Source: Halobacteriales archaeon QS_8_69_26
GTDB lineage: Archaea > Halobacteriota > Halobacteria > Halobacteriales > SW-7-71-33
NCBI GenBank assembly: GCA_003023195.1
Contig: PXRX01000027.1
Coordinates: forward strand, 34,480 to 98,479
Reading direction: 5' to 3'
DNA length: 64,000 nucleotides
The notes beneath the pieces were generated by a model that made no database searches, was not told the origin of the DNA, and saw only the letters and a program-made list of their open reading frames with translations. The number at the start of each line of letters is the position of its first letter. The first letter of the stretch is position 1. The position numbers were made by a program, and so were the translations under genes. Below are positions 1-64,000 of the stretch, piece after piece.

Positions 1-65
1 CAATCCGCTGAACTGCTGACGTTTGAAATCGGTGATAGACCACCTCATCCGCCTCTTACTCCGAA

Positions 66-530
66 ATGTATGTCAACCACCCAACGTGCAAAGCTGAGAG
101 ACTTATTACGGTACCGACCATTCCACCGGACGTGCCGACGACGAGGACTACGACGCTTCTCCTCTTGCTGGTGGCCGTCGGGATAGTAACCGGAGGCTAT
201 GCGTACACTGGCGCCCGTGAACCGACACCCCACCACAGTGTGATACTGAAAAACGAGGACGACTCCTCACACCAGGTCACCGTCGTCGTCGAGGCTTCCG
301 ACGGAACCACGGTACACGAGGAGACCCGTTCCGTCTCACCCGGCGAACGGTGGAACGTCACCACACAGACCGAACGGGGGGAGTACGCGGTCCGGGTCGT
401 GCCGGCGTCGGGGGGCGGTGCCGAGACCACGTATCGACTGCCGCTCGCCGACGGGGACCGCGAATCGTTCACGACCGTCCGTATCCGGGCAACCGGTGAC
501 GTCGACGTCCGGTCGTACTGGCAAGACTGA
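66..530 (+). CDS. hypothetical membrane-anchored protein (N-terminal TM segment)
   Basis: ORF with hydrophobic TLLLLLVAVGIVTGGYAYT near the N-terminus; exact start uncertain. Confidence 0.55.
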   Translation: MYVNHPTCKAERLITVPTIPPDVPTTRTTTLLLLLVAVGIVTGGYAYTGAREPTPHHSVILKNEDDSSHQVTVVVEASDGTTVHEETRSVSPGERWNVTTQTERGEYAVRVVPASGGGAETTYRLPLADGDRESFTTVRIRATGDVDVRSYWQD

Positions 531-558
531 CGGCCCCCGGGCGGACGCCGCTACCGAT

Positions 559-610
559 CCCTGGGACGGGATGCGGGGAGTAACCCCTGGGACGGGACGC
601 GGGGAGTAAC
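559..610. repeat. 26-bp direct tandem repeat, 2 copies
   Basis: ccctgggacgggaTgcggggagtaac then ccctgggacgggaCgcggggagtaac. Confidence 0.9.
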
Positions 611-663
611 GTTCCCCTACCACCTCCAAAAGAGCCTTAACGTACCGGCGGAGACGTCCGGGC

Positions 664-987
664 ATGCTAGAGATCCCGCTCCAGATTGACCCCCAGCAGC
701 TCGGGCTGGAGTTCGGTAGCGGCGCCGTCATCGGCGGGCTCATCGGGTTCACCGCCAAGAAGATCGCCAAGATCCTGGCGGTCCTGGTCGGCGCCCAGCT
801 CGCGCTGTTCAAGTTCCTGGAGGCCAAGGGGTACCTCTTCGTCCGGTGGGACAAACTCAGCGCCGGCCTGCTGTCCGCGCCCTCCGACCTCCCCGAGACC
901 GACCGGTGGATCGAACCGATCATCTCGACGCTGTCGGTCGGTGCCGGGTTCACCGGGGGATTCTACCTCGGGTTCCGGCGCGGGTAG
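664..987 (+). CDS. FUN14 family membrane protein
   Basis: 107 aa; GLEFGSGAVIGGLIGFTAKKIAKILAVLVGAQLALFKFLEAKGY typical of archaeal FUN14 proteins. Confidence 0.8.
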   Translation: MLEIPLQIDPQQLGLEFGSGAVIGGLIGFTAKKIAKILAVLVGAQLALFKFLEAKGYLFVRWDKLSAGLLSAPSDLPETDRWIEPIISTLSVGAGFTGGFYLGFRRG

Positions 988-1080
988 TGCGACCGCGTCC
1001 CCGTACACTCTCCGGCATCCCCGGTAACGCACGGTTACTCTGCTCGGGGGTCGGGGAACGGCGCTCTCCCCCGTCCAGTT

Positions 1081-1100
1081 TTACAGTATCGTTACTGTAA
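1081..1100. promoter_or_regulatory. 20-bp palindrome copy 1 (TTACAGTATCGTTACTGTAA)
   Basis: inverted repeat; one of five intergenic copies in the window. Confidence 0.75.
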
Positions 1101-1215
1101 TAGCTGCTGTCGGGGCACAGTGGGACGTGTGATCCGAACGCCGGCCTGGTCGGGGCCGGCCGGAACGCGGGGCTCTCGGCCGGGCGTAACCGGGAACCGG
1201 TCCGACCGATCCGGG

Positions 1216-1941
1216 TCAGCGGGTACTGATCTCGTCCTCGTCGCTGACGATCCGGGTCTCGGCTTCGCCCTCGGTGTGTTCGTTGACCAGGTCGTAGAAG
1301 TCGTTCTGCATCCCGGCGGGGAACTGGAGCACGCCGATCCAGGAGCCGTCGGCCTGCCACTCCTCGCGCTGGAGGTCGCCGAACTGGCGGATCTGGGCCT
1401 GTGCGCTCCCGGCGAAGTCGGCGGGGACCCGGACCGCGACGGTCACCTCGTCGAAGCGGATGGGGATGACGGGCCGGAGTTTCTCCAGCGCCTCGTCGAC
1501 CTGGCTCTCGACGGGTTCCATCGGGTCGACCCGCACCCCCGCCTCCTCGAGGGCGCTCTCGATGCGCTCCGGGGGGTGCGGGGCGTCGTCCATCTGGGGG
1601 TTGACCGCGTTGCGCGCGATGTGGTTCACCAGTTGCTTTCGCTTCTGTTCCTGCATCTCGCGTCGCTGCTCGGCGGTTATCTGGATCTCACCGCGCTCGA
1701 TGACCTCCGGGATGATCTCCAGGGGATCGGTGGTCCCGAAGACCTCCTCGAGGGCGTCCTCGGGAGGCCGGTCCCCGCGGGAGGCGTCCTCGAAGACGTC
1801 CTCGGCGGCGATGACGTCCTCGATGTCCCCCTCGAACTCCCCGCGCTTTATCGACAGCGCGGCGTCGGGGTCGACGAGTACCTCGAAGCGCTCCCCGTGG
1901 GACTCCAGGCGGGCCGTCACCGCATCGTCGAGCGAAATCAT
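1216..1941 (-). CDS. ribosome maturation/assembly factor SDO1 (SBDS family)
   Basis: [35 protein letters not shown]...ARNAVNPQ...[23 protein letters not shown]- and C-terminal domain signatures. Confidence 0.9.
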
Positions 1942-2023
1942 ACCCGGACGTTACGCCCCCGGAATAAAAAGGTGTGTCACCGACCGACGAACTCCGGGGA
2001 CGCGGCGGGCCGCCGGCAGGGGA

Positions 2024-2425
2024 TCAGTCCACGCCGCCCTCGAACTCCTCGATGGCCGTCCGCCAGTCCCCGGGGACCGGCGTGGGGTCCCCGTCCTCGA
2101 CGGTGACGAGCACCGTCTCCGCGGTCGCGGCCACTTCGCCGCCGGCCCGTATCTCGTACTCCATGCGGATGCTCGACCCGCCGACGTCGGTGACCCCGAC
2201 GGCGACGGTCACCGAGTCCTCGAAGGTGACCGACCGCCGGAAGTCGAGCGAGAGGTGTGCGAGCACGGACTCGCCGGTCGCGAGCGAGCGACCGAGCACC
2301 GCCGTGAGGTACTCCAGGCGGGCGGTCTCCAGGTAGGTCGCGTAGACGGCGTTGTTGACGTGTTCGAGCGGATCCAGGTCGCGGTACCGGACGTCGAACT
2401 CGGTGGTGAAGGCGAACTCGGTCAC
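2024..2425 (-). CDS. acyl-CoA thioesterase (4HBT hotdog fold)
   Basis: FDVRYRDLDPLEHVNNAVYATYLETARLEYL signature; GTG start VTEFAF inferred. Confidence 0.8.
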   Translation of the reverse strand: MTEFAFTTEFDVRYRDLDPLEHVNNAVYATYLETARLEYLTAVLGRSLATGESVLAHLSLDFRRSVTFEDSVTVAVGVTDVGGSSIRMEYEIRAGGEVAATAETVLVTVEDGDPTPVPGDWRTAIEEFEGGVD

Positions 2426-2588
2426 GGTGGCCGTCGCACCCGGCGAAGCGTGGCGCTTTCGAACCGTCTGCGGGGCGACCGTCGCGGGACCGATCCGCCG
2501 GGTGCCGGGGGACGGATCGAACGGATCCCCACGCGGATCCACCCCAAACACCTACCTGCCGGGACACGTATCCGGTGGTACGGCCCCC

Positions 2589-2960
2589 ATGCGCGCGCAC
2601 TCGCCGGACGCCGAACGCTACGCGACGACGGTCGAGGACGGCACCGTCTACGTCGGCGGCCCGGACGGCCGGGTCGAGGTCGGGGACGCCGACCGGATCG
2701 TCGACCTGGTCGGCGGTCCGGCCTGGACCATCGAGTACTCGGCGCGACAGAAGCGACGCTACCCGGACCTGGACACCGCCGACGAGGGGTTGACCGTCGA
2801 CGTCCTGGACGTGATGCTCGCGACGACCCACGACCGGGCCTTCGTCGAGACCCTCCGGGCACAGCCGACCGACCCCGCCGACGGCGCGGACGGCGTCTCA
2901 CCGCGCGTGGGCCTGTTCGTCGGCCGCCTGCTCTCGAACCTCCAGTACGGGATCGACTGA
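2589..2960 (+). CDS. conserved hypothetical haloarchaeal protein
   Basis: 123 aa ORF from ATG MRAHSPDAERYATTVEDGTVYVGGPDGRVEVG. Confidence 0.6.
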   Translation: MRAHSPDAERYATTVEDGTVYVGGPDGRVEVGDADRIVDLVGGPAWTIEYSARQKRRYPDLDTADEGLTVDVLDVMLATTHDRAFVETLRAQPTDPADGADGVSPRVGLFVGRLLSNLQYGID

Positions 2961-3020
2961 GGGGATGGCTCGCCCGATCGCCCGGGGGCGATCCCGCCGG
3001 ACAGACCGGGCGACCGTACC

Positions 3021-4823
3021 TCAGACGAACTCGACGCCCGTTATCTCGACCCGGAGACCGCCGTGGGTCCCGTCCGCGAGTTCGACCGCCCAGTCGTGGG
3101 CGGCGGCGACCTCCTCGACGATGGACAGGCCAAAGACGGTCCCGTCGGCGGCGGTGGTGTAGCCGGCCTCGAAGACCGCCTCGCGCTCCTCCGGGGGGAT
3201 CCCGGGACCGTCGTCCTCGACGTAGAACCCCCGCTCGTCGATGGGACCGACCCGGACGTGACCGTCGGGGTCACCGTGTTCGACCGCGTTGCGGAACAGG
3301 TTCTCCAGGACCTGCTGGACGCCGCCGGGGTCGCCACGGATCGTGAACTCCCCGGTCGCGGTCATGGTGGCGTCCCCGGTCGCGACCAAGTCCCAGCACC
3401 GCTGGGCCAGGGGGACGACCGCGACCGGTTCCACCTCGGCGACCGTCCGCCCCTGGCGGGCCAGCGTGTCGTCGACGATGGCCGTCATCCGGTCGAGCGC
3501 GTCCTGGACGGTCTCCAGGTGGTCGCTGTCGCAGTCGTCCCGGGCGAGTTCCAGCCCGCCGGTCGCCACCTCTATCGGGGTGCGCAGGTCGTGGCTCACC
3601 ACGCTCGCGAACTCGTCGAGGCGCTCGTTGCGCCGCTGGAGTTCCCACTCGCGCTCCTCGCGTTCGGTGACGTCGGTGTAGATGGCGTACCCCTCCGGCG
3701 TGTCGCGGTCCGGGTCGCCGATCGCGGCGTCGAGCCGGAAGGTCCTGACATCGTCGGCGGTCTGTCGGCGGACCTCGGTGTGGATCTCTCCTTCGGTCAG
3801 GAGCCGGCGGTTGATCATCTCGGCCTCGTTTTCCTTTCCCGGGGGGACGAGGCGCTCGTCGAGCGGTTCCCCCTCGACCACGTCGGCGTCGTAGCCGAAC
3901 ACCTCCTCGAAGGCGGGGTTGACGTCGACGATGACCGGCTCCCCCTCCTCGGCGATGCCGTGGACGACCGGGTTGGGCAGGTTCTCGAACAGTGTGCGGA
4001 ACCGGTCGCGTTCGCGTTCGACCGTTCGCTCGTTCTCCCATCCGTCCGTGACGTCCCGGGCGAACCCCGCGACTCGGGCGATCTCCCCGTCCTCGTCACG
4101 GATCGGCCGGTCCTGCACCCGGACCCACCGCCCGTAGTCCTCGGCCTCGTTGACCCGGTACTCGATGTCGACGGTCTCGCCCTCCGAAACCCGGGTCATC
4201 GCCCGCTGAACCATCTCCCGGTCCTCGGGGTGGATCCCCTGCAGGAAGTCGCGTGCGTTCGCCCGGAGGTCGTCGACGGAGCGGCCCCAGATGTCCTCGT
4301 AGGTCGAGTTGACGAACAGGAGTTCCTCCCAGTCGGCCGTGAACATCCAGAGGACGTCGTCGGTCGTCTCGGTCAACTCGGTCATCCGGCGCTCGGCCGT
4401 CTCGGCGCTCCGCCTGGAGCGGTACTCCTCGACCGCGTCCTCGATACGGTTGGCCAGGACCGCATAACCGTCCGCGCCCTTCCCCTTCCGGAGGTAGTCG
4501 GTGACGCCCCGGGAAATGGCCTCGCTCGCTATCGCCTCGTTGCCCTTCCCCGTGAACAGGATGAACGGGACCTCGGGACGGTACTCGCGGACGGCCTCCA
4601 GCAGGGACAGTCCGTCCGTCCCCGGCATGTCGTAGTCGCTGACGATGCAGTCGAACTCGTCCTCCTCGACCCGGGCCAGGGCCTCGTCGGGATCGGTCTC
4701 GACGACCACCTCGAAGGCGTCTCGCTGTCCCTCCAGGACGTCGGCGGTGACCTTCGCGAACCCCGGCTGGTCGTCGACGCAGAGGATACGGATCCCATCC
4801 CCACCCGCCGCCGGGCGCTCCAT
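3021..4823 (-). CDS. response-regulator receiver/PAS/histidine kinase hybrid
   Basis: ILCVDDQPGFAKVTADVLE receiver, PAS repeats, VSHDLRTPIEVATG H-box, DDGPGIPPEER N-box; ATG at 4823. Confidence 0.9.
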   Translation of the reverse strand: MERPAAGGDGIRILCVDDQPGFAKVTADVLEGQRDAFEVVVETDPDEALARVEEDEFDCIVSDYDMPGTDGLSLLEAVREYRPEVPFILFTGKGNEAIASEAISRGVTDYLRKGKGADGYAVLANRIEDAVEEYRSRRSAETAERRMTELTETTDDVLWMFTADWEELLFVNSTYEDIWGRSVDDLRANARDFLQGIHPEDREMVQRAMTRVSEGETVDIEYRVNEAEDYGRWVRVQDRPIRDEDGEIARVAGFARDVTDGWENERTVERERDRFRTLFENLPNPVVHGIAEEGEPVIVDVNPAFEEVFGYDADVVEGEPLDERLVPPGKENEAEMINRRLLTEGEIHTEVRRQTADDVRTFRLDAAIGDPDRDTPEGYAIYTDVTEREEREWELQRRNERLDEFASVVSHDLRTPIEVATGGLELARDDCDSDHLETVQDALDRMTAIVDDTLARQGRTVAEVEPVAVVPLAQRCWDLVATGDATMTATGEFTIRGDPGGVQQVLENLFRNAVEHGDPDGHVRVGPIDERGFYVEDDGPGIPPEEREAVFEAGYTTAADGTVFGLSIVEEVAAAHDWAVELADGTHGGLRVEITGVEFV

Positions 4824-4979
4824 GACAACCGATTGTTGGGAACCGGCGTAAGCGTTGTGGCGTCGACACCGGGGACCGCGAGGTCGCCGCAGTCGGTCGG
4901 ATCGTGCAGTACCCGGGCCGCCGGCCGGGCCCGCCAGGCGTAACGCACAAGCCGCCGGGGCCGGTACCGATGGCAAGCG

Positions 4980-5687
4980 ATGGAGAAACCACGGATCGCA
5001 CTGCTGAACGCCGCGTTCTCGAAGGCCAACACCCGGCGGAACTTCCGGCGGGAACTGGCCGCCGACCTGACCGAGTTCGACGTCACCGGGGGCCACGTCC
5101 CCGAGAGCTACGACGGGTTCGACGGCGTCGTGGTGACCGGGTCCAGGGCCTCGGTGTACTGGGACGAGCCCTGGATCGACGCCGCCCGCGTGTCCGTGCG
5201 GGACGCCGTCGACGCCGGCCTGCCGGTCCTCGGGGTCTGCTGGGGCCACCAGTTGCTGGCCGACGCCCTGGGCGGCCGGGTCGAGGACATGGGCGAGTTC
5301 GAGATCGGCTACCGGACCGTCAGGCGGACGGACGGCGACGACGCCGGCCTCTTCGACGGGATCGACCGGGAGTTCACCGCCTTCACCACCCACGGCGACG
5401 AGGTGGTCGAACTCCCGCCCGGCGCGGTCGAACTGGCCGCGAACGACTACTCGGTCCAGGCCTTCCGGACGGGCCACGCCTTCGGGGTCCAGTTCCACCC
5501 CGAGTACGACACCGAGACCGCCCGCGAGGTCACCCTGGGCAAGGAGTTCCTCGACGACGACCGGATCGAGTCCGTCCTCGACGGGATCACCGAGGAGAAC
5601 TACGAGGCGGCCTGCCGGACGAAGGCACTGTTCGACAACTTCGTCGAGTACGTCCGGGCGCACGGGCCAGAGGTCGCCGCGGACTGA
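4980..5687 (+). CDS. type 1 glutamine amidotransferase
   Basis: VLGVCWGHQLLADALGG nucleophile elbow and FGVQFHPEY. Confidence 0.88.
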   Translation: MEKPRIALLNAAFSKANTRRNFRRELAADLTEFDVTGGHVPESYDGFDGVVVTGSRASVYWDEPWIDAARVSVRDAVDAGLPVLGVCWGHQLLADALGGRVEDMGEFEIGYRTVRRTDGDDAGLFDGIDREFTAFTTHGDEVVELPPGAVELAANDYSVQAFRTGHAFGVQFHPEYDTETAREVTLGKEFLDDDRIESVLDGITEENYEAACRTKALFDNFVEYVRAHGPEVAAD

Positions 5688-5760
5688 CGGGCCGGCCGAC
5701 GGGACCGCTTGCCGGCGACCGAACGACAACGTTGAACCGAAGGGGGGCGAAGCCGCGGGC

Positions 5761-5972
5761 GTGAAGGGCGTTCGGGCGATGCCGTTCGGCATCTCGATCA
5801 TCCTCGCGAGCGGGTTCGTGCTCGTCCACGACGTGATCCGGTACGGGTACGAGACCCCCCGGGCACGGGATTCGCCTACCTGGGCCCGATAGCCGGCCGC
5901 CTCGTCGGCCTGTTCGGCCTCATCTACGGCGCCTCCGCGGGGGGTGGACCGGAGGGCGACCCCGGGGAATAG
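5761..5972 (+). pseudogene. small membrane protein, frameshifted in a C-rich tract
   Basis: GTG frame gives VKGVRAMPFGISIILASGFVLVHDVIRYGYETP; adding one C in accccccggg continues as PGTGFAYLGPIAGRLVGLFGLIYGASAGGGPEGDPGE*. Confidence 0.55.
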
Positions 5973-6042
5973 GCGCCGTCAGTCGCCGGTGGAAAATCCT
6001 TCGGTTCGAAACCGTTTAGGCTCCGATCGCCCACCTAGGCGT

Positions 6043-7509
6043 GTGTCCAGCCCGGACGAGAGCCGGATCGACATGACCGCCGGCGCGATCACGCCGAAGC
6101 TCTTCCACCTGGCGTGGCCGCTGGTGGTCGGGAACCTCCTCCAGACCGCCTACAACCTGGCGGACATGTTCTGGGTCGGCCGGGTGGGGCCGGACCCGGT
6201 CGCGGCGGTCTCGCTGATGTTTCCGACGGCGTGGCTGTTCGTCTCGGTCGCGATGGGCCTGACCGCGGCGTCGGTGGCGCTGGTCTCACAGCACGTCGGC
6301 GCGGGCGAGGAGCGGGCCGCCGAGAACGCCGTCGCACAGTCGGTGTTGCTGACGGTGGCGGTGGCGGTCACGCTCGCGCTCCTGGGATACACCTTCCGGT
6401 ACCCCCTCGTGGACCTGATCGGCGCCGAGGGCCGGGTGTTCGACCTCTCCATCGCCTACATCGAGGTCATCTTCGTCGCCATCCCGTTCACGTTCCTCTT
6501 CTTCGTCTTCCGGGCGGTGCTCCGGGCGGCCGGCGACACCCGGACCGCGATGTGGCTGGTCGCGGCCTCGGCGCTCGTGAACATCCTCATCGACCCGCTA
6601 TTCATCCTCGCCGAGGACCCCCTGTTCGCCTACGACGCCCTGTTCCTGGGGCTGGGGGTGCGCGGGGCCGCCCTCGCCACCCTGATATCGCGGGTGTTCG
6701 CGGCGGCCGTCGGCCTGTTCATCCTGCTCCACGGCGGGTGGGGGATCCGCCTGCGGTTCCGGGACCTCGACCCCGACCCCACCGTGTTGCGCCGCCTCGT
6801 CGACGTCGGCTACCCGGGCACCATCGACGGCCTCCTCCGGAGCCTCGCGGCGGTGGCGCTGGCGGGCCTGGTCGCCCGGTTCGGCGCGGTGGTCATCGCG
6901 GCCTACGGGATCGGACTCCGGATGATGTCGGTGTCCTGGACGGTCTCGGGCGCGGTCGGACAGGCCGCCGCGACGGGCGTCGGCCAGAACCTCGGGGCCG
7001 AGACGCCCGACCGGGCCGAGGAGGTCGCCTGGACCGCAACCGGCGGTGCGATGCTCGCGCTGTTCGCGTTCGGGGCCGTCGCCTTCGCGTTCCCCGGGAC
7101 GCTGATGCGGGTGTTCATCGCCGACGCCGCCGTCGTCGCCGAGGGCGTGCTCTTCCTGCGGATCGTCGCCTTCTCGTGGGCCTTCTTCGGCGGTCTCATG
7201 GTCCTCCAGGGGGCCTTTCGCGGCGCCGGCAACACCCGCGAGGCGATGGCCCTCTCCTTCCTCTCGCGGTGGGCCTTCCGGATCCCGGTGATGGCGGTGC
7301 TGGCGTTTCCCCTCGGGTGGGGGCCGTCGGGGCTGTGGTGGGGCTACACCGTCACCGCGGTCGCGGCCTTCTTCGTCGGGGCCGCCTGGTTCCGGCGGGG
7401 CGGCTGGAAGGAGGGCGTCGTGGACCGCGAGGGCGAACCCGGGCCCGGCCCCGCGCCCCCGGACGCGGACCCCGATGCGGGCGTCGACGACCCCTCGGTG
7501 GACGACTAG
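6043..7509 (+). CDS. MATE family efflux transporter
   Basis: ITPKLFHLAWPLVVGNLLQTAYNLADMFWVGRVGPDPVAAVSLMFP; multi-TM. Confidence 0.92.
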   Translation: MSSPDESRIDMTAGAITPKLFHLAWPLVVGNLLQTAYNLADMFWVGRVGPDPVAAVSLMFPTAWLFVSVAMGLTAASVALVSQHVGAGEERAAENAVAQSVLLTVAVAVTLALLGYTFRYPLVDLIGAEGRVFDLSIAYIEVIFVAIPFTFLFFVFRAVLRAAGDTRTAMWLVAASALVNILIDPLFILAEDPLFAYDALFLGLGVRGAALATLISRVFAAAVGLFILLHGGWGIRLRFRDLDPDPTVLRRLVDVGYPGTIDGLLRSLAAVALAGLVARFGAVVIAAYGIGLRMMSVSWTVSGAVGQAAATGVGQNLGAETPDRAEEVAWTATGGAMLALFAFGAVAFAFPGTLMRVFIADAAVVAEGVLFLRIVAFSWAFFGGLMVLQGAFRGAGNTREAMALSFLSRWAFRIPVMAVLAFPLGWGPSGLWWGYTVTAVAAFFVGAAWFRRGGWKEGVVDREGEPGPGPAPPDADPDAGVDDPSVDD

Positions 7510-7895
7510 CGGGAGGCGCTACTCGACGCACTCGAACATGGCGACACCTCCGGACCGAAGTACTCCTCCCACCGGTCGTCGCGCCAGTGGAGCACCCCCC
7601 AGGCGGTCGGGTCGACGGTTATCGATCCGCCGCCCCCGTTGACCGGCGTGAACTCGATTCCATCCCCACCGTCGCACTCGACCGACTGGCTGGAGGGCTC
7701 CAGGTGCACGTCACTCCCGGCCTCGTGGTAGCACACCGACCCCTCGACGCCGGATCTGGCACCGCTTCCGACGGTCGGACAGGGAACGTCGTCGAACCTG
7801 GAATTACCGGAACTGGGCGTCAGCGAGGGAGTCATGCATCCGGCGAGGCCGGCGATGGCGGCACCGGAGAGCGTCAGGCAGGTTCGACGTCTCAT
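7506..7895 (-). CDS. hypothetical lipoprotein
   Basis: MRRRTCLTLSGAAIAGLAGCMTPS lipobox LAGC. Confidence 0.7.
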   Translation of the reverse strand: MRRRTCLTLSGAAIAGLAGCMTPSLTPSSGNSRFDDVPCPTVGSGARSGVEGSVCYHEAGSDVHLEPSSQSVECDGGDGIEFTPVNGGGGSITVDPTAWGVLHWRDDRWEEYFGPEVSPCSSASSSASR

Positions 7896-7902
7896 GCGTG
7901 CT

Positions 7903-7922
7903 TTACCGTAATTTTACTGTAA
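7903..7922. promoter_or_regulatory. 20-bp palindrome copy 2 (TTACCGTAATTTTACTGTAA)
   Basis: 7 bp upstream of the lipoprotein start at 7895. Confidence 0.75.
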
Positions 7923-7975
7923 ACATGTACCGGGGGCGAGTTCCGCGAACGACCGTCGTCGGTGGGGCCGGCGTC

Positions 7976-8242
7976 CTACACCCCCTCGACCGTCTCCCGG
8001 TAGGCGTGGATGTGCGAGAGGGCCTCGTTGACGTTGTCGGCGACCGCCGCGCCTTCCCCGTCGGCCAGGTCGTGGAGTTTGCTCTCGTGGCGGGCCATCC
8101 GCCCGTGGTCGGGGTTCCGGTCGGCCAGGCCCTCGATCGCGTCGGCCTGTTCGTGGAGCCGTCCGACGATCCGCTCCCCGGTGGCCGCGTCGGCGGCCGC
8201 ACGGATCGACTCGGCCGCCCTGACCAGACTCTCGTGTGTCAT
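7976..8242 (-). CDS. conserved haloarchaeal hypothetical protein
   Basis: MTHESLVRAAESIRAAADAATGERIVGRLHEQADAIEGLADRNPDHGRMARHESKLHDLADGEG. Confidence 0.7.
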   Translation of the reverse strand: MTHESLVRAAESIRAAADAATGERIVGRLHEQADAIEGLADRNPDHGRMARHESKLHDLADGEGAAVADNVNEALSHIHAYRETVEGV

Positions 8243-8440
8243 GTGCGGGGGTACAGCACCGTGGGGCTTGTGCGTTGTGCTGTCGGGGGTCTTCGAAGGC
8301 ATCAACTTTAGGAGAGCGGTAGCAGGACTACCCGGATGACGCCCCCGAAAGCCCCCGCCCCGCTCCGGTCGAGGGGTTCGCTGCGCTCCTCGCTCGCTCC
8401 GCTCGCTGTGGTGCTCGTGTCACCCGTCGTCCCGGAGCGG

Positions 8441-8590
8441 GACGGCCCCTTTCAGTCCGCCCATACTGGGACCTCTCCCTCCCCAACCGACTGCGCTTCT
8501 CGTCCCCTCCCTACGGTCGGGGCTGCGATGCTCGCCCCTCGCACGAGGCCGCGCCTGGCGGCGCGGCCCGCGCGCCGAGTGGCAGATCCC
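8441..8590 (-). repeat. dispersed intergenic structured element, copy B1 (minus orientation)
   Basis: reverse complement contains GGACTGAAAGGGGCCG and GACCGTAGGGA motifs shared with copies at 24.4-24.6, 40.2-40.4 and 48.7-49.0 kb. Confidence 0.55.
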
Positions 8591-8755
8591 GCTGAACTTG
8601 ACACTCCCTGGTGGTGCAACCCGCAGTGGATCGATCCCGGTGACGCAGCGATCGAGGGAGACCGGACCAGTCGGGGACCGTGACCGGCGGGAGCCACCGA
8701 GTCGTTGGCCGGAGCCGGTGCGCCCAAGGCGGTAGAGTGGGTACCCGCACGGCGG

Positions 8756-10000
8756 ATGGTCCCGCCCATCGACCGATTCGGCGGCTACGACCGGCCGGTC
8801 TACCTCGTGGCGGTGGCCCGGTTCGTCAACACGTTCGGCAGCGGCGTCGTCTACCCGTTCGCGACGCTGTACTTCGTCCGGGTGGTGGGGATCCCGTTCA
8901 CCCTGGTCGGGACCGGGCTGTTCGCCAACAACGTCGCCCTCGCGACGGGGACCCTGCTCGGCGGGTACCTCTCGGACCGGTACGGCCGCAAGCCGGTGAT
9001 GGTCGCGAGCATGGCCCTGTCCGCGCCCGCGCTGGCGGCCTACGCTCTCGTCTCGACTGCCGCGGGGTTCGTCGCGGTGGCGTCCGCGGCGGGGCTGGCG
9101 ATGGGGCTGTTCGCCCCCGCGGCCCAGGCGACGGTCGCCGACGCCACCGACAGCGAGGCCCGCGAGGGGGCCTACGGGCTGTTGAAGGTCGCCTCCAACG
9201 CCGGCTTCGGGTCCGGGTTCGTCGCCGGTGGCCTCCTCTACTCGGTCGCCAACGTCGCGGTCTTCGTCGTCGACGGCGCCACCTCGGCCGCCGTGGCGCT
9301 GGCGCTGCTGGTCGGCCTGCCGGCGATCCACGGCGGGCGCGAGGCCGCGACGACCGTCCGGGGCACCCTCGCCGAGTGGCGGCGGGCGGTCGCCGACCGG
9401 ACGGTGCTGGCGCTCGCGCTGTTGAACGTCGGCTTCGCCGTGATGTACGCCCAGATGCAGTCGACCGTCCCGGTGTTCGCCGAGGGACGGCTCGGCCTCA
9501 CGAGCGCCCAGCTCGGGACACTCTACGTCCTCAACCCCCTGGTGATCGTCGTCTTCCAGTTGCCGGTCGTCGCGGCGGTCCGGCGGCGCTCCTGGCGGCG
9601 CACCCGGGGGCTGGTCGTCTCGGCGGGGCTGTGGGGTGCGAGCTTCGTCGCGCTCCTGGGGGTGTTCCGCGCGCCCCGACTGCTGGGGATCGGGCTCGTG
9701 GGCGCGTTCCTCGTACTCCGCACCTTCGGCGAGGTGTTGCACTCGCCGCTGATCACTGCCCTCACCAGCGACGTCGGCACCGTCGACACCCGGGGGTCAC
9801 AGCTGTCGGTCCTGGAGGTCGCCAAGCGCCTGGGCTTCGGTATCGGACCGGTGATCGGCGGCGCCTTCTTCGACCTGGGCGAGGTCGGCCTGCTCTGGGC
9901 GGTGTTGCTGGTCGGCTGTCTCGTCCTCGGGGCGGGCCTCCTGGCACTCGAACGGTCGATCCCCGCCGGGATCAACGGGCGACCGGCGGCCGCGGACTGA
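8756..10000 (+). CDS. MFS transporter
   Basis: VGTGLFANNVALATGTLLGGYLSDRYGRKPVMVASM MFS A-motif; 12 TM-like. Confidence 0.88.
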   Translation: MVPPIDRFGGYDRPVYLVAVARFVNTFGSGVVYPFATLYFVRVVGIPFTLVGTGLFANNVALATGTLLGGYLSDRYGRKPVMVASMALSAPALAAYALVSTAAGFVAVASAAGLAMGLFAPAAQATVADATDSEAREGAYGLLKVASNAGFGSGFVAGGLLYSVANVAVFVVDGATSAAVALALLVGLPAIHGGREAATTVRGTLAEWRRAVADRTVLALALLNVGFAVMYAQMQSTVPVFAEGRLGLTSAQLGTLYVLNPLVIVVFQLPVVAAVRRRSWRRTRGLVVSAGLWGASFVALLGVFRAPRLLGIGLVGAFLVLRTFGEVLHSPLITALTSDVGTVDTRGSQLSVLEVAKRLGFGIGPVIGGAFFDLGEVGLLWAVLLVGCLVLGAGLLALERSIPAGINGRPAAAD

Positions 10001-10063
10001 CCGCTGGCTCCGGGCGGCGACCCGCGAGCAACCGCGGATCGACCGGGCGGTCGGCGTCGAACC

Positions 10064-10150
10064 GGGCGCTACGAGAACGGCGTCCTCGAGGTCGGTTTCC
10101 CCGTGGAGACCGCCGTCACGCGCGGCACCTCCATCGACATCGAGGGCTGA
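10064..10150 (+). pseudogene. possible C-terminal remnant of an Hsp20/alpha-crystallin gene
   Basis: GRYENGVLEVGFPVETAVTRGTSIDIEG* resembles the Hsp20 C-terminus (YENGVLxVxxPV); no upstream Hsp20 ORF. Confidence 0.45.
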
Positions 10151-10311
10151 TCCACCGTCATGGCCACTGATCGTCGCTGCCACCGATTCCCCGCCCTGTC
10201 CCCGCGTTTCCGTGCGGGGCGTCTCCGACGCCCCATCCCGTACCATCCGTCCGCTCCCGGGCGTGTCAACCCGGGAGCGCCGTTCGAATGCCTGCCCCAT
10301 CCGCCGCCCGG

Positions 10312-11334
10312 TCAGGTCCCTGGTATCACGTTCGTGACGCTGATCGTCTCGAGCACCATCCAGGCGACGAAGAGGACGTAGACCACCAGTAAGGTGTAGG
10401 ACTCGAGGAGCGAGAGCTTCAGGCCCGTCCGGAGGAACGCGAAGACGACGATAGTCGCCAGGGTCAGAAAGCCCATCAGCGGGACGGCCACCTGGAAGTT
10501 GACGGCGGCGGTGCCGGCGATGAGGACACCCGCGGGGATCGCGACCAGCAGGTCGAAGGTGTTGCTCCCGAGGACGTTGGCGATGGAGGCGACCCCCCGC
10601 TCGTCCTGTGCGGCCCGGAGGCTGACGATGGCGTCGGGCAGCGAGGTGCCGGCGGCCACGATGGTCACCCCCCACAGGAACGACGAGGTGCCGAAGAGGT
10701 CCCGGAAGCCGAGCGCCGCGTCGACGAGGCCCTCGACGGCGATGGCGATGACCACCAGGCTCACGAGGAGCAGGCCCCACTGCTTGCCCGGGGAGACGTC
10801 GGGCGGTTCCGCCTCGGCCTCGTGGTCGGCGACGTCCGCGTACTGGATGAAGACGTACACCCCGTAGAGCAACACCGGCACGGCCGCGAGCGGCCGGGTG
10901 ACGTTGCCCCGTAGCGCATCGCCGTCGGTCGGGTTGTAGATCACCGCCATCGCGAAGACGATGATCAGCGCCGAGACGGCGACCATGTAGAACTGGGCCT
11001 CCTTGTAGACGATGTCGCGGTTGGACTCTATCTCGTCGCCCACGATCCCCGACAGCGCCGGGATCACCAGCAGGTTGAAGATGGCCGACCCGACGATGGC
11101 ACCCACCCCGAGGTCGAACTCGCCGTGGAGCAGGGTGGCGACCACGGTGGTCGACAGTTCCGGGAACGACGACCCCAGGGCGGCGATGAGCGCCCCCTGG
11201 ACCACCAGCGGCAGGCCGTAGTACGACGCCAGTTTGTCGCTGGTCTTCTCGAGCGTCTCGCCTCCCCACCAGATGAACGCCGTCGATACGAGCGCCAGCC
11301 CCGACAGTTCCGCCACGTGCAGTGCGCTCACCAT
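10312..11334 (-). CDS. sodium/calcium exchanger family (CaCA) protein
   Basis: GGETLEKTSDKLASYYGLPLVVQGALIAALGSSFPELSTTVVATLLHGEFDLGVGAIVGSAIFN and repeat WGVTIVAAGTSLPDAIVS. Confidence 0.9.
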   Translation of the reverse strand: MVSALHVAELSGLALVSTAFIWWGGETLEKTSDKLASYYGLPLVVQGALIAALGSSFPELSTTVVATLLHGEFDLGVGAIVGSAIFNLLVIPALSGIVGDEIESNRDIVYKEAQFYMVAVSALIIVFAMAVIYNPTDGDALRGNVTRPLAAVPVLLYGVYVFIQYADVADHEAEAEPPDVSPGKQWGLLLVSLVVIAIAVEGLVDAALGFRDLFGTSSFLWGVTIVAAGTSLPDAIVSLRAAQDERGVASIANVLGSNTFDLLVAIPAGVLIAGTAAVNFQVAVPLMGFLTLATIVVFAFLRTGLKLSLLESYTLLVVYVLFVAWMVLETISVTNVIPGT

Positions 11335-11712
11335 CGGCGAAGCCTTCGGAGGGGGATCGCTTAATTCCCGTGGTAATGGTGTTGAAATCCCGTCACTACG
11401 GGGGCGAGGGAGTGGGAGTCGCCAGGGGGATCCGCCGTTACCGGGGGTCGATACCCCGGGGGCCCGCACCGACCGCGGCCGATCCCCCGGTTCGACGATC
11501 CGGCCGGACAGGGAGTGCCGACTCTTCGGCCGCCCCGCAGACCGGTGCCGTCCCCAGTTCGGCGTCCACATCCGTTCGATCGGTTACTTTCACTTTCACT
11601 ACGGTTGGCTCAGGTATAACTGGGCCGGGGCCGTTGCACCTCGTGCGGGAACCGCCAAGCGGACGGACGTCACACGCCCGGTTCCCTCACCTCTCCCCAC
11701 TTCACACCACCC

Positions 11713-11862
11713 ATGGCCACCAGTAGATCCCCGATCGGACGCTGTCCCTCCTGCCAGTCGGACATTCCCTCCCACCGCGTCCTGATCGAGTACGAACGCA
11801 CGGACGGACCGGCGGCCTACGCGGAGTGTCCGGACTGCCGGGACGTCGTTCGCCCCGAGTGA
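11713..11862 (+). CDS. small CxxC zinc-ribbon-like protein (49 aa)
   Basis: MATSRSPIGRCPSCQSDIPSHRVLIEYERTDGPAAYAECPDCRDVVRPE; below the ORF-track length cutoff. Confidence 0.75.
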   Translation: MATSRSPIGRCPSCQSDIPSHRVLIEYERTDGPAAYAECPDCRDVVRPE

Positions 11863-12038
11863 GCGGCCGGTTCCGCCACGCCGCCCCGCCAGGTCCGCCA
11901 CGACCCCGACACCCCTGATCCCCCTGAGCGCCGGATCCGGCCGGGTGCCGGACCCCCCGGCGTCGACCTCCCGATCGCCGGACCCACCCGGTCGCCGGAC
12001 TCACCGGGACGCACGACCCGTCCGGCCACCGGACCGCA

Positions 12039-13268
12039 TTACGCCGACAGCGTCCAGATCTCTTCCTGTGGATCGCTGAGGTAGCGGGCGCCCTCGTCCC
12101 CGACCAGGACCATCTCCTCCCCGCCGACGTAGCCGTAGTCGGTCTCCACCCCGAGTTCGAGGGTGTAGACCTCGCCGGCCCGCACCTCCCGCCGCGGGGC
12201 GTCGCCGTAGCGGTCCCACTCCGGGCCGAGGAGCGTCGCGCCGTCGTGGGCCTCCCGGCCGACCTGGTGGCCCAGCGCGTGGGGGTACTCCTCGCGTCCC
12301 CGGTCGGTGATCGCGGTCCGTGCGGCGTCGTCGACCTCGTGGCCCACCGCGCCCGGTTCGAGGACCTCGAACCCGGCCCGGATGGCCGCCCGGACGTCCT
12401 CGAACGCCGCGCGGAGGTCCTTCGGCGGGGCCTCGCCGTCCCGGGGCCGGTAGTAGACCCGCTGGATGTCGGCGGCGTAGCCGCGGACCGTCACCCCGAA
12501 GTCGACGTGGAGCAACTCGCCCGGCCGGACGGTCCGGTCGCCGGGCTTGGTGTGCCCGACCTCGGCGTCGCCGCCGGCGTGGACCGCCGGGCAGTACGCA
12601 CGGCTCCAGGAGGGGTCGAACCCGGCGTCGTCCATCCGGGCGTGGAGGTGCGACGAGACGTCGCGCTCGGTCCAGTCCGGGCGGTAGGCCTCGCGCACGC
12701 CCCGGAGGTACTCCTCGGTGGTCTCGACCGCCGCGGCGATCCGTGCCAGTTCGGCCTCGGACTTGCGGCCCCGGACCTCGGCGACCAGGTCGCCGCCGCC
12801 GACGAGGGCGTCGGCGTAGGGCGTGTCGGCCAGGGTCTCCCGGAGGCGCAGGTACAGGCCGTGCGAGAGACCGTCGGCCATCGGGTCGTCCTCGTCGTAG
12901 TTCAGGGCGATCCGGTCGGGGTCGGTTTCCTCCAGAAGTTCGAGGAGGGGCGGCCTGATGGACTCGTCGTAGGGGACCACCTCGTGGACCCCGAGTTCCC
13001 GGGCGTTGGGGGCGTCGTGGCGCCCGAGGACGACCGCCGACCGCCCCTCCCGGGTGACCAGCACCGCCGTCGGCCAGACCACGTCGAAGTCCAGCAACAG
13101 CGGCAGGGACGGGTCGGGCGTGGCGGCCGTCTCCCGGCAGTAGGTCAGCCAGCAGTCGATGTCCAGGCGCGCGAGGGCATCGGCGGCCTGGTCGACCTTC
13201 TGGGCGATGAGCGTCGCCTCGTCGGCGTCGGCCCCTGCGTCGGGGATGTCAGGGTCGGCGTCGGCCAC
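12039..13268 (-). CDS. M24 family Xaa-Pro peptidase
   Basis: creatinase N-domain plus LLHVDFGVTVRGYAADIQRVYY, GHQVGREAHDG, LELGVETDYGYVGGEEMVLV. Confidence 0.88.
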   Translation of the reverse strand: MADADPDIPDAGADADEATLIAQKVDQAADALARLDIDCWLTYCRETAATPDPSLPLLLDFDVVWPTAVLVTREGRSAVVLGRHDAPNARELGVHEVVPYDESIRPPLLELLEETDPDRIALNYDEDDPMADGLSHGLYLRLRETLADTPYADALVGGGDLVAEVRGRKSEAELARIAAAVETTEEYLRGVREAYRPDWTERDVSSHLHARMDDAGFDPSWSRAYCPAVHAGGDAEVGHTKPGDRTVRPGELLHVDFGVTVRGYAADIQRVYYRPRDGEAPPKDLRAAFEDVRAAIRAGFEVLEPGAVGHEVDDAARTAITDRGREEYPHALGHQVGREAHDGATLLGPEWDRYGDAPRREVRAGEVYTLELGVETDYGYVGGEEMVLVGDEGARYLSDPQEEIWTLSA

Positions 13269-13408
13269 TGTGGATCACGGGGTCCGATTTGGACGGAACC
13301 GAGAAGAGCGTTGGGCCCGGGGAACTCATCCCGACAGCCGTTCCCGGAGGTACTCGCTGGCAACGACTTGGCCACCGATTCCCCCGAAGAGCTCGGGGTC
13401 AAGTGGTT

Positions 13409-13509
13409 CGAGACGCCGCAGGCGTCTCGTCATCTGCTCACGGCCGTAGGCCGTTCGCATGGTCCGAGGGACTACGTCCCTCGCTTATCACGGAAATCTT
13501 CGATTTCCG
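13409..13509. repeat. array of four perfect short hairpins with 3-nt loops
   Basis: CGAGACGCC-GCA-GGCGTCTCG; ACGGCC-GTA-GGCCGT; CGAGGGAC-TAC-GTCCCTCG; CGGAAATC-TTC-GATTTCCG. Confidence 0.9.
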
Positions 13510-13588
13510 GACGACCCAAATTCGACCAGAATCGGCTCCCGGTCCCCGCTCGGGCGCGACGCTCCGGAACGCGCGAGCGCCAGTTGGT

Positions 13589-14524
13589 CTAGGCGGCCCG
13601 CGGATAGGGGAGTTCGACCTCCGGGAGCAATGGGGACGGCCCGGGTTCCGGGGACGGCAGCGTCAGCACGACGGCGGTGCCGTCCTCGCGGTCCTCGATC
13701 CGCAGGTCGCCACCGGACCGTTCTATCGCCGCCCGGGTGATCCACAGGCCCAGTCCCGTCGAGTGGACCAGCGCCGTTTCGGTGTCGGCCTCCAGCACCT
13801 CCCGTTCGACCTCGGGGACCCCCGGACCGTCGTCGACCACCGCGACGGTCACCGTACCGGGACCGGTCTCCTCCAGGTCGACCCGGACCTCGGGCGCGGC
13901 GCCGTCGTTGTGTTTGATCCCGTTCTCCAGGGGGTTACGGACCGCCTCGTCCAGCCACGGGTGGGCGCGCACCCGGAGCATCTCGGGGAGGTTCACCTCG
14001 ACGGTCGCCTCCGGGTACTCGGCCGCCAGTTGCCGGGCGCAGTCCCGGGCGACCGACGCCAGGTCCATCACCTCCGGGTCGGCGGCCTCGGAGTCGGTGA
14101 GCACCGCCAGGGCCCGCGCCTGCTGGCTCGTCTCGATCAGGTCGTCGACCCCGTCGATTATCTTCCCCGCGAAGGCCTCGCGGCGGCCGTCCTCGACGCC
14201 GTCGGCCAGGAGTTCGGCGTACCCGCGCACGACGTTGACGGTGTTGCGCACGTCGTGGCGGAGCACCCTGTGGAGCACGTCGGCCCGACGGTTTGCGCGG
14301 TCGCGTTCCGCGCGGGCCTCGGCCAGCCCCCGCCGGTTGGCCCGGACGACCAGGAATATCGCGCCGGTCGAGACGACCACGAACGCGGCGTCGGTGACGG
14401 CCCCTGCCGGGGTCGCCCCGGGGGCCAGTGCCGCGACGAGCGGATCCGAGAGGACGACCCAGGCGAGACCGACGACCGCGTACGCCACCGCGACCCGCGC
14501 GGCCGTGAGCCGGCGCACTACCAT
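13589..14524 (-). CDS. membrane sensor histidine kinase
   Basis: RVLRHDVRNTVNVVRGYAE H-box, NPLENGIKHN, VDDGPGVPEVE, TGLGLWI. Confidence 0.87.
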   Translation of the reverse strand: MVVRRLTAARVAVAYAVVGLAWVVLSDPLVAALAPGATPAGAVTDAAFVVVSTGAIFLVVRANRRGLAEARAERDRANRRADVLHRVLRHDVRNTVNVVRGYAELLADGVEDGRREAFAGKIIDGVDDLIETSQQARALAVLTDSEAADPEVMDLASVARDCARQLAAEYPEATVEVNLPEMLRVRAHPWLDEAVRNPLENGIKHNDGAAPEVRVDLEETGPGTVTVAVVDDGPGVPEVEREVLEADTETALVHSTGLGLWITRAAIERSGGDLRIEDREDGTAVVLTLPSPEPGPSPLLPEVELPYPRAA

Positions 14525-14660
14525 GCGACGGATCGGTACGGGATCATTCTATTTAAATACTTCTACCAGAATCCGGCATTGAAAACAATGTCTTGATGAA
14601 TACCCGAGCCGCGAGTCCAACCCGTTCGGCTTTTGAGGGTCGATCCGTTAGGACTGGTAG

Positions 14661-15656
14661 ATGATCTCCGAGGGCTGCGAACAGTGCGCCAAGGGCGGCA
14701 AGATGGTCATGTTCGTCTACGGCTACTGTGACCAGCGGGACTGCTTCTACTGCCCCCTCGGGGAGAACCGGAAGAACGTCACCGACGTCTACGCCAACGA
14801 GCGCCTGGTCGAGTCCGACGGGGACGTCATCGAGGAGGCCAGGCGCATGGACGCCCTGGGCACCTCCATCACCGGCGGGGAGCCCCAGGAGGCGCTCGAC
14901 CGGACCTGTCACTACCTCTCCCTGCTGAAGGAGGAGTTCGGCGAGGACCACCACACCCACCTCTACACCGGGATCACCGGCGGGCGCGAGAACATGCGCC
15001 GGCTCTCGGAGGCGGGACTGGACGAGATCCGGTTTCACCCGCCGTTCGAGCAGTGGGGCGAGTTGCACGGCACCGAGTGGGAGGACGTCCTCTACGTCGC
15101 CCGGGAGGAGGGGTTGACGCCCGCCTTCGAGATCCCCGGGATCCGCCCGGAGGAGGAGTTCCTGGAGTTCCTGGACGAGGGGGCGGCCGACTTCTGCAAC
15201 ATCAACGAGTTCGAGATGAGCCAGGGGAACTTCCGGCGGATGCAGGAGCAGGGGTACGAACTCAAGGAGGGCCACATGAGCGCCGTCGACGGCTCCCGGG
15301 AGTCGATCCTGGAGGTCATGGGCGACCACCCGAAGGTCTACTTCTGTACCTCGGTGTTCAAGGACGCCGCCCAGCACCGCCGACGCCTCAAGCGGATGGC
15401 CCGCAACGTCCGCCGCCCCTTCGACGACATCACGGACGACGGCACGCTGGTCTACGGGAAGACCTGGGCCGAGCCCGGCCGGTTAGAGGAACTGGGCGTC
15501 CCCGAGGAGTTCTACACCGTCAAGTCCGACCACGTGGAGGTGGCCTGGTGGCTCCTGGAGGAGATGATCGAGGAGGGCGACCTCTCCGAGGGGGAGATCG
15601 TCGAGCAGTACCCGACCGTGAACGGGACCGTGGTCGAACGGACGCCGCTGGCCTGA
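14661..15656 (+). CDS. radical SAM protein
   Basis: GYCDQRDCFYCPLGENRKN Cys cluster, TSITGGEPQEALDRT. Confidence 0.85.
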   Translation: MISEGCEQCAKGGKMVMFVYGYCDQRDCFYCPLGENRKNVTDVYANERLVESDGDVIEEARRMDALGTSITGGEPQEALDRTCHYLSLLKEEFGEDHHTHLYTGITGGRENMRRLSEAGLDEIRFHPPFEQWGELHGTEWEDVLYVAREEGLTPAFEIPGIRPEEEFLEFLDEGAADFCNINEFEMSQGNFRRMQEQGYELKEGHMSAVDGSRESILEVMGDHPKVYFCTSVFKDAAQHRRRLKRMARNVRRPFDDITDDGTLVYGKTWAEPGRLEELGVPEEFYTVKSDHVEVAWWLLEEMIEEGDLSEGEIVEQYPTVNGTVVERTPLA

Positions 15657-15779
15657 CCGGGGCGAACCCCACACCCTCCCGGAGGGTCGATCCCCGAACC
15701 GTCCCCCTGCCGGTCCCCCGGACCGCCCCGTCAACCCTCCCCAAAAACGCTTAAACGGCCCGATTCCGTACGCCGGGGC

Positions 15780-16328
15780 ATGAAGCACGTGAAGATTCCG
15801 CAGGACCGCGTCGGCGTTCTCATCGGCGAGGGCGGCGCGACGATGCGCGAGATCGAGGACCGCGCCGACGTGCGACTGGACATCGACTCCCAGAACGGGT
15901 CGGTCGAGATCGAACAGAACGGGGACCCGGTGGTGGCGCTGAAGGCACCGGAGATCGTCCGGGCGATCGGCCGCGGGTTCAGCCCCGAGGAGGCCTTCCG
16001 CCTGCTCGACGACGAGATGATGATGCTGGACCTGATCGACATCAGCGAGGCCAGCCGGAACGACGCCGACCTGCGGCGCAAGAAGGGACGCCTCATCGGC
16101 GAGGACGGCCGGACGCGGGAACTCATGGAGGAACTGACGGGCGCGACCGTCGTCATCTACGGGTCGACGCTGGGGGCCATCGGCACCCCCCAGCAGGTGA
16201 AGGTGGTCCGGGAAGCCGCCGAGATGATCCTCGACGGCGCTCCCCACGGGTCGGCCTACTCCTTCCTCGAACGCAAGCACAACGAACTCAAACACGAGGG
16301 GATGGAGTACCACCGCTTCTCCGGGTGA
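15780..16328 (+). CDS. KH-domain RNA-binding protein (Pno1/Dim2-like)
   Basis: MKHVKIPQDRVGVLIGEGGATMREIEDRADVRLDID; second KH GRLIGEDGRTRELMEELTG. Confidence 0.9.
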   Translation: MKHVKIPQDRVGVLIGEGGATMREIEDRADVRLDIDSQNGSVEIEQNGDPVVALKAPEIVRAIGRGFSPEEAFRLLDDEMMMLDLIDISEASRNDADLRRKKGRLIGEDGRTRELMEELTGATVVIYGSTLGAIGTPQQVKVVREAAEMILDGAPHGSAYSFLERKHNELKHEGMEYHRFSG

Positions 16329-16614
16329 CCGGAGCCGTCGATCTCCACCTCGCGTTACCGGACTCCGGGGCCGAGAACGAGGCGGAGTACCGGTCCTGCC
16401 GCCGATGTGTCACCGAACTCCCTGGGCCGACGCTCGGCGGTAGCGCCGCCCCGACCCCCGACTCCCGGCGGATCTTCTGACACCCGGACCCCGACCCGGA
16501 TCCGACCGCCGCTGGTAGGGGAACGTGGCGGTTACAGTGTGGCAACTGTGCGGGTCGGACCACATCGGCGGCTACCGCACCGTTCGGGCCCGCCGGCGAC
16601 CGGGTCTCGACGGG

Positions 16615-16764
16615 TCAGAGGTAGTCGCTGCCGTACGATAGCGTCATCTCCTGGGCCTCGTAGATGTTGATCAGTTCGTTGACGACCTGGTCGTAGGACT
16701 CGTCCTCGATTCTGAGTTCGTCGAGGCGTTCGATGGTCTCCTCGTCGAGTTCGACCGTCGGCAT
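16615..16764 (-). CDS. small ribbon-helix-helix/antitoxin-like protein (49 aa)
   Basis: MPTVELDEETIERLDELRIEDESYDQVVNELINIYEAQEMTLSYGSDYL. Confidence 0.7.
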   Translation of the reverse strand: MPTVELDEETIERLDELRIEDESYDQVVNELINIYEAQEMTLSYGSDYL

Positions 16765-17040
16765 CGTACGGTGGTACTCGCCGCGCCGAGTTAAGCGCCC
16801 CGGGATCGCCCCCATACGATCCCGGCCTGGACATCCAGACCCGGGTGTCGAGCCGCCGGGGCGGGATCCACAGGAAATGTATAAATGCTTTGGCCCTTCA
16901 ATTCTCGCAACTGGTGTTAGAAACAAACATAGCAAGAGGACGTCGGGGTGAACTCGTCGCAAAAATCGGATTAAGGGTCGTTAAGCCGGACTTAGGATCG
17001 GCCGTTTATATGCCCTGTAGCGACGTGGAGATGGGTACGC

Positions 17041-18771
17041 ATGGAACGCAAGCGTGAGAAGACGGTCGCGGTCGTCGGCGCGGTCCTGATGATCCTGTCG
17101 GTCATGACCCCGGTGGCGGTCGCAGCCGACGGGGACCTCGACGTCGAGGTCACCCAGGACGACGACTTCGACGTCACGGTGACGGTCACGGACAACGACT
17201 CGACCGTCGCCGGTGCGAACGTGACGGTCGAGGCGAACGGGAACTACTCCGGCGAGGGTAACTACACGACCGACGAGAACGGCACGGTCGCGTTGCCCGC
17301 ACCCGAGGACGAGGTGAAGGTAACGGTCACCGCCACCGACGACAACCGGACGGCCACCGAGGACGTCGAACTGAAGGTCGACGACGAGGACGTGGTCGTC
17401 GAGGCGAACCAGACCGACGACTACACCACGACGGTGACGGTCACCGAGAACGGCTCGGCGGCCGCGGGCGCGAACGTCACGGTCGAGACGGTCAAGCCCG
17501 ACGGGAGCTACGGCGGTACCGGCGACTACGTGGCCGACGGCAACGGTACGGTCACGCTCCCGGTCCCCGAGGAGGACGTGAAGATCCGCGTCCGGGCGAG
17601 CTACAACGACTCGAAGAACGCGACGGTGCTGGACGTCGAGGCACCGGTCGGCCTCGAGGTCACGGTCGTCCAGGACGTGACCTACAACGCGACGGTGACG
17701 GTCACCGACAACGAGTCGGCCGCCGCCGGGGCGTCGGTCTCGGTCAACGCGACCGACGGGAACTACACCGGCGAGGGCGACTACACGACCGACGAGAACG
17801 GCACGGTCGGACTGCCCGCACCGTCCGAGGACGTCTCGGTCACGGTGACCGCGGAGTTCGAGAACGACACCGCGAGCACCTCGACCACCCTCCTGGGCCC
17901 CGAGGAGGAAGAGGAAGACGATAACGACAGCAACGACTCCGCCGAGAACTTCGGCCAGGAGCTTTCGGCGTTCATCCACAGCCTCGACGACACCGACGGA
18001 CCCCGTGGCCTGGTGATCGCCGAGTTCGTCCACGCGAACAACCCCGGCAACGCGCCGGACCACGCCGGCCCGCCGGCGGACCACCCGCTCCGGGACGGCG
18101 GTGACCTCGAGATCTCCGTCAGCGAGTCCGACGGCAACGCGACGGTGACGGTCACCGACAACGGCTCGGCGGCCGCGAACGCCACCGTCGAGGTCGAGGC
18201 CTTCGGCGGCATGGGCTTCGACGGCGAGGGCACCTACACCACCGGCGACAACGGCACGGTCACCTTCGCCCTGCCGGAGAAGCCGACGATGGTGACGGTC
18301 ACCGCCGAGGCCGGCAACGACTCGGCCAGCGACCGGATCCGGCTCTCGGGCACCGAGGTCGGCCCGCCGGAGGACGCGGGTCCCTCCGACAACGAGACCG
18401 AGACCGACAAGGGCCCGCCGGACCACGCCGGCCCGCCCAGTGACGACGGCGACGCCGAGGACGACGGGGACGACGAGGACCAGGGCCCGCCGGACGACGC
18501 CGGCCCGCCCAGTGACGACGAGGAGAGCGACGAGGACGACAAGGGCCAGGGTCCGCCGGACCACGCCGGCCCGCCCAGTGACGACGAGGAGGATGACGAC
18601 GAGGACGAGGAAGACGAGGAGGACGAGAAGGACGACAACCCCGGTAACGGCAACGGCAACAACGGCGGCAACGGTAACGGTAACGGCGGCAACGGCGGCG
18701 GCAACGGTAACGGCAACGGCAACGGCGGCAACGGTAACGGCGGCAACGGCAACGGCGGCGGCCCGCCCTAA
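17041..18771 (+). CDS. secreted acidic repeat protein with low-complexity C-terminal tail
   Basis: signal peptide VVGAVLMILSVMTPVAVAADG; four VTVTDNxSxAAGAxVxV...GxYTTDxNGTV repeats; GPPDHAGPPSDD repeats; poly-D/E; N/G tail. Confidence 0.85.
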   Translation: MERKREKTVAVVGAVLMILSVMTPVAVAADGDLDVEVTQDDDFDVTVTVTDNDSTVAGANVTVEANGNYSGEGNYTTDENGTVALPAPEDEVKVTVTATDDNRTATEDVELKVDDEDVVVEANQTDDYTTTVTVTENGSAAAGANVTVETVKPDGSYGGTGDYVADGNGTVTLPVPEEDVKIRVRASYNDSKNATVLDVEAPVGLEVTVVQDVTYNATVTVTDNESAAAGASVSVNATDGNYTGEGDYTTDENGTVGLPAPSEDVSVTVTAEFENDTASTSTTLLGPEEEEEDDNDSNDSAENFGQELSAFIHSLDDTDGPRGLVIAEFVHANNPGNAPDHAGPPADHPLRDGGDLEISVSESDGNATVTVTDNGSAAANATVEVEAFGGMGFDGEGTYTTGDNGTVTFALPEKPTMVTVTAEAGNDSASDRIRLSGTEVGPPEDAGPSDNETETDKGPPDHAGPPSDDGDAEDDGDDEDQGPPDDAGPPSDDEESDEDDKGQGPPDHAGPPSDDEEDDDEDEEDEEDEKDDNPGNGNGNNGGNGNGNGGNGGGNGNGNGNGGNGNGGNGNGGGPP

Positions 18772-18924
18772 CGGTTCGCCCTAACCGCCCACCCTTTCCC
18801 CGCTTCTTCGACGGATAGCGTCGCGTGAGCGGGTCGCCGCCCGACGAGAGGGCCCGATCGAAGGGGGTTTCCGGCGATCCGTACCGTTCGACCGCAAAGT
18901 AAATCCGGATCCCCGGGATCGTGT

Positions 18925-18944
18925 TACAGTAAAGTTACTGTAAA
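18925..18944. promoter_or_regulatory. 20-bp palindrome copy 3 (TTACAGTAAAGTTACTGTAA)
   Basis: perfect 9-2-9 palindrome, 137 bp upstream of ahcY. Confidence 0.75.
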
Positions 18945-19081
18945 CCCACGCGATCCGTCAGATCCCGTCCCCCCACTCCGGCATCCAGTCACGTCCCTTC
19001 CCATCCCGGGCCCGGATGCCGGGACGGGTCCGGAGTACCCCTTTCGGTAGGGTTTTTGGGCCGCCGACCCTCCGGTCGGCC

Positions 19082-20365
19082 ATGAGTACCCGGCCGACGA
19101 TCACGGAGCAGGTACCGGACCCCGAGACGGCCCGCGAGGAGGGCGCCCGGAAGATAGCGTGGGCCCGCCAGCACATGCCGATCCTCGCGGCCCTGCGCGA
19201 GGAGTTCGAGGCCGAGCAACCGCTGGCGGGCGAACGGGTCGGGATGGCGATGCACGTCGAGGCGAAGACCGCGGCCCTGGTCGAGACCCTGGCCGCGGCG
19301 GGCGCGGAGGTGGCGATCACCGGCTGTAACCCCCTCTCGACCCACGACGACGTCTCGGCGGCCCTGGACGCCCACGACCGGATCACCAGTTACGCCGAGC
19401 GAGAGGTCGACGAGGACGAGTACTACGCCGCCATCCAGGCGGTCATCGACCACGAACCGACCGTCACGGTCGACGACGGGATGGACCTCGTGGCGGCGAT
19501 CCACGAGGACTACCCGGAACTGATCGACTCCGTCGTCGGCGGGTGCGAGGAGACCACCACGGGCGTCCACCGCCTGCGGGCGATGGACGCCGACGGCGCC
19601 CTGCGCTACCCGGTGTTCGCGGTCAACGACACCCCGATGAAGCGCCTGTTCGACAACGTCCACGGCACCGGCGAGTCCTCGCTGGCGAACGTCGCGATGA
19701 CGACGAATCTCTCCTTTGCGGGAAAGAACGTCGTCGTCGCGGGCTACGGCTACTGCGGGAAGGGCGTCGCCAAGAAGGCCGCCGGCCAGAACGCCACCGT
19801 CGTCGTCACCGAGGTGAACTCCCGCCGGGCACTGGAAGCCCACATGGAGGGGTACGACGTGATGCCGATGGCCGAGGCCGCCGAGGTCGGCGACGTGTTT
19901 ATTACGACGACCGGCAACCGGGACGTGATCACCGCCGATCACTTCCCGAAGATGCAGGACGGCGTCGTCCTCGCCAACGCCGGCCACTTCGACATCGAGA
20001 TAGACCTGGACGCCCTCGACGACCTGGCGGTCGACCGGTACGAGGCCCGCGAGGGCGTCGAGGCCTACGAACTGGCGGACGGTACCCGGATCAACGTGCT
20101 GGCGGAGGGCCGACTGGTCAACCTCGCGAGTCCGATCGCCCTGGGCCACCCCGTCGAGGTGATGGACCAGTCCTTCGGCGTGCAGGCGGTCTGCGTTCGG
20201 GAACTCGCCGAGAACGGCGACGCCTACGACGCCGGCGTCCACGAGGTGCCGGACGAACTCGACCGCCTGGTCGCCGAGACCAAACTGGACGCCGAGGGGA
20301 TCGAAATCGACGAACTGACCGCCGAACAGCGCGAGTACATGGACTCCTGGGAACACGGGACCTGA
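19082..20365 (+). CDS. ahcY: adenosylhomocysteinase
   Basis: GMAMHVEAKTAALVETLAAAGAEVAITGCNPLSTHDDVSAAL; NAD fold VVVAGYGYCGKGVAKKA; C-terminal LGHPVEVMDQSFGVQ. Confidence 0.95.
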   Translation: MSTRPTITEQVPDPETAREEGARKIAWARQHMPILAALREEFEAEQPLAGERVGMAMHVEAKTAALVETLAAAGAEVAITGCNPLSTHDDVSAALDAHDRITSYAEREVDEDEYYAAIQAVIDHEPTVTVDDGMDLVAAIHEDYPELIDSVVGGCEETTTGVHRLRAMDADGALRYPVFAVNDTPMKRLFDNVHGTGESSLANVAMTTNLSFAGKNVVVAGYGYCGKGVAKKAAGQNATVVVTEVNSRRALEAHMEGYDVMPMAEAAEVGDVFITTTGNRDVITADHFPKMQDGVVLANAGHFDIEIDLDALDDLAVDRYEAREGVEAYELADGTRINVLAEGRLVNLASPIALGHPVEVMDQSFGVQAVCVRELAENGDAYDAGVHEVPDELDRLVAETKLDAEGIEIDELTAEQREYMDSWEHGT

Positions 20366-20434
20366 AGGACGCCCGGGAACGCGGGACCTGAACCGGCCGC
20401 TTGCGGCGGATCGGGACCGAACGTCGGTAACGGA

Positions 20435-20540
20435 TCGGACCGAACGTCGGGTTCTCGCCACGCCCTCCCCAGCCGACTCCCTCCCTCGTTTTACTCGGTC
20501 GGTCGTCCCTCGCGCGTTCCTCGCGCGCCACGGGGAAGTT
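20435..20540 (+). repeat. dispersed intergenic element, type A copy 1
   Basis: ACCGAACGTCGG ... CCTCCCCAGCCGACTCCCTCC ... CTCGGTCGGTCGTCCCTCGCGCGTTCCTCGCGCGCC. Confidence 0.75.
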
Positions 20541-20623
20541 CACCCGGCGTATCGACCGTTTCCCCCCACCGGATCGACCGCTCTCGCCCGGCGGATCGGT
20601 AGCGTCGGCCCGCCCCTGGCCGG

Positions 20624-23119
20624 TCACCCCTCCTCGTCGGCGGCTTCGAGGAGCGGGTCCGGGAGGGTTCCCCCGCGCTCGGGGGCACCGGCCCGTCGCA
20701 GGCGGAGGGTGACGACGCTCCCGCGGGGGTCGTTGTCCTCGATCCGTACCCGGCCGTCGAACACCTGGACGATCCACCGGGTGACCCACAGGCCGAGGCC
20801 GCTCCCGTGGGTTAGCTGGTCGGTCGGGGCCTCGCCGAGGACGACGGCGCGTTCCTCCTCGGGGATCCCCGGCCCGTCGTCCTCGACGACGACGTCGACC
20901 CACCCCTCGGTGTCGGCCTCCCGTACCCGGACGGTCACCCCGGGAGCGGTACGGTCGTTGTGGACCACGGCGTTCTCGACGACGTGTTCGAGTGCGTGGC
21001 GCAGGGCCGGTCCCGCGTCGAGGGTCGCGTCGGTCGTCAGGTCGGTCGCGACGTCGACCCCGTGGCGGTATCCCACCTCCTCGACGACCCCCTCGACGAG
21101 GGTTTCGGCGTCGAGGGTCGCCGTCCCGTCCCGTCGCTCCTCGACGACGTCCTGGAGGGTCCGGAGGGTGTCGCCGAGGTCCGCCAGCCACTCGCCGGCG
21201 TCGTGGATGTGGGCGCAGTACTCCCGCAACTCGTCGTCCTCGACCTCGCTGCCGACGACGTCGGCGAACCCGACGATGGCGTTGACGTTCGTCCGGAGGT
21301 TGTGCCGCAGGGCGCGGTTCATCACCGACAGCACCTCCTGGCGGCGCCTGCGGTCCGAGACGTCCCGGAACACCCCGGCGGTGCCGCTGAACCCCTCTTC
21401 GTGGGGCAACAGCGCGACCCGGTCCTCGATGGGGATCCGGCGTCCGTCCCTCGTTTCTCCGGCCACGTCGACCGTCGCGCGGTCCCGGTCGTCGGCCTCC
21501 CGGAGGTCGGCGGCCGCCTCCTGGACCCGTTCGACGTCGCCGTCGGCGACGAAGTCAGAGAGGTGCAGGTCGCCGGCGTCGACGGCCTCGCGGTCGTACC
21601 CCGTCACCGACTCGAAGGCCTGGTTGACGAACGTGAGCCGTCCCGCCTCGTCGGTGGCGTAGACGGGGTCGCCCACCGTCTCGACGATTATCTTGTAGCG
21701 TTCGAGGTCGCGTTCGTACTCCTTGCGGTCGGTCACGTCGTGGAGGACCGCCACGGTCCCCGAGAACCCCGGGCCGTCACGGAGCGTGACGTTGAGGGTA
21801 CAGACCCGCTCGACGCCCCGTCGTGGGGTGAGTTCGAACTCGAACGACCCCAGTTCCGTCCGGGTGTCCGGGGCCGTCAGGAGGTCGACGAGTTCGTCGT
21901 ACGTCTCGGGGACCCCGGCCGGAACCACGCCGTCCTCGGCGAAGTCGTCGAGGGTCAGTCCGGTGACGTCGGCCTGGTTCCGGCCGAGCATCGCCGCCGC
22001 CCGGTGGTTGGCCTTCTCGATGGCCCCGTCTGCGTCGAACACCAGTACCCCGTCGGGCACCGTCTCGACGACGGTCTCGTACTGCTCCAGTTCCGCCTCG
22101 CGGGCCTTCCGCTCGGAGATGTCCCGCAGGACCCCCGCCGACCCCCCGAAGTCCTCGTCGCCGTCGGGGAGGATAGCCACGTGGTTCTCGACGGGTATCC
22201 GACGTCCGTCCCTGGTGACGATGACCGTCTCGTGGGTCTCGCGAGTGCGGTCGCTCTCCAGCAGTTCCTCGAGCAGCGCGGACACCTCCTCGGCCTCCGC
22301 CTCGGGGACGATGAGCGACCCCGAGCGACCGAGCAACTCCCCGGGGTCGTACCCGGTCATCTCCCCCAGTGCCTCGTTGGCGAACGTAAACCGCCCGTCG
22401 CCGTCCACGGCGTACATCGGGTCGCCGCTGGCCTCGACGACCCGCTCGTAGCGTTCGAGTTCGGCGCGGCGCCGGGCGCGGTCGGTAACGTCCCGGAGGG
22501 TCACGACCCACCCGTCCTGGAGGGGGGCGTAGCGCGCCGCACAGCGCCGCTCTTCCGCGCCCGACAGCGAGACCTCCGCCCTGATCGCTCCGCCGTCCGG
22601 CGTCGGGTCGCCGGACCCGTTCCGGTCGCGGTCCTGGATCCGGGGTCCCTCGCCGGACGACGGGTCGCCGGCGACGGTCCGGTCGTCATCCTCCTCGGAC
22701 GTCGGGTCCGCCTCGGCAGTCGTCCCGTCGCCGTGGGACGGGTCGGCACCCGCGATCCCCCCGGCGTCGGCCAGGGGTGCCGCCAGCCCCGGCAGGGCGT
22801 CGGCGACGGGCCGACCCTCCAGCGCGGACGCCGACCGGCCGAGCAACCGCTCGGCGGCGGGGTTGACCCGGTCGATCCGACCCCCGTCGGTGAGCACCAC
22901 CGCCGCCTCGTCCATGTGCTCGACGACGTCCCCGCGGCGGGCGTCGGCGGACCGGTCACCAGCCAGGAGGTCGGCCAGGCGCGACCGGAGGGCGGGGACC
23001 ACGGACCCGAGGCCGCCGAACGCCAGCGCTCCAGCCGGGAGGAGGACGACCAGAACCCCCCCGAGCGCCGCCGGATCGACAGCGGTGGTACCCCCCACGA
23101 GCACGGCCTGCGCCGTCAT
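20624..23119 (-). CDS. multi-PAS sensor histidine kinase
   Basis: three or more PAS domains (DGRFTFANEALGEMTGYDPGELLGR etc.), ALRHNLRTNVNAIVGFAD H-box, DDGPGIPEEER. Confidence 0.88.
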   Translation of the reverse strand: MTAQAVLVGGTTAVDPAALGGVLVVLLPAGALAFGGLGSVVPALRSRLADLLAGDRSADARRGDVVEHMDEAAVVLTDGGRIDRVNPAAERLLGRSASALEGRPVADALPGLAAPLADAGGIAGADPSHGDGTTAEADPTSEEDDDRTVAGDPSSGEGPRIQDRDRNGSGDPTPDGGAIRAEVSLSGAEERRCAARYAPLQDGWVVTLRDVTDRARRRAELERYERVVEASGDPMYAVDGDGRFTFANEALGEMTGYDPGELLGRSGSLIVPEAEAEEVSALLEELLESDRTRETHETVIVTRDGRRIPVENHVAILPDGDEDFGGSAGVLRDISERKAREAELEQYETVVETVPDGVLVFDADGAIEKANHRAAAMLGRNQADVTGLTLDDFAEDGVVPAGVPETYDELVDLLTAPDTRTELGSFEFELTPRRGVERVCTLNVTLRDGPGFSGTVAVLHDVTDRKEYERDLERYKIIVETVGDPVYATDEAGRLTFVNQAFESVTGYDREAVDAGDLHLSDFVADGDVERVQEAAADLREADDRDRATVDVAGETRDGRRIPIEDRVALLPHEEGFSGTAGVFRDVSDRRRRQEVLSVMNRALRHNLRTNVNAIVGFADVVGSEVEDDELREYCAHIHDAGEWLADLGDTLRTLQDVVEERRDGTATLDAETLVEGVVEEVGYRHGVDVATDLTTDATLDAGPALRHALEHVVENAVVHNDRTAPGVTVRVREADTEGWVDVVVEDDGPGIPEEERAVVLGEAPTDQLTHGSGLGLWVTRWIVQVFDGRVRIEDNDPRGSVVTLRLRRAGAPERGGTLPDPLLEAADEEG

Positions 23120-23318
23120 CACTCCCCCCTCGACCACACGGTGCCGGGCGTCGGCCGACCGCCGTCACGCCCGGTAGTTGTCATCGGCATCGACAGTAGA
23201 TACCCTGCGACGGAGACAATAAAAAAGTGTTCGCCGATCCGGATATTTGGCCGGCGATCCCCGCCGTCCGTCCCGCTCCGCCCGGAGTTCGTCACCCCGC
23301 GTCCGACCGCGAGCCTCG

Positions 23319-24317
23319 CTACGCCCGGAGTTCGGCCAGTTTCTCGCGGCCGGGCGCGACCAGTTCGTCGACGTACGCGGCGAGGGCGTTCTTGGCGTCC
23401 TGGGGGTGCAACTCGCCGCCGTCGAGAGCGTCGGCGAGTTCGTCGTAGCTCCCGTAGGTGACGTTCCCGCCGTACTCCTCGGGGCGCTCGACGGTGACCG
23501 ACTCGAACCGCGGGAACACGTGGTACTGGAACAGCTGGAGGACCGGGTTGTGGCGCTCGTTGCCCTCTCCATCGGGGCCGGGGTCGCGGGTCGGCGGGCA
23601 GTACATCCCCCCGACCTTCTCTTCTATCTCCTCGGTCGAGTCCTCCATCGAGAGGAGGATCCGGCTCCCGGTGTTCGACACCTTGCCGACGCCGGTCGCG
23701 AGGTCTGCGACGATGGGCGTGTGCAGGCAGGGCCGGGCCTCGTAGCCGATCCCGGGCAGTTCCTCCCGGTGGAGCATGTGGACCTTCCGCTGGTCCATGC
23801 CCCCGACGGCCAGGTCCAGGTCGAGGTACTCGATGTCCAGGGCCTGCATCAGGGGGTACAGGACGTGGCTGACCTTCGCGGTCTGGCCGCTCTGGAGTTC
23901 CGCAATCGCCCGCTGGGCGCGGTTGAGCGACGTCTCCAGCGCCAGTGCCTGCAGGTCCAGCACGTAGTCCTCGTCTAGCTGGAACTCGGAGCCGAGCACG
24001 AACTCCGTCCGCTCCTCGTCGAGGCCGTAGGCGAGGAACTGGGCCTGCATGCGCTCTGCGGTCTCGCGTATCTCCTCGAAGGTCCCCTTGTCGTTGAGGT
24101 AGGCGTGGACATCCGCCAGCAACACGACCACCTCGAAGCCCGCCTCCTGGAGGTCGATGAGTTTGTTCGCCGTCAGCAGGTGTCCCAGGTGCAACACCCC
24201 CGACGGCTCGTAGCCGACGTAGACCCGCCGCCCCTCCGGATCCTCGGCGAGGGCCTCGACCTCCACCTCGGTGACCACCTCCTCGACGTTGCGCGTGATC
24301 AGATCGTGGGCGTCCAT
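23319..24317 (-). CDS. tyrS: tyrosine--tRNA ligase
   Basis: YVGYEPSGVLHLGHLLTANKLIDLQEAGF, VGGMDQRKVHMLHREELP archaeal TyrRS signatures. Confidence 0.92.
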   Translation of the reverse strand: MDAHDLITRNVEEVVTEVEVEALAEDPEGRRVYVGYEPSGVLHLGHLLTANKLIDLQEAGFEVVVLLADVHAYLNDKGTFEEIRETAERMQAQFLAYGLDEERTEFVLGSEFQLDEDYVLDLQALALETSLNRAQRAIAELQSGQTAKVSHVLYPLMQALDIEYLDLDLAVGGMDQRKVHMLHREELPGIGYEARPCLHTPIVADLATGVGKVSNTGSRILLSMEDSTEEIEEKVGGMYCPPTRDPGPDGEGNERHNPVLQLFQYHVFPRFESVTVERPEEYGGNVTYGSYDELADALDGGELHPQDAKNALAAYVDELVAPGREKLAELRA

Positions 24318-24439
24318 ACCGGGAGGCCGGTCCCGGGGATAGAAAGGGCTTCGGAAGGTGTGCGAACCGTTCCGGGCGCCCGGTCCGGTATTCCACGCCC
24401 CGGCCGCGATCAACCCGGCGAAGGTGCCAATTTTAGCGG

Positions 24440-24640
24440 GGCTAGCCGAACGGCGCGTGCGGTACGAGCGACGACCAGAGGGAGTCGCGAGTCGCGCGCG
24501 AGGGACGAGTATCGCAGCCAGGCGAGCGACCGCAGGGAGCGAGCCTGGCGAGAAACGCAGGAGGCTGGGGAGGTTCGAGGCTGCCGGGTGGGTGGGGCTG
24601 AAAGGGGCGGGGGCTTTCCGTGGCCCGATCCGACACGGCC
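24440..24640 (+). repeat. dispersed intergenic structured element, copy B2
   Basis: CCAGGC..GACCGCAGGGA..GCCTGG hairpin followed by GGGGCTGAAAGGGGCGGGGGCTTTCC. Confidence 0.6.
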
Positions 24641-24746
24641 GCTCGCCGACCGGAGTACCGGCGGTTTTTTCACCGTCTCGAACCAGGATCCGGTAACCCG
24701 ACCGTTCACCGATCCGGGGCGGTACAGTCCCGACCGGATCCCGACC

Positions 24747-25316
24747 ATGTCCGTCACGTCCGTCGCCACGACCGTCTACCGGAGCGCGCTCCCGACTGTG
24801 CTCGTGAGCGCGGCCGGCGGCCTGGTCGCGGGGTCGATCCTCGGCGGGATGGACGCCGAGTTGCGGTCGGTCCAGGGGTTGCTGGTCGTGGTCCCCGCCT
24901 TCCTCGCCATCCGGGGCAGCGTCTACGGGTCGCTGGGCGCGCGCCTGTCCAGTGGCGTCCACCAGGGGGTCATCGACCCCGTCTTCGAACCCGACGAGCG
25001 GATCACCGGTGCCGTGGCCGCCGCGCTGTTCAACGGGCTGACCGCCAGCGTATTCGCGGCGGTGCTGGCATTTGCCGTCCTCTCTGGGCTCGGACGACCC
25101 GTTGCACCGCTGTGGGCGCTCGTTCTGATCGCACTGGTCGGCGGCGTCCTCGCGGGGGGAGCCCTGAGCACGACCATCCTCGTCGTGGTGTTCCTGGGCT
25201 ACCGCCGCGGGATGAACCCCGACGACCTGGTCGGCCCGGCGATGACCACCGCCGGCGACGTCTTCGGGATGATGTCGCTGTTCCTCGCCGCCCGCCTGGC
25301 CATCGCGCTGACCTGA
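24747..25316 (+). CDS. MgtE/SLC41-like divalent cation transporter integral domain
   Basis: LVVVPAFLAIRGSVYGSLGARLSSGVHQGVI...VVVFLGYRRGMNPDDLVGPAMTTAGDVFGMMSLF. Confidence 0.82.
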   Translation: MSVTSVATTVYRSALPTVLVSAAGGLVAGSILGGMDAELRSVQGLLVVVPAFLAIRGSVYGSLGARLSSGVHQGVIDPVFEPDERITGAVAAALFNGLTASVFAAVLAFAVLSGLGRPVAPLWALVLIALVGGVLAGGALSTTILVVVFLGYRRGMNPDDLVGPAMTTAGDVFGMMSLFLAARLAIALT

Positions 25317-25339
25317 CCCGGACGGTCGCTCCGGCCCCT

Positions 25340-25426
25340 CGGTGACGGTCGATCCTGCTTCCCGGTGACGGTCGATCCTGTTTCCCGGTGACGGTCGATC
25401 CTGTTTCCCGGTGACGGTCGATCCGG
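25340..25426. repeat. 23-bp tandem repeat, ~3.8 copies
   Basis: cggtgacggtcgatcctgYttcc repeated head to tail. Confidence 0.92.
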
Positions 25427-25483
25427 CGTTCGTCCGTGATCGGTATCCGGCCGTCCGGTGTGAGGTCACCCCGTCCAGATCCC

Positions 25484-25600
25484 GCACCGAACGTCGGCCC
25501 TTCGTCCACACCCCTCCCCAGCCGACTCCCTCCCGTCGCTCCCGGGGGGTCGCTCGGTCGGTCGTCCCTCGCGCGTTCCTCGCGCGCCCCGGGGACGTTC
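25484..25600 (+). repeat. dispersed intergenic element, type A copy 2
   Basis: same conserved blocks as 20435-20540 with a different internal spacer. Confidence 0.75.
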
Positions 25601-25726
25601 TGTCGGGCGGATCCCGCCGTCGGGATTCCGTCGGCCGGATCCCGCGGTCGCACCGTCCCGCGATCCCGGCCCGCCCGGGTTGCTCCGGTGCAAAGGGTCA
25701 ATAGCACGGTGGCACAAGGCGTGCCC

Positions 25727-26935
25727 ATGAGTGGCACGGAAACCGAGGAACAGCGAATGATCCGCCAGGCCGTCCGGGACATCGCGTCGGACTACGACTG
25801 GGACTACTGGAAGTCCCACATCGAGAACAAGGAGTTCCCGGAGGAGTACTGGTCGGCGCTGGCCGAGGACGGGTGGCTGGGGGTCACCATCCCCGAGGAG
25901 TACGGCGGCGCGGGGATGGGGATGCTGGAGATGTCGATCATCATCGAGGAACTCTCCCGGTCGGGGGGACAGGGCGGGATCATCTTCGTGCTGACGCCGG
26001 TGTTCGGCGGCATCAGCATCGAACGGCACGGCACGGAGGAACAGAAGGAGGAGTACCTGCCGGCCATCGCGAGCGGCGACCTGCGCTTTTGCATGGGCCT
26101 GACCGAGGCCGGGGCGGGGATCAACACCCTCAACATCGACACCCACGCGGAGCGCGTTTCCGGTCCCGGCGGGGACTCGGAACGTGCCGGCGGGCACGAG
26201 GGCGACGAGTTCGTCATTGACGGCCAGAAGACGTGGATCTCCGGGGTCGAGAACGCCGACGAGATGCTGCTCGTGGCCCGCACGTCGGAGTTCGACCGCT
26301 CGAACCCGACTCACGGCGTCTCGCTGTTCCTCGTGCCCGAACCGGCGGAGCAGGACGCCATCACGCTCACCCCCCTCGACGTCGAGTTGCCGTGGTTCGA
26401 GACCCAGTACCAGGTCGACATCGACGGCCTCCGGGTCCACGAGGACCGCATCCTGGGAACGGAGGACGGCGGCCTCTACCTGCTGTGGGACACGCTGAAC
26501 ACCGAGCGCATCGCCGGCGCGGCCTCCGCCGTCGGCGGCGGCCTCCGCGCCATCGACCTGGCCGTCGAGTACGCCGGCGACCGCGAGGTGTTCGGCCAGC
26601 CGATCGGTGCCCACCAGGCGATCCAGCACCCCCTGGCCGACGCCTACGCCCGGTTGATGTGCGCCCGGGAGATGACCTACACCGCCTCGCGGAAGTGGGA
26701 CGAGGGCGAGGACGCCGGCATGGAGTCCAACGTCGCCAAACTGGTCTCCAGCGAGGCCGCCACCCGTGCCGCCGATAGAGCGATCCAGACCCACGGCGGC
26801 AACGGCTTCACCAGCGACTACGAGGTCTTCGACATTTGGCAGAACATGCGCCTGACCCAGACCGCGCCGGTCCCCAACGAGATGGTCCGCAACTACATCG
26901 CCGAGCACACCCTCGGCCTCCCGCGGTCGTACTGA
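25727..26935 (+). CDS. acyl-CoA dehydrogenase
   Basis: LGVTIPEEYGGAGMGMLEMSIIIEEL, FCMGLTEAGAGIN, QTHGGNGFTSDYEV. Confidence 0.92.
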   Translation: MSGTETEEQRMIRQAVRDIASDYDWDYWKSHIENKEFPEEYWSALAEDGWLGVTIPEEYGGAGMGMLEMSIIIEELSRSGGQGGIIFVLTPVFGGISIERHGTEEQKEEYLPAIASGDLRFCMGLTEAGAGINTLNIDTHAERVSGPGGDSERAGGHEGDEFVIDGQKTWISGVENADEMLLVARTSEFDRSNPTHGVSLFLVPEPAEQDAITLTPLDVELPWFETQYQVDIDGLRVHEDRILGTEDGGLYLLWDTLNTERIAGAASAVGGGLRAIDLAVEYAGDREVFGQPIGAHQAIQHPLADAYARLMCAREMTYTASRKWDEGEDAGMESNVAKLVSSEAATRAADRAIQTHGGNGFTSDYEVFDIWQNMRLTQTAPVPNEMVRNYIAEHTLGLPRSY

Positions 26936-26957
26936 GCGGGCGATCGGGGTTTCCCGT

Positions 26958-28151
26958 TCACCAGACCGCCTCCCGTCGGTCCATCCAGGTCACCACGGCG
27001 AGGTGGGGGAGCGTGAGGACGGCGATCATGACCAGGTACAGCGCCACGACTTCCGGGAGTCCGCCCGGGGAGTCCGGAACCAGGAGGTACAGGCCGGCAC
27101 ACGTCGCCAGCGAGACGGCCGTCAGGGGCGCGGCGTCCGTCGAGAACTTCGCGAGCGCCCGGCCGGTCCGCCCGTCGCGGAGTGCCGTCGCGGCCCGGTC
27201 GTCCCCGGCCACCAGTCGGACCACGTGGCGCCAGGCGTGCCACAGCGGGAAGTACAGCCCCACCGCGAGCACCGGTGGCACCGTCAGGAAGTACGCCCAC
27301 AGTAGCCCGGTGTCCACGAGGTCCAGCGTCAGCCCCCGGTCGAGGGCGAGGGTGATCCATCCCGGAGTCGCGGCGTCGGCTGTCGCGTCCGCGTCGCCCC
27401 CACCGTCCGAGCGCCCGATCCGGACGGCTCCGCGGAGCAACTGGACGGCGGTCAGGCCGACGAGCGCGGCCGCCAGTACCCGCCGGGTCCCGGGGGCGAA
27501 CGCGGCCGCGAGGGGGTCGGCCGACGCGCCGAACAGGCCGACGAGGTCCGCGACGACCCGCCGGTACTCGCCGGGGAAGGCCACCAGGGGCACCGCCATC
27601 GGCATCGCGCCGCGCACGACGAGGGTGGTCGTCCGGTGGGGGATCGACCGGGGGTAGGTCCCGCCGGTGGCCGCCGAGAGCAGGTAGACGTCGCCCTGGC
27701 CCCAGTGGATCCAGGTGATAGCGACGAACGCCGCGGCGGCCGTGACGGGCGCGACGAACCACCACGCCAGGTAGGCCCCGCCGAGGACCGCGTAGACGGC
27801 CACCACGGCCCCGACCGACCGGCGCAGGGCCACGTCCGAGAGGCGGGCGGGGACGAGGTGGTCGACCGCCCCGTGGGGCATCCCGAACAGGACGGCGCTG
27901 ACGACCAGCGGGACGTACTGGACCCGCCGGGGCACCGACCCCACCAGACCGAGCGCGAACGGGAGGGCCACGACGGCGAGGACCGCCCAGGTCGGGCGGG
28001 TGCCGACCCGCGCTATCGCCCGCCGGAGGACGGGGTCGCTGCCGGCAGTACGGTTCGTCTGGCGGGGGGATCCGGTCGCCGACTCCGGGGCGTCCCCGGT
28101 TGCCGACCCCGGGGTACTCCGGGCCGCCGCCCCAGTGCCGTCCCCGGTCAT
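26958..28151 (-). CDS. blh: Brp/Blh family beta-carotene 15,15'-dioxygenase
   Basis: GMPHGAVDHLVPARL, ITWIHWGQGDVYLL, YFPLWHAWRHVVRL His motifs; next to crtY and bop. Confidence 0.88.
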   Translation of the reverse strand: MTGDGTGAAARSTPGSATGDAPESATGSPRQTNRTAGSDPVLRRAIARVGTRPTWAVLAVVALPFALGLVGSVPRRVQYVPLVVSAVLFGMPHGAVDHLVPARLSDVALRRSVGAVVAVYAVLGGAYLAWWFVAPVTAAAAFVAITWIHWGQGDVYLLSAATGGTYPRSIPHRTTTLVVRGAMPMAVPLVAFPGEYRRVVADLVGLFGASADPLAAAFAPGTRRVLAAALVGLTAVQLLRGAVRIGRSDGGGDADATADAATPGWITLALDRGLTLDLVDTGLLWAYFLTVPPVLAVGLYFPLWHAWRHVVRLVAGDDRAATALRDGRTGRALAKFSTDAAPLTAVSLATCAGLYLLVPDSPGGLPEVVALYLVMIAVLTLPHLAVVTWMDRREAVW

Positions 28152-29086
28152 CGTTCCGAGCGGTACGGACGCGTCTCGAACACCCAGTGGAACAGTACAA
28201 GCCCCTGGACCACCATCAGCGTCGTCACCAGGAAGAACGTCGCCTCCTCCACCGGGAGCCCGGCGACCGTCAGGCCCGTGGACCGGACCGGTTCGATGGT
28301 CCAGAGCCCCCACCCGATCGCCAGGCGGTCTATCGCACAGAGGTAGACCACCGGCGGGCCGACCGCCCACAGGACGTGCCGGCGGACCGACAGGAGGTAG
28401 GTGCCGCCGACGGCCCACTGGAGGCCCAGGACGGGGCCGCCCCAGGCGAGGATCGCACCCAGGTAGTACGTCGGCCCCGACAGGGCGAGGGCGCCGGCGA
28501 CGGTGACGGCCAGGCCCGCCCCACCCCCCAGGAGGACGCCGCGGATCCCTTGCCCTCCGGTCGCCGGATCCGCGTCGGTCCTGGCGTCATCGACACCTGG
28601 TGCGATCCCGGTCGCGTCCGTCCCGGAGTGGTCGAGTCCGCCGTCCGCACGGGCACCGTCCGGACCGGGGTGGGCGGGGTCGCCACCGCCCGGCGCCGCG
28701 TCCGTTCCGGTACCGGCCCTCCGGGCCCCGACCCCGTCGGCGTCCCCTTCCGACGCGGCGCCAGGGAGGGCGGGAAGCGGGAGCGGCCGCCGGTAGAGCC
28801 ATAGCGACGCCAGCAGGGTCTGGAGGGCGACGAACGCGTACTCCTCTATCGGCGCGTTCCACACCCTGAACAGGACCGTCCCCTCCCCGTAGGTCCAGGT
28901 ACCCACCGCGATCAGGTAGTTGTCCCAGGGGGTCGTGTACGACAGCGCCAGGAACAGCATGACCGCGACGCCGGCGACGGCGGTCCGGCGGCGGCCCCGG
29001 TCGATCCCCGGTCCGACCGCGAGGAGGACCGCGACGGGGCCGGCGACGAACGCCGCGAGGAACTCCAGGTACGTCAGCGGGGGCAT
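28148..29086 (-). CDS. crtY: lycopene cyclase domain protein (CrtY c/d type) with a long acidic linker
   Basis: YTTPWDNYLIAVGTWTYGEGTVLFRVWNAPIEEYAFVALQTLLASL and second half FFLVTTLMVVQGLVLFH. Confidence 0.88.
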   Translation of the reverse strand: MPPLTYLEFLAAFVAGPVAVLLAVGPGIDRGRRRTAVAGVAVMLFLALSYTTPWDNYLIAVGTWTYGEGTVLFRVWNAPIEEYAFVALQTLLASLWLYRRPLPLPALPGAASEGDADGVGARRAGTGTDAAPGGGDPAHPGPDGARADGGLDHSGTDATGIAPGVDDARTDADPATGGQGIRGVLLGGGAGLAVTVAGALALSGPTYYLGAILAWGGPVLGLQWAVGGTYLLSVRRHVLWAVGPPVVYLCAIDRLAIGWGLWTIEPVRSTGLTVAGLPVEEATFFLVTTLMVVQGLVLFHWVFETRPYRSER

Positions 29087-29174
29087 CGTTCGTGTCAGGT
29101 CCTCCGTCGGGGTGGTCGCTCCGCCGGTCGGTCCCGGGGTCGTGCCGGCCGCCGTGGGATCCGTCTGTCGGGGA

Positions 29175-29933
29175 TCATGCGGTGTCGGTGGCGGCGGTGA
29201 CGTCGCGTCGCCGGTCGACAGTAGTCCCGGAGCGCAGCACGACGACGCCGAACCCGACCTTCGCGGTCAGGTCCAGGACGGTCAACAGCGCGGTGCCGGC
29301 GACGACCCCGAGGGGGCCGGCCGTCCCCAGGGTGGCGCCGGTCCCGAGGACCCACGCGACGGGGGAGACGACCCACAGGCCGACGACCAGGTTCCGGACG
29401 GTGGTGAACGACCCCTCCGCCGGCCCGGACCGGTGGGCCTGGCGCGTCAGGTCGCCGAGTATCAGCCACAACAGGGCCGCCAGCGAGCACCCCGCGACCC
29501 CGAACAGGAGGACCCGCCAGACCCCGGGACCGATCCCGAGGAGCGGGCCGGCGGTACCGGCCGCCGCACCCCCGACGCCGGCGAGGACCGTCAGGACGTC
29601 GAGGCCAACCAGCGTCGCGACGGTCCGCCGGTCCGCGCCGGCCAGCAGTGCGAGGTCGAACAGCACCAGGGGCGTCGTGAACAGCCAGTCGGCGTACCGC
29701 GCCCAGTAGACCGCTGTCCCGCCGTCCGCGGGCACAGCGGCGAGTCCGGTCCCGAGCGCCATCGAGACGTACGAGGCGACTCCCACGGCGGGAAGGGCGA
29801 CGGTCACCGCCCGGATCCGTCGCTCGCGCGGGGTGGTCGCGTCCCGGCCGAGCCAGCCGACCGCGACGGTCCCCGCCAGCATCCCGACGGCACCGAGTAC
29901 GAGCCACGGCAGTTCGCCCCCGGGCTGACCCAT
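29175..29933 (-). CDS. bop: bacteriorhodopsin (microbial rhodopsin, proton-pump type)
   Basis: YWARYADWLFTTPLVLFDLALLAG helix C and VLDLTAKVGFG helix G with Schiff-base Lys. Confidence 0.92.
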   Translation of the reverse strand: MGQPGGELPWLVLGAVGMLAGTVAVGWLGRDATTPRERRIRAVTVALPAVGVASYVSMALGTGLAAVPADGGTAVYWARYADWLFTTPLVLFDLALLAGADRRTVATLVGLDVLTVLAGVGGAAAGTAGPLLGIGPGVWRVLLFGVAGCSLAALLWLILGDLTRQAHRSGPAEGSFTTVRNLVVGLWVVSPVAWVLGTGATLGTAGPLGVVAGTALLTVLDLTAKVGFGVVVLRSGTTVDRRRDVTAATDTA

Positions 29934-30064
29934 ACTACCGGCTTCGAGACGTAGTACGAAAAGCGGACCACCCAACTGGTTGGGGACTCGGTGGCGATCG
30001 TTGCCGTTCGAGCGTCCAGAGGGCGATCCCCGGCCCTCGATCCCTCCGGGTCGCCGGGCCCGCA

Positions 30065-32203
30065 CTACGGCCGCGACTCCGAGAGGCCGTCCAGCACCGC
30101 ACCGACGAGTTTGCGCTCGGCCGCCCGGAGGTGCTGGTGGAACGTCGACCGGGAGACGCCCATCGACTCGGCGAGTTCGTCGCCGCTGGTGGTGCGCGGC
30201 CAGTCGTAGTAGCCGCTGACGTAGGCCTTCTGGAGCGCCGTCAACTGTCGCTCGGTGAGCCGGTCCCGGAGTTCGGTGATGAACTCGCCCTTCGTGGCCG
30301 GCGGGCGTTCGCGCTCGCGGTAGGTGACGAGTTCGGCGTCGTAGCGGTCGGTCACCAGGTCGACCACCGACCGGGCGACCGACTCGTGGGGCGCCTCGAC
30401 GCCGAGGCGACCGACCCCGTCCTGGGCCGACATCTCGCGGGTCTCGGCGCCGTAGTCGGCCAGTTCGGCAAGGATCGACCGCGCCGTGGTGGCGAACTCG
30501 AACAGCGTCTCGTCGTCGGACTCGCTGATGAGCGTGGCCCGCTCGATGTCGTCGTGGCTCTCGGCGGCCGCCAGGACCGCCTCCGGGTCGGCCCCCTCGA
30601 CGGCGAAGAACACGAGCAGTTCCTCGTCCGGGCGGGAGACGGAGCCGACGTGCTCGAACCGGGCGCCCACGTCGTCGGAGAGGCCGACGAAGAACAGGTC
30701 GGGGTCGCGGGTCTCGAACTCGACGGAGACGACGTTCTCGGCGGTGATGATGGCCTTGGTTTCGGTGGCGTTGATGGCGGTGGCGATCATCCGCCCGAGC
30801 GCCGCCAGCACCGCCCGTTCGCGCTCGTCCACCGCCTCGGCCTCCTCGGCGTAGACGACCAGCACCCCGTAGGAGGTGTCGCGGTAGACTAGGGGGACGA
30901 CCGCCGCCGGTTCGGGATCGCCACCGACGTCCCCCCACTCGATGTCGCCGTCGACCGGCTGGAGTTCGCCGGTCGCGACCGCCCTGGCGATCGGTCCGTC
31001 GCCGTCGACCCGGATCGTCGGCTCGTCCCCGGGCAGGTCCAGTCCGGCGTCGGTGACCGGCGTGACCGCGTCGCCGGCCAGGTCGAGTTCCCCGACCCAC
31101 GCGCCGACGAAGGGCGGGGTCCGGGCTATCTGGTCGCAGATCCGCTGGTCTATCTCCCGACGGGTGGTGGCCCCGACCAGCGTCTCGGTGACGTCCCGGA
31201 CCAGGCCGTTGACCCGGTCCAGGATCCGCTCCAGGGCGGCCCGCTCCTCGTCGAGTTGGGCCGCGTAGCGCTCGACCGCGAACTCGGCGCGCTTCCGGGC
31301 GGTGACGTCGGTCTGGAAGCCCACGTAGTGGGTCACCTCCCCCGCCTCGTTGCGCAACGGGGCGATGTCCACCTTGTTCCAGAACTTCTCGCCGTCCTTG
31401 CGGTAGTTGACCAGTTCCACCGAGACCGGTTCCTCGGCGTCGATGGCCTCGGCCATCTCGCGGATCGGTCCACGGGCGGTCTCCTCGCCCTGGAGGAACC
31501 GGCAGTTCGTGCCGAGCACCTCCTCGCGGGAGTAGCCGGTCGTCCGCTCGAAGGCGTCGTTGACGTAGATGAGCGGGTTGTCCGGCAGGGACGGGTCGGA
31601 GATGGTGATGCCGACGGGCGCCTCGTCCATCGCCCGCTCCTTCAACTCGAACTGTACCTCGTCGGGAACGTGCACGCCGGCGGGGACCTCCCCGCCGCGC
31701 TCGGAGGTCTCGACGCCGCCGACCCCGGAGTCGTCGCCGGACTGCTCCGTCCCCTCGGCCGGACCGCCGGAGTCACCGCCCGTTCCGGCGGCCTCCCTCG
31801 TCCCGCCGGACTTCGCCAGCGTCGCGACCGACCCCACCCGGGCGGCCCGTTCGACTCGCCGGACGAGTTCGCGGATCCCGTCCCCGTCGCGGGGGACGTA
31901 CTCGGTGACCCCGGCCGCCACCGCCTCGCCGGCCAGTACCTCGCTCCCATCCTCCGGGTAGAGTACGACCGGGAGGTCGGGCCGGCGCTCGCGGACCCGT
32001 TCGAGGAACTCGATGCCGTCCAGCCCGGGTGGCCGGTGCCCGCTCACCGCACAGTCCACCCCGTCGATGCGCTCCAGCGCCTCCTGTGGGTCGGTCACGG
32101 TCGTGACCCGGATGGGAACGGGTCCCCCCTCCGACTCGAGGGCGGCGGCGGTCGCCTCCAGTAGCCCCTCGTCCGGGTCCACGAGGAGCACACGGTTCGC
32201 CAT
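30065..32203 (-). CDS. bacterio-opsin activator-like regulator (receiver/PAS/GAF/HTH-10)
   Basis: receiver N-term, PAS (NPLIYVNDAFERTTGYSREEVLGTNCRFLQG), GAF, C-terminal LTERQLTALQKAYVSGYYDWPRTTSGDELAESMGVSRSTFHQHLRAAERKL. Confidence 0.9.
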   Translation of the reverse strand: MANRVLLVDPDEGLLEATAAALESEGGPVPIRVTTVTDPQEALERIDGVDCAVSGHRPPGLDGIEFLERVRERRPDLPVVLYPEDGSEVLAGEAVAAGVTEYVPRDGDGIRELVRRVERAARVGSVATLAKSGGTREAAGTGGDSGGPAEGTEQSGDDSGVGGVETSERGGEVPAGVHVPDEVQFELKERAMDEAPVGITISDPSLPDNPLIYVNDAFERTTGYSREEVLGTNCRFLQGEETARGPIREMAEAIDAEEPVSVELVNYRKDGEKFWNKVDIAPLRNEAGEVTHYVGFQTDVTARKRAEFAVERYAAQLDEERAALERILDRVNGLVRDVTETLVGATTRREIDQRICDQIARTPPFVGAWVGELDLAGDAVTPVTDAGLDLPGDEPTIRVDGDGPIARAVATGELQPVDGDIEWGDVGGDPEPAAVVPLVYRDTSYGVLVVYAEEAEAVDERERAVLAALGRMIATAINATETKAIITAENVVSVEFETRDPDLFFVGLSDDVGARFEHVGSVSRPDEELLVFFAVEGADPEAVLAAAESHDDIERATLISESDDETLFEFATTARSILAELADYGAETREMSAQDGVGRLGVEAPHESVARSVVDLVTDRYDAELVTYRERERPPATKGEFITELRDRLTERQLTALQKAYVSGYYDWPRTTSGDELAESMGVSRSTFHQHLRAAERKLVGAVLDGLSESRP

Positions 32204-32355
32204 ACCGCGTTCTCTCGGGTTCCACCCCGTTAATCCTATCGCCGGTCCGTGGCGCTGCCGGAGGTCGATTCCGGGTGCAGGCGGCGGCGTCCCGCGATAC
32301 GACCGGCCCGACCCGACAGCCGAAAACCGTCCCGGGTATCGCCGTCGTGACTCTC

Positions 32356-32601
32356 TCAGGGGATCAACTGCTCGCCGTCGTCGTCGTAGAGGGTGATCGC
32401 GTCCACGGGACAGGTGCGGGCCGCGAACTTCGCGTCGAGTTCGGCGTCCTCGGGCACCTCGCGGACGAACAGGTCCTCCGCCGTCTCCTCGCCGTCGACC
32501 AGCACCGCCTTCCCCGCGTCCTCGTCCCGTTCGAACCCGTCCCACTCCGCGACGCACTGGAACATCCCGATGCACGTGTCCCGGTCGAACTCGATTCGCA
32601 T
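32356..32601 (-). CDS. ferredoxin (small Fe-S, single cluster type)
   Basis: MRIEFDRDTCIGMFQCVAEW...ARTCPVDAITLYD. Confidence 0.85.
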   Translation of the reverse strand: MRIEFDRDTCIGMFQCVAEWDGFERDEDAGKAVLVDGEETAEDLFVREVPEDAELDAKFAARTCPVDAITLYDDDGEQLIP

Positions 32602-32717
32602 GGTTCGGGCTTCGGGGATGGGCCGTATAGCGTTGACGACCGGGGTCGTGGAGGCGTGTGCCATCGACGACGAAGCGTGAAGGTGTGGCATCGACGACGG
32701 GCCGTAGGGAGAACCGC

Positions 32718-32850
32718 CCGACGGATCCCGGGCGGAGTCGGCCGACGGATCCTGGGCGGAGTCGGCCGACGGATCCCGGGAGGAGTCGACCGACGGATCC
32801 CGGGAGGAGTCGACCGACGGATCCCGGGAGGAGTCGACCGACGGATCGCC
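32718..32850. repeat. 24-bp tandem repeat, ~5.5 copies
   Basis: ccgacggatccYgggMggagtcgR head to tail. Confidence 0.93.
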
Positions 32851-32991
32851 GCTACCCACGGTCGACCGTCACAACAATTAGTCCCGGACCGATCCCTCCC
32901 GGCGCCCCCTGTCACTGTTTGCCACAACGCTTAATCCATCGACTCCCCCTCCCTGGTACGTGAGCGGTCCGACTCTCGGAGGGGGATCGTA

Positions 32992-34437
32992 GTGTTCGAG
33001 GGCGTCGGCGACGGCCGGGCGCTCGCGGAAGCGATCCCGGACGGCGTGGCGGTCCACCGGGACGGGGCGTTCGTCTACGTCAACGACGCCGCCGTCGAGG
33101 TGCTCGGCGCGCGGTCCCGCGAGGACCTGGTCGGCCGGCCGGTCGCCTCGGTCGTCGACGTCCCCGGGGACGACTGCGTCGAAGAATCCTTCGCCGAGGT
33201 CCGGAGCGGCGAACGCTCGATCCAGCGGATCGAGTACAGCTTCGAACCGTCCGACGGCGAGGTCCGCCACGTCGAGTGGCGGATCACGACGACCGACTGG
33301 CAGGGCGAACGGTCGCTCCTCTCGGTCATCAGGGACGTCACCGACCACCGCCGTGCCGAGCGGGACCTCCGCGAAACCACCCAGACCCTGGAAGCGCTAG
33401 TCGAGGCCTCGCCCGCAGCGATCATCGCCATCGACGTCGACGGCCGGGTCGAACTCTGGAACCCGGCCGCCGAATCGATCTTCGGCTGGTCCGCCGAGGA
33501 GGTGATCGGCGAGCCGAACCCGATCGTCCCCGAGGACCGGACGCGGGAGTACGACGACCACCTCGAACGGGTCGTGGAGGGCGAACGGGTCACGGGCGTG
33601 GAAACCCGTCGACGGACCAAGAGCGGCGAGGACGTCGACGTCAGCCTCTCGACGGCGGCGATGGAGGACGGCGACGGCGAGCTAGTCGGCCTCATGGCCG
33701 TCGTCAAGGACATCAGCGAGCGCCGCGAGCGCAAGCGACAGCTCCGCCGCCAGAACGAGCGCCTCGAACAGTTCGCCAGCATCGTCAGTCACGACCTCAG
33801 GAACCCGATAGAGGCCGCGACCGGCCACCTGGAACTGCTGTGTGCCAAGCACGACCTGGACGGCGACGACGACGTGGAGGGACTGGCGACCATGCTCGAA
33901 CGGATGGACGACATCGTCGACGACGTCCTGGCGCTGGCACGGCTCGGCGAGTCCACCGTCGAGACGGAGCCCGTCTCCCTGAACGACGTCGCACTCGACG
34001 CCTGGAGCGCGGTCGGACCGGACGCCGACGCCCAGTTGACCGTCGAGGGCGACGCGGTCGTCGAGGCCGACCGGAGCCGACTGCAGCAGTTGCTGGAGAA
34101 CCTCCTCCGTAACTCGCTCGAACACGCCGGTCCGGACGTCTCGGTCCGGATCGGGCTCGTGCCGGCTGGATCGGAGGGGAACGACGACGGGGCGACCGGC
34201 TTCTTCGTCGCCGACGACGGTCCCGGTATCGACCCGGAGGACCGCGACGCGGTCCGCGAACGGGGCTACTCGACGACCGAGACGGGGGCCGGGTTCGGAC
34301 TGGCCATCGTCGAGGAGATCGCTCGCGCGCACGGCTGGTCCGTCGGGGTCACCGACGCGACCGACGGGGGCGCTCGCTTCGAGTTCCGTCCCGAGGACGC
34401 CCCGAGGTCGCACTCCGGGACCGACCCGACACACTGA
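32992..34437 (+). CDS. PAS sensor histidine kinase
   Basis: two PAS domains, IVSHDLRNPIEAATGHLEL, ADDGPGIDPEDR; GTG start. Confidence 0.87.
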   Translation: MFEGVGDGRALAEAIPDGVAVHRDGAFVYVNDAAVEVLGARSREDLVGRPVASVVDVPGDDCVEESFAEVRSGERSIQRIEYSFEPSDGEVRHVEWRITTTDWQGERSLLSVIRDVTDHRRAERDLRETTQTLEALVEASPAAIIAIDVDGRVELWNPAAESIFGWSAEEVIGEPNPIVPEDRTREYDDHLERVVEGERVTGVETRRRTKSGEDVDVSLSTAAMEDGDGELVGLMAVVKDISERRERKRQLRRQNERLEQFASIVSHDLRNPIEAATGHLELLCAKHDLDGDDDVEGLATMLERMDDIVDDVLALARLGESTVETEPVSLNDVALDAWSAVGPDADAQLTVEGDAVVEADRSRLQQLLENLLRNSLEHAGPDVSVRIGLVPAGSEGNDDGATGFFVADDGPGIDPEDRDAVRERGYSTTETGAGFGLAIVEEIARAHGWSVGVTDATDGGARFEFRPEDAPRSHSGTDPTH

Positions 34438-34516
34438 CAACGGGGTCGACGCGCCTCCCGGCACCCACGGGGGCGACCCGACACACTAAACCGGATCACG
34501 CGCCAACCCCGTTCCG

Positions 34517-36850
34517 ATGGAACCGGTCGACGTTCCGGGGCTCCCGCCGGACCTGGTCGATCACCTCGACTCCCAGGGGATCGCGGAACTGTACCCGCCC
34601 CAGGTCGAGGCCGTCGAGGCCGGCGTCACCGAGGGCGAGAGCCTGGTGGCGGCGGTCCCGACCGCCAGCGGCAAGACCCTGGTCGCGACGATGGCGATGC
34701 TCTCGGCGATCGACCGGGGCGGCACGGCGCTGTACATCGTCCCCCTGCGGGCGCTCGCCAGCGAGAAGTACGAGGAGTTCGCCGCCTTCGAGGAGTTCGA
34801 CGACCCGGGGGTGTCGGCCGCGGTCACGACCGGCAACTACGAGAGCACCGAGGGGTGGCTGGCCGACCGGGACCTCATCGTCGCCACCAGCGAGAAGGTG
34901 GACTCGATGGTCCGCAACGGGGCCGAGTGGATCGACGACCTGACCTGCGTCGTCGCCGACGAGGTCCACCTCATCGACGACGGCGAACGCGGCCCGACCC
35001 TGGAGGTGACGCTGGCGAAGCTCCGCCAGCGGGTCCCCGACCTCCAGACCGTGGCGCTGTCGGCGACGGTCGACAACGCCGACGAGATCGCACGGTGGCT
35101 CGACGCCGAACTCGTGGACTCGACCTGGCGGCCGATCGAGTTGCGCAAGGGCGTCCACTACGGGTCGGCGCTGCACTTCGGGGACGACTCCACCCGGGAA
35201 CTCGGCGTCGAACCGGGCGAGAGCCAGGAGGCCGCCGTCGTCCGCGATACGCTGGGGGAGGACGGGTCGACACTGGTGTTCGTCAACTCCCGCCGGAACG
35301 CCGAGGCCGCCGCCCGGCGGCTCTCCGGCGTCGCGGAACCACACCTCACGGGCCAGGAGCGGGCCGACCTGCGCGAACTGGCCGAGGCGATCCGCGGGGT
35401 GTCGGACACCGAGACCAGCGAGGACCTGGCCTCGGCCGTGGAGTCCGGCGGTGCGTTCCACCACGCCGGCCTCGCCCGCGAGCACCGCTCCCTCGTCGAG
35501 GACGCCTTCCGGGACCGGTTGATCAAGGTGGTCGCCGCCACCCCGACGCTGGCGGCGGGCGTGAACACCCCGAGCCGCCGGGTGGTGGTGCGGGACTGGC
35601 GGCGCTACGACGGCACCGCCGGGGGGATGGTGCCCCTGGACGTCCTGGAGGTCCACCAGATGATGGGCCGGGCCGGCCGCCCCGGGCGGGACCCCTACGG
35701 CGAGGCCGTCCTCCTGGCGTCGAACCACGACGAACTCGACGAACTGTTCGAGCGGTACGTCCACGCCGACCCGGAGCCGGTGCGGTCGAAGCTCGCGGCC
35801 GAACCCGCCCTGCGGACCCACGTGCTGGCGACGGTCGCGACCGGGTTCGCCGGGTCCCGGGAGGAGTTGCTGGCGTTCCTCGGCGAAACCCTCTACGCCC
35901 AGCAGGCCGCCGAGCCCGGCCGCCTGGAGCGCGTCACCGACGACGTGGTCGAGTACCTCGCGGCCAACGACTTCCTCGAACGCGACGGCGACCGCCTCTC
36001 GGCGACCCCCATCGGCCACACCGTCTCCCGGCTCTACCTGGACCCGATGAGCGCGGCGACGGTCATCGACGGCCTCCGGGCGGTCGAGGACGACGGCGGG
36101 GAACTCACACCCCTGGGACTGTACCACCTCGTCTCGCGTACCCCCAACATGTACGAACTCTACCTCCGGTCGGGCGACCGCAAGACCTACACCGAGATAT
36201 GCTACGAGCGCGAGGAGGAGATACCGGGATCGACCCCCAGCGAGTTCGAGGAGGGTCGGTTCGAGGACTGGCTGTCGGCGTTGAAGACCGCCAAACTCCT
36301 GGAGGACTGGGCCGGGGAACTCGACGAGGACCGCATCACGGAGCGCTACTCGGTCGGGCCGGGCGACATCCGGGGGAAGGTCGAGACCGCCGAGTGGTTG
36401 CTCGGGGCCGCCGAGTCGCTGGCGACCGAACTCGACGTGGAGGGCGTGCCGGCGATCCGCGCCGCCCGGAAGCGGGTCGAACACGGCGTCCGGGAGGACC
36501 TGCTGGAACTGGTCGGCGTCCGCGAGGTGGGCCGCAAGCGCGCCCGCCGGCTCTTCCGGGCCGGCATCGAGACCCGCGCGGACCTCCGGGAGGCCGACAA
36601 GGCGGTCGTGCTGGGCGCCCTGGACGGGCGTCGGAAGACCGCCGAGACGGTCCTGGAGAACGCCGGCCGCCAGGACCCATCGATGGACGGGATCCGGCCG
36701 GACCGGTCGCCCTCGGCCGGCGGCGGTGGGTCGGCGGACTCCGACGGTCCCACCGGAGAGTCCGACGACGCCCGGACGGAGGGATCCGACGACCGCCAGG
36801 GCCGAGAGGAGGACGAGGCGAGCGACCAGACCAGCCTGGGTGACTTCTGA
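34517..36850 (+). CDS. hel308: ATP-dependent DNA helicase Hel308
   Basis: [54 protein letters not shown]. Confidence 0.93.
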
Positions 36851-37446
36851 TGACAGGTGAACAGTCCCCGGTCGACCTCGAACCGGCCGTCGACGTGCGG
36901 GTGGTGACCGGCACGGCACGCGTCGGGGTCCTCGACGCCTTCCTCGCGGACCTGTCCGCCGTCGGCACCGACCACGGCTGTACCGTCCAGGCGTTCGACG
37001 CCCGCCTGGTCGCCGGTCCGGTCCACCTCCGGCGGGCGGTGGCGCTGGCCGACCGCGCGTTCGCCCGCGGCGAGAACGTCGCCCGCGAGCGGGCGGTCGG
37101 GTTCTTGCTCTACGCCGCCGGGCGCCGACAGATCGACGACGCCCTGGCAATGGGCGTCGACGAGGGCGAGACGCCCGTGGCGGTCCTCGTCGCGGCCGAT
37201 CCCGACGGGAGCGACCCGGACGGCGACGACCCCGACACCGGCCCCGACTGCGGGGACCCGGACCCCGAGGCGGCCGCCAGTGCGGTCGCCGCCCTCCCCG
37301 CCGTCGACGAGGGGCCGGTCGAGTTCGGGGACCCGGACCGGATCCGCTCGTTCTTCGACATTGAGGGCCGCGAACTGGCGGCCACCGACGCGACCCTCGA
37401 CGAGGTGGTGCTCGAACGGGTGGCCCTGCTCGACGTGGAGAAGTGA
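36850..37446 (+). CDS. cgi121: KEOPS complex subunit Cgi121
   Basis: VQAFDARLVAGPVHLRRAVALADRAF..ENVARERAVGFLLYAAGRRQIDDALAMGV; overlaps the hel308 stop. Confidence 0.85.
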   Translation: MTGEQSPVDLEPAVDVRVVTGTARVGVLDAFLADLSAVGTDHGCTVQAFDARLVAGPVHLRRAVALADRAFARGENVARERAVGFLLYAAGRRQIDDALAMGVDEGETPVAVLVAADPDGSDPDGDDPDTGPDCGDPDPEAAASAVAALPAVDEGPVEFGDPDRIRSFFDIEGRELAATDATLDEVVLERVALLDVEK

Positions 37447-37489
37447 GGGCGAGGATCCGACAAGTCCGGATCCGTGGAGCCTGGCGACC

Positions 37490-38593
37490 TCACCGCAGGA
37501 GGTGGACGTGCCGGACCAGCGACCGGTGGATCCGGCGGCCGTGGGTGGCCTCGACGGTCCAGTCGGCGTCGCGGGCGGCGTCGCTCCAGGGGCGGTCGCC
37601 GACGAGGACGGCCCGGCCCCCCTCGCCGGTCGCCCGCCGGGACTCCCGGAGCGCCCCCTCGACCAGCGAGGCGACGTCGCGGCTCTCGATCTTCGACTGG
37701 CGGCCGTAGGGGGCGTCGAAGACGACGCAGTCTGCGGCCCCGTCGGGGACCGGCAGGCGCGTGGCGTCGGCCCGGGCGGTGCCGTGGCGGACGCCCCGGT
37801 CGCCGAGGTAGTGGGCCAGGTTCCGGCCGGCCCCGCGGGCCATCTTGGCCTGCGCGTCGGTCCCGAGGAGGTCCGCGCCGACCAGGCCCGCCTCGACGAG
37901 GAGGCCGCCGGTGCCACACATCGGGTCGAGGACCAGGCGGCCGGGGGCCGCGCCCGCGAGGTTCACCAGCGCCCGGGCCAGCGGCGGGTCCATGCTCCCG
38001 GGCTGGAAGAACGGCCGATCGGTCGGCCGGGGCGCGAAGTCCCGGCGGGCCTCGACGGCCAGCCACCCCAGCGCACAGACCCCGTCGGTCCGATCGGGGA
38101 ATGTGTCGTCGTCGCTCCCGAACGTCGAACTCCCGAAGGCGGCGTCCCCGCCGAGGGGGCCGGCGGGATCGCTCCCGCCTCCCGAAATCCCGTCCCCGTC
38201 GGAGTCGGGGTCGTCGGCGAACACTGCGCGGAGTTCGTGGTCGGGGGCCTCCAGGTCGACGGCGAACCCCCGGTCCACGAGAACCCGGCCCAGCGCTCGC
38301 TCGACCGCCCGGGTGTCGACGCCGGCCGTCCCGCGCACGTCGCGGGCCCGCACGGCGACCGTTCCGGAGCGATCGACCGCCGCGGCCGAGAGCAGGGCGC
38401 GGGCGCTCGACACGGAAGCGTCGGTCCGGCCCACCAGTTCGGCGGCCCGGCGGGTGAACGCGAGACGCGCCACCCCGTCGATCCCTCGCGCGGTGGCGAG
38501 GCCGGGACCGATCCGGGTGACGTCGGTGGCGACCCGGCGGGCTTCCAGGGCGGCGAACCGGTCGTCCTCGCCGGCGAACTCCAGGAGGTACAC
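37490..38593 (-). CDS. tRNA (guanine(10)-N2)-dimethyltransferase (Trm11/TrmG10)
   Basis: THUMP-like N-term, RPFFQPGSMDPPLARALVNLAG, LDPMCGTGGLLVEAGLVG, FDAPYGRQSKIE. Confidence 0.88.
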   Translation of the reverse strand: MYLLEFAGEDDRFAALEARRVATDVTRIGPGLATARGIDGVARLAFTRRAAELVGRTDASVSSARALLSAAAVDRSGTVAVRARDVRGTAGVDTRAVERALGRVLVDRGFAVDLEAPDHELRAVFADDPDSDGDGISGGGSDPAGPLGGDAAFGSSTFGSDDDTFPDRTDGVCALGWLAVEARRDFAPRPTDRPFFQPGSMDPPLARALVNLAGAAPGRLVLDPMCGTGGLLVEAGLVGADLLGTDAQAKMARGAGRNLAHYLGDRGVRHGTARADATRLPVPDGAADCVVFDAPYGRQSKIESRDVASLVEGALRESRRATGEGGRAVLVGDRPWSDAARDADWTVEATHGRRIHRSLVRHVHLLR

Positions 38594-38801
38594 GCCCCCG
38601 GGTCGGCGCGGACGACCCTTCAGGGCGTCGGTCGGTGGCGCGTGCGCCGACCGGTTCGGGACGTTCGTGCGGTTCGCCGGCTCGAAAGAGGGGTTCGGGG
38701 ACCCTCCCGGGGATTTCGACCGGTTTCGGGCCGTGGACTGCCAGGGATCGGGCGGGATCGGACGGGTTCGAACGGTGACCTGTCATACCGTGTCGGCAAC
38801 C

Positions 38802-38809
38802 TTTATAAA
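38802..38809 (+). promoter_or_regulatory. TATA box of tbp (tttataaa)
   Basis: about 27-35 bp upstream of the ATG, consistent with a leaderless transcript. Confidence 0.6.
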
Positions 38810-38836
38810 CCTTAAATACGACTTTTAAGTCGAGTC

Positions 38837-39400
38837 ATGACGGATCCGAAGGAAACGATCAACATCGAGAACGTAGTCGCTTCTACGGGGATCGGGCAAG
38901 AGCTCGACCTGAAGAGCGTCGCGATGGACCTGGAGGGTGCGGACTACGACCCCGAGCAGTTCCCGGGGCTGGTCTACCGCACGCAGGACCCGAAGTCGGC
39001 GGCCCTGATCTTCCGGTCGGGCAAGATAGTCTGCACGGGCGCGAAGTCGACCGACGACGTCCACGAGAGTCTGCGCATCGTCTTCGACAAGCTCCGCGAA
39101 CTGAACATCGACGTCAACGAGAACCCCGAAATCGTCGTCCAGAACATCGTCACGAGCGCGGACCTCGGGCGCAACCTCAACCTCAACGCTATCGCGATCG
39201 GTCTCGGCTTGGAGAACATCGAGTACGAACCCGAGCAGTTCCCGGGCCTGGTGTACCGGCTCGACGACCCCGAGGTCGTCGCGCTGCTGTTCGGCTCCGG
39301 GAAGCTCGTCATCACCGGGGGCAAACAGCCCGAGGACGCCGAGCAGGCGGTCGACAAGATCGTCAGCCGGCTGAACGAACTCGGCCTGCTGGAGGGGTAG
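38837..39400 (+). CDS. tbp: TATA-box-binding protein
   Basis: two imperfect repeats NIENVVASTGIGQELDLKSVAMDLEGADYDPEQFPGLVYR / VQNIVTSADLGRNLNLNAIAIGL..EPEQFPGLVYR. Confidence 0.97.
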   Translation: MTDPKETINIENVVASTGIGQELDLKSVAMDLEGADYDPEQFPGLVYRTQDPKSAALIFRSGKIVCTGAKSTDDVHESLRIVFDKLRELNIDVNENPEIVVQNIVTSADLGRNLNLNAIAIGLGLENIEYEPEQFPGLVYRLDDPEVVALLFGSGKLVITGGKQPEDAEQAVDKIVSRLNELGLLEG

Positions 39401-39644
39401 GTGCCACCACGCGGGGGTACCGGTCGACCCCGGGGGTGACCACCGACCCGCGACCGCTTCGACGCCCGCACCGCCAGCGCCCGGTGTCGCGTCCGGGGTC
39501 GGTCCGGGTCCCACCGACGACGGTCCCGGATCCCACTGCATTCGGCGTCCTCGACCCGCGCCCGGCCCGGGTCCGTCGGCGTCGCGCCCCGGAACGGGGA
39601 CGGCGGATCGACGCGCACAAGGCCGGCGTCCGCCAAGCGCGGGC

Positions 39645-40001
39645 ATGGTCGACCCGGTGGACGCCGCCGCGTTCCTCGGCACCTTCCTCGTCCTGGCGGG
39701 CTACCTCGCCGTGACCGCCCACGTCGCCGCGCGCAACGTCCTCGGGGACGTCCGGGCCGACCGCGCGCTCCTCGTGGGGCCCGTCCCGGCCGCCGTCTCG
39801 ATGGTCGGCCAGGGCCTGGAGGTGTTCCCCCTGGTCGTACTCGCCGCCGCCGTCATCGCGGACCTCGGGGCGATCCGCCGGTCCTACGACGAGGACTGGC
39901 GGCTCTCGGCCTACGTCACCTTCATCCACGTCGTGTTCACGACCATCCTCTCGACGGTCATCGGGGGGCTGCTGATCCTCGCCTCGGGCGCCCCCGGGTG
40001 A
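39645..40001 (+). CDS. conserved haloarchaeal membrane protein
   Basis: 118 aa, three hydrophobic segments. Confidence 0.7.
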   Translation: MVDPVDAAAFLGTFLVLAGYLAVTAHVAARNVLGDVRADRALLVGPVPAAVSMVGQGLEVFPLVVLAAAVIADLGAIRRSYDEDWRLSAYVTFIHVVFTTILSTVIGGLLILASGAPG

Positions 40002-40083
40002 CCGCACCGTCCGTCTCGCGGTTCGCCCACGCCAGCCAGCCGGACCGGGATCCGCCCCATCGACGCCGGATCCGGGTCCCCCT

Positions 40084-40215
40084 GCCGAACGTCCCCACGG
40101 CGCGCGAGGAACGCGCGAGGGACGACCGACCGAGTGTCCCGGGACCGCAGGGACCGGGACCCGAGGGAGGGAGTCGGCTGGGGAGGGACGTGGCCGACGA
40201 CCCGACGTTCGGTGC
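40084..40215 (-). repeat. dispersed intergenic element, type A copy 3 (inverted)
   Basis: reverse complement carries the same blocks as copies at 20435 and 25484; internal GACCGCAGGGA hairpin. Confidence 0.75.
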
Positions 40216-40273
40216 GGATCCGACGGCCGGGGTCGGGTGCGCGGTGGCCGGATCACCGGCCGGCACCGGGCGG

Positions 40274-40386
40274 GAATGGAAGGGGCCGGACCGCTCGCGC
40301 CATCGGGGAGTCGCCGAGCGGGCCACTATCTCGACCGCAGGGAGAGATATCCCGCTCGGCGGCCGCGAGCGGTCCGGGGGCTTCCC
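40274..40386 (+). repeat. dispersed intergenic structured element, copy B3
   Basis: TGGAAGGGGCCGG..., stems CCGGACCGCTCGCG/CGCGAGCGGTCCGG and GCCGAGCGGG/CCCGCTCGGC. Confidence 0.8.
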
Positions 40387-40529
40387 GGTGGTCCCGATGG
40401 GGGAGCAGTCCAATGACTTCCCGCCAGTTTCGTCGGGCGAGCGGTCCGGGGGCTTCCCGGTGGTCCCGATGGGGGAGCAGCTCAATGACTTCCCGCCAGT
40501 TTCGTCGGGCGAGCGGTCCGGGGGCTTCC
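40367..40529. repeat. 72-bp tandem repeat, 2.3 copies
   Basis: gagcggtccgggggcttcccggtggtcccgatgggggagcag..caatgacttcccgccagtttcgtcgggc at 40367 and 40439, partial at 40511. Confidence 0.95.
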
Positions 40530-40614
40530 GGGCGATCTCGGCGGACGAAACACCCGAAACCGACCCGGGATCGACGGTGGAGAACCGATCCCCGCTCCCT
40601 CCCCGATCCGGGTA

Positions 40615-41463
40615 TTATTCGACGAGCCGTTCGATCTCGGTCACCAGAACGTCGCTCGCGCCCTCGGCCTTCAGGTCGGAGATGGTCTCGAAGATCCGGT
40701 CCTCGTCGACGACGGCGTGGACGGCGACGGCGTCCCGGCCGGCGATGTCCATCACGGTCGGGCCGCCCATGCCGGGGATCACGTCCTCGACTTCCTCCAG
40801 GCGGTCCTCGGGGACGTTCATCATGATGTAGCGCCTGCCCTCGGCGTCGAGCACCGACCGCAGGGCGGTGGTCACCTGCCGGACCTTCGAGTCTTCGAGG
40901 ACGTCCTCGCGGACGAACAGGCGGGCCGAGGAGGCGAGTACCTCCTCGACGATCTCCAGGCGGTTGACCGCCAGGGTGGTGCCCGTGGAGGTGATGTCGA
41001 CGATGGCGTCGGCCATCCCGACGTGCGGGGTGAGTTCGGTCGCGCCCGACACCTCGACGATCTCCGGGGTGACTGCCCGCTCGTCGAAGAAGCCCCGGGT
41101 AATGTGGGGGAACTCCGTGGCGACGGTCCGGCCCTCGAGGTCCGGGACCGCCCGGATGTCGCCGTCCTCGGGGGCCGCCAGCACCAGGCGACACCGGCCG
41201 TACTCCAGGTCCAGCAGCTCCTCGACGTTGCCGGGGGCGGCCTCGGCGACCTGGTCGAGGCCCGTGATCCCGGCGTCGGCGGCGCCGTCGGAGACGTACT
41301 CCGGGATGTCCGACGCCCGCGCGAACAGCAACGTCACGTCGGGGTCGACGGTGTCGGCGTAGAGCTTTCGGTCGGCACCGTCGACCACGTGCAACCCCGC
41401 GCGTTCGAGCAGATCCATCGCGGGGTCGTGCAACCGGCCCTTGTTGGGAACCGCGATTCGCAT
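40615..41463 (-). CDS. hisG: ATP phosphoribosyltransferase
   Basis: [78 protein letters not shown]. Confidence 0.95.
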
Positions 41464-41563
41464 ACACACCCGTGGGGGACCGGCGGGCAACTGTCTTTCC
41501 TTTCGGGAAGGGCTCACCGCGGCGAGCGGTCGGTCCGTCCGGGGCGCTGTTCCGGGAATCGCT

Positions 41564-41583
41564 GTTACAGTAATTTTACTGTA
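41564..41583. promoter_or_regulatory. 20-bp palindrome copy 4 (TTACAGTAATTTTACTGTAA)
   Basis: perfect 9-2-9 palindrome in the divergent region between hisG and a zinc-ribbon gene. Confidence 0.78.
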
Positions 41584-41693
41584 AGCTTCCCGTCCGGCGG
41601 AACCGGTACGGATCCCCGCCAGCTATGATTCGGATCGCTGGTCCCCGGTAACAAACGGCAATATTTGTTGAGGTCGGGCGCGTACCTCCGATC

Positions 41694-41861
41694 ATGGCGC
41701 TCATCGAGAAACTCAAGTCCATGGTCGGCGGCGAGGAGGAGGAGCAGACCTACAGTTACACGTGCTCGGACTGCGGGACAGGGTTCGAGTCCACGGCGGT
41801 CAACCCGAACGACGCCGAGTGTCCCGAGTGCGGGAGCAGGCGGGTCCACTCGGTGACCTGA
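41694..41861 (+). CDS. small zinc-ribbon protein (55 aa)
   Basis: MALIEKLKSMVGGEEEEQTYSYTCSDCGTGFESTAVNPNDAECPECGSRRVHSVT; below ORF-track cutoff. Confidence 0.85.
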   Translation: MALIEKLKSMVGGEEEEQTYSYTCSDCGTGFESTAVNPNDAECPECGSRRVHSVT

Positions 41862-41909
41862 TCCGGACGGGATCGACCGCACGGGGCCGGACCGGATCCG
41901 GCGGGGTGC

Positions 41910-42500
41910 TCAGAGCTCCCCCTTCGTGCTCGGGGTCCCGGACCGGCGGTCGTCGACCCGCGTGGCGTCGTCCAGCGCCCGGGCGGCGCACTTGAACAGC
42001 GCCTCCACCTCGTGGTGGGCGTTGGTCCCCTCCACGCCCGCGTGGACGGTCAGCCCCGCGTTCAGCGCCAGCGACTCGAAGAAGTGCCGGGCCACGTCGC
42101 TGGTGAACTCGCCCACGGTGGGCTGGGAAAACTCCCCGTCGAAGTAGAAGCGGGGCCGCCCCGAGACGTCCACCACCACCGAGGCCACCGCCTCGTCAAG
42201 CGGCACCCGGCGGTCGGCGTAGCGAACGATCCGCGCCCGGTCGCCCAGCGCCTCGTCCAGCGCCTCGCCCAGGGCGATCCCCACGTCCTCGACGGTGTGG
42301 TGGTCGTCGACCTCCAGGTCGCCGTCACAGCGCACGGTGAGGTCGAACAGGCCGTGCTTGGCGAACGACCGGAGCATGTGGTCGAAGAAGCCCACGCCCG
42401 TCTCGACGGTCGCCTCGCCCTCGCCGTCCACCTCGACCGTGACCTCCACGTCCGTCTCGGCCGTCTCGCGGGTCACCGCCGCCGCTCGTTGCTCGCTCAT
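41910..42500 (-). CDS. hisB: imidazoleglycerol-phosphate dehydratase
   Basis: [67 protein letters not shown]. Confidence 0.96.
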
Positions 42501-42587
42501 CCTTCTGATCGGGTGAGGATTCGACGGGGATCCTCAAGTCGGTTCCGCCGCTAGATGGAGTTCTCGGTTCGGTCTCGCGCGACGGGA

Positions 42588-42662
42588 CGATCCTGGGGTC
42601 GCCCGTCCGGACCGATCGTGGGGTCGCCCGTCCGGACCGATCCTGGGGTCGCCCGTCCGGGC
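42588..42662. repeat. 25-bp tandem repeat, 3 copies
   Basis: cgatcStggggtcgcccgtccggRc x3 between hisB and hisA. Confidence 0.92.
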
Positions 42663-42681
42663 CGATCCCGACGCTATTTCC

Positions 42682-43416
42682 TCAGTCGCCGTCGACGGCG
42701 TCCATCGCCTCCTGGAGCGTGAACGCGCCCTCGTAGAGCGCGGTGCCGACGACGACGGCGGCCGCCCCCGCGTCGACCATGGCCCGGACGTCCTCGATGG
42801 AGGAGACGCCGCCGCTAGCGATCACCGGCAGGTCGGTGGCGTCGACGACCCGCCGGACGGCGTCGGCCCGCACCCCTTCCATCCGGCCCTCGACGTCGAC
42901 GTCGGTGAACAGGACGGCGGCCGCGCCGAGGTCGTCGTACCGCCGGGCGGCGTCCGCGGGGTCGATCCCCGTCCCCTCGGTCCAGCCCTCGACGACCACC
43001 TCGCCGCCGCTCGCGTCGAGGCTCACGACGACGGTACCGGACCGCCGGTCGTCGATCCGGCGGACGATTTCGGGGTCCTCGACCGCCGCGGTCCCGAGGA
43101 TCACCCGGTCGACCCCCCGGTCGAGCAGGGAGACGGCGTCCTCGACGGTGCGGATCCCCCCGCCGACCTGGACGTCCACCGACTCGGGGACGGCCTCGAC
43201 CACCGCGGCGATGGCGTCGGCGTTCGCCCGGCGGCCCTCGAAGGCCCCGTCGAGGTCGACGAGGTGGAGGGTGCGCGCGCCGGCCTCGACCCACCGCTCG
43301 GCGGCCGCGACCGGGTCGCCGTAGCGCCGGCCGGTGTCGCGCTCCCCCCCGACCAGCTGGACCACCTCGCCGCCCTCCACGTCGACCGCAGGGATCACCT
43401 CGAAGGACCCGAACAT
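42682..43416 (-). CDS. hisA: ProFAR isomerase
   Basis: FEVIPAVDVEGGEVVQLVGGERDTGRRYGDP, VQVGGGIRTVEDAVSLLDRGVDRVILGTAA. Confidence 0.95.
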   Translation of the reverse strand: MFGSFEVIPAVDVEGGEVVQLVGGERDTGRRYGDPVAAAERWVEAGARTLHLVDLDGAFEGRRANADAIAAVVEAVPESVDVQVGGGIRTVEDAVSLLDRGVDRVILGTAAVEDPEIVRRIDDRRSGTVVVSLDASGGEVVVEGWTEGTGIDPADAARRYDDLGAAAVLFTDVDVEGRMEGVRADAVRRVVDATDLPVIASGGVSSIEDVRAMVDAGAAAVVVGTALYEGAFTLQEAMDAVDGD

Positions 43417-43639
43417 GGGCACTCCTGGGGCGGCGGCGGGCCTAAAGCCGTCGTTCGGGGAAGGGGCTACGCGCCGGACGTCGGCGACGGGCCAGGCGCC
43501 GGACGTCGGCGACCCCCGACCGGGGCAGTCACCCGGCCGGCGATCCCGGCGGACCAATGGATGCCAATAGATACCAACGTGTGCCCCCAGATCACACTCT
43601 CTCCCAAGACTTATCGCGGTGCTGGCCCTACCGTCTCAC

Positions 43640-43843
43640 ATGAACCCGCCCCAGGCGGATCCGGGTCCGGCGTCGAAGTCGCGCCTGTTCTGCCCGGACT
43701 GCGGTCGCGAGGGCTCGTTCCCCGAGGAGTGGGTCGTCCGGACCGACGGCGACCGGGCCAGGACCGAGTGCCCGGCCTGTGGCGCCGTCGTCGACGACCG
43801 GCCGCGGGACCGGTCCGCGGTCGAACCCGGGAACGGGGAGTAG
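43640..43843 (+). CDS. small zinc-ribbon protein
   Basis: LFCPDCGREGSFPEEWVVRTDGDRARTECPACGAVVDDRP. Confidence 0.78.
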   Translation: MNPPQADPGPASKSRLFCPDCGREGSFPEEWVVRTDGDRARTECPACGAVVDDRPRDRSAVEPGNGE

Positions 43844-43894
43844 GGCGGACTCGCAGTTCCGGGCGGTCCCCGGGAGGGCCACCGGACCCGGCGC

Positions 43895-46800
43895 TCAGGC
43901 CCGGTCGCTCCCGACGGGGCCGGCGTCGAACACCACCGACATGAGTTCCTTCTGTGACTTCCGGAGGTGGTTGTGCAGCGTCGCGGAGGTGATCCCCATC
44001 GAGTCCGCGACCTCCTCGGCGGTCGCCTCGCGGGGCCACTCGAAGTACCCCGAGAGGTAGGCCGTCCGGAGCGCCATCAGCCGTCGCTCGGTGAGCCGTT
44101 CCTCCAGGCTCTCGCGCAGGTCCGCCGCCGTGCGGACGGGACGGTCCAGGTCCCGCGTGGCGACCAGTTCGGCCCGGTCGAGCAGCGACGCGATGCGGTC
44201 GACGACCCCGCGGGCGTCGACCGACTGGGGAACCTCGACGGTGAGGTGGGTCGTACCGTTGGTGGCGACCGCCTCGGTCACCGCCGCCCCGGCGTCCAGG
44301 GCGGTCCGGATGGAGGACCTGCCGGTCGAGTCCAGCTCGACGCGACCCCCGTTCTCCGTCTCGCTGAGCACCCGGGCGTCCGCGAGGCCCTCGAACCTGT
44401 CGATCATCCCGGCCAGCGCGGCCGGCGAGGCACCCTCGACCGAGACGTACAGCAGGGAGTTCTCGTCCTCGTGGACGGTGTAGCCGTCCAGGGCCACCGT
44501 ACAGTCGAGTTCGGCGGAGGCCTTCGCGAGGAAGGCGTCGTGGCTCTCGACGGTGAACTCCAGTTCGGTGACGGTGTCCGCGACCAGCAACTTGCGGTTC
44601 CCGATGGCGTTGAGGACGAACCCCACCGTCTCGCCGAGGGTGCGGAACCCGTCCTGTTCGCGCTCGCTGAACGCCGCCGGGCTGTCGGCGTAGACGACGA
44701 GGAGGCCGTAGACGGCGTCGCCGTGGACCAGCGGAACCGCGGCCGCCGAGCGGAAGCCCCGTTCCTCTGCGGCCGACCGCCACGGCTCGAACTCCGGCAC
44801 CTCGGCGACGTCCTCGACGACCTGCACCTCGCCGCTCCGGAGGGCCCGCCCGCCGGGGCCCTTCCCGGGCACGACGCCGTCGTCGGCCAGGTCGTCGAGG
44901 AACCCCTCGCCCTCACCCGCCGACGCCCGGGGAACGACCCGTTCCCCGTCGACGTCCCGCTCTCCGATCCACGCGAACCGGTAGAAGTCCGAGTCCGCCA
45001 GCCGTTCACAGACGGTCTCCTCGACGTCCGACCGTGAGGGGGCGTCGGACAGCACCCGGGTGGTGTTCAACAGGAGCTCGTTGATCCGGTTCAGCGTCGC
45101 CAGTTCGTCGCGCTGGCGCTGGCGTTCCCGCTCGCGCTCCTTGCGCTCGGTGATGTCGACGTAGATGCCGATGGACTCGACGGGCTCGGCCTCGTCGTCG
45201 AACGGGAGGCTCCGGAACAGGAAGTCCCGCTCCCCGTCGGCCGCCAGCCGCCTGACCTCGCGGTCGATCTCCGACAGGTTCCGGCCCAGGCGGTTGATCT
45301 CCCTGGCCCCCTCCTGCGCCTCCGTGTCCTCGGGGACCACGTACTCGTCGATGTCCTCGCCGACGACCTCCTCGGCGTCGTGGCCGAAGGTCCGCTCGAA
45401 CGCCGAGTTGACGTTGCGCACGATGGGGTCGTCGCCGTCGAACTCGGCGTGGACGACCGGCTCGGGGATCGACTCGAACAGCGTCGTGAACCGGTCGCGT
45501 TCCCGGCGGACCTCCCGCTCGCGTTCGATCCGGTCCAGGGCCGTCTCCACGTGGGCCGCCAGGATCGCCAGGGTGTCGAAGTCCTCGTCGGCGTACTCGT
45601 CGGCCCCCGGGTCCGCGGCACCGATCACGCCGTGGTCGCCAAGCGGGAACATCATCGCCCGGCCGATGTCGCTCTCGGTGTCGGGGTGGGCCTCGTTGAC
45701 GTCGATGGTGTCGGGTTCGCCCGCCCGGAATATCTCCCACTCGGGGTCGCCCTCGGCGAACTCGAGGTCCCCGGCATTGTGCCCCGTCGCCGGGACCAGT
45801 GCCCCCCGTTCCGGGTCGTGCAGCCAGCAGGCGGTGTGGTCCCAGCCGAGGATCTCGTGGGCCGCCTCGACCCCTCGCCGGCAGGCCTCCTGGGGCGTCC
45901 TGGCCCGCTGGATGACGTCGGTCGTCTCGTGGAGCGCCGCCAGGAGGTGTTCGCGCTCCTTGCGGTCGGTCACGTCGTTGACCACCACCTGGGCCGCCGG
46001 TTCGCCCTCGAAGACGACCGGCGCGACAGCCGCGACCGCAACCCGGTCGCCCTCGTCGCCGAACCGGAGTTCCGCGGGCGGGGCCACCTTGTCCTGTTCG
46101 ACCGTCCGCCGCACCGTCTCGACGGCCGGGCCGCGGTCCTCCGGGTGGACGAACGACCCGCCGTCCTCGCCGATGAGTTCCCCTGGACTGTCGGCGTCGA
46201 GGTAGTCCGCCGTGGCGGCGTTGCAGTAGCGGATCGTCGCGTCCCCGTCGAGGATCACGATCGGAACCGGGGCGTTCTCGACCAGGGTCCGGTACCGCTC
46301 CTTGCTGCGCCTGAACTCGCGTTCGCGCTCGATGCGGGCCAGGGCCGTCTCCACGTGGGCCGCCAGGATCGCCAGGGTGTCGAACGCCTCGTCGGCGTAC
46401 TCCTCCGCCTCCGGCGCCGCCGCACCGAGGGCGCCGTGATCGCCCAGGGGGAACAGCACGCCCACCGTCCCCTCGTCGATGTCCGGGCGGTCGCCGAGTT
46501 CGAGGACCCCGGGGTCGCCCTCCCGGAAGATTTCCCACTCCTCGTCGCCCTCGCCGAACCGCCGCCGGGTGGCCTCGTGGCCCGCGACCGGGACGAGTTC
46601 CGCCGCCGCCCGGTCGTGGCGCCAGCAGCCCACGACCGGCCAGTCGAGTATCTCGGTAGCCGCCTCGACCGCCCACCGGTACACCTCCTGGTCCGTCGTC
46701 GCCCGCTGGATGGCGTCGGTCGCCTCGTGGAGCGACGCCAGGAGGCGCTCGCGTTCCTCTCGCTCGGCCATCTGTCGGCCGACGCCCACGCGGTATCGGT

Positions 46801-47479
46801 CGCCGTTCTCGTCGGTGACCGTCCAGCCACGGTACTCGTAGGGAACCCGGTTGCCGTCGACGTCCAGCAGGTCGACCACCACCGGTTCGTCGTCGGCCAG
46901 GTCCTCCCAGCAGTCGGGATCGCGGTTGCCCGCGATGAACGACGACGGGTCCCGCCCGTCGACCTCGCGGTCGGTCCAGCCCAGGCTCCGCTCGATGGCG
47001 TCGTTGTACCGGACGTAGTCGCCGTCCTCGTCGACGACGAAGAACACGTCGTCGATGCCGTCGATGGCGGCCTCCACGACGGCGTGGTCGCTCCGACCTA
47101 CCTCCCGGACCGTCACGACGACCCGGTCCCCCGCCGGCGCGGCCGACAGCGTGACCTCGACCCGTTCGCCCCCGGCAGTCCGGAGCGACACCGCCCACTC
47201 CCAGGCGTCATCGGCCGCCCCGGGGTCGGGACGGCTCGCCTCCGCGACCCCCTGCAACGCCGCGCGTACCCGGTCGCGGTCGGCCTCGTCGACGTGGTTT
47301 CGCAACGGAACCCCCGAGAGCGTCGCCGGGTCGTCGGCCCCGACCAGGTCCGCGTAGGGGCCGTTGACCCGGTCGTGGACCCACCGGTCGCCGCCCGCCT
47401 CGCGGACCAGCACCGCCGCACCCTCCGTCGACGCCGCGAGGAATCCCTCCGCGATCGTCCCCGGTGCGTGTTCCGCCAT
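43895..47479 (-). CDS. multi-PAS/GAF HTH-10 (bacterio-opsin-activator type) regulator
   Basis: PAS domains, duplicated GAF domains, C-terminal LTERRLMALRTAYLSGYFEWPREATAEEVADSMGITSATLHNHLRKSQKEL. Confidence 0.88.
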   Translation of the reverse strand: MAEHAPGTIAEGFLAASTEGAAVLVREAGGDRWVHDRVNGPYADLVGADDPATLSGVPLRNHVDEADRDRVRAALQGVAEASRPDPGAADDAWEWAVSLRTAGGERVEVTLSAAPAGDRVVVTVREVGRSDHAVVEAAIDGIDDVFFVVDEDGDYVRYNDAIERSLGWTDREVDGRDPSSFIAGNRDPDCWEDLADDEPVVVDLLDVDGNRVPYEYRGWTVTDENGDRYRVGVGRQMAEREERERLLASLHEATDAIQRATTDQEVYRWAVEAATEILDWPVVGCWRHDRAAAELVPVAGHEATRRRFGEGDEEWEIFREGDPGVLELGDRPDIDEGTVGVLFPLGDHGALGAAAPEAEEYADEAFDTLAILAAHVETALARIEREREFRRSKERYRTLVENAPVPIVILDGDATIRYCNAATADYLDADSPGELIGEDGGSFVHPEDRGPAVETVRRTVEQDKVAPPAELRFGDEGDRVAVAAVAPVVFEGEPAAQVVVNDVTDRKEREHLLAALHETTDVIQRARTPQEACRRGVEAAHEILGWDHTACWLHDPERGALVPATGHNAGDLEFAEGDPEWEIFRAGEPDTIDVNEAHPDTESDIGRAMMFPLGDHGVIGAADPGADEYADEDFDTLAILAAHVETALDRIEREREVRRERDRFTTLFESIPEPVVHAEFDGDDPIVRNVNSAFERTFGHDAEEVVGEDIDEYVVPEDTEAQEGAREINRLGRNLSEIDREVRRLAADGERDFLFRSLPFDDEAEPVESIGIYVDITERKERERERQRQRDELATLNRINELLLNTTRVLSDAPSRSDVEETVCERLADSDFYRFAWIGERDVDGERVVPRASAGEGEGFLDDLADDGVVPGKGPGGRALRSGEVQVVEDVAEVPEFEPWRSAAEERGFRSAAAVPLVHGDAVYGLLVVYADSPAAFSEREQDGFRTLGETVGFVLNAIGNRKLLVADTVTELEFTVESHDAFLAKASAELDCTVALDGYTVHEDENSLLYVSVEGASPAALAGMIDRFEGLADARVLSETENGGRVELDSTGRSSIRTALDAGAAVTEAVATNGTTHLTVEVPQSVDARGVVDRIASLLDRAELVATRDLDRPVRTAADLRESLEERLTERRLMALRTAYLSGYFEWPREATAEEVADSMGITSATLHNHLRKSQKELMSVVFDAGPVGSDRA

Positions 47480-47615
47480 TGCCCCTACTCCGTCGGTTCG
47501 GAGCCTTAACACTTTGGTGGGCGGTAGCACTGGGCGGACGGCGCCCCCGGTCCGGCGGGATCCGATCCCGGACGGAGGGACGGTCCCCGTCGCTCACCGA
47601 CGACGGCAGAAGCGG

Positions 47616-48590
47616 TCAGGGGGCGAGGGCCTCCAGCGTGCGGTCGAGGACGGCGTCGTCGGCACCGACCGGGGGCACGAGAACCGCCTCGTCCACCGGA
47701 TTGGTGTCCAGCAGGTCCGCCAGCTGGTCGCGGGCCTTCGCCGGCGTCCCGGCGACCGACAGCCCCTCGACCATCGCGTCGGTGACCGCCGCCCGGGCGG
47801 CCTCGCGGTCCCCCGACCGCCAGTGCTCGGCCACCTCGGCCGCGGCCCCGGGGAACCGCCGGGCCGCCGCCCGCTCGTAGGCCTCGGCGCTCCCGACGTA
47901 GTACGCGAGGTGGCCGCGGACCGCCGCCCGCGCACTCTCGGCGTCGTCGGCGACCGCCGCCGGGGCGTACGGCGCCACCCGGATCTCCTCCGGATCGCGC
48001 CCGGCCTCGCGGGCCGCGTCGGCCACCGTCTCGAAGGCCTCGCCCAGGTCCGCGAACGGGACGTTGTGCGGGAGCCAGCCGTCCGCCACCCGCCCGGTCG
48101 CCCGGCGGTTGGCCGGGCCGAGGGCGGCGTTGTACACCGGCACGTCCGCGTCGAGCGCCGGGAAGTCCGCCACGTCGAACACCTCGCCCTCGTACTCGAC
48201 CCGGCCCTCGCCGGCGGTGTACGCCTCGACCAGTTCGATCGCCTCGTGTGTCCGCCGGACCGGCGACTCGAAGCCCATCCCGTGGAGGTCCTCGACGGCC
48301 TTCGGGGTGCTCGTCCCCACCCCGAGGCGGACCCGGTCGCCGGCGACGCGGGACAGCGAGGCGACGGCCATCGCCAGCACCGCCGGCGTCCGCGAGTAGA
48401 CGTTGACGATGGCCGTGCCAAGGTCCACCTCGTCGGTCCCGTGGGCCAGTTCGGTCAACTGGACGAACGAGTGCTCGCCCCACAGTTCGCTGACCCACAC
48501 CGAGTCGTAGCCGAGATCCTCCGCCCTGGTCGCCAGTTCGACCGCCCGCTCCGGCCCGTCCTCCGGGAGCAGAAACCCCGTCTCGCTCAT
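47616..48590 (-). CDS. LLM-class (F420/FMN-dependent) oxidoreductase
   Basis: VELATRAEDLGYDSVWVSELWGEHSF, LGVGTSTPKAVEDLHGMGF. Confidence 0.87.
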   Translation of the reverse strand: MSETGFLLPEDGPERAVELATRAEDLGYDSVWVSELWGEHSFVQLTELAHGTDEVDLGTAIVNVYSRTPAVLAMAVASLSRVAGDRVRLGVGTSTPKAVEDLHGMGFESPVRRTHEAIELVEAYTAGEGRVEYEGEVFDVADFPALDADVPVYNAALGPANRRATGRVADGWLPHNVPFADLGEAFETVADAAREAGRDPEEIRVAPYAPAAVADDAESARAAVRGHLAYYVGSAEAYERAAARRFPGAAAEVAEHWRSGDREAARAAVTDAMVEGLSVAGTPAKARDQLADLLDTNPVDEAVLVPPVGADDAVLDRTLEALAP

Positions 48591-48704
48591 ACCCCCACAC
48601 CGCACCCGGCGGCCTTAACCCTGGGGTGGATCGCGGCCTCTCGATGAGGGGGAACCCGGCTCAGTGACGGCCGTGACGGGGAACCCGACCCCCTACCGAC
48701 GGTG

Positions 48705-48990
48705 GTCGTCCCCACGGCGCGCGGGACGCGCCGCCAGGCGCGTCCTCGCGCGAGGAGGGGCGAGCATCGAACCCCGACCGCAGGGAGGGGTGAGACGCGC
48801 AGACGGTTGGGGAGGATCGAGGTCCCCGCTGGGCGGGACTGGAAGGGGCCGCCCCGTTCGCGCCGCAGGGGAGTCGCCGAGCGGGCAAGTATCTCGACCG
48901 CAGGGAGAGATATCCCGCTCGGCGGCCGCGAACGGGGCGGGGGCTTCCGGGGCGGCCGCGAACGGGGCGGGGGCTTCCGGGGCGGCCGGT
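48705..48990 (+). repeat. dispersed intergenic structured element, copy B4, ending in a 30-bp tandem duplication
   Basis: two GACCGCAGGGA motifs, stems CCGCCCCGTTCGCG/CGCGAACGGGGCGG and GCCGAGCGGG/CCCGCTCGGC. Confidence 0.8.
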
Positions 48991-49097
48991 CGCGGTCGTC
49001 GGCACCGGTTGCGATCGACGTGGTGTCGACCGGCGAGAGCGAGGAGCGTCTTCACGCTGCCGCACGAAAACGAGGTCGGCCGGGAGGGCCGGGCGAC

Positions 49098-49310
49098 CTA
49101 CGTGGCCTCCGCCGAGACCTCCGCACCGTCGATGGCGTCGTCGAGTCCGTCCCGGGCGACCTCCGAACCCGTCTCCTCGATCGATGCCTCCGAGTCGCCG
49201 ACGGGGTCGTGTGACGGCGTCTCGACCTGCCGGGACTCCGTCACCGTCCCCTCGTCGGCGACGTCGAGAACGATGTCCCCGAGGTCGTCGGTCGTCGTGG
49301 CCTCGGACAT
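49098..49310 (-). CDS. small acidic hypothetical protein
   Basis: MSEATTTDDLGDIVLDVADEGTVTESRQVETPSHDPVGDSEASIEETGSEVARDGLDDAIDGAEVSAEAT. Confidence 0.6.
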   Translation of the reverse strand: MSEATTTDDLGDIVLDVADEGTVTESRQVETPSHDPVGDSEASIEETGSEVARDGLDDAIDGAEVSAEAT

Positions 49311-49469
49311 GGCCGGCAGTTGGTAGCCCGTCGATCCCAGTTATGCGTTTCTCCGTCCGCGACGGCCTCCCTGGGGGTTCCGGGCCGATCCGGTCCGGGA
49401 GCGGCCGGGTCCCTCGCTCCCACCGCCCGCTCCACAAAACACTTGTCAGCGTGTGCGAATCCGCGGAGT

Positions 49470-50285
49470 ATGCGCCGCGGGATCGTCCTCGCGCTCGCGG
49501 TCTCGCTGGCGGTCACCGGGTGCGCCGGATCGCCGACTGCCTCGCCCTCCGAACCCCAGGCGGAGCCGGGGCCGACGACCGCCCCGGGCACCGCGACCGA
49601 CCCGGCGGCGGATCCCGGCGACCCGTCAGGGACGACGGCCACCTCGACAGATCCGGGGACGCCGACCCCGACCGACACTGGGACGCCGACCTCGACCGGG
49701 TCCGTCGAGTACGTCGTCGCCGCCGGCGAGATCCCCGAGGAGATCGGATCCCTGGAGGTCACGCTCAAGGCCGTCTTCGTCAACAACGCGACCGACTTCC
49801 GGCGGCACCGCTGCTGGGACGACACCTACCGCGGCCCCTACAAGCCGACCATCACGCCGATCCAGCCGCCGGTCCGCGGCTGTTACAATGCTGGATCTGT
49901 CACGGTCGACCTGACCGAACTCGACGGACCGGAGCCGCTCGGGCCGTTCGACGCACCCGCGACGTTCTCCGCGGGACACGGCTTCGTCGTCACCGAGGCG
50001 TCCGCCGAGTACCGTAACGGGTCGCGGGTGGGGTCGATCAAGGGAGCCGGCGGCATCCGCGTCAACGTCGTGGAGGGCCCCCAGGACGGCCGGTACCACG
50101 TCGAGTTCGCGGTCGAGACCTACCGGGACCGCCCGTACCGGTACTGGCTGATCCCGGACGTGTCCCACGTACAGGACCGGAACGCGACCGACGAGGGGTC
50201 GGACCGGAGCGCCCCGGAACCGGCGGTCGGACGGAATCCCGAGGATCGTCCGTGGACGGGATCCTTAACCTCCCGGAGTTCCTAG
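49470..50285 (+). CDS. hypothetical lipoprotein
   Basis: MRRGIVLALAVSLAVTGCAGSPTA lipobox VTGC. Confidence 0.75.
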   Translation: MRRGIVLALAVSLAVTGCAGSPTASPSEPQAEPGPTTAPGTATDPAADPGDPSGTTATSTDPGTPTPTDTGTPTSTGSVEYVVAAGEIPEEIGSLEVTLKAVFVNNATDFRRHRCWDDTYRGPYKPTITPIQPPVRGCYNAGSVTVDLTELDGPEPLGPFDAPATFSAGHGFVVTEASAEYRNGSRVGSIKGAGGIRVNVVEGPQDGRYHVEFAVETYRDRPYRYWLIPDVSHVQDRNATDEGSDRSAPEPAVGRNPEDRPWTGSLTSRSS

Positions 50286-50293
50286 AACGGTCC

Positions 50294-50839
50294 ATGACAG
50301 ACGAGACGCGAGCGGCCACCCTCGCGGGGGGCTGTTTCTGGTGCATCGAGGCCGCGTTCGAGGAACTGACCGGCGTCCGGGACACCACCTCCGGCTACAC
50401 CGGCGGCAACGTCGAGGACCCCACCTACCGGGAAGTCTGCTCCGGGTCGACCGGCCACGCCGAGGCCGTCCTCGTCGAGTACGACCCCGACGAACTGGCC
50501 TACGAGGACCTGCTGCAAGTCTTCTTCACGATCCACGACCCCACGCAACTGAACCGCCAGGGACCCGACGTCGGCACCCAGTACCGCTCGGCGATCTTCT
50601 CCCACGACGAGGAACAGCACCGGACCGCCGAGCGGTTCGTCGGGGAACTCGAAGCCGAGGGGGCCTACGACGACGGGATCGTCACCGAGATAGCGCCCCT
50701 GGAGGAGTTCTACGAGGCCGAGGAGAAACACCAGAACTACTACGACAAGAATCCCGACGACCGCTACTGCCAGTTCCACGCCGAACCGAAGGTGAAGAAG
50801 GTCCGCGAGAAGTTCGAGAGCGAGACGCGGACCGCCTAG
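50294..50839 (+). CDS. msrA: peptide-methionine (S)-S-oxide reductase
   Basis: ATLAGGCFWCIEAAFEELTGVRDTTSGYTGG. Confidence 0.96.
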   Translation: MTDETRAATLAGGCFWCIEAAFEELTGVRDTTSGYTGGNVEDPTYREVCSGSTGHAEAVLVEYDPDELAYEDLLQVFFTIHDPTQLNRQGPDVGTQYRSAIFSHDEEQHRTAERFVGELEAEGAYDDGIVTEIAPLEEFYEAEEKHQNYYDKNPDDRYCQFHAEPKVKKVREKFESETRTA

Positions 50840-50881
50840 AGAGCGGGATTTTGAAGGGTCCGACGCCCGATCCCCGCATCA

Positions 50882-51592
50882 ATGGGTCGGGTCGAGGACC
50901 TGGACCGGTTGTACGCGCTGCTGGACCGTCTCGAAGAGCGGGTCGGCGGGAAGCGGAGGCTCGGGGACTGTACCGGACACATGGACTGGCCGGAGCGGGG
51001 CGTGTACTTCTTCTTCGCCCCCGACGAGCGACGGGAAGACGGTGACAACCTCCGACTGACCCGTGTCGGCACCCACGCCGTCTCGGCGGGGAGCAGCACG
51101 TCGATGTGGAACCGCCTGCGCGCCCACCGCGGGAACAACAGGGGAACCTTCGAGGGAGCGGGCAACCACCGCGGGTCGGTGTTCCGAAAGCGCGTCGGGG
51201 AGGCGATCATCGCCCGCGACGGACTCCAGGACGTCTACCCCCAGTGGGGCGAGGGGAGCAGCGCGGACCGCGAGGTCCGCCTGAAGGAGGTGGGACTCGA
51301 ACGCCGGGTGAGCGACTACATCGGGGACCTCCCCTTCATCTGGGTCCGGGTGGACGACCCCCCGGGACCCGACAGTGACCGCGCGTACCTCGAACGCAAC
51401 GCGATCGCCCTCGCGAGCAACTACTGGCGGGACCCGGTCGACCCGCGAACCGGCCACTGGCTCGGGAACCACAGCGGCGTGGCCACGATCCGCCGGTCGG
51501 GACTGTGGAACAGCGACCACGTCGACGAGGAGTACGACCCCGCGTTTCTCGACCGCCTGGCGGAGAAGGTCCCGGAGACGACGCCGCCCTGA
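50882..51592 (+). CDS. GIY-YIG-like domain protein (putative)
   Basis: RGVYFFFAPDE...LRLTRVGTHAV...STSMWNRLRAHRGN resembles a variant GIY-YIG fold. Confidence 0.55.
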   Translation: MGRVEDLDRLYALLDRLEERVGGKRRLGDCTGHMDWPERGVYFFFAPDERREDGDNLRLTRVGTHAVSAGSSTSMWNRLRAHRGNNRGTFEGAGNHRGSVFRKRVGEAIIARDGLQDVYPQWGEGSSADREVRLKEVGLERRVSDYIGDLPFIWVRVDDPPGPDSDRAYLERNAIALASNYWRDPVDPRTGHWLGNHSGVATIRRSGLWNSDHVDEEYDPAFLDRLAEKVPETTPP

Positions 51593-51612
51593 CGGTCGGT
51601 GACCGGGGCGGC

Positions 51613-52332
51613 TCAGAGGAACTCGATGTTCCGGGTCCCGTTGGTCACGTGGACCTCGTGGGTCATCGTGTCCGTTCCGGACTGGTCGACCAGGCCCCAG
51701 TAGGTGCCGGCGATCTCGTCGGGGTCGAGGTAGTCGTCCTCGTCGGCGTCGGCCGGGATCCCCTCCGGTGGCCGGATCCCGCCGTCGATCACGACGTGGG
51801 CGACGTGGACGCCCTCGGGGCCGAGTTCGCTCGCCATCGACTGAGCCATTCCGCGGGCGGCGAACTTGGCGGCCGAGAAGCCGACGGCACCGCCACGGCC
51901 ACGGACCGCGGAGGTGGCGCCGGTGAACAGTATGGTTCCGCCGCCGTTCTCGACCATGTCGCCGGCGGCCTCCTGCGAGCAGACGAACGCGCCCCGCCCG
52001 TTGACGGCCCAGGCGCGCTCGAACTCCCCGAGGCTGCTCTCCAGCAGGCCGCTCCAGGCGCCCGCGGAGGCGTGGTTGACGAGGACGTCGACCGGTCCGA
52101 AGGCCTTCCGGACCCGGGCGAACCCGTCGTGGATCGCGGCCGGGTCGGCGAGGTCGGTCCGGACCGCGACGGCGTCGGCGCCGCGGATCCCCTGGAGGTC
52201 GTCGGCCAGGTCCTCGATGTAGTCCCCGCTCCGGGCGAACAGGCCGACCTGGCAGCCCTCGCGGGCGAACTTGCGTGCGATCGACTCCCCGAGGCCGGGG
52301 CCGACCCCGGCGACGACGGCGGTTCGGGACAT
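51613..52332 (-). CDS. SDR family oxidoreductase
   Basis: TAVVAGVGPGLGESIARKFAREG; NHASAGAWSG; VGFSAAKFAARGMAQSMASELGPEG (Ser-Lys rather than canonical Tyr-x3-Lys). Confidence 0.82.
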   Translation of the reverse strand: MSRTAVVAGVGPGLGESIARKFAREGCQVGLFARSGDYIEDLADDLQGIRGADAVAVRTDLADPAAIHDGFARVRKAFGPVDVLVNHASAGAWSGLLESSLGEFERAWAVNGRGAFVCSQEAAGDMVENGGGTILFTGATSAVRGRGGAVGFSAAKFAARGMAQSMASELGPEGVHVAHVVIDGGIRPPEGIPADADEDDYLDPDEIAGTYWGLVDQSGTDTMTHEVHVTNGTRNIEFL

Positions 52333-52379
52333 ACCCCGACGGACGTGGGGAGCGGACAAGCCCTTTTGGGAACGGTTCG

Positions 52380-52399
52380 TTACAGTAACGATACTGTAA
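52380..52399. promoter_or_regulatory. 20-bp palindrome copy 5 (TTACAGTAACGATACTGTAA)
   Basis: between divergent SDR (start 52332) and rpiA (start 52460). Confidence 0.75.
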
Positions 52400-52459
52400 T
52401 TGATCGGGTCGATCCGCCCCCGGTGGAAGACTTTTCCCCCGCCGGCGAGAGCGACCGGC

Positions 52460-53143
52460 ATGGACGAGGACGAGCGCGAGCGGGCAAAACGCCACGCCGG
52501 CGAGCGGGCGGCCGGGGCGGTCGAGGACGGACAGGTGGTCGGCCTCGGGACGGGGTCGACGGCCGCTCACGCGATCCGGGCGATCGGCCGCCGGGTCGAG
52601 GACGGGCTGTCGGTCAGGGGGGTCCCGACCTCCTTCCAGTCCCGGCAACTCGCGGTCGAGTCGGGAATCGAGCTGGTCGGCCTGGACGAGGCCGAGGGCG
52701 TCGACCTGGCCATCGACGGCGCGGACCAGGCGGCCGGCGCGGACCTCGTGAAAGGGGGCGGCGCGGCCCACGCCCGCGAGAAGGCGGTCGACGCCGCCGC
52801 CGACCGTCTGCTCGTGGTCGTCGACCCGACGAAGGTGGTCGACGTCCTCTCGGAACCGGTCCCGGTCGAGGTACTCCCCGACGCCCGGGTCCCCGTCGCC
52901 CGGGCAGTCCGCGAGCGCGGGGGCGAGCCGACCCTGCGGTCGGCCGCGGGCAAGGACGGCCCCGTCGTCACCGACAACGGCAACCTCGTGCTCGACTGCG
53001 ACTTCGGACGGATCGACGACCCCGCCGACCTCGCTGCGTGGTGTTCGGCCCTGCCCGGGGTCCTCGAACACGGGCTGTTCGTCGACATGGCCGACGAACT
53101 CCACCTGGGACAGCCCGACGGCGTCGAGGTGCGGGAACTCTGA
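52460..53143 (+). CDS. rpiA: ribose-5-phosphate isomerase A
   Basis: [47 protein letters not shown]. Confidence 0.95.
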
Positions 53144-53234
53144 TCCGGCGAACGGGTCCGGACAGCAGGGAGGACCCGCGACGCGATACGGCGCCGCCGC
53201 TACCGGGCGGCGACGAGAGGAGAAGGGCCCCGTC

Positions 53235-53402
53235 TTACAGGTCGCGGGGCTGGACGGTCTTGCGGTCGTTCTGCTCGGCACGACGCGCGGCGTCCTCGAG
53301 CAGCTCGGCGACTTCCTCGTCGAGTGCGCCGTAGAAGTCCGACGCGACGTTCTTGTCGTCCAGCGCTTCCTTCACTGCGGCTTTGACGATGAGGTCTGCC
53401 AT
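53235..53402 (-). CDS. small histone-fold-like (DUF1931-type) protein, 55 aa
   Basis: [55 protein letters not shown]; below ORF-track cutoff. Confidence 0.8.
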
Positions 53403-53761
53403 TGCGAGCGAAGGTGCGGTGTCCCGGGTTATAATTTTTCCTGTCTCGACCCGGAACAGCCCCTGTATCCGGTGTTGAGCGGCCGTTCCGATCGATCGAA
53501 AGTGTCACTCGGTACCGTGAACCCCGCGCCCAGGATCGCCGGATGGAAGCGGGATCTCCGGGACAGTCGTCGGGGAACCGTCCGGTCCACGGCCCCGTCG
53601 CCTGAACGGATCGGACAGAAGAGTTCGCTCACTGGCACCAGAGTTTACGTTTCCCCCAACTGGGATTCTAGAATAGCGAATTTGGGTAGGATTTTGGAAA
53701 GAGTATATGGTCGTTGCCCTCCCGGATCCAGGTGGCGGCAGCGTGGCTGCCGCGATGTGGA

Positions 53762-53911
53762 ATGCCAGAGTGTGACCACTGCGGTGCGCACGTCTCGGAG
53801 GGGTTCGCCCGGGTGTTCGCCGACGAGTTCGGCCGGGTGGAAGCGTGCCCGAACTGCTCGGCGAACGCGGGCATCGCGGAAGTGGCCCGAGAGCGCAACC
53901 GCACGACCTGA
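53762..53911 (+). CDS. small zinc-finger protein
   Basis: [49 protein letters not shown]. Confidence 0.8.
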
Positions 53912-53975
53912 CGGTCCCCGCGAACAGTCCGACAACCCCGCCGCTTTAAGTGGCGCTCGATCCACGGCCCTCCAC

Positions 53976-54221
53976 GTGGGCCACTACGTCTACGTCATCG
54001 AGTGTGGCGACGGCAGCCTCTACACCGGCTACACGACCGACGTGGACCGCCGACTCGCGGAACACCGCGCCGGCGACGGCGCCAAGTACACCCGCGGCCG
54101 GGGACCCCTCGAACTCGTTCACGTCGAGTCGTTCGACTCGAAGTCCGCCGCGATGGCCCGCGAACACGAGATCAAGTCCCTGAGCCGCGCCGAGAAGGAA
54201 CGACTGGTCTTCGGCGAGTGA
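53976..54221 (+). CDS. GIY-YIG nuclease family protein
   Basis: [49 protein letters not shown]. Confidence 0.9.
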
Positions 54222-54545
54222 CGGTCAGACGGCGTGCGGGTGGTGACCGGCGTCTCGGCGACGGTCGGGGAGTGTTACCGGTGTCTCGACGGCGGACGGT
54301 GGCCTCCCGGCGAGCGATCGATGGCGAAACCGTCTTGTGTCCGGGGACGCCTACCGTCGATCGATGAAACCCGCTCCCGCGTGGCGCTGGCAGCCCCCGT
54401 CGGGAGCGGACAGTGTCGGGTCCGCGGTCGTCGCGGCCTAACCGCGCGGCGGCGGGCCGACGCTCCCTTCGCTTTCTCCGGCAGGCACCGCCCGCCAGCC
54501 ACGCCCGTCGCCGGGCTCTGACCCGGCACCGACACCGACACGACG

Positions 54546-55868
54546 ATGACGGACACCACCGACGACGCACTGGAATCGAGCGATCCGAACGACCACCCGA
54601 CCGATCCGGACGAACACAGCGACAGTGATTACGACGACGGGACGACCGATCCCGGCGACACCCGCGAAACGACCGATCCCGGCGACACCCGCGAAACGAC
54701 CGATCCCGGGGACACCGGAGAGGCGATGGTCACGCCCTACGCCGTCGAGGGGGAGGTCGACTACGACCGACTCCTGGCGGAGTTCGGCGCGGATCCGCTG
54801 ACCGACGACCAGGCCGACCGCTTCCCAGACACGCCCCTGGTCCGCCGGCGGATATTCTACGCCGGGCGGGACGTGGACCGCTACCTCGACGCCGCCGCGG
54901 CCGGTCGGCCCCACTCGATCGTCACGGGTCGGGGTCCGTCCGGGCCGATGCACCTCGGGCACGTCCTGCCGTTCTACTTCGCGAAGCGCCTCCAGGACGC
55001 GACGGGGGCGACCGTCTACGTCCCCCTCTCGGACGACGAGAAGTACTTCGCGAAGGACCTCTCGTTCGAGGCCGTCGGGGCGGCCGCACGGGAGAACCTC
55101 CGGGACCTCCTGGCAGTGGGGTTCGACCCCGAACGAACGCGGTTCGTCGTCGACACCGCCGACGCCGACGTCGTCTACCCCGTCGCCGCCCGGGTTGCGA
55201 AGTACCTCACCCCGGCGACCGTCGAAGCCACCTACGGCGACCCGCCCAACGTCGGTCTGGGCTTCTACCCGGCGGTGCAGGCGACCCACCTCCTGCTCCC
55301 GCAACTCGTTGACGGCGAGCACCCGACGCTCGTTCCGACCGCCGTCGACCAGGACCCCCACGTCCGGGTCTGCCGGGACGTCGCCGGCACCGAACACCTC
55401 CCGGTCTCCAAACCCGGCGCCTTGCTCGGGAAGTTCTTCCCCGGCCCGTCCGGCCCCGGGAAGATGTCGACCAGCGACGACGCCCCGTCGATCCTGCTGA
55501 CCGACGACCCCGAAACGGTCGAGCGGAAGGTCCGAACGCACGCCTACTCCGGCGGCCGGACCGACCTGGCGGCCCACCGCGAACACGGCGGGGACCCGAC
55601 GGTCGACGTGGCCTTCCAGTTCCTCCGCTTTTTCTTCGAACCCGACGACGACGAACTCGACCGGATCGCCCGCGAGTACCGCGACGGGTCGCTGCTCTCG
55701 GGCGAGATGAAGGGCCTGGCGATAGACCGGATCACCGAGTTCCTGGCCGACCACCAGCGGCGACGGGCGGCGCTGGGTGACCTCGAGGAGGAACTCGACC
55801 CCTTCCGCCTGACCGACGGGGAGCGATCCCGGGCGCTCCGGCGGTCCGGGGTGCCGTCGATCCCCTGA
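54546..55868 (+). CDS. trpS: tryptophan--tRNA ligase (start may instead be ATG 54726)
   Basis: GRGPSGPMHLGHVLPFYFAK (HIGH), GPGKMSTSDDAPSILL (KMSKS). Confidence 0.92.
   Translation: MTDTTDDALESSDPNDHPTDPDEHSDSDYDDGTTDPGDTRETTDPGDTRETTDPGDTGEAMVTPYAVEGEVDYDRLLAEFGADPLTDDQADRFPDTPLVRRRIFYAGRDVDRYLDAAAAGRPHSIVTGRGPSGPMHLGHVLPFYFAKRLQDATGATVYVPLSDDEKYFAKDLSFEAVGAAARENLRDLLAVGFDPERTRFVVDTADADVVYPVAARVAKYLTPATVEATYGDPPNVGLGFYPAVQATHLLLPQLVDGEHPTLVPTAVDQDPHVRVCRDVAGTEHLPVSKPGALLGKFFPGPSGPGKMSTSDDAPSILLTDDPETVERKVRTHAYSGGRTDLAAHREHGGDPTVDVAFQFLRFFFEPDDDELDRIAREYRDGSLLSGEMKGLAIDRITEFLADHQRRRAALGDLEEELDPFRLTDGERSRALRRSGVPSIP
54642..54722 (+). repeat. 27-bp in-frame tandem repeat x3 in the trpS N-terminal extension
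   Basis: encodes TTDPGDTRE repeated. Confidence 0.9.
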
Positions 55869-55925
55869 CCGGGGGATAGCGGGGGTCGGGTTGCCCGTCC
55901 GGTGCGGTCGAACCGCCCACCTCGG

Positions 55926-56729
55926 TCACCCGCCCGAACCGCTCCCCCGGATCAGCCGTTCGGCCCGGTCGCGGTCCTCGGGGTAGTCGACGGCCACCCG
56001 CCACCCCTCGAAGCGGACGGCCTGGACCCGGTGGCCGGTCCGGAGCAGCCACGTTATCGCGTCCGGGAGTTCGTACTCGCCACGGTCGGAGGGGTCGATG
56101 GCCCGGCAGGCGTCGAAGACCGACGGCGAGAAGCCGTGGAGGCCGGTGATGGCCAGCGTCGACGGCGGGTCGTCGGGCTTCTCGACGATGCGGTCGATCC
56201 GGTCGCCGTCGAGGCGGTCGATCCGGTCGGCGTCGAGGCGGTCGATCCGGTCGCCGTCTGTGTCGGCGACGACGTTACCGTCACCGGCGGGGACGACGAC
56301 CCCCGTCTCCCGGGCCCGCTCGCGGGACACCCCCTCGACGGTGAGGACGGCGTCGGCGCCGTCACGGAGCAGGCGGGGAACCGCCGAGAGGTCCGCCGCC
56401 GGGTCGAACACGTTGTCGCCGTGGAGGTAGGGGAAGGGGCCGTCGACGTACTCCTCGGCGCACGCCAGCGCGTGGGCCACCCCCAGGCGCTCGTCCTGGG
56501 TGGCGTAGCGCACCGGGACCCCGCGGTAGGCGTCGCCGTAGCGCTCCCGTATCCGGTCGCCCAGGTAGCCGACCACGACGACGAGTTCGTCGACGCCCGC
56601 GTCGAGGAGCCGGTCGAAACACCACGAGCAGATCGGTCGGCCGTCGACCGTGACCAGCGCCTTCGGGCGGTCGGCGGTCAGGGGACGGAGCCGGGTTCCC
56701 TCGCCGGCCGCGAGTACGACGCCCTGCAC
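55926..56729 (-). CDS. sugar-1-phosphate nucleotidyltransferase (AglF-like)
   Basis: MQGVVLAAGEGTRLRPLTADRPKALVTVDGRPI. Confidence 0.9.
   Translation of the reverse strand: MQGVVLAAGEGTRLRPLTADRPKALVTVDGRPICSWCFDRLLDAGVDELVVVVGYLGDRIRERYGDAYRGVPVRYATQDERLGVAHALACAEEYVDGPFPYLHGDNVFDPAADLSAVPRLLRDGADAVLTVEGVSRERARETGVVVPAGDGNVVADTDGDRIDRLDADRIDRLDGDRIDRIVEKPDDPPSTLAITGLHGFSPSVFDACRAIDPSDRGEYELPDAITWLLRTGHRVQAVRFEGWRVAVDYPEDRDRAERLIRGSGSGG
56190..56258. repeat. 24-bp in-frame tandem repeat (~3 copies) inside the nucleotidyltransferase gene
   Basis: gcggtcgatccggtcgScgtcgag; encodes DRIDRLDA/G. Confidence 0.88.
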
Positions 56730-56802
56730 GGGCCGACCCTGGTCGCCCGGCGGTCAAAGCGCTTGCGTCGCTGATCGGAATCGACCGACTGGACCCGGCA
56801 GG

Positions 56803-58119
56803 TCACCGGATCCCGGGACCCCGGAGTGCCGGGCGGATCCGCCGGTCCTCTATGGTCTCGACGTAGTGCTCGTACTGCAGGACCGTCATCGTCTCCCCCT
56901 GGAGGCGTTCGAGGCGGCCGGGGTCGGTGATGGTCACGACGACGGTGCCGTTCTCGGGGTGGACCGTGCTGTCGAGCGGGTTCAGGAGCGGCCGGTCCCG
57001 GTCGTCCCAGACGACCGTCAGCGCCGACTCGTTGCCCCCGGGGACCTCGTCCTCGCTGTAGTGGAACACGACCCGGACCCGCTGGACGTCCTCGGCGGCG
57101 AGCCAGTAGACCCTGACCAGACCGCCCACCCGCGACTGGTTGAGGAAGTCGTTGCGGTAGACCGGGTTCTCGTTGATCTGTGGGCCGAGTGCCCGGCTCT
57201 CGTCCAGGCTGTGTCGCCGCGCGGTGACGTACTGGTCGACCCGGCCGTCGGGTGCCTCGACGGTGAACCGCTCGGTGGCCAGGTCGTTCGGGTCCGGCCG
57301 GGCGGCCTTCTGCCGGGCCTGGGCGACCCACTCCGGTTCCTCGACCGACGTCTCGCCGGCCGCCTCGTACCGGACCCGCTGGTCGACGGCGACGGTCTGC
57401 CCGTCCGTGGTGAAGTTGACCGACAGTTCGCCGTACTTCACCCGACCCTCCGCGGAGAGGACGACGACCAGGCGGTAGGCGTGGAGGTTCTCGCGGGTGG
57501 TGTTGAGCGCCTCGACCAGCCCCGGACGCGCCGTCTCGACCCCCTCGGCCTCGTAGACGTACCCCTCGACGCCCCCGCGGGTCGCCCGCCCTTCGTAGGT
57601 GAGGTCGGTCAGGTTCGCGAACTCGACCACCGACGGCCGGACGAGGTCCGTGACGTTCGGGGCCGGTGCCCGATCCCCGGCCAGGTACGTGGTCTTCCCG
57701 GTCGAGAGGACCTGTCGCGCGTAGGCGGTCCCGTTGGGCGCGAGGTACGTCGTCGCCGACCCCCCGACCGTCCCGTTGCGACGCACCAGCGCCGCGCCCG
57801 AGTCCAGGTCTATCTGGGCGACCCGGCTGGACTCGATCGTATCGACGGCACTGTCGGACTCGATCGTCCGTTCGGTTCGGACCGTGACGCTCCCGGCGTT
57901 CCGGACGGCCGCCAGGTGCGCGTCACGGACCGCGTCGGCGTCGAACGGCGGCGCGACGGCGTCGGAGGGCTCGCCGTCGGAAGTGGTTCCCGGTTCCGCC
58001 GTTCCCTCGTCGCTCGTCGTCGTCTCTCCACCCTCCGCCGTCGTTCCCGGTCCGTCGGCCGTCGTCCCGGGATCGGTCGTCCCGTCCGTCGGGTCGTCCT
58101 CCAGACCGCCGAGACACCC
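56803..58119 (-). pseudogene. 3' portion of a haloarchaeal lipoprotein gene split by insertion (5' piece at 59582-59647)
   Basis: mature lipoprotein begins G|CLGGLEDDPTDGTTDPGTTADG; signal peptide missing here. Confidence 0.8.
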
Positions 58120-58151
58120 GGGGGTGGCGTGTTGGAAACCGGGTTCCAGCA

Positions 58152-58312
58152 AGTCTGAGGCCATCCGCGACGCGCTGCGCGACTGGGTGAACCCACCGGT
58201 GACGCTTTCCGAGGAGACCCTCGCCGACCTCGAAGAGAGCCGGAAGCAGATCGAGCGGGGCGAGACGATACCGTTGGAAGAGGCCTGTGAACGACTGGGA
58301 ATCGAGGATTAA
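58152..58312 (+). pseudogene. 5'-truncated antitoxin-like (CopG/RHH-type) fragment
   Basis: SKSEAIRDALRDWVNPPVTLSEETLADLEESRKQIERGETIPLEEACERLGIED* with no plausible start. Confidence 0.55.
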
Positions 58313-58374
58313 CCGCCCCTTTCACCGCCACATGCGGCGCAACATGTATCACGTGCGAGCCTGTACCGTCGAGT

Positions 58375-58644
58375 ATGGCAACCGAAGAAGCTCCCGAGGA
58401 AACGAAGGTCAGCGACCGGGGAATGGTCACGATCCCGGCGTCGCTCCGCCGACGTCTCGACATCGAGGCCGGCGACAAACTCCGCTGGGACACAGACGAA
58501 GAGGGGAACCTCTCTGTGGAGGTCGTCAAGCAGCGCTACGGCGCTTTCGACGACTTCGAGCCAGTCCCGATGGGTGGCGGCGGGTCTGAAAACCACGACC
58601 TCGCAGGTCACGAGGAAGACCCTGTCTTCTCGGAGAACAACTGA
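58375..58644 (+). CDS. AbrB/MazE-type antitoxin
   Basis: TKVSDRGMVTIPASLRRRLDIEAGDKLRWDTDEEGNLSVEVV. Confidence 0.88.
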   Translation: MATEEAPEETKVSDRGMVTIPASLRRRLDIEAGDKLRWDTDEEGNLSVEVVKQRYGAFDDFEPVPMGGGGSENHDLAGHEEDPVFSENN

Positions 58645-59072
58645 TGGCGGTCGCAGTGGTCGATACAGGCGTTCTAGTCGGGATGGCCGATGCTGACGAC
58701 GAACACCACGATGTCGCTATGGAGATCGTCCGAGGGATGGACCACGGTGATCTTCCGACAGCCCGGGTGACGAACTACATCGCCCTCGAAGCCCTCAACT
58801 GGATACACAACCGGAAGCGCCACGAGAAGGCCGTAGAGACGTACGAGCGGCTGAATCAGTCTGCTGGTTTTGAGGTACTCCACGCGGCCCAGAAGGACTT
58901 CACCAACGCCGTGAAGCTCTTCCGAACTTACGAGGGGCTGTCCTTCGGTGACGCGACCATTGCTGCATACATGGAGCGGGAAGGGATCGAATACCTCTAT
59001 TCGTTTGATGATGACTTCGACGCGATCAAGGGCATCACCCGGCTGGAGACGCCGGACAATCCCTTTAGCTGA
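58644..59072 (+). CDS. PIN-domain toxin (VapC-like)
   Basis: MAVAVVDTGVLVGMADADDEHHDVA...LSFGDATIAAYMEREGIEYLYSFDDDFDAIKGITRL; overlaps the antitoxin stop (TGATG). Confidence 0.9.
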   Translation: MAVAVVDTGVLVGMADADDEHHDVAMEIVRGMDHGDLPTARVTNYIALEALNWIHNRKRHEKAVETYERLNQSAGFEVLHAAQKDFTNAVKLFRTYEGLSFGDATIAAYMEREGIEYLYSFDDDFDAIKGITRLETPDNPFS

Positions 59073-59074
59073 CC

Positions 59075-59527
59075 ATGGCGGAACCCGACGACACTGAGAA
59101 CGGCCCGGAGAGCCGAGAACCGTTACATACTGGTACTATCGAGGAGGGCTACGTATACGTTCCGCGCCAGATCATCAAGGAACTCGACCTCGAAGACGAC
59201 GGTCTCGTCCGGTGGTACCTCACAGACGACGGAGAGGTGAGCATCGAGTTCGACCACCAGCCCTCTGGCGTCTTCGACGGTGACGAGATGACGGCACCGA
59301 TGGGTAATGACGGTCAGGAAGCCCACGACCTCGCCGGTGCAGAGCGCTCAGAAGACATCGAAGAGCGGGACTTCTCCGCGGGCTTCGGTCGCTGGAAGGA
59401 CAAAGACACCGACCACCTGTATAGGGAGTGCCCCATCTGCGGGAGTGAGGTCTACCGCGGGAAGGTGGGCGGCCACCTCGACAAGCACTGGGACGAGATC
59501 GTGGAACTCGTGCAGAAGTCGGAATAG
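59075..59527 (+). CDS. AbrB-like domain fused to a C2H2-type zinc finger
   Basis: EEGYVYVPRQIIKELDLEDDGLVRWYLTDDGEVSIEF...APMGNDGQEAHDLAG...CPICGSEVYRGKVGGHLDKHWDEIV. Confidence 0.75.
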   Translation: MAEPDDTENGPESREPLHTGTIEEGYVYVPRQIIKELDLEDDGLVRWYLTDDGEVSIEFDHQPSGVFDGDEMTAPMGNDGQEAHDLAGAERSEDIEERDFSAGFGRWKDKDTDHLYRECPICGSEVYRGKVGGHLDKHWDEIVELVQKSE

Positions 59528-59581
59528 GCCGATTCGCCCGATATCGCTAGTCTGGAAGGGCGTTCTCCGGGGTTCAACCCC

Positions 59582-59647
59582 AGCGGTCACGACCAGCACG
59601 ACCAGTACGGCGACCGCGATCGAACCCGTCGGCGTTCGCCACGACAT
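59582..59647 (-). pseudogene. severed 5' end (signal peptide) of the lipoprotein gene at 56803-58119
   Basis: ATG at 59647: MSWRTPTGSIAVAVLVVLVVTA(G), then runs into unrelated sequence. Confidence 0.75.
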
Positions 59648-59682
59648 CGATCCCACCGACGCGGGAGCGGGACAGATACTCC

Positions 59683-59800
59683 GGTGATCGTCACCGGAAG
59701 ATGCGAAACGGGTTCCCCGGTGATCGCCACCGGAACGGAGTGAAGCTGTCCCCAGGTGATCGCCACCGGAACGGGGTGAAACGCGTTCCCCGGCGATCGA
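59683..59800. repeat. ~36-bp tandem repeat, 3+ copies, each with a CGGTGatcgcCACCG dyad
   Basis: units at 59683, 59719, 59755. Confidence 0.88.
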
Positions 59801-59846
59801 CCGGGGACCCGAAGCCTGAAGCGACCCGGCCACCACGTCGACACCG

Positions 59847-61133
59847 ATGAACGTCACCGTCGTCGGGAGCGGCTACGTCGGGACGACTGTCGCGGCCTGT
59901 CTCGCCGACGCGGGCCACGCCGTGACCGCGGTCGACGTCGACGAGGAGATCGTCGCGGCCCTCGAAGCGGGAGAGACGCCGGTCGCCGAACCCGGGCTTG
60001 CCGGCCCGGTCGCCGACCACGCCGGCGACCGACTCCGGGCCGCGACCGACTACGGGTCGGTCGCCGAGGCCGACGTGGTACTGCTGGCGCTCCCGACCCC
60101 CTCCGAGGCGGACGGGAGCATCGACACCGAGTACGTCGAGAGCGGGGCGGAGTCCGTCGGCGAGGCGATGGCGGGGTCGGCCGACGGGCAGGTAATCGCG
60201 GTCAAGTCCACCGTGGTCCCCGGCACCACCGACGAGACGGTCGCGCCGCTGATAGCGCAGGCCGCCGACGCCGAGGTCGGCGAGGACTTCCACGTCGCGG
60301 CCAACCCCGAGTTCCTCCGGATGGGCACCGCCGTCTCTGACTTCCGGGACCCACAGAAGGTGGTGATCGGCACCGACTCGCCGGTCGCCCGCGGGCGACT
60401 CCGGGAACTGTACGGCTCGGTCGCCCCCGAGGCGCCGGTCGTCGAGACGGGGACCCGCGAAGCGGAAACCATCAAGTACGCCAACAACGCCTTCCTCGCG
60501 GCGAAGGTCAGCCTGATCAACGACATCGGCAACGTCTGCAAGGAGTACGGCGTCGACGCCTACGAGGTGGCCGACGCCCTGGCGCTGGACGACCGCATTT
60601 CGGGGAAGTTCCTCCGCTCTGGGGTCGGCTGGGGGGGAAGTTGCTTCCCGAAGGACCTGGACGCCCTCCGGGCGGCCGCCCGCGAGGCCGGCTACGACCC
60701 GCCGATGCTCGACGCCGCCGTCGAGGTCAACGACCGCCAGCCCGGGCGGTTGCTCTCGCTGCTCGACCGGCACGTCGACGTCACCGGCGAACGGGTCGCC
60801 GTCCTCGGCCTGGCGTTCAAGCCCGGCACCGACGACGTCCGGGGATCCCGGGCCGTCCCCGTCATCGAGGGACTCCGGTCCCGCGGGGCCGAGGTGGTCG
60901 CCTACGACCCCGTAGCGGGTGCCGACATGCGCGAGATCCTCCCGGACCTGGAGTACGCCGACTCGGCGGCGGCCGCCCTGGAGGGCGCGGTCGGTGCGGT
61001 CGTCGTCACCGACTGGGACGAGTTCGCCGCCCTCGACGCCGAGTTCGAGGCCATGGCCGACCCCGTCGTCGTCGACGGCCGCCACGTGGTCGAACGCCGC
61101 GAGGGGATCACCTACGAGGGACTGACCTGGTAG
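59847..61133 (+). CDS. UDP-glucose/GDP-mannose dehydrogenase family (AglM-like UDP-glucose 6-dehydrogenase)
   Basis: [51 protein letters not shown]. Confidence 0.93.
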
Positions 61134-61273
61134 GCGCCGGGATCGCCCGGTAATTCGGCCAGCGGTCCGCCCCTCGCGGAACCGGTAGGTCCGGAGGGCG
61201 ACCCACCGCCGGGATCCCAGCGAACCCCTCGCCCGGGACGAACGTTCAAGTCCGTCCCGCCCGTCGTCCCCGT

Positions 61274-61750
61274 ATGGACGACGCGGCCGACTCCGGACCG
61301 GACGAGGCGGGCATCTACGCCCTCGACTCCGAGTACCTCGAGTGCGCGGTACAGGTCGGGATGGCCTCCGGGAAGGTGATCCGCGTCACCGTCCCGTCGG
61401 AGCCGGACCCGGAGGCCGCGACCGAGAACTCCCTCCTCGACCGGATCGATGGGTACCTCTCGGGGCTGGAGGAGGAGGACTTCTCGGACGTCGAGGTCGG
61501 CCTGACGGTCCCGACGGACCACCGGGCGGTCCTGGAGGCGGTCCGGACGGTTCCGTACGGCACGGAGGTCCCGGTCGAGAAACTCGCCAGGATGGCCGCC
61601 GGCGTCGACCCCGACGACGAGGAGACGGTCCGGACCGCCCTCGACGGCAATCCCGTTCCGCTGATCGTCCCGGACCACAGGGTGCGGAACGGACCGAGCG
61701 GTGCACCCCCGCGGGTCGAACAGCGGTTGCGGTCCCTGGAGGGGCTCTGA
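61274..61750 (+). CDS. MGMT/alkyltransferase-like family protein with the active-site Cys replaced
   Basis: VPYGTEVPVEKLARMAAG...NPVPLIVPDHRV (PCHR to PDHR). Confidence 0.82.
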   Translation: MDDAADSGPDEAGIYALDSEYLECAVQVGMASGKVIRVTVPSEPDPEAATENSLLDRIDGYLSGLEEEDFSDVEVGLTVPTDHRAVLEAVRTVPYGTEVPVEKLARMAAGVDPDDEETVRTALDGNPVPLIVPDHRVRNGPSGAPPRVEQRLRSLEGL

Positions 61751-61849
61751 CCGGACCTCCGGGTCCGCCGATCACCGGATCCCGACCGGATCCCAGCGGG
61801 AGGATTCCGGTGCCGAAAACCACTTGAATCCCGAATACTTGGAACGGCC

Positions 61850-62617
61850 ATGGCCTTCTCGGACTTCGTCACGAACCTGGAGACCGAGAGGCGCAAGCTG
61901 ACGGTCCTCAACCGGACCAAGCCCGACCTGGTCTACGAGATGCTCGCCGACGGTTTCGCCGACCGGCAGGACAACGTCTCCATCTGGGAGGTCGAGACCG
62001 ACTGCGGCAAGCCCGAGGACGCGGTGTTGCTGGAGGACGAGACGGGGGTCATCGGGGTCTCCACCCTGGGGGAGATAGAGGACGCGCTGTTGCTGGTCAA
62101 CTCGGACATCTACGTCACCGGGACCCGGTCGCTCCCCCAGGTCGACACCCCGGAAGTGGTCACCAAGATGGACAACACGCGCTTGCTCGCCGAGGGGTAC
62201 CCCGACCCGCGCAAGCAGAAGCTCCTGCTGATAGAGATCGCGCGGTACATCGAGGCCCGGGCCTGGCGGGCCGGCGACGGGGAACTCTACTCGGGGTTCC
62301 AGGCTCTCTCGCGGATCGACGACGAGAGCGGTACCCGCGAGGCCTACGAGCGACTCGGCGCGACCGACGCCGAGGTCCACGTCTTCGGCGCCCCCGACTG
62401 GGAACCGCCCGAGGACATGGGCGTGATCCCCCACAGCCACGACGTCCCCGACCTCCGGGAGTCCTGGTTCGTGGTCTACGCTCCACCCCGCGACCCGGAG
62501 CGGAAGGTGGCCCTGGTCGCCGTCGAGGAGGGCGACGACCGGTGGACGGCCTTCTGGACCCACTCGGAGGACCGGGTCGACCGGATCCGCGACTACGTCG
62601 TCGACCGGTACGTCTGA
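61850..62617 (+). CDS. DICT sensory domain protein
   Basis: FADRQDNVSIWEVETDCGKPEDAVLLEDE, similar to haloarchaeal DICT-domain proteins. Confidence 0.75.
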   Translation: MAFSDFVTNLETERRKLTVLNRTKPDLVYEMLADGFADRQDNVSIWEVETDCGKPEDAVLLEDETGVIGVSTLGEIEDALLLVNSDIYVTGTRSLPQVDTPEVVTKMDNTRLLAEGYPDPRKQKLLLIEIARYIEARAWRAGDGELYSGFQALSRIDDESGTREAYERLGATDAEVHVFGAPDWEPPEDMGVIPHSHDVPDLRESWFVVYAPPRDPERKVALVAVEEGDDRWTAFWTHSEDRVDRIRDYVVDRYV

Positions 62618-62659
62618 CCCGACCCTCGCGTTGGATCCTGGAGTGGCGGCGGATGGCAG

Positions 62660-62944
62660 TCAGACCGTGAACAGCTCCCCCCCGTCGGGCACGTCGAACA
62701 GGCCGATCCGCGCTCCCGCGTCGAGCCACGCGTGGCCGTAGGAGAAGGCCGCCAGGGCGTTCACGGGGTCGTCGTTCTCCCGGAAGTGACGGCCGTCGTC
62801 GAGGTAGGCGGCGGCCATCTCGCGGTACTCGGCGGCGGCCTCTCCGAGTGGCGTGTCCGGCGGTGGGACCGGCTCCGCCTCGTCCAGCGCCTCCGAGAGC
62901 AGGCGCTCGTAGCGGTCGGTCTTCTCCTGGAGGTCCGCGGGCAT
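62660..62944 (-). CDS. DUF357 family protein
   Basis: YREMAAAYLDDGRHFRENDDPVNALAAFSYGHAWLDAGARIGLFDV. Confidence 0.88.
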   Translation of the reverse strand: MPADLQEKTDRYERLLSEALDEAEPVPPPDTPLGEAAAEYREMAAAYLDDGRHFRENDDPVNALAAFSYGHAWLDAGARIGLFDVPDGGELFTV

Positions 62945-63062
62945 GGGTCGAGTTCGGGGACGCCCGCCTAAACCGTTGGGCCGGTCCCGTCGAAACGCTC
63001 GATCGGTGATGGGTTTCGGGCGTCGTGCGAAATACAGGGCGCGTTTGGTTCAAATCACTTGA

Positions 63063-63311
63063 CTAGCGCGAGTGATCGGGGCGATCGGCCGCTTCGAGGC
63101 CGATCTCCCCGAGTATTTGTGGCATCTCGCTCAGCAGATCTAACGCTTCTCGGTAGGATTTTCCCAGGTACACACGCAGACAGTGCAGCGACACCACCGC
63201 ATACTCGGCGAAGCCGCCACCCCCTTCGGGGACGGCGACTTCGCCTCGCTCACCAACAGCATTTTTACCTAACTGAACGACTTTGCTCGTGAAGCGGGAA
63301 ATTTTCGACAT
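63063..63311 (-). pseudogene. truncated IS5-family transposase (N-terminal fragment)
   Basis: MSKISRFTSKVVQLGKNAVGERGEVAVPEGGGGFAEYAVVSLHCLRVYLGKSYREALDLLSEMPQILGEIGL, then stops. Confidence 0.8.
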
Positions 63312-63520
63312 GGATCATCGGCGATTTCCCGCGTCAACTCTCTAGTTCTGACGGTCGAAGCCGACGCTATCCAGCGGTTTACCGGAGCCCTTCCTGTACT
63401 GGGAACTGGACGACAGCTATACACTTCGTGAATCGATCACGACGAGTTCACTCAGATAATCAAAAAAATTGTTGCTGAAAATGTGCGGGGTACAAAGGTT
63501 GCGGTGCCGTAGCATACCAC

Positions 63521-63844
63521 ATGAGCACGGAAGCTGTGACCTCGTTCGATACGCACCTCGATGCGTTAGGGCACGTTGACCGACGACGGCTGCTCCTGGC
63601 ACTCCTGAACGTGGAGGAGGCTGCCCTCCCGATCGAACTCGACCAGCTAGAGTACGAGGCCGCCGAGAGCGACGTACTGCTCTCGTTCCATCACAGTCAC
63701 CTCCCGAAACTCGAAGACCTGGGATTTGTCGACGCGGATCCGGACGGGCACTCCGTCACGAGGGGCCCGCGTTTCGAGGAGATAGAGCCCCTCCTCGAAC
63801 ACCTCGATACACATCGAGACCGGCTTCCCCCTGACTGGGTGTAG
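63521..63844 (+). CDS. haloarchaeal HTH-like (DUF7344-type) protein
   Basis: LDALGHVDRRRLLLALLNVEEAALPIELDQLE...HHSHLPKLEDLGFVD. Confidence 0.75.
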   Translation: MSTEAVTSFDTHLDALGHVDRRRLLLALLNVEEAALPIELDQLEYEAAESDVLLSFHHSHLPKLEDLGFVDADPDGHSVTRGPRFEEIEPLLEHLDTHRDRLPPDWV

Positions 63845-63899
63845 ACGAGCGGAACGGCCGAAGCGACAGCTCGTCCGGATATCCCTCGCAAGTAAACTA

Positions 63900-63948
63900 C
63901 CCCGCCCTACTCCCTCGCGGCAAAGCCGCTCGGTCCGTGAGGGCGGGG
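63900..63948. other. strong inverted repeat (CCCCGCCCT...AGGGCGGGG), possible IS200/IS605-type element end
   Basis: 9-bp perfect outer stem with inner GCGGC/GCCGC stem at the right window edge. Confidence 0.4.
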
Positions 63949-64000
63949 CTTTCTCCCGCGATGGCGTCGCGGGTTGCCGTCCCGCCCCCGTGCTTGGGCG

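Follow-up and report, generated by a model that had tools for sequence, protein, structure and literature searches.

Type II toxin-antitoxin (TA) modules are found between core genes of Escherichia coli without any vehicle, as with ccdO157 between folA and apaH and with parDE and other modules in the relA-mazG region, and how TA systems move and integrate has been described as unelucidated (PMC7167474). When analyzing a 64,000-nucleotide stretch of the genome of Halobacteriales archaeon QS_8_69_26 (the whole stretch is called the window here), we found an insertion of a similar kind. The genome (G000) is in 46 contigs, is 86.9% complete, and is the sole member of its genus among the genomes compared. 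As in the E. coli cases, there is a small TA operon in a TA-sized insert, there is no recombinase, and relatives have empty sites, which are congeneric for three other hosts of the operon (G225, G200, and G394). The window's copy differs from the E. coli modules in being archaeal, in breaking a protein-coding gene, and in forming a 1.46-kb mosaic that also carries a truncated second antitoxin gene and an open reading frame (ORF) for an AbrB-zinc-finger protein. We regard it as an archaeal vehicle-less TA insertion, unusual in that it breaks a gene; it has not turned out to be a demonstrable transposable element, and no good evidence was found for transposon-like ends. The features of the locus are as follows.

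55926 to 56729, minus strand: aglF-like nucleotidyltransferase gene (NF041313, 305.7 bits, under its cut-off of 400)
56803 to 58119, minus strand: mature part of the lipoprotein, DUF7537 (open frame; PF24381, E 2.1e-19), with the Cys codon at 58114-58116, coding sequence from 58116 to 56806, and the stop codon at 56803-56805
58120 to 59581, no strand: insert of 1,462 bp (its excision repairs the frame; GC drops)
58120 to 58147, no strand: left edge of about 28 bp, with no second copy in the genome, the left "inverted repeat" of an earlier note on this DNA
58148 to 58312, plus strand: 5'-truncated RHH (CopG/RelB-type) antitoxin gene, partner toxin absent (PF01402 from model position 24 of 39)
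58330 to 58349, plus strand: palindrome-like motif ACATGYGGCGCAACATGTAT, probable operator and left edge of the shared unit, with the same position in almost every locus compared
58375 to 58644, plus strand: AbrB/MazE-type antitoxin, 89 aa (PF04014, 36.8 bits; TIGR01439)
58644 to 59072, plus strand: PIN-domain (VapC-like) toxin, 142 aa (PF01850, 62.1 bits)
59075 to 59527, plus strand: ORF3, 150 aa, with an AbrB-like domain and a C-terminal zinc-finger-like tail, CxxC-x11-HxxxH, as read from the translation
59528 to 59581, no strand: non-coding right edge of 54 bp, containing the right "inverted repeat" of the earlier note (59552-59581), with no second copy or haloarchaeal match
59579 to 59647, minus strand: severed start of the lipoprotein, from the signal peptide to Gly(-1) of the lipobox (translation; aligns with the signal peptide of the homologue in genome G187)
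59847 to 61133, plus strand: aglM, UDP-glucose 6-dehydrogenase gene (NF041297, 708.9 bits, over its cut-off)

The broken gene lies on the minus strand between aglF and aglM, encodes a DUF7537 lipoprotein, and is split at its lipobox. The signal peptide MSWRTPTGSIAVAVLVVLVVTAG is encoded from 59647 to 59579, and the mature sequence starts with CLGGLEDDPTDG (CLGGLEDD...). As the earlier note had proposed, taking out the insert of about 1.46 kb fuses the two pieces in frame (...VVTAG joined to CLGG) and restores the lipobox. The mature part alone matches positions 21-258 of the 258 in PF24381 with 70.5 bits, and the rejoined protein matches positions 2-258 with 74.4 bits (E 1.4e-20). The rejoined protein of 460 aa also aligns over residues 1-451 to one unbroken gene of G187 (locus L004; 32% identity, E ~1e-45), which has its own signal peptide and a lipobox Cys in register. 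These comparisons confirm that the interruption is real and that the gene was once continuous. Signal peptide, lipobox, and DUF7537 domain stand in one frame in the rejoined gene only, not in the present-day gene. The lipoprotein is probably inactive after the insertion, since the signal peptide now reads into antisense ORF3, where no Cys follows it, and the mature part is left lacking a signal peptide; this would be a loss of function.

When we searched the relatives for an uninterrupted gene, the only intact homologue found was the distant one in G187, and no close relative had one by homology or by aglM synteny. Across 400 genomes of the order, the best lipoprotein homologue reaches 35% identity, and none of about 110 aglM loci has a significant lipoprotein match beside aglM. 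Since there is no near orthologue in these collections, we infer the ancestral uninterrupted arrangement; the window's own empty allele consists of the reconstruction and the distant intact homologue only, whereas G225, G200, and G394 have congeneric empty sites.

The GC content of the insert is about 57 to 63%, against about 70 to 75% outside, in agreement with the drop noted earlier. No transposase, integrase, or recombinase was found in the insert among the open frames or by domain profile searches, so that the description of TA-type genes only, without enzymes of that kind, also holds. There is no tRNA gene or att site in the window, no match to the PADLOC defence-system models, and no second copy of the insert in its own genome at the completeness given above. 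Because CCC stands at both junctions, the frame can be repaired in four equivalent registers (three more at shifts of -1 to -3 nt) with an identical product, which leaves the borders uncertain by 3 nt. The shared CCC may be microhomology or, equally, a 3-bp target duplication, the two being indistinguishable here.

From left to right, the insert is made up of about 28 bp, the truncated RHH gene, the palindrome-like motif, the AbrB/MazE gene, the PIN gene, ORF3, and 54 bp of non-coding DNA. Judged by these parts, it is shown to be a mosaic and not a single cassette. On haloarchaeal plasmids, the RHH homologues are complete, with about 35 to 45 extra codons at the 5' end, and in many cases the gene overlaps that of a RelE/ParE toxin. 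The fragment is up to 72% identical to the antitoxins of the RHH-RelE/ParE systems of large haloarchaeal plasmids, but it is 5' truncated and without a toxin. The left edge was also considered as degenerate RHH sequence with indels, a reading that we rejected because the alignment to RHH homologues was no better than that of shuffles. The break in the lipoprotein gene and the one in the RHH gene are distinct, lying about 28 bp apart with no recognisable RHH sequence between them; this would be expected if a short terminus had been attached to a captured gene, and just as much if the joint contained filler DNA. Since the 28 bp are not RHH derived, a short true end at the left edge is possible. 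On the other side, ORF3 directly follows the PIN gene. Its N-terminal two thirds have 35 to 40% identity to AbrB antitoxins; for its tail, and for ORF3 elsewhere, no relatives were found in the 400 genomes of the order, plasmids, and viral contigs. ORF3 may be a second antitoxin of the PIN toxin.

The AbrB/MazE-PIN operon has the features of a VapBC system with an AbrB-type antitoxin. The PIN domain carries the acidic residues (D7, E49, D103, and D122-124, read in the translation), the small AbrB/MazE gene lies immediately upstream with its end overlapped by the PIN start by one base, and the palindrome-like motif precedes both genes. It differs from known VapBC systems in that its PIN toxin is only distantly similar to the solved VapCs (VapC20, the nearest solved relative, and AF_1683) and in that a third, AbrB-like gene comes directly after. 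The motif ACATGYGGCGCAACATGTAT has one occurrence in the window and one in the genome as a whole; it is the probable operator of the TA operon, and the operon is probably autoregulated. The operon is intact and VapBC-like and, judged by its sequence and by the selection acting on it, probably functional.

Relatives of the PIN toxin with 75 to 90% amino acid identity are found in many haloarchaeal families of the order, the nearest (90%) in G225, whereas AglM of the window's genome has no counterpart elsewhere above 71% identity. This difference makes horizontal transfer of the operon among haloarchaea clear. The dN/dS values between operon copies are 0.05 to 0.16 (0.05 to 0.11 for the PIN gene), which is strong purifying selection, and the synonymous divergence is 0.4 to 1.3. 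At the nucleotide level, the window resembles the other loci over about 58321-59089 only, from the operator to the PIN stop, and comparisons among 20 larger loci show the same edges, with mostly unrelated neighbours. Of the insert's parts, only the AbrB-PIN operon (58330-59072) has close relatives and spreads between haloarchaea. We had considered the sharp homology edges as proof of a naked moving unit and dropped this argument, because at a synonymous divergence of 0.4 to 1.3 neutral flanks carried along would be hard or impossible to align, so that the edges alone prove no such unit.

The size of the transferred piece can be read from empty sites instead, and such a comparison was possible in three relatives belonging to three other genera. 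In G225, whose operon is the closest to the window's, the flanks are 811 to 821 bp apart, against 5 to 56 bp in several congeners. In G200, G123, and G326, 18 bp separate the operon from a preceding DUF456 gene, and the same DUF456 site is without the operon in G203 and G278; in G200 the flanking sequence picks up again no more than about 10 bp from the PIN stop, giving an insert of about 0.77 kb. In G394, an insert of about 0.9 kb carries the operon behind trm1, and congeneric genomes have no such insert there. No recombinase and no common ends were found in these three inserts, which are also bounded differently from the insert in the window. The empty sites argue that the operon was repeatedly acquired in pieces hardly bigger than itself. 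For these three genera, with insertions of at most about 0.77 to 0.92 kb, the comparison shows that the operon spread near-naked, in a unit of about 0.75 kb, an argument that rests on the empty sites and not on the homology edges.

Some individual loci deserve mention. In G264 (locus L117, about 7555-10657), the operon has an aglF-like nucleotidyltransferase gene on one side and a sugar epimerase gene on the other, another sugar-nucleotide cluster. In G026 (locus L110, 10867-12138, with a second copy downstream), it lies amid IS605-type TnpB genes, of which two are identical, one on each side. Elsewhere in the G394 genome, two fragments (contig C3, 14080-14168, and contig C12, 75799-75845) match the 3' end of the PIN gene only, and both stop exactly at its stop codon. 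Loci L109 and L115, from hosts of different families, both read TGATCGCCCAC just past the PIN stop; with ACCCACATG on the left, this gives a short direct repeat CCCAC flanking the operon, which is absent from the window.

For the window's insert, we moderately favor an illegitimate, microhomology-mediated joining event in which a foreign haloarchaeal TA fragment of 1.46 kb, with the intact AbrB/MazE-PIN operon inside it, was captured where the lipoprotein gene had broken. The donor would be foreign haloarchaeal DNA, probably plasmid borne, in which the operon stood 17 bp behind the RHH stop codon, much as it stands 18 bp behind the DUF456 stop codon in G200. The truncated RHH gene on the left and the AbrB-zinc-finger ORF on the right would be remnants of the donor neighbourhood. 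The fragment would have been joined into the break by microhomology-type end joining; Haloferax, which is without Ku, repairs breaks by microhomology-mediated end joining (MMEJ) (PMC7776575). In the lipobox, the cut separates Gly(-1) from Cys(+1), and the membrane lipoprotein would no longer be made as such; the lipobox position may reflect a target preference, although it is a single case. The operon would then probably be retained by addiction, with the PIN ribonuclease punishing loss, or by defence, and addiction may have fixed the insertion. Capture agrees with the RHH gene having been cut within its domain on the left side, which is what a randomly broken fragment would show, and with the CCC shared by the two junctions. 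Against it, the 3-nt microhomology may just as well be a 3-bp target duplication, chance could produce so short a match, and no donor with RHH, AbrB-PIN, and ORF3 together was found in the 400 genomes of the order, plasmids, and viral contigs. A simple one-step capture is further complicated by the 28 bp of non-RHH sequence between the breaks, which needs filler DNA or an earlier rearrangement.

The earlier note saw the insert as a small TA cassette moved in trans, with weak inverted repeats at its ends. In such a non-autonomous element, imperfect inverted repeats of about 28 to 30 bp (at 58120 and 59581) would surround captured TA genes, a transposase lost or located elsewhere would act in trans, and CCC at both junctions would be a 3-bp duplication. 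The insert does resemble MITE-like trans-mobilised elements with cargo in its lack of a transposase, its possible short end similarity, and its possible 3-bp duplication, and the non-RHH left edge is roughly as long as the proposed repeat. The similarity of 16 of 30 positions was counted correctly, in a register that repairs the gene, and random end pairs of the same spacing in this window reach at least 16 with a P of 0.008 in that one register. This P rises to roughly 0.03 over the four gene-repair registers; for seven joint slides it is 0.055 and, if each end may move by ±3 nt, 0.14. These values do not establish the repeats; GGGG tips are also cheap in 70% GC DNA. The end consensus, searched with two mismatches in the whole genome, found just the two ends and one chance-level site, haloarchaeal plasmids gave chance-level matches only, and viral contigs gave no exact match, so that the proposed search for the same ends around other cargo came back empty. 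Other insertions of the same TA operon have other ends, the window's insert has a gene truncated on its left side, and IS200/IS605-type hairpin ends were rejected, as the ends fold no more stably than shuffles (z-scores of -0.08 and -0.45). What stands of the earlier proposal is a small TA-only insert without a transposase; movement in trans by terminal repeats is rather unlikely given these unique, unshared ends, and the cassette is a mosaic with a truncated RHH gene. We consider it unlikely as well that the insert is what is left of a larger integrated plasmid, virus, or IS-bounded island that entered the lipoprotein gene and shrank by deletion to its TA genes: the RHH-RelE/ParE relatives on large haloarchaeal plasmids, a 50% identical VapC in virus SNJ1, and the IS605-type TnpB genes beside the operon in G026 would suit it, but junctions clean to within 3 nt on both sides would require strictly internal deletions, there is no integrase, replication, or att-like sequence in the insert and no tRNA gene in the window, and the inserts in the three other hosts are small. 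We think it quite improbable that the AbrB-PIN operon, from operator to PIN stop (about 0.75 kb), is a minimal mobile unit with a dedicated, unrecognised process, the window's insert being one event that brought neighbouring antitoxin pieces into a gene. Coincidence or artefact, with unrelated lipoprotein pieces or a misassembled contig, is the least credible: the genome is fragmented and incomplete and no uninterrupted close orthologue was found, but a single family model and a single intact homologue accommodate both pieces, the GC change falls on the same borders, and an accidental double misjoin giving an in-frame lipobox is very unlikely.

The AbrB-PIN operon is a natural series, one family in many haloarchaeal hosts, several of them with empty sites in close relatives that make the insert borders closely readable; the window's copy, by breaking a gene, has borders exact to nearly the base (3 nt). 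Should the borders prove to be random with microhomology, then DNA uptake, end joining, and addiction would be enough for TA spread. If they carry a common signature, this would be a new kind of small mobile element.

The window also contains repeats outside the insert. Between the severed signal peptide and aglM, at 59676-59817, there are four tandem units of about 36 bp, most with the inverted repeat CCGGTGATCGYCACCGG, an array that is possibly regulatory or REP-like. Within the aglF-like gene on the minus strand, three in-frame 24-bp tandem repeats (DRIDRLDA-type) lie at 56186-56258. Tandem repeats of 27 bp at 54642-54716 encode DPGDTRETT near the N terminus of an ORF at 54546-55868, which is aminoacyl-tRNA synthetase-like by eye, and similar in-frame repeat growth is seen elsewhere in the window.
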